Source: Clostridiales bacterium (GTDB lineage Bacteria > Bacillota_A > Clostridia > Oscillospirales > Oscillospiraceae). From it: a DNA stretch of 20,862 nucleotides. Under the pieces are notes generated by a model. It searched no databases. It saw nothing but the letters and a program-made list of their open reading frames with translations, and was not told where the DNA came from. The stretch lies in contig DXUR01000014.1 of assembly GCA_019417795.1 (NCBI GenBank), positions 1-20,862 of the forward strand, in the 5' to 3' direction. A program made the translations under genes and the position numbers. Shown in pieces: positions 1-20,862 of this stretch (position 1 is its first letter; the number at the start of each line of letters is the position of its first letter).

Positions 1-3000
1 GAAGATATTTTCCAGCGCACCTATCAGGACGTTATTACGGACAGACGGGATGCCGTTGCACTGTATCAGGATAGCAAGGACGCACCGCAGTGGGTGCGCG
101 GCATTATGGTTCTGTATGCAGCGGAAGAAAAGGCCGTTGAGCCGACCTTGCAGCCCCTGCCGCTGGATGCCGTAAACGAATATAACGCGCTGAAAGAGCG
201 TTACCCGGATGCTCTGGTCGGTTATGAGCAGTACGGCAACTTTGAGTTCTACGGCGAGGATGCAAAGCGCGTTTCAGAACTTCTTGGCAGCAAGCTGTTG
301 GAAAAGGAAACCGCACTCGGCAAGGTTGAGGTGTCTGGTTTTCCACGTGAACAGTGGGCTTCTCAGGCAATGAAGCTCTGGAAGCAGGGGGAGAGCGTCT
401 ATCTGTCCGGCCAGCAGGAAGATGGAACCCATGCGCAGACAAAGTATTTCCGCAGAGAGGAATATCTGCCAGTCAATACCATCATTGAACTGGACGATAG
501 AGAGTTCCGTGTGGATTCGGTCAACTTTGAGCAGGGGACGGTCAGCTTGCAGGACATGACCCTTGCGAAAGAAGCCCGGTATCCGATCTTCCGAACGGAA
601 CCGCTGGAGTACATTCGGCATCTGTACGAACAGGCCGACGTGCCGATGAAAGAAGCGATAGAAACCACAGTCTTTACTGCTCTACACAATGCTGGTGTGG
701 CTTACGAGGATTTTTTCCCGGAGCAGATGGATGTGATCTATTCGGTGGCAGAATCGGGCGGCGAGTTAGAAGAACTGCTGAATCCCGACTTCTCGCCGGA
801 ACAGATGCAGCTGATCGCGGATGTGCAGACCCGGACAGATGCCATCCATCGTTCGGCAGTGGACGATGTTTTGAATCCTCTTACCAGTAAGCCTATGACC
901 CCGGAAGAGGTCAACCATGCACGGCGGCAGCACAACCTTCCGCTGGACAGTGGAGCCGAAACGGAACAGCCTGTACAGTCCAAACAGGAGCCTATGAACT
1001 TCCGTATTACGGACGATGATCTCGGCGCAGGAGGAGCCAAGACAAAATTCAAAGCAAACATCGAAGCCATCCGGCTGCTACAAACGCTGGATGCAGAACA
1101 ACGGCAGGCAACCGCAGAAGAACAGGAAGTTCTCTCCCGGTATGTCGGCTGGGGCGGCATTCCGCAGGCGTTCGACGAGAAGAATGCGGACTGGGCAAAG
1201 GAGTATGCGGAACTGAAATCTCAGCTCCCGGCAGATGAGTACAGCGAAGCGCGGGCATCCACGCTGAATGCTTTCTACACTTCGCCTACGGTTATCAAGG
1301 CAATGTATGAAGCCCTTTCCAACATGGGTCTGAGCAAAGGCAATGTACTGGAACCGTCCTGCGGTGTCGGTAACTTCATGGGTCTTGTGCCTGAAAGCAT
1401 GGAGAACATCAAGATGTATGGTGTGGAGCTGGACAACGTATCAGGACGCATTGCACAGCAGCTTTATCAGAAGAACAAAATTGCAGTGCAGGGCTTTGAA
1501 ACAATGCAGTTCCCGGACAGTTTCTTTGATTGTGTGGTGGGTAATGTGCCGTTCGGCAATTACAAAGTGCCGGATAAGCGGTATGACCGCCACAACTTTC
1601 TCATCCATGATTACTTTATTGCAAAAAGTCTTGACCTTGTTCGTCCGGGCGGCGTGGTGGCGGTAGTCACTTCCAGCGGTACGATGGATAAAAAGGATTC
1701 CTCTGTCCGAGAGTATCTTGCCAACCGTGCCGATCTGGTCGGTGCAATTCGCCTGCCAAACAATGCGTTCCAGCGCAATGCGAACACAAGTGTTGTAGCT
1801 GACATTTTGTTCCTGCAAAAGCGTGACCGGGCGGCAGTGGAGCGGGCAGAGTGGGTAGACCTTGGCACAACGCCGGAGGGATACCCCATCAACCAGTATT
1901 TTGCGCAGCATCCTGAAATGGTGCTGGGTGAGATCACGACTGAAAGTACACAGTACGGCAAACAGGAAACCACGGTCAAGCCCATCGAGGGCGCAGACCT
2001 TGCACAACAGTTGAAAGCAGCCGTTGAGAACATCCATGCGGAAATCACTGAGCCGGAAATCACGGACGATGAACTTGACCAGAACGCAGAACCACTTCCG
2101 GCAGACCCAAACGTGAAGAATTTCAGTTACACCAATGTGGACGGACAGGTCTATTACCGTGAAAACTCCTATATGAACAAGGTTGACCTGCCTGCGGTCA
2201 CGGCAGAGCGTGTGCTGGGGATGATTGCCCTGCGGGAAACCACACAGAAATTGCTGGACTGCCAGTTGCACGATGGTACGGATGCCGAAGTGGAACTGCT
2301 GCAAGGAAAGCTGAAAGACCAGTATAAGCGGTTCACAGCGCAGTATGGTCTGATCAACAGCACCGCCAACAAACGGGCATTCCGGCAGGATAGCAGCTAT
2401 TGTCTGCTGGCATCTCTTGAGATTCTGGACGAGGAAAAAAAACTCAAGCGGCTGGCAGATATTTTCACGAAACGCACCATTCGCAAGCCGGAACCCGTCA
2501 CCTCTGTGGATACTCCGAGTGAAGCCCTGGCACTCTCCATTGGAGAAAAAGCAAAGGTCGATGTGCCGTTTATGGCAGAACTTTGCGGAAAGACAGAGCA
2601 GGAAGTGACCGAAGAACTGGCGGGCGTTATCTTCCGCAATCCTGTCACACAGGCGTGGGTGACGGCGGACGAATATCTGTCCGGCAACGTCCGGGAAAAG
2701 CTGGCAACGGCAGAAACCTTTGCCGCAAACCACCTGGAGTATCAGGTCAATGTCGAGTATCTCAAGCGGGTACAGCCGAAAGATTTGAATGCTTCGGAGA
2801 TTGAAGTGCGGCTGGGTGCAAACTGGATCAAGGCAGAGTACATTACGGACTTCATGGAGCAGGTATTTAAAACGCCGAGTTACTATATCGGAAGTTCCAT
2901 CAAGGCTACCTATTCGGAAATCAGCGGCGCATGGAACATCAGCGGAAAGTCACTTGACCGGAGTAATCCCCGTGTGACGAACACCTATGGCACAATGCGT

Positions 3001-5877
3001 GTCAACGGCTATCGGCTGCTGGAAGATGCACTGAATCTCCGGGATACCAAAATTTACGATACTGTTTATGAGGATGGAAAAGAAAGGAGAGTGCTGAACA
3101 AAAAAGAAACCATGTTGGCGCAGCAGGCACAGGAAGCGATTCGGGATGCGTTCAAGCAGTGGATTTTCAAGGATTTAGACCGCAGAGAGGAACTTTGCAA
3201 GGTCTACAATGAGCGGTTCAATGCGATTCGTCCCCGTGAATACGATGGCAGTCATATCAAGTTTGCGGGCATGACCCCGGAGATCAGCCTGATGCCGCAT
3301 CAGAAAAATGCAGTGGCGCATATCCTGTATGGCAATAATACGCTGTTGGCGCATTGTGTTGGTGCGGGCAAGACCTTCCAGATGATTGCTGCCGGCATGG
3401 AAAGCCGCCGTCTGGGTCTGGCACAGAAGAATCTCTACGTTGTGCCGAACCATCTGACGGAGCAGTGGGGCGCGGATTTCCTGCGGCTGTATCCGAATGC
3501 CAATGTGCTGGTGGCAACGAAAAAGGATTTCGAGCCATCCAACCGAAAGAAGTTCTGTTCCCGGATTGCTACGGGCGATTATGATGCCATCATTATCGGA
3601 CATTCGCAGTTTGAACGGATTCCGCTTTCTCCGGAACGGCAGAAATCCATGATTGAGCGGCAGATTCAGGACATAACCTTTGCGATTGCAGAAGCAAAGG
3701 CAGAGGACGATGGTAAGAGTTTCACGGTCAAGCAGATGGAGAAAACAAAGAAAACCTTGCAGGCAAAACTTCAGAAGCTGAACGACCAGAGTCGCAAGGA
3801 CGATGTGGTTACATTTGAGCAGCTTGGCGTTGACCGACTGTTTGTGGACGAGAGCCATTTCTATAAAAATATGTTCCTCTACACAAAAATGCGGAACATC
3901 GCTGGTATTGCTCAGAGCGATGCGCAGAAATCCTCGGATATGTTTGCAAAATGCCAGTATCTTGATGAAATCACTGGCGGCAAGGGTGTGACCTTTGCAA
4001 CAGGTACGCCTGTATCGAACAGCATGGTGGAGCTGTATACCATTATGCGCTACTTGCAGTATGATACCTTACAGAAACTTCATCTTGGACACTTTGATAG
4101 CTGGGCGGCTTCGTTTGGCGAAACCGTAACGGCAATCGAATTGTCCCCAGAAGGAACGGGCTACCGTGCAAAGACGCGGTTCGCCCGTTTTTTCAACCTC
4201 CCTGAATTGATTTCACTGTTCAAGGAGTCCGCAGACGTACAGACGGCGGATATGCTGAATCTGCCTGTGCCAGAAGCAGAGTACATCAATGAAGTGCTGA
4301 AACCCAGTGAAACACAGCAGGAAATGGTGAGCAGCTTTGCCGACCGTGCAGAACAGGTGCGAAACGGCAATGTCAATCCCAAAATTGACAATATGCTCAA
4401 GATCACGAACGATGGCAGAAAGCTGGCCTTGGATCAGCGGCTTATCAATGACCTGCTCCCGGATGAGCCGGAAAGCAAGGTCAACCTCTGTGTGGAGAAT
4501 GCCTATCAGGTATGGGAAGAATCCACGCCCGATAAATCCACCCAGTTAATTTTCTGTGATTTATCGACCCCGAAAGCAGACGGAACATTCAATGTGTACG
4601 ATGATGTTCGGGAGAAACTGGTGGCAAAGGGAATTCCCCGTGAGGAGATTGCTTTCATCCATGAGGCAAATACCGAAACCAAAAAGGCAGAACTGTTTGC
4701 AAAGGTACGCTCCGGTCAGGTGCGTATCCTGCTCGGTTCGACCCCGAAACTTGGTGCTGGTACGAACATTCAGGACAGACTGATTGCCCTGCATCATCTG
4801 GACTGCCCGTGGAAACCTTCTGACCTGGAACAGCAGGAAGGACGGATTCTTCGTCAGGGAAACCGCAACCAGAAAGTGAAGATTTTCCGTTACGTCACAG
4901 AGAATACGTTTGATTCGTATATGTGGCAAATTCTGGAAAATAAGCAGAAATTCATATCGCAGATCATGACCTCGAAATCTCCTGTCCGTGCCTGTGATGA
5001 TGTGGACGATACCGCGCTGACCTATGCAGAAATCAAAGCATTGGCAACGGGAAATCCCTACATCAAGGAAAAGATGGATTTGGATATTCAGGTCAGCAAG
5101 CTGAAGCTGATGCGGGCCAATCATACCAGCCAGATTTACAGCTTGGAATCGGATATTGCACGGCGGTATCCGGCAGAGATCACGGCAGCGAAAGAGCGCA
5201 TAGCAGGTCTGAAAGCTGACCTTGCAGTGGCAAAGCCGTTGCTGGAACAGGATAAGGAAAAGTTTTCCATCACGGTGGAGGACAGGGTTTATACCGACCG
5301 CAAGGAAGCAGGATCGGCGATTCTTGCAGCCTGCGCCGCAATGAAGATCGCTAAGACAGAGGGGCAAATCGCAGATTTGGGAGGGTTTGCAATCAGTTCC
5401 CGGTTTGATGCGTTCGCTCAGACATTCAAGCTGACCATCAAGCGGCAGAGCAGTTATACGATTGAACTTGGCAGTGACCCAGCTGGCAATATCCAGCGTA
5501 TTCTCAATGCGCTGGCATCCATCGAAAAGACACTGCCGCAGGTGGAGCGCAGACTGGAAACCTTACAGCAGCAGTTGGCAGAGGCAAAGGAAGAAGTGCG
5601 GCGTCCGTTCCCGCAGGAAGCGGAACTGAACGAAAAATCTGCACGACTTGCAGAACTGAATGCCCTGCTGGACATGGATGAAAAGGGGGATGATGCGGCT
5701 CTTGGCATGGATGAGGAAGTGACGGAGAGTGAAATCCCTGCGCCGAAGCGTGAGATTGAGCGGAGTGCAGACAGCGTAAAACGTCCGTCGATTCTTGCAC
5801 AGCTTCACGAAAAACAGGCGGAACGCATGGCAGAGCCGAAACCGCAGAAAAAGAAAAGTCACGATATGGAACTGTAA
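1..5877 (+). CDS. DarB-like N6-methylase/SNF2-type helicase polyvalent protein, 5' end missing
   Basis: The frame is open from base 1 with no stop, so the GTG at 94 is probably internal and the true start lies upstream; 1958 codons are visible. Numbering from base 1: residues ~58-142 resemble MutS domain I ([17 protein letters not shown], a GFP turn, QGESVYL). An N6-adenine methylase follows, with EPSCGVGNF at 451 and NVPFGNY at 515 as the NPPY-like motif. A superfamily 2 helicase comes next: Walker A GAGKT at 1121, DESH box at 1283, TGTP near 1334, [10 protein letters not shown] (motif VI) at 1611. From ~1694 to ~1900 it is charged and helical, probably coiled coil, and it ends in a KKK-SHD-MEL tail. 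Methylase plus SNF2-type helicase in one chain is the architecture of phage P1 DarB, which protects incoming DNA from restriction. Anti-restriction or DNA remodelling in the recipient is therefore likely but not shown. It is intact apart from the window edge. Confidence 0.88.
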
Positions 5878-5884
5878 CTGAGAA

Positions 5885-5922
5885 TGCCCCGTCAGATCTC
5901 CGAAAGGAAATCTGATGGGGCA
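5885..5922 (+). terminator. GAAA-capped hairpin between the helicase and ArdC-type genes
   Basis: TGCCCCGTCAGAT (5885-5897) pairs with ATCTGATGGGGCA (5910-5922), 13 bp with one G-U pair. After a one-base mismatch, TCC/GGA closes a GAAA tetraloop at 5902-5905. Only a short TTTT (5925-5928) follows, so this may be a weak terminator, an attenuator or an mRNA processing and stability element. It fills nearly the whole 67-base gap, followed directly by the ribosome site AAAGGAGG (5931-5938). Confidence 0.6.
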
Positions 5923-5944
5923 GATTTTGTAAAGGAGGGCATGA

Positions 5945-8900
5945 ATGGCAGATAAGCGGGCAGACCAGCTCAAAGAAATCACGGAACGGTTGGAGCAGGG
6001 CGTAAAGGACATTTTTACTTCGGAAATGTATACGAAGTACCTGCTTACAATGTCGAAATTCCACAATTACAGCTTCAATAATACGCTGTTGATCGCAATG
6101 CAGCGTCCAGATGCTACGTTGGTGGCTGGGTATAACGCTTGGAAAAATAAGTTTAACCGCTATGTGAAAAAGGGTGAAAAGGGCATCCAGATAATCGCAC
6201 CTGCTCCGGTAAAGGAACGAGAAGAACGGGAGAAAATCGACAAGGACACCGGGCTTACGGTGCTGAATGAGAACGGGGAGCCGGAAATCGAAGTGGTGGA
6301 GAGGGTGATTCCCCGGTTCCGGGTAGCAACGGTTTTCGATTATGCCCAGACAGATGGAGAACCGCTGCCTACGCTGGAAGTGAATGAATTGACTGCCCGT
6401 GTCAAGGATTATACCCTGCTGAAAGAGGCAATCGAACAGGTATCTCCTGTGCCAATTCGTTTTGGAGAAATCGAGGGCAGCGCAAAAGGCTATTACAGCC
6501 ACATGGACAAAGAAATCTGTGTCCGTGCCGATATGGGCGAGAGCCAGACCATCAAGACGATGATCCATGAGGTTGCTCATGCCATGCTGCATGACAGCGA
6601 CCAGATGAAACAGCGCGGCGAGGAAAAAGACCAGCTTACCAAAGAAACCGAAGCGGAAAGCATTGCATTTACAGTTTGCTCGGCACTTGGCATTGATACT
6701 TCGGACTACTCATTTCCGTATGTGGCAAGCTGGGCAAGCGGCAAGGAACTGAAAGAATTGAAAGATTCGATGGATACGATTCGATTGACCGCTGCTGTTT
6801 TTCTTGAAAAGCTGGAAACGGCAGTGGCAGAAAGGAGCGTGGAGCGAATGACGGCGATGGAATACGCAGAAAAGCTGATTGCGGACAAGGAACAGGATAA
6901 AACCATTTTTGACAACAGCCAGCGAAATCTCATCGTGAACTTTGCTTACAAGCTGGATGATCGGGCGGCAACGGAAGAACTGGCGAATAATCTGGCGGCT
7001 GCGGTTGCGGCTGAAAACACGGAAGAAATCAATCGCCTGATGTGGGAAGCAGAGGAGAAGATCGAAAGTCTGCCGGATGGCATGATCGGTCTTTCGGAAA
7101 TGCACGAATATGGGTATCTGAAAGATGATGTTCTGCCGCTGACAAAGGAAGGCGCACGGGAGTGGCATCGGCTGGGCGAACGGATTTACCCGCTGTTTCA
7201 GGATGGCACGGCAGGAGATTTCGCCAGTCAGGAAGAGATCGAACAGCATGATGGCATTTTCGGAATCAAGGCGGACGCATGGAGTGCAATTTTGCTGGAA
7301 AAGAACGAAGAGTATCTGGAAGATGAGTATGCCCGCCCGGACGCTGCACTGACGGTGATAAGCCGGGAGCAGGCTCTGCGGCTGTTTGATGAGGGCAAGC
7401 AGATTTATCTTATCCGTATCAGTCCGTGGCCGGTTCTTGTCACAGAGCGTGAAGAAATCGAACGTGGAAGTGACTATTTCCAGATTGCCAAGGAAGATTT
7501 GGAAAAGGACAAGCAGAAAGCAATGAAAAGCAGCGAGAAAGCACCCGTTGAAAAGCTGGCGGCAGACCTTGATGATTTCGCCTTTGACTTCGATTTCTAC
7601 CACTATAAGGACAGTGTGGAGGATCGGGAACAGGCAGTTGAAGCACTGAAAGAACAGATTCAGGCTGGGGATATTCAGTCGATTAGGGAATGGCTGCAAG
7701 TTGCAGTGGAGGAATCAGAGGGAGAGTCCGCAGAAAAGGCGGCAGAGCTGATAACCCGGCTGGATGCGTTGCTCAAGGAGCAGAAGCTGCTTTCTGGCAG
7801 CGAAAAGCAGTTTGGCATCTACCAGATCACTGCCCGTGACCCGGAACACGACTACCGCTTTATGAATCTGGACTTTGTAAAGCGGCACGGGATGGAAGTA
7901 AGCCGTGCAGACTATGAACTGGTCTATACCGCGCCTCTTACGGAAAAAGATACGCTGGAAGCCATTTACGAACGCTTCAATATCCAGCGTCCAGCGGATT
8001 TTACAGGGCATTCGCTTTCCGTCAGTGATGTTGTGGTGCTGAACGATGGAAAGTCCATCAAAGCCTGCTATGTGGACAGCATTGGCTTTGCAGAGCTGCC
8101 GGATTTTTTCAAGGAAAGGAAGATGGATTTGCAGAAAGAAACGATTCTGGATGAACAGTTGCAGGAAATTGAAATCTTTGATAAGCCCGGTCTTTTCAGC
8201 AACGGCAGACTGCGGGATGAAGATGTACCGGAGGGATTGTACCGCTATGACCTGCGTGGGTCGGACTATGATCCGGGACAGCCGATTCTGGTGGAGAAAA
8301 CGGTAATTGTAAACCATGCGGCATCCATCCTGATGGCAGAAGAACTTGACCTTGGTGCAGATGGTCGGCTGGAACTGGGCGAGGAAGGTCTGAATTTTAC
8401 GGGTGGATTGCTGACCGTCCGGGAGTTTATGAAAGAGCAGGAAGAGAAAAACAATGGACTGCTTCATGGCGATTCCTATAACATTACGGTCGAGGGTCAT
8501 ATTGGCACATGGTATGCGATTGACGAAACGGAGGTCAACGGCGAGAAGTTCTTCCTGCTGGAGCATGAGGAATACGGGGATGAAGCTGCCTGCGTTGCGG
8601 TCAATGAGCAGGGAAAACTGGTGGCAGAAGATTTGTGGAACGGCTTTGATGAGGATTTCCAGGATGCCGTAAAGGAATATTTTGCTGAAAAGAATCCGAC
8701 TTCCCAAAAAGAAGAACAGGCTGTGCCTGTGGCGGAGGAAAGTCGCACGGATAATTCAGATGTTCCGGTCTATTACGAATCGTTTGCCTATGCAACAAAG
8801 AATGGCGAGGTAGATTTGTACCGCATTTCCAGACAGCTCAATGAAGATTGCAGAAACGCCATTGAAGAAGCGATTGCAGACAATTTTGACGGAATGCACC

Positions 8901-10207
8901 TTGCAGATGATTCTACGAAGTCCGTTGTTGAGCAGTTTGGCATGGAGCGCATAGGCTATATTCTGGCGTACACACTGAATTATAACAACCACGACGGACG
9001 GTATTCGCACAGCAATAAGGAATGGGCAGACATCACCTGTAAGGGCGAGCGCGGCAACAATATCCGTACCGACTGGATTGTGCGCAGTCACCCGGCTGTG
9101 CTGAACGGGTTTGTGGATATGTACCGCAAAGAACTTGCGGCTGAACAGCAGCAGGAGCCGGAAAAGCCGTTTGTGCAGCAGTTCTATGTTGTGACGGATT
9201 TGCAGACCAATCCGATGCAAATTGAGAAGTTCGGGAATCTCGATGATGCAATGTCCTGTTATCAGCAGATTCCGAATTTTCATCTGAAAGCCCTTGGCGT
9301 AGAGAAAACGCCTGACCCACTTCCGGGCAGTCTGGATATTGTGCAGTGCAAGAACGGTATTGATACTATCGTGGAGGATTACAAGAAAGTTCCGGGCTGG
9401 GATAATCCGTACATCCAGAACCATGTGGCCGCACTGGTGGCAGAAGCGTTGAAAGTGCAGGATGTGGCGGTAGCCTATGAGATCAACGATGGCTATTTTC
9501 ACATCCAAACCAGCGAGGACGGCTACGACTATACCTTATATAATAAGGATTTCACAGTGATGGACGGTGGCATCGTTGAAACAGACGAGTACAGACCCGT
9601 GCAGGAAGTGATGGAAGAAGTTCTGGCAGAACATGGACACAGCATTTCGGAATGTGGTGTGATTAGTGCTGAGTATCTTCAGGAACAGTCATACCGTGCA
9701 GAAACACAGCGGGCAGAAGCAATGAAAGAAAAGCTGGCAGCAGAGAAGCCTGCGCCGGAAGCAAGCATCAGCTTTTATGTGGCAGAGTGTGCTGAATTCC
9801 CAGTGATGGGGGAGTTCCACGACAATCTGACATTGGAGCAGGCATTGGAAGTCTACGATAAGATTCCGGCAGAGCGAATGAACGGAATCAAGGGCATTGG
9901 CTTTTCTCTTGAGGATGGAAGCATCTATTCGGGAATGTTTGACCTGATGGTAGGTGGAGAAGTGCAGGCAGAGGTCGTCAACCATATCCAGCATTACCGA
10001 GAAAGCCCGCTGGTGCAGAAAGCAATTTCGGATATGAAAACGCTTTTGGAAAAGCGGCAGGCAAGCAAGGAGTTGGAGGAACGCCCCAACACCCGGCAGT
10101 CTGTTCGTGAAGCGTTGAAAAACCGCAAAAAGGCGCAGGAGCAGCAGTCCAATCAGGAACAGGCAAAACCGAAGAAGGCAAAGAAGAAAGGAGAAATGGA
10201 ACTGTGA
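5945..10207 (+). CDS. ArdC-type zincin polyvalent protein with YodL, LPD28 and DUF3849 modules
   Basis: This 1420-residue protein starts at ATG 5945, six bases after AAAGGAGG; an ATG at 5941 is in another frame and stops after four codons. Residues 1-~125 resemble the ArdC N-terminal ssDNA-binding domain (SFNNTLLIAMQRPDA, VKKGEKGIQI). A zincin follows with H208-E-V-A-H212 and likely third ligand E236 or E238 in a TEAESIAF stretch. At ~395-520 there are two related PLTKE/ISREQ modules. YodL-like sequence spans ~620-722, LPD28-like ~740-832 (PEGLYRYDLRGSDYDPGQP), and a GTWYAID/LLEHEEYGDEA module ~843-905. DUF3849-like sequence is at ~939-1069, and two further unnamed repeats follow before a Lys-rich tail ending KKKGEMEL. 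ArdC proteins block restriction of transferred DNA, so a protective role in the recipient is inferred. It forms one unit with the two genes downstream (GTGA overlap). Confidence 0.87.
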   Translation: MADKRADQLKEITERLEQGVKDIFTSEMYTKYLLTMSKFHNYSFNNTLLIAMQRPDATLVAGYNAWKNKFNRYVKKGEKGIQIIAPAPVKEREEREKIDKDTGLTVLNENGEPEIEVVERVIPRFRVATVFDYAQTDGEPLPTLEVNELTARVKDYTLLKEAIEQVSPVPIRFGEIEGSAKGYYSHMDKEICVRADMGESQTIKTMIHEVAHAMLHDSDQMKQRGEEKDQLTKETEAESIAFTVCSALGIDTSDYSFPYVASWASGKELKELKDSMDTIRLTAAVFLEKLETAVAERSVERMTAMEYAEKLIADKEQDKTIFDNSQRNLIVNFAYKLDDRAATEELANNLAAAVAAENTEEINRLMWEAEEKIESLPDGMIGLSEMHEYGYLKDDVLPLTKEGAREWHRLGERIYPLFQDGTAGDFASQEEIEQHDGIFGIKADAWSAILLEKNEEYLEDEYARPDAALTVISREQALRLFDEGKQIYLIRISPWPVLVTEREEIERGSDYFQIAKEDLEKDKQKAMKSSEKAPVEKLAADLDDFAFDFDFYHYKDSVEDREQAVEALKEQIQAGDIQSIREWLQVAVEESEGESAEKAAELITRLDALLKEQKLLSGSEKQFGIYQITARDPEHDYRFMNLDFVKRHGMEVSRADYELVYTAPLTEKDTLEAIYERFNIQRPADFTGHSLSVSDVVVLNDGKSIKACYVDSIGFAELPDFFKERKMDLQKETILDEQLQEIEIFDKPGLFSNGRLRDEDVPEGLYRYDLRGSDYDPGQPILVEKTVIVNHAASILMAEELDLGADGRLELGEEGLNFTGGLLTVREFMKEQEEKNNGLLHGDSYNITVEGHIGTWYAIDETEVNGEKFFLLEHEEYGDEAACVAVNEQGKLVAEDLWNGFDEDFQDAVKEYFAEKNPTSQKEEQAVPVAEESRTDNSDVPVYYESFAYATKNGEVDLYRISRQLNEDCRNAIEEAIADNFDGMHLADDSTKSVVEQFGMERIGYILAYTLNYNNHDGRYSHSNKEWADITCKGERGNNIRTDWIVRSHPAVLNGFVDMYRKELAAEQQQEPEKPFVQQFYVVTDLQTNPMQIEKFGNLDDAMSCYQQIPNFHLKALGVEKTPDPLPGSLDIVQCKNGIDTIVEDYKKVPGWDNPYIQNHVAALVAEALKVQDVAVAYEINDGYFHIQTSEDGYDYTLYNKDFTVMDGGIVETDEYRPVQEVMEEVLAEHGHSISECGVISAEYLQEQSYRAETQRAEAMKEKLAAEKPAPEASISFYVAECAEFPVMGEFHDNLTLEQALEVYDKIPAERMNGIKGIGFSLEDGSIYSGMFDLMVGGEVQAEVVNHIQHYRESPLVQKAISDMKTLLEKRQASKELEERPNTRQSVREALKNRKKAQEQQSNQEQAKPKKAKKKGEMEL

Positions 10208-10434
10208 GCAAGATGAAGTTTAATGCAGATGAAATGATGGTTATGGCAATGTTTGAGCAGCCGACACGGACGGAAACCATGAGATATATCGAGGAAGTTG
10301 TTCCGTTTGTTGAGGACGATGTTGAAGTCTTTTCTCTAGTAGCATCTACCATGAAAAAGATGCGCTCTATTTCAGACATGGAATTTTCAGAGCTTGACCT
10401 TAAACCGTATCTTCAGGATGTGGTGGCAAAATGA
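10204..10434 (+). CDS. Small TTRAP-type protein (transposon-transfer assisting family)
   Basis: A 76-residue acidic protein. The pattern MKFNADEMMVMAMF, an RTETMRYIEEVVPFVED helix and KMRSISDMEFSEL matches, from memory, the TTRAP family found in conjugative transposons, usually about 70 residues. GTG at 10204 overlaps the preceding stop (GTGA) and lies 10 bases after AAAGGAG (10187-10193). ATG at 10213 is the other possible start; it gives a family-like N-terminus but has no ribosome site at good spacing. The stop overlaps the next ATG (ATGA), so translation is probably coupled. The family's molecular role is not established. Confidence 0.7.
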   Translation: MSKMKFNADEMMVMAMFEQPTRTETMRYIEEVVPFVEDDVEVFSLVASTMKKMRSISDMEFSELDLKPYLQDVVAK

Positions 10435-11279
10435 ATATCAATCAGTATGCGGTTTATCAGCTAAAAGAAATTGCAGAACTTGCTGCGTATCGGTCGCGCT
10501 CGTATCAGTATTTGATGGAACAACATTTCCATGTGACTGTACAAAATTATCAGCAGGCGTATTTTACAAAGTTGTTTACATCGGACACACCCGAGATGAT
10601 TCGGAAACGGTTGGAAGAGCATCGACCGAAAAATTTCCGTGGTCGTCCATTTGGTGTCGGTGATGTGATTGTCATAAACCAACAGGGAGAAATCACGGCG
10701 TATTTTGTGGATAAGGATTCCATTGTTGTGGTTGCTGGCTTTATCCGCAGTAGTAGCTCTGGCATTCTGGTTACACTTGACACAAAGAATCTCTTTATAG
10801 ATGGATGTGCTGGAACGTGGATGGCAACCGAAGAATGCGTGGTAGAAAGCCGACACTTTTTTCTGATGCAGCATGAAGTCTATAAGGATAAAGCACCGAA
10901 CGTGATTGTAGATGCTTCTGGCAAACTGGTTTCTACTGAAATCCGAAAAGGGTTGGATGAGGATGCCAGAAAAAAGATTCTGGATTATCTGCATCCACCG
11001 CTGATAGAAAAGCCGGTGAACCAGAAGCCTTCACTACACCAGATGGAACATTATCAGAAGTTCTATGAGAACGGGGAATATGTTCGGGCCGTAGAATCCA
11101 CTACGGAACAGAACTACAATATGATTGATGGCTGTGCCAACAATCTCCCGAAGCCTCGCATAATCAATGGACGAGAATCCGTTCTTGATAAGTTGCGAAT
11201 CCGGCAGATGGCACGGGAAAAACAAAAGAGCGGGCAGATGCAGGAACAATCGACTGATATAGAACGGAACAGGAAGTAA
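10431..11279 (+). CDS. YodL / DUF4316-type protein
   Basis: A 282-residue protein beginning in an ATGA overlap with the TTRAP gene. Residues ~5-105 are YodL-like (YAVYQLKE, then FGVGDVIVINQQGEITAYFVD). Residues ~125-185 carry a second module with GTWMATEE, HFFLMQHEVYKDKAP and GKLVSTE. The C-terminus (~210-260, YENGEYVRAVESTTEQNYN, then PRIINGRESVLDKLR) fits DUF4316. The first two modules also occur in that order in the 1420-residue protein upstream, so this looks like a paralogous, shorter version. No enzymatic motif is visible. It is the last gene of the polyvalent operon and a hairpin follows five bases later. Function unknown; a partner in anti-restriction or regulation is only a guess. 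Confidence 0.75.
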   Translation: MNINQYAVYQLKEIAELAAYRSRSYQYLMEQHFHVTVQNYQQAYFTKLFTSDTPEMIRKRLEEHRPKNFRGRPFGVGDVIVINQQGEITAYFVDKDSIVVVAGFIRSSSSGILVTLDTKNLFIDGCAGTWMATEECVVESRHFFLMQHEVYKDKAPNVIVDASGKLVSTEIRKGLDEDARKKILDYLHPPLIEKPVNQKPSLHQMEHYQKFYENGEYVRAVESTTEQNYNMIDGCANNLPKPRIINGRESVLDKLRIRQMAREKQKSGQMQEQSTDIERNRK

Positions 11280-11283
11280 TGAA

Positions 11284-11325
11284 AAGTCCTATTCTGGGGA
11301 TATTACAATCTCTGGAATAGGACTT
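11284..11325 (+). terminator. Terminator-like hairpin closing the polyvalent operon
   Basis: AAGTCCTATTC pairs perfectly with GAATAGGACTT, and the stem continues inward with GC and wobble pairs to about 18 bp around a 6-base loop (11302-11307). Only GTTT follows rather than a long T-run, so termination may be partial. It separates the polyvalent operon from the XRE cassette. Confidence 0.65.
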
Positions 11326-11375
11326 GTTTCCGCTTTGGCAACAAAATGTAAAATATTTAATACATAAATCTCTCT

Positions 11376-11390
11376 AATGTTGACAACAAT
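11376..11390. promoter_or_regulatory. Operator-like palindrome over the -35 box
   Basis: AATGTTG-A-CAACAAT is a palindrome with six of seven base pairs matching, covering the TTGACA box. A second inverted repeat, ATGC-N7-GCAT (11389-11403), fills the spacer up to the -10 box. Such sites over a promoter just upstream of an XRE gene usually serve autorepression; binding is inferred. Confidence 0.45.
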
Positions 11391-11408
11391 GCAAAATAAG
11401 CATATAAT
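11380..11408 (+). promoter_or_regulatory. Consensus sigma-A promoter of the XRE-ImmA-PIN cassette
   Basis: TTGACA (11380-11385), 17-base spacer, TATAAT (11403-11408): a perfect match to the housekeeping consensus. Transcription would start near 11415, followed by AAGGAGGG (11421-11428) and the ATG at 11435. Confidence 0.88.
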
Positions 11409-11434
11409 GAAAGTACACCAAAGGAGGGATTTGA

Positions 11435-11815
11435 ATGCTGGATGTAAACATGATGATTGCGAACAATATTCAGAATCAACTGAAAAAGGAAAACAAGAAA
11501 CAAATTGATCTGGCAGAAGGAATCGGAGTATCCCGGCAGACTATGAGCAAAATTATGAATGGAGCAAGAGCAATCAATGCGATTGAGCTTCATAAAATTT
11601 CGGAATACCTTCATGTTCCGATGGAAACCCTCATGAAAATGCCGGAACATCCGGTAGATACAAATGTTATCCATGCTTTCATGGGGCGGGTTAAGACACC
11701 GGAAGCACGAAGAGGAATCCAGATTGCAGATGAACTTTCAGATATGATCCTTTTCCATACAAAAGTGTATGAGAACGGAAAAAGAATGGAACAACCATGG
11801 GAGGATAACGAATGA
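11435..11815 (+). CDS. XRE/Cro-CI type HTH regulator (putative antitoxin or immunity repressor)
   Basis: A 126-residue protein; ATG six bases after AAGGAGGG. Residues ~8-65 form a Cro/CI helix-turn-helix (KKQIDLAEGIGVSRQTMSKI, then a tyrosine/leucine-rich helix ending LMKMP). The C-terminal ~60 residues (ARRGIQIADELSDM) match no domain I know and may bind the partner protein. It leads a three-gene unit and overlaps the ImmA-type gene by ATGA. Palindromes over its promoter suggest autoregulation. In ICEBs1 an analogous HTH protein (ImmR) is cleaved by an ImmA peptidase; here it could also serve as antitoxin of the cassette. Both readings are inference. Confidence 0.85.
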   Translation: MLDVNMMIANNIQNQLKKENKKQIDLAEGIGVSRQTMSKIMNGARAINAIELHKISEYLHVPMETLMKMPEHPVDTNVIHAFMGRVKTPEARRGIQIADELSDMILFHTKVYENGKRMEQPWEDNE

Positions 11816-12630
11816 AAGGTGTTTTAGAAAACAGCTTGTTTGAAACCCAGCCGCACAAGTTTGAACACCTGAATGAGTTGACACGGCAGTTTGCAACAAT
11901 CTACTGCGGAAATTCTATTGTGAAAGACAATATTTTTGCTGTAATAGAAAATTATGCACGGAAAAAGAAAATCCCTTTGGAAATTTTGAGATTTCCTATC
12001 CAGGATGAAGAACTATGGGCAATGACGTTCCTGAAAAAAGGAACGATTTTTGTATGTGTTAATTCAGAACTGGCGTTATGCAAACAGTTCTTTGCGGCAG
12101 CACATGAACTATATCACATTTATTGCTATGTCGAAGATGCTGACCAAAGTTATATAAAAAATGGCTCGATGCTGGATTCTGATACGGCGAATGAGACGGG
12201 AAAGACACAGGAAGATGTAGAGGCAAACGCATTTGCAGGATTGCTCCTGATGCCGGATCAGCTCTTATCGAATCAAATCGACCTGTTTGGCATAGATAAA
12301 GATGATATGGATACGGATTCTGTGTTGTCCTTGATGGATATGTTTGCGATTCCTTACAAAGCAACCGTGTTGAGATTGTATGAGAGCAACTGTATCAAGC
12401 GGCACAAGGCAGAAGAACTTTTTCGTGTTACAGCGGAAGATGTGGCAAAAAGGGTAGAACTGACCGGAAAAGCAAAGCGTTGGCAGCTTGATGGATCGGG
12501 GACAGAATCTTTCGGGACACTTTTAGAAAAAGCAGATTATAATACTGAGCATAACTATTTGACAGAGAGCAGAGAAAAGGAAGATTGGAAATACATCTCT
12601 GAACTGAAAAAAGAGCTTGGTATGGATTGA
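11812..12630 (+). CDS. ImmA/IrrE-family metallopeptidase
   Basis: A 272-residue protein starting in an ATGA overlap with the XRE gene. Zinc motif H98-E-L-Y-H102 sits in FFAAAHELYHIYCY, and a downstream helix EDVEANAFAGLLLMP carries the expected third ligand, the classic ImmA/IrrE layout. Residues before ~60 and after ~150 are helical; the C-terminal third (~200-272) is highly charged. Proteins of this family cleave an associated HTH repressor or act as the effector in XRE-peptidase pairs. Its position directly after an XRE gene fits either role. All catalytic residues are present, so an active enzyme is likely; the substrate is inferred to be the adjacent XRE protein. Confidence 0.87.
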   Translation: MKGVLENSLFETQPHKFEHLNELTRQFATIYCGNSIVKDNIFAVIENYARKKKIPLEILRFPIQDEELWAMTFLKKGTIFVCVNSELALCKQFFAAAHELYHIYCYVEDADQSYIKNGSMLDSDTANETGKTQEDVEANAFAGLLLMPDQLLSNQIDLFGIDKDDMDTDSVLSLMDMFAIPYKATVLRLYESNCIKRHKAEELFRVTAEDVAKRVELTGKAKRWQLDGSGTESFGTLLEKADYNTEHNYLTESREKEDWKYISELKKELGMD

Positions 12631-12640
12631 GAGGTGTCCA

Positions 12641-13453
12641 ATGAAGATGGAAAAATATGCCTTGCTGGACACGGACTTTATTTCAAAAACTCATTTCATT
12701 CAAGGAGACACCGAAAAAAGTCTTTCAGATTTTGTCGTGGAAATGCCAGGTTACTGCTTTTTCTGTCATAGCCAAATCATCAAAGAACTGAGCCGTCATA
12801 ATCAGCAGGCGATTGGTTGGTTACAACACAAAATCAGCGAACAAAAAATACAGTGTTATACAGATGAAGAAATTCTGAATGAACTTGTAAAGATTCGCGG
12901 CGATTTTGCTTGTAGCACATATACGTTGATGTTGAAGGACGCTTGCGATGCTTTTTCAAAATCGTATTTCAAAGAACACTATCAAACGCTTGAAAATTTT
13001 GATATTGTGACCTCTACGAAACAGGATTATTTGGAAACTCTTCAAAAAGCGGATGATGAGATTGGAAAACATAACAGCTTGGGCGAAATAAAGTCGTATG
13101 TTTTGTTACAGTTACTTTCTTTGCTGAAAGGCGAGCAGGTGTATGTGTTCTGCTCCGATGATAAGGCGGCACGAAATGGAGCTATCAGCTTCAACAATGT
13201 ACGGTGTATCAGTGCATTATCGGCATTCTTGAGGTTGAAGAAAGAAATCTCGTGGACATTTGATGCAGCGGAACCATATATAAATTCTTATGTTCAGTTC
13301 TGCAAAGAGCATAATCAACAGACATTCAGAGTAATGGAAGCATCTGATGTTCCCCGGATGCAGAGAGTTCCCTGCAAACAGGCGTTGGAAGAAATATTTC
13401 TGGATCGCTTTGTGGAATTACAAAATGGTTTCTTGAGATACAGGGATACTTAA
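12641..13453 (+). CDS. PIN-like putative ribonuclease of the XRE-ImmA cassette
   Basis: A 270-residue protein. The frame is open from a TTG at 12617, but ATG 12641 has a ribosome site (GAGAGG, 12629-12634) and leaves a normal 10-base gap after the ImmA stop. The N-terminus ALLDTDFISKT gives paired acids D10 and D12, as in PIN domains. ELSRHN near 50 offers an early glutamate, LGEIKSY holds E149, and VFCSDDKAARNGA holds D173/D174. Order and spacing fit a PIN-like Mg-dependent nuclease, though the protein is about twice the usual VapC length: there is a helical insert between ~60 and ~140 and a C-terminal extension of ~70 residues. It is the last gene of the unit, ended by a strong terminator. 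A toxin or defence effector is inferred; a non-nuclease PIN relative cannot be excluded. Confidence 0.68.
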   Translation: MKMEKYALLDTDFISKTHFIQGDTEKSLSDFVVEMPGYCFFCHSQIIKELSRHNQQAIGWLQHKISEQKIQCYTDEEILNELVKIRGDFACSTYTLMLKDACDAFSKSYFKEHYQTLENFDIVTSTKQDYLETLQKADDEIGKHNSLGEIKSYVLLQLLSLLKGEQVYVFCSDDKAARNGAISFNNVRCISALSAFLRLKKEISWTFDAAEPYINSYVQFCKEHNQQTFRVMEASDVPRMQRVPCKQALEEIFLDRFVELQNGFLRYRDT

Positions 13454-13470
13454 AGACTAAAAAGTGCAAG

Positions 13471-13520
13471 AGCCACCATAGGCTTACCCAGTGATGGGGT
13501 AGCTTATGGTGGCTTTTTTT
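13471..13520. terminator. Bidirectional terminator between convergent cassette and mob genes
   Basis: AGCCACCATAGGC pairs with GCTTATGGTGGCT, and the stem extends inward through ACCC/GGGGT with one bulge, about 18 bp in all. On the plus strand it is followed by seven T (13514-13520). Read on the minus strand it is followed by CTTGCACTTTTT. It lies 17 bases after the PIN-like stop and abuts the relaxase stop at 13523, so it can end both transcripts. Confidence 0.92.
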
Positions 13521-13522
13521 GC

Positions 13523-15130
13523 TTAAAGGGTCTGCTCTGTGCGTTGAACGTGATCTCGAATGTGGTGCTGTCCCAAGATGTTGTCAACATTGGCGCAGGC
13601 TGTTCGTAATTCTTTCTGATAATCTTTATAATAGGTATAGGTGTCGTACTGAGCCGCTTTCAAGGCAAGCAACCGTTCTTTTTCAAGCTTCAAATCTTTC
13701 ATCTTCGGAAGTGAGTCGTCTGGATTTTGTGCTTTCAGAATCTGGACGGCTTTTTCATGCTTCTCAATTTCATCGGCATGATCCTTGCGGAATTTTCCTT
13801 TGAAGCAAGCTTTCAAAAATTCATTGTAGGTGGATTTTGTGGAAAGGTACTGACCCAGATAGTGAATCTGCTCGTTTACAGATTTGATTTGTGCTTCAGT
13901 GTCCTTTGCCTTTTGCCGTGCATCGTGCATCTGCGAGGTGATGCTATCGTAGGTTGACTGTAAATTTTCTCTGGTGTCAAATCCGTTTTCCTGAATGTAA
14001 GCTACGGTCTTTGCCATCTGCTGAAGATTGGAAATTTTAACTTTTTGAGCATAAGCCCTACTTTGCTGAGCCTTGATGCAATTCTGCAAGTCCACAACAA
14101 GACGCAAATCAGAGCGAATGAAGAGAATGGCAATCGGGTCTGCATGGTAATCGGGCATGGTCTGTCGTTGCTTTTCTTCTTGCTCAGCAGCAAGTGCATT
14201 GGCTTCAAAAAGATTGAGCAAATAATCTTTATCAAAATTTGTGCCTAAAGAGCGACCAGAAATGTACTTCTCTCGCTCTGGATGCAGATAGCTATATCTT
14301 TCCCGATTTTCTTTCACATGAATCTTATACTTTTCAAATAACTGGCTTTGAAAATCTTCAAACGAAATTGCGGAGGAAGAAATCTCTGAAACGGCATTCC
14401 GAACAAACTGCTTACGAGTCTGAAATGTTGTTTCCATTGGATTCATGCCATCAGCAATGATCTGTTCGTTTATATCTTCCAGCTCTTTCTGCCCTCGCTT
14501 TTGCAACCAGTATTCAGCTTCAGTGATTTTATGTTGAGCCGGAGAGAGAAGATCGACCTGATACAGATTTTCACGCTGGCATAGATTCATAAGTTCTTGC
14601 TGTAAGTATTTTAGATAATCTTTTGTCAGGTGATGTTTGTATCCTGCTTTGCAGTCAATGCTGCGTGTGGTGTATGACTGTGGCTCTATGTCCAGTTTCC
14701 GTAAGCTGTTGATTATGATATGAACATGGATGTTGCCACTGCCATTATGTCCATCCGTGTGAGTACAGACCAATGCTTGATGGCCGGGAAGATGATTCTT
14801 CACAAATTCAAGTCCCAGAGCTTGTGCTTTCTCGCCAGTAAGATTGTGCTCGTCTTTATCGCGCGGATCAAAACTGATGATATAGTGATGGGACTTGACT
14901 TCATCATATCGGTAGTTTTTTCGATACTGGTCATTGAGCATTTCGCACTCAAGATCAAAGGTGTCGGGATTGCAGTTTACTCCATTCATGTGAAATTCGC
15001 TGCGGAGCATCATGCTCCCGTTTTCATCAAGGAGCGGTTTTAAGTGTCGTTCATCATGCTGATATTTCAAATAGCAGACTGCCGCACTGTAATCAGCGTT
15101 TTTTATTGCGATGTGTTTTAACACGGCCAT
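13523..15130 (-). CDS. MOBP-type relaxase (MobA/MobL-like)
   Basis: A 535-residue protein that nicks oriT and pilots the transferred strand. The N-terminal ~200 residues are the relaxase domain: N-terminal tyrosines Y14 and Y20 are candidate nucleophiles, HHYIISFDP at 81-89 is a core strand, and the metal motif runs H124-T-D126 ... N133-I-H135-V-H137. The region ~150-330 is typical of the Clostridia relaxase group (RSIDCKAGYKHHLTKDYLKY). From ~340 to ~500 it is charged and predicted coiled coil. The start codon lies inside the end of mobC (38-base overlap) with AGGGGGA upstream on the minus strand, so the two genes are co-transcribed and probably coupled. No C-terminal primase or helicase domain is seen. 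The sequence is intact. Confidence 0.92.
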   Translation of the reverse strand: MAVLKHIAIKNADYSAAVCYLKYQHDERHLKPLLDENGSMMLRSEFHMNGVNCNPDTFDLECEMLNDQYRKNYRYDEVKSHHYIISFDPRDKDEHNLTGEKAQALGLEFVKNHLPGHQALVCTHTDGHNGSGNIHVHIIINSLRKLDIEPQSYTTRSIDCKAGYKHHLTKDYLKYLQQELMNLCQRENLYQVDLLSPAQHKITEAEYWLQKRGQKELEDINEQIIADGMNPMETTFQTRKQFVRNAVSEISSSAISFEDFQSQLFEKYKIHVKENRERYSYLHPEREKYISGRSLGTNFDKDYLLNLFEANALAAEQEEKQRQTMPDYHADPIAILFIRSDLRLVVDLQNCIKAQQSRAYAQKVKISNLQQMAKTVAYIQENGFDTRENLQSTYDSITSQMHDARQKAKDTEAQIKSVNEQIHYLGQYLSTKSTYNEFLKACFKGKFRKDHADEIEKHEKAVQILKAQNPDDSLPKMKDLKLEKERLLALKAAQYDTYTYYKDYQKELRTACANVDNILGQHHIRDHVQRTEQTL

Positions 15131-15494
15131 GATAGGTTCCCCCTAATTTGATTGCTTCCTGCCGAAGCTGCCATAATGCAGTGAGATGGCGGTTGATCTC
15201 GTTCTGCATTGACTTGGAATAGAAACCGCCAGAGTGGAAGTATTGAGCAATCTGATTTAGGTTGTTGCCGATGGCAGAATACTCAATAATCAGTTTTTGA
15301 AGTTCGGGAAGTTCTGCAGTGATGTTGTAGTGGACTTCGATGCGTTCGTCCAGCGCACTCTTCCTGACATAAACGGCAACCGGATAGCCTGCCTGTTCAG
15401 CAGAAATGGAAATAGAAGCGTACTCGGCATCCGTAAAACGTACCATTACGTTATTTGTTCTTTTTATCTGCTCGCACTTTTTTCTTCTGCCCAT
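15093..15494 (-). CDS. mobC: MobC-type relaxosome accessory protein
   Basis: A 133-residue basic protein. The N-terminal ~50 residues (VMVRFTDAEYASISISAEQA, then VYVRKSAL) look like a ribbon-helix-helix DNA-binding fold. The MobC hallmark IGNNLNQIAQYF is at 75-86. The start at 15494 has AAGGGAG upstream on the minus strand. MobC proteins bind oriT and help the relaxase open the nick site; the hairpin-rich 400 bases directly upstream are the obvious target. The basic tail ends RNKKR. Confidence 0.9.
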   Translation of the reverse strand: MGRRKKCEQIKRTNNVMVRFTDAEYASISISAEQAGYPVAVYVRKSALDERIEVHYNITAELPELQKLIIEYSAIGNNLNQIAQYFHSGGFYSKSMQNEINRHLTALWQLRQEAIKLGGTYHGRVKTHRNKKR

Positions 15495-15574
15495 AGATAG
15501 AAACTCCCTTCAAATTTATTTGCGAAGCAAATCCCGACAAGCCGTAGGCGGTCGGCTGCGACCACTTTAGTGGA

Positions 15575-15590
15575 AGCCAAATAGCCAAAA
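15575..15590. repeat. Tandem 8-bp direct repeat in the oriT-like region
   Basis: AGCCAAAT (15575-15582) is followed without gap by AGCCAAAA (15583-15590), seven of eight bases identical, between two perfect hairpins. Short direct repeats of this kind often bind relaxosome accessory proteins; here MobC would be the candidate. Confidence 0.5.
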
Positions 15591-15637
15591 TCAGAGATTT
15601 TGTGCGTACCGAGGGAATGGGGAAACGGAATCCCCAT

Positions 15638-15698
15638 CAAGATTGCCGGTAACGAAAAATCACGAAAGTGAATTTTGAGTTACTCCAGGCGAATCTTG
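15638..15698. repeat. Long imperfect hairpin with GAAA cap in the oriT-like region
   Basis: Outer arms CAAGATT-GCC and GGC-G-AATCTTG, then GTAAC/GTTAC, then AAAAT-CAC and GTG-A-ATTTT closing on GAAA. It spans 61 bases with a few bulges, the largest secondary structure in the gap, and would form a cruciform or a single-strand hairpin. Confidence 0.65.
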
Positions 15699-15770
15699 CC
15701 CTACTTACGGTGAAGCCGTTGCCTTACGCATTTTTCGGGTTCTTCTATCTTTAGAATCGGGCAGAGCGTG

Positions 15771-15825
15771 TTTTGCAAGGTGTTTTTGAAAAAAGACAAA
15801 AAATTTTTTGAAATACCTTGCGAAA
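15771..15825. repeat. AT-rich stem-loop with 11-bp outer arms
   Basis: TTTTGCAAGGT (15771-15781) pairs with ACCTTGCGAAA (15815-15825), with one wobble. Inside are TTTTTG..CAAAAA and the palindrome AAAAAATTTTTT. It lies at the right edge of the oriT-like region, 70 bases before the DUF6870-type gene; its role is unclear. Confidence 0.6.
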
Positions 15826-15894
15826 TGGCCTTTCTCCAATTCTATAAGTGAAAGAGGCTGACACACCACCCCAAAAACAGAAAGGAATGAGTGA

Positions 15895-16173
15895 ATGACC
15901 GAAACAACTGCACGAACCTATCACACCATGGAAAGCCTGCGCCAGATGGCACAGACCGATCTCCGTAATGTGAACCGCAAGGAACTGGTAGACATCAACG
16001 AAGTGGAAATTAGAAAAGACTTGTCGCAGCGGGAGCGGATGGTCGATTTCATTTCGCAGATCAAGAACCCTTATTGCTATCTCGACAAGGGCATGGTAGT
16101 GAAGATCAGCTTTGCGGGAGAGAACCGATTAGAGGACACACTGAAAAAATGCGCACGGACGCATCGGAGATAA
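15895..16173 (+). CDS. DUF6870-type small protein
   Basis: A 92-residue protein; ATG eight bases after AAAGGA (15881-15886). VNRKELVDINEVEI, then DLSQRERMVDFISQIKNPYC, then VVKISFA match, from memory, the small DUF6870 family common in Clostridia mobile elements. A single domain of ~80 residues is expected, so it is full length. The tail (KKCARTHRR) is basic and may contact nucleic acid. It is divergent from mobC across the oriT-like region and upstream of the recombinases, which have their own promoter. No clear promoter of its own is seen; TCTATAAG near 15841 is a weak -10 candidate. Function unknown. Confidence 0.72.
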   Translation: MTETTARTYHTMESLRQMAQTDLRNVNRKELVDINEVEIRKDLSQRERMVDFISQIKNPYCYLDKGMVVKISFAGENRLEDTLKKCARTHRR

Positions 16174-16219
16174 AAAAGAGGAAAGTAGAAGAAAATTTAC
16201 ACTTTAGCACATTAAAGCG

Positions 16220-16248
16220 TTGACATGGACCGCGAAATATGAGATAAT
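16220..16248 (+). promoter_or_regulatory. Sigma-A promoter of the recombinase operon
   Basis: TTGACA (16220-16225), 17-base spacer, GATAAT (16243-16248). Transcription from near 16255 gives a leader of about 90 bases before the first recombinase start at 16345. Confidence 0.8.
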
Positions 16249-16279
16249 GGCTTTGGGTCAAAACAGAATATGCCAACTA

Positions 16280-16344
16280 AAGCCGATAATTTTCTTGGTT
16301 TATTGTCAGAACGACAAATAGATTAAGGAGGTTATCGGCTTTTT
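16280..16344 (+). promoter_or_regulatory. Attenuator-like leader structure before the recombinase start codon
   Basis: AAAGCCGATAA (16280-16290) is the perfect complement of TTATCGGCTTT (16332-16342), an 11-bp stem whose 3' arm runs into five T directly before ATG 16345. The ribosome site AAGGAGG (16325-16331) sits in the loop against the stem, and a small hairpin TTGTC-N5-GACAA (16304-16318) lies inside. The site-to-start spacing of 13 bases is long. The structure could end transcription at the start codon or hide the start from ribosomes. Regulation is inferred from structure alone. Confidence 0.55.
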
Positions 16345-17994
16345 ATGTTTTTTCAGGAAAATGGACAATATCGCTGTGCTGTGTATCTTCGATTGTCACG
16401 TTCGGATGGCGATCAGCAGGAAAGCAACAGCATCAAAAATCAAAGAGCTTTACTGAATGATTATCTGGGAAAGCACCCGGAACTGCATAAGGTCGATGAG
16501 TATGTAGACGATGGATACAGTGGTACGAATTTTGAACGCCCGGATTTTAAGCGGATGATGCAGGACATTGAGAAAAGGAACGTCAACTGCATCATCGTCA
16601 AGGATTTATCTCGTTTCGGCAGAAACTACATTGAAACGGGTCGTTATCTGGAAAGAATCTTTCCATTCATGGGTGTCCGCTTCATCGCCATCAACGATCA
16701 TTATGACAGTGCAGAGGAAAACGATGATAAGGGTCGTATTCTGATTCCGTTCAACAATCTTATCAATGACACCTACTGCCGGGATATTTCGCTGCGCGTT
16801 CGCAGTCACTTGGATGTGAAACGAAAAGAAGGTCAGTTCATTGGCAGCTTTGCAGGATATGGGTATCAGAAAGACCCGAAAGACAAGAATCATCTGATTA
16901 TAGATGAATACGCTGCGGGCATTGTGCAGGAAATATTCAAACAGAAATTGAACGGAATGAGTTCACAGCGCATTGCCAGTCACTTGAACGAACTGGGTGT
17001 CCTGCCGCCGAACGAGTATAAGAGAGCCAATGGATTCAACTATACCTGCGGTTTTCAGGCTGGGCTGAATCAGAAGTGGACAGTGGTTTCCGTCAATCGT
17101 ATTTTGAAAAATGAATCCTATACGGGAACATTGATTCAGGGTAAACGCAGGAAAATCAATTACAAAGTAAAAAAGAGCCATGATGTTGGAAGTGAAAACT
17201 GGATTCGGGTGGAAGATGCGCATGATGCCATTATCAGCAAAGGCGAGTTCCAGCAAGTACAACAGTTATTGGAACTGGACACTCGTACCGCACCATCGCA
17301 GACAACAGTTTATCCATTATCAGGTTTTCTGCGCTGTGCAGACTGCGGGCAGAATATGATTCGCCGCACGGTGACGAAAAACGGGAAGAAGTATCAATAC
17401 TATCACTGCTCTACCTATAAGAATGGCGGCGGCTGCACACCGCACATGATAAACAGTGAGAAGCTGACGGAAAGCGTTCTGGCTGCGATTCGGCATCAAG
17501 TGACACTTCTTGTAGAAGCGGAAAAGGTACTCTCCAATGCAGAGTTGGCAAGCGGCGAACAGATTGGCATAAAGATTCTGGACAGCCAGATCACTGCGCT
17601 GGAAGCTGAATTAGAACGGTACAGTAATTTGAAAATCCGTCTGTATCAGGACTTATGCGATGATGTTGTCAGTCGGGAAGAGTACGGAGAAATGAATACT
17701 CGCTTTGCGCAGAAGATAAAAGAGGCACAGGATAAGATTCAGGAAATCCGCGAAAAGAAGCAGGAGGCATTAAAGCACGACACACTGCTTCCTACTTGGT
17801 TGGAAGAATTTAAGCAGTACGAACATATCAAAACGCTCGAACGCAGGGTCGTGGTGGAACTGATCGACCACATAGATGTTCATAGCAAAACAGAGATTGA
17901 AATTCATTTCTGCTTCGAGGATGAACTGCACAGTATCACAGAAAAATTTATGGAATATCAAGCACATCACGGAAATGAGGTGGCAGAGGAATGA
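16345..17994 (+). CDS. Large serine recombinase 1 (TnpX/TndX-like)
   Basis: A 549-residue site-specific recombinase. Resolvase catalytic domain ~9-160: YLRLS with catalytic S18, DGYSGTNFERP, and DLSRFGRNYIE carrying the active-site arginines. The recombinase domain at ~170-310 ends with the NRILKNESYTGTLIQGK stretch. A complete zinc ribbon follows, with C331, C334, C355 and C364, then a coiled coil ~395-475 and a C-terminal segment with VVVELIDHIDVHSKTEIEI. All expected parts are present, so it should be active in excision and integration. It is the first of three genes, overlapping the second by ATGA. The start is fixed by lack of another in-frame start with a ribosome site; the leader is structured. 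Confidence 0.95.
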   Translation: MFFQENGQYRCAVYLRLSRSDGDQQESNSIKNQRALLNDYLGKHPELHKVDEYVDDGYSGTNFERPDFKRMMQDIEKRNVNCIIVKDLSRFGRNYIETGRYLERIFPFMGVRFIAINDHYDSAEENDDKGRILIPFNNLINDTYCRDISLRVRSHLDVKRKEGQFIGSFAGYGYQKDPKDKNHLIIDEYAAGIVQEIFKQKLNGMSSQRIASHLNELGVLPPNEYKRANGFNYTCGFQAGLNQKWTVVSVNRILKNESYTGTLIQGKRRKINYKVKKSHDVGSENWIRVEDAHDAIISKGEFQQVQQLLELDTRTAPSQTTVYPLSGFLRCADCGQNMIRRTVTKNGKKYQYYHCSTYKNGGGCTPHMINSEKLTESVLAAIRHQVTLLVEAEKVLSNAELASGEQIGIKILDSQITALEAELERYSNLKIRLYQDLCDDVVSREEYGEMNTRFAQKIKEAQDKIQEIREKKQEALKHDTLLPTWLEEFKQYEHIKTLERRVVVELIDHIDVHSKTEIEIHFCFEDELHSITEKFMEYQAHHGNEVAEE

Positions 17995-19520
17995 AATGGG
18001 TCAGTTATACAAGGTCGATTTCCAGCAGGATCGGAGAAGAAAATCCATCCAATACGATTGCGGAGCAGAATGAGCGCATTGCACGGTATCTAAAAAAGCT
18101 TGGGTGCAACGTATCTGAAAAATACAGTGACCGAAAGAGAACAGCAGAAGCCACAGAGGGCTTTGACAAATTGGTACAGGATGGGATGGCTCGGAAATTT
18201 GATGCAGTTGTTGTGGATTCTATCTTCCGCTGTGGAAGAACCCTTCCGTTTGCCATTGAAGCACTGCAGAGGACGTTCTATCCGCTTGGTATCCAATTTG
18301 CAGTTGTGGAAGATGACTTTTGCAGCATAGACAAAACTGCCGAAGAAGTTGCAGAGTATTTCAATGGAAAGACCATTGATAAGATTCGTTCGGAATTTAT
18401 TACCAATCGCCAGAATCACTTTGAAGAAGGTACATTGACCCATCGACAGGCTAAATATGGTTATGCGCTGTCGGAAGATCGCAGAAGCCTTGTTCTTAAT
18501 CCTGAAAGCGCACAGGTTGTAAAGCTGATTTTTCAGATGTATCTGGAAGATATGAAAATCCCGGAAATCGCAAGAGCATTGGATGCACAGGGCGTTCAAA
18601 CACCGCAAGTCCAGATGGCAAAGAAAAAAAGATCAAGAACAAAAAATAAGTGGCAGGATTCAACCATTCGCTCGATTTTGAAAAATCCACTCTATATCGG
18701 AAAGTGTACGCTGACACTGGCAAAGGCAAAGCGAGAATTGGAGGTTCCGGCGATTGTTTCAAAGACGGAATTTCAGAAAGCCCAGAAAAAATTGGAATCT
18801 ACGAGGTTGCCTTCGAGGAAAAAGGTACGAAAAAAGCCAAACCTGCTCTTCAAAAAAATCTATGACAAAGAAAGTAGAAAAGGTCTGTTGTGCAGAACAT
18901 CGGAAGATGAAAGTCAGCAAGTTTATTCGTTTGACAGGGGGTATAGATGCTTCTCTGGAAAAGCCCCTTTCATCGAAAGCGAGAAAATCTACCGAGAGAT
19001 TCTTTCAGCTTTGGGAAAAGAAAAAATGCAAGCTGCGCATATTGATAAGGTGCTGGACTTGAATCCTGAGAAAGTCAAGCAGTGCATGGATGCTGGACTG
19101 TTGCAGTACAGAAAAAGAGCAAATGAGATCGTTGCGCGCTTGATGGCCAAGGACGATGAACGAATAGCGGTTTATCGGGAATACGAGCAGGGATCAATTT
19201 CACTAGAACAGGTAGAGGCGTATGAACATCAGTATCAGGTGGCAGTCCAGAAGCAGGAAGATGCCTTTAAAAAGATAATGCTGGATGTTAATGATATAGA
19301 AAAAGCATTTAGCCATGGGAATCCCTGGTTGATGAAGTTCCGAGCGATTTCAATTCCTGAAACGTTGGAGCGCACACATCTTAAAGAATGGCTTGACCAT
19401 GTATGGATCGTAGATTTTGAACAAGTAGAAGTGATCCTACAAGAAAGTGAGTGGAAGGAATTCTTCCCGGAAGAATGGCTGAACAACGGAGAGGAAGATT
19501 GTAATGGCAAGAAAGAGTAG
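17991..19520 (+). CDS. Divergent serine recombinase 2, atypical active site and no full zinc ribbon
   Basis: A 509-residue protein starting in an ATGA overlap with recombinase 1. The overall layout is that of a large serine recombinase: N-terminal resolvase-like domain (~3-140), recombinase domain (~165-275, with STIRSILKNPLYIGKCTL), then a charged C-terminal half. At the active-site strand it reads Y6-T-R8-S9-I10-S11, so the position of the usual serine (Y-x-R-x-S) is isoleucine, with serines on both sides. The DGYSG/GFTG motif is missing and DLSRFGR is replaced by DSIFRCGRT. In the zinc-ribbon region only two cysteines remain (LLCRTS and GYRCFSG). It may be a non-catalytic partner that forms mixed complexes with the flanking recombinases, or a subfamily using a shifted serine. 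The frame is intact, which argues for function. Confidence 0.87.
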   Translation: MKWVSYTRSISSRIGEENPSNTIAEQNERIARYLKKLGCNVSEKYSDRKRTAEATEGFDKLVQDGMARKFDAVVVDSIFRCGRTLPFAIEALQRTFYPLGIQFAVVEDDFCSIDKTAEEVAEYFNGKTIDKIRSEFITNRQNHFEEGTLTHRQAKYGYALSEDRRSLVLNPESAQVVKLIFQMYLEDMKIPEIARALDAQGVQTPQVQMAKKKRSRTKNKWQDSTIRSILKNPLYIGKCTLTLAKAKRELEVPAIVSKTEFQKAQKKLESTRLPSRKKVRKKPNLLFKKIYDKESRKGLLCRTSEDESQQVYSFDRGYRCFSGKAPFIESEKIYREILSALGKEKMQAAHIDKVLDLNPEKVKQCMDAGLLQYRKRANEIVARLMAKDDERIAVYREYEQGSISLEQVEAYEHQYQVAVQKQEDAFKKIMLDVNDIEKAFSHGNPWLMKFRAISIPETLERTHLKEWLDHVWIVDFEQVEVILQESEWKEFFPEEWLNNGEEDCNGKKE

Positions 19521-20862
19521 AAAGAATATGATGCCGCAGGCTGCTGTGCAGGAGGCCGTACAGCAAAACGAAAAAGAACTTCTGCGCACGGCGGCGTATG
19601 CGCGGCTGTCGGTTGAGAACGGCGGGCATGAAACAGAAGATTCTCTGCACACACAGATTTTGCAAATTCATAATTATATCAGGGAAAACCCGGAACTGAC
19701 GCTGACCGATACCTATGCAGACAACGGTTTTACGGGAACACGTTTTGACCGGCCAGAATTTGAGCGTATGATGCAGGATGTGCGGACAGGTAAAATTCAG
19801 TGCATTGTAGTGAAGGACTTATCTCGGTTTGGTCGTGACTATATCGAAACGGGAAGCTATCTGGAAACTATTTTCCCGATGCTCCATGTTCGTTTTATCG
19901 CCATCAACGATGATTTTGACAACATCCGGCAGTCGGATGTGGATAGTCTTGCGGTTCCCATCAAGAACATGGTAAACAGCTTGTACGCTAAGGACATTTC
20001 AAAGAAAATCAGCCTTAGTTACCAGATGCGCCGCGAAAAGGGAATCCCTACATCGTGGTGTACACCGTATGGCTATCAGTTGAACCAACAGGGAAATAAG
20101 TTTGAAGCGACTGAGGATGCGAAGTGGGTCAAACTGATCTATCAATGGTATCTTGCAGGAGTGAGTACAAACGAAATTGCTCGCAGGTTGGAATTTTTAG
20201 AAGTAGCAAGGCCGAACGAACGGCTGAATCGCAAATTACATGAGGGAGATGACCCTACCTATAATAAATGGCACCCCAGTACGGTTCTTCGTATTTTAAA
20301 CAGCAGTGCCTATATTGGAGAACTGGTATCTGGGAAAACGCAAACTGCATCATACAAAGGGATTGGCCTCCATCCAGTGGAAAAGAGAGAATGGCATATT
20401 GTTGAAAACGCTCATGAAGCAATCATTCTGAAATCGGATTTTGAAAAAGTGCAGGCACGGCGGGAGCAGAATAAGGAAAAACGGGAAAGGGCGATGGCGC
20501 GTTCCAAGGCAACCAGAGAGAAGTGTTATAACCATCTATCAGGAATGGTTTACTGTGGCTGCTGCAGACGCAACATGACGTTTGAACGGCGTGTGCATGG
20601 TACGGTAAAAGAAACGCACTATGGAGTGTTCATTTGCAAAAAAAAGAAGAACACGACTCCCTGTGCCTATCATGCGGTGCCGGAGAAAATGCTGATGATG
20701 GTGGCGATGGATCAGATTCGTCATCTGGTGTCTACCATGTGTGAAGAAGAAAAGATGGTAAAAGACATGATGCGCGGCAGCAATCTGGATTCAGCCCGTT
20801 CCATCAAGATGAAAGAAAACTCTATCCTGTTTCGGATTCAGGAAGCCGAAGAACGGCGGCTG
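19504..20862 (+). CDS. Large serine recombinase 3, 3' end beyond window
   Basis: ATG at 19504 lies 9 bases after GGAGAGG (19488-19494) and 17 bases inside the end of recombinase 2. The frame stays open for 453 codons to the last base. Catalytic domain: YARLS with S36, NGFTGTRFDRPEF, DLSRFGRDYIETG. The recombinase domain holds PYGYQLNQQGNK and STVLRILNSSAYIGELVSGK, and the zinc ribbon reads VYCGCCRRNM ... FICKKKK ... TPCAYH. It resembles recombinase 1 more than recombinase 2. A 30-residue extension precedes the catalytic domain. The missing part should be the coiled coil and C-terminal tail. Together the three genes form one co-translated recombination module. Confidence 0.93.
   Translation, partial: MARKSRKNMMPQAAVQEAVQQNEKELLRTAAYARLSVENGGHETEDSLHTQILQIHNYIRENPELTLTDTYADNGFTGTRFDRPEFERMMQDVRTGKIQCIVVKDLSRFGRDYIETGSYLETIFPMLHVRFIAINDDFDNIRQSDVDSLAVPIKNMVNSLYAKDISKKISLSYQMRREKGIPTSWCTPYGYQLNQQGNKFEATEDAKWVKLIYQWYLAGVSTNEIARRLEFLEVARPNERLNRKLHEGDDPTYNKWHPSTVLRILNSSAYIGELVSGKTQTASYKGIGLHPVEKREWHIVENAHEAIILKSDFEKVQARREQNKEKRERAMARSKATREKCYNHLSGMVYCGCCRRNMTFERRVHGTVKETHYGVFICKKKKNTTPCAYHAVPEKMLMMVAMDQIRHLVSTMCEEEKMVKDMMRGSNLDSARSIKMKENSILFRIQEAEERRL

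Follow-up and report, generated by a model that had tools for sequence, protein, structure and literature searches.

We have analysed a cassette of three genes, xre, immA and pin, in a 20,862-nucleotide stretch of DNA from a Clostridiales bacterium (contig DXUR01000014.1; hereafter the window, meaning this whole stretch). The positions of the genes and of their control features are collected in Table 1. The first two genes are separate ORFs coupled by an ATGA with a 4-base overlap, and the start of pin was set at the ATG at 12641, the ORF caller having picked an upstream TTG at 12617. On one flank of the cassette, Pfam identifies TTRAP, YodL/LPD18/DUF4316 and a large ArdC/LPD polyvalent protein; the other flank holds a MobA/VirD2 relaxase (Pfam) that is convergent to pin, a NikA/MobC-like protein and then three serine recombinases. 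An earlier, sequence-only reading had placed the cassette between a polyvalent operon and mob genes, and both sides bear this out. The three serine recombinase genes stand in succession at 16345-20862, and the last runs off the window. No CD-NTase or CBASS effector was matched by Pfam among 13 window proteins scanned, and the unit ends at pin. The element is integrative, and the cassette is its cargo and probably not its switch.

The promoter boxes of xre, TTGACA (11380-11385) and TATAAT (11403-11408), are 17 bp apart, and promoter-like matches of all strengths are in no excess in the window (6 found vs 6.8 expected from shuffles). The three genes, the 12/12 promoter, the ATGA coupling and the strong hairpins on both sides, all noted in the sequence-only reading, were recovered from the sequence and from folding energies. 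That reading had also called the unit insulated. The upstream hairpin has no T-run behind it and is therefore weak as an intrinsic terminator, and a simple terminator scan of the window called neither flanking hairpin. The downstream hairpin folds at -37.6 kcal/mol (z -8.2) on the plus strand and at -29.6 kcal/mol (z -6.6) on the minus strand.

XRE likely autoregulates its own operon, judging from palindromes at its promoters. In part of the relatives, two 17-bp dyads of the form GTAAC-N7-GTTAC lie upstream of xre, 41-42 bp apart, with the second over the -35 box. A pair at 42 bp scoring at least 15 of 20 occurs in 12 of 40 upstream regions, and among spacings of 20-69 the summed scores are highest at 41 (508) and 42 (491), followed by 29 (482). 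Across the 40 upstream regions scored, the pair is absent upstream of xre in the window and in L001 and L002, the two relatives nearest to it, so autoregulation there would rest on a different palindrome, for which the 11-bp sequence in Table 1 is the candidate. A second exact copy of the promoter sequence AATGTTGACAACA is present in the window, and when 2 or fewer mismatches are allowed there are 6 matches vs 0.85 expected. The second exact copy lies on the minus strand at 13579-13591, inside the coding end of the relaxase gene; it may be a second XRE site or, being coding sequence, a chance match.

Table 1. Genes and sequence features of the cassette (positions in the window)
Feature	Position	Strand	Description or basis
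xre	11435..11815	+	Cro/C1-type HTH protein, 126 aa
immA	11812..12630	+	ImmA/IrrE (M78) peptidase, HELYH, 272 aa
pin (third gene)	12641..13453	+	PIN-fold protein (predicted), 270 aa; stop 13451-13453
Sigma-70-type promoter TTGACA-17-TATAAT	11380..11408	+	12/12 consensus
Ribosome binding site AAAGGAGGGA	11420..11429	+	Sequence
11-bp palindrome TGTTGACAACA over -35 box, candidate XRE operator	11378..11388	.	Sequence
Hairpin behind upstream polyvalent-protein operon	11284..11325	+	-25.4 kcal/mol, z -6.9
Hairpin with T-run between convergent pin and relaxase genes	about 13466..13522	.	Folding energy

Folds and families of the three proteins

XRE matches HTH_3 in Pfam (E 3.4e-10), and its best PADLOC name is PDC-M69A (E 1.6e-21). 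The peptidase matches Peptidase_M78 in Pfam (E 1.5e-11) and carries the motif HELYH; in PADLOC its best match is PDC-M69B (6.6e-47), with capP second (3.3e-13) and the RmrA models weak (best 1.1e-6). By fold comparison, its predicted structure is closest to CapP and then to PprI/IrrE, which are ssDNA-activated proteases that cleave repressors. The structural matches barely cover the C-terminal part of the peptidase, and thus its ssDNA-sensing surface is putative.

The C-terminal part of XRE contains an FMGxV motif that is invariant (25 of 25) in alignment A4, whose 25 XRE rows, like the 37 rows of alignment A3, were chosen from the loci; a further alignment, A2, was built from its query sequence plus 30 of 120 matches listed out of 392. 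FMG is also present in three of four PDC-M69 loci examined. FMGxV is a candidate protease site, in analogy to the FR motif in VapB52. One genome (G397) holds three XRE-peptidase-like pairs (L063, L067, L068) in which HEXXH is degenerate, e.g. YELYE; no PIN match was found in the flanks examined, and the pairs are possible pseudo-peptidase regulators.

A PIN fold with invariant acidic residues is confidently predicted for the third protein (AF2 pLDDT 91.5), with fold matches by structure comparison. Its acidic residues D10, D12, E49, E149, D173 and D174 are conserved in alignment A1, which holds the window protein plus 93 others; these come from the 97 proteins with lengths of 255-285 aa among 120 listed of 367. 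The predicted model and the acidic-residue conservation place the protein in the PIN superfamily, and the sequence-only reading of it as PIN-like is borne out by structure prediction. Sequence searches of the PDB returned no PIN relative, and the assignment of the fold therefore depends on the predicted model. When Foldseek was used by itself, the PDB yielded nothing at E <= 0.001, the best hit (0.048) being a PIN domain. The third protein is a probable RNA-cutting enzyme.

The family of this protein comprises 367 database proteins at E <= 0.001. Searches of the window protein against Pfam, NCBIfam, PADLOC and PHROG models gave a best E of 0.005, which is not significant, and none of the 94 aligned members did better than E 0.0025 against Pfam. 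Against the DUF4411 model of Pfam, two of the 94 members reached E <= 0.1, the better one 0.0037, and the window protein had no match at E <= 1; at this last threshold, PADLOC PDC-M69C matched neither the window PIN nor the PINs of L002 and L027. More distant kinships were tried and were read as shared PIN motifs only. Profile comparison with PDC-M69C was weak (E 0.15), one DUF4411 sequence met alignment A1 at E 0.076 over 23 columns, and a clade of 310-aa proteins gave E 0.012 over 40 columns from a two-row alignment and 0.12 in BLASTP.

Linkage of the three genes and one-sided loss of pin

A pattern scan built on the PIN alignment, which misses distant relatives, found 40 loci in the species-genome collection and 6 in the viral collection. 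Of the 40 genome loci, all found through PIN alone, 27 have the three genes at full length and in the same order; the third gene is thus not beside unrelated neighbours in most of them, and the unit described in the sequence-only reading stands. The spacing in the 27 complete loci runs from -8 to +3 bp between xre and immA and from -4 to +24 bp between immA and pin. The viral loci are complete in 6 of 6 cases, but L041 and L006 share identical sequences of all three proteins. Distances between loci correlate well from one of the three proteins to another (r 0.94-0.97), and the dN/dS of intact PIN is 0.05-0.35, with 7 of 8 pairs scorable and some with saturated dS. For spacing and dN/dS, gene starts were set manually from alignments.

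Narrower genome sets were searched as well. PIN matched in 8 of 392 genomes of one order: five have a full PIN with full xre and immA, two a broken PIN (G006, G206) and one a fragment only. The peptidase matched in 14 of 397 genomes of one family, ten of them closely (E <= 1e-60), and the nine close genomes with enough sequence comprise five with a full PIN gene and four in which it is broken or absent; L061, which ends at a contig edge, was excluded from this ImmA-anchored count. Another order was represented by 189 genomes; four had a match, and in two of these the close form was complete. The order and family sets overlap one another and the 40 loci, and the loci are not all independent. 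PIN had no match in plasmid records or in a single-protein viral scan, and in phage records it matched one 4-kb record without annotation.

The loci that are not complete are damaged in one direction. A damaged PIN stands beside a full-length peptidase in nine of the 40 (L021, L023, L031, L032, L033, L037, L038, L039, L040) and both genes are damaged or missing in four (L030, L034, L035, L036), while in no locus is an intact PIN accompanied by a peptidase or XRE that is damaged or absent. XRE is full in six of the nine broken-PIN loci, has an unmatched start in L037 and L040, and was not found in L032, where the peptidase lies at the contig end. The PIN genes of L021, L023 and L030-L040 recurrently carry varied internal deletions or frameshifts. 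Internal deletions whose end points differ account for six or more of the nine lesions, so several losses were probably separate events. The 9:0 ratio has p = 0.004, uncorrected for kinship and assembly error, and the two genes are of near equal length (813 vs 819 bases in the window). Because the search anchor was PIN itself, an intact PIN with a lost ImmA would have surfaced, which speaks against an artefact of the anchor. Breakage could in part be draft-assembly error or ordinary decay. With PIN broken and the peptidase kept in nine loci, and the reverse seen in none of the 40, PIN looks to be the costly part, restrained by the others; the pattern is the one expected if free PIN is harmful and XRE or the peptidase restrains it.

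Related systems, neighbours and the cargo slot

In more distantly related XRE-peptidase pairs, the PIN-like third gene is a different one, and sequence similarity between these PIN groups (PDC-M69C, 310 aa, DUF4411) is weak. The third gene of L064 and L065 encodes about 190 aa; that of L064 matches PDC-M69C at 5.1e-82, and its xre and peptidase match PADLOC PDC-M69 at 1.1e-45 and 6e-111. Among 200 genomes of the family, 11 match PDC-M69C: the set of three genes is complete in the four strong cases (E <= 5.4e-74), and each of the seven weak ones has a peptidase-like match nearby. The third protein of L066, L082 and L083 has about 310 aa and PIN-like motifs read by eye; those of L066 and L083 fall below the Pfam cut-off. 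Within the same bacterial order, a fused XRE-peptidase stands beside a DUF4411 PIN (L078), which is the VapBC52 type.

The architecture is already known, and the cassette is an uncharacterised split variant of it. CapH and CapP reportedly control a CBASS operon; the cassette has a CapP-like metallopeptidase, but its only further gene encodes the PIN protein. PDC-M69 A/B/C has the same order of XRE, ImmA/IrrE peptidase and PIN-like protein; its A and B models are matched, judged by E-value, by the window xre and immA, whereas the C model (188 aa) is unmatched by the 270-aa protein. The PDC genes are candidates for phage defence (PMC11514479). Makarova et al. predicted in 2009 a three-component Xre-COG2856-PIN/RelE toxin-antitoxin system, in which the COG2856 protease would cut the Xre repressor or antitoxin of a PIN or RelE toxin; its parts and its logic are those of the cassette (PMC2701414); that prediction is general, and the passages of it consulted here do not name this PIN family. 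In VapBC52 (Rv2515c-Rv2514c) and DUF4411-type pairs, an XRE plus IrrE-type peptidase is set over a PIN toxin; ssDNA makes the VapBC52 antitoxin cut itself, the toxin cuts tRNA, and its overexpression raises phage resistance in M. smegmatis (PMC13273310). XRE and peptidase are one protein in VapBC52 and two overlapping ORFs in the cassette, and its PIN was likened to DUF4411 proteins; the window PIN does not match the DUF4411 model. RosmerTA (RmrA/RmrT) and PD-lambda-2 set an ImmA-type antitoxin or XRE-peptidase beside varied toxins with anti-phage effect, and PIN partners of ImmA antitoxins are described; in these systems ImmA is often fused to an HTH and the toxins are others (PMC10440598, PMC9519451). 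The sequence-only reading had recognised no named system in this arrangement, a view that the 2009 prediction, PADLOC PDC-M69 and VapBC52 correct (PMC2701414, PMC13273310). Searches of an open-access library turned up no paper whose listing points to the split form with three genes or mentions PDC-M69.

Neighbours were collected at 31 of the 46 loci and comprised 123 proteins. The scan took in 96 of them, and its listing covers the first 25 of 112 Pfam families and the first 25 of 65 PADLOC families, by family and not by matching member. The families listed include 2 Cas1, 2 type I-F Cas3, 2 terminase small and 2 terminase large subunits, together with two-component regulators, MatE and hydrolases. 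The cas genes were assigned by ORF sizes to L010 and L022, two Selenomonas relatives in which the cassette apparently lies directly before type I-F cas genes; in L081, which is the L022 locus, a cas1-like ORF was read 3' of pin. Phage terminases adjoin some copies (L031 and L056 by ORF reading), and in L033 a type IV restriction enzyme model comes next in line (PADLOC, 3.4e-176). Nine of ten large neighbours scanned singly had no PADLOC match at E <= 1e-15. The contexts of the cassette are thus varied and partly mobile.

From the places returned by the relaxase search, which numbered more than 30, 30 loci were taken and compared, and ORFs were read in 7 of them. Two of the 30 share the polyvalent-gene end within 1.5 kb of the relaxase, and the interval between that end and the relaxase holds an Abi_2 gene in L099 (2.4e-50) and a PBECR4 nuclease gene in L100 (9.9e-33). 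The slot therefore takes varied cargo, and in these two elements the cargo belongs to types linked with phage exclusion or RNA cutting; the position between the DUF4316/LPD end and the relaxase is a possible defence cargo slot. Together with the varied neighbours in relatives, this supports the earlier description of the cassette as cargo of the element.

A proposed mechanism and its alternatives

We propose, with a probability of roughly 0.65, that the cassette is a mobile three-component module of the toxin-antitoxin type, XRE-peptidase-PIN, that would arrest growth in response to ssDNA and serve as anti-phage cargo. Fold, linkage and one-sided PIN loss make the mechanism probable, and we infer the following course of events. 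In a resting cell, XRE would bind its own promoter and keep the unit low, and it may also hold PIN directly. Upon accumulation of ssDNA through phage replication, DNA damage or possibly conjugative entry, the CapP/PprI-like peptidase would become active and cut XRE, and the operon would be derepressed. Free PIN ribonuclease would accumulate and cut RNA (tRNA by analogy), and growth would stop. The likeliest benefit would be growth arrest directed against phage, with integrative elements and prophages carrying the module as cargo. Repression by XRE, its cleavage by the peptidase and release of PIN, as the sequence-only reading had modelled them, are likely by analogy with the closest tested relatives and also fit the one-sided loss of PIN.

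The same biochemistry could instead pay off in retention of the element, as an addiction module. Location on an integrative element in the window and beside phage terminases elsewhere would suit such a role, as would the persistence of XRE and peptidase in most loci where PIN is broken. However, some copies adjoin type I-F cas genes or a type IV restriction enzyme, the two related elements hold Abi_2 or PBECR4 nuclease in that slot, and a sensor-type protease would exceed the needs of a simple addiction pair; we consider addiction unlikely. Far less probable is an element switch in which XRE represses transfer and excision genes, the peptidase relieves this on DNA damage and PIN is an accessory. 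XRE + ImmA pairs do govern ICEBs1 and TnSmu1 as an ImmR/ImmA switch (PMC10233336), and in the window, too, xre and immA are adjacent and on an integrative element, but hairpins bound the unit, its relatives turn up in differing surroundings that include cas genes or terminases, and in two related elements the slot is filled with other genes. The least probable reading makes XRE or the peptidase the toxic part, with PIN neutralising or modulating it. It has a precedent in PD-lambda-2, whose XRE-peptidase is toxic when overexpressed and is rescued by a HigB-like partner (PMC9519451), yet it predicts that loss of PIN is harmful, whereas PIN is lost and XRE and peptidase are mostly kept.

The cassette joins the repressor-protease-nuclease group as a compact split version with three separate proteins, and brings to it a PIN family whose window member is without a significant Pfam, NCBIfam, PHROG or PADLOC match. 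The split form would separate derepression from destruction of bound antitoxin as the means of PIN release, which is hard to do in the fused VapB52. More tentatively, and at somewhat less than even odds, it is hypothesized that this is an anti-phage system of gut Clostridia in which phage- or conjugation-derived ssDNA leads a CapP-like protease to destroy XRE, acting as both repressor and direct inhibitor, and so to free the ribonuclease, and that hosts evade the cost through internal deletions in PIN and keep XRE and protease as an antidote against incoming copies. If this is true, the cassette would be an unnamed anti-phage system, its PIN family would be new, and the slot that it occupies would be a defence cargo slot.
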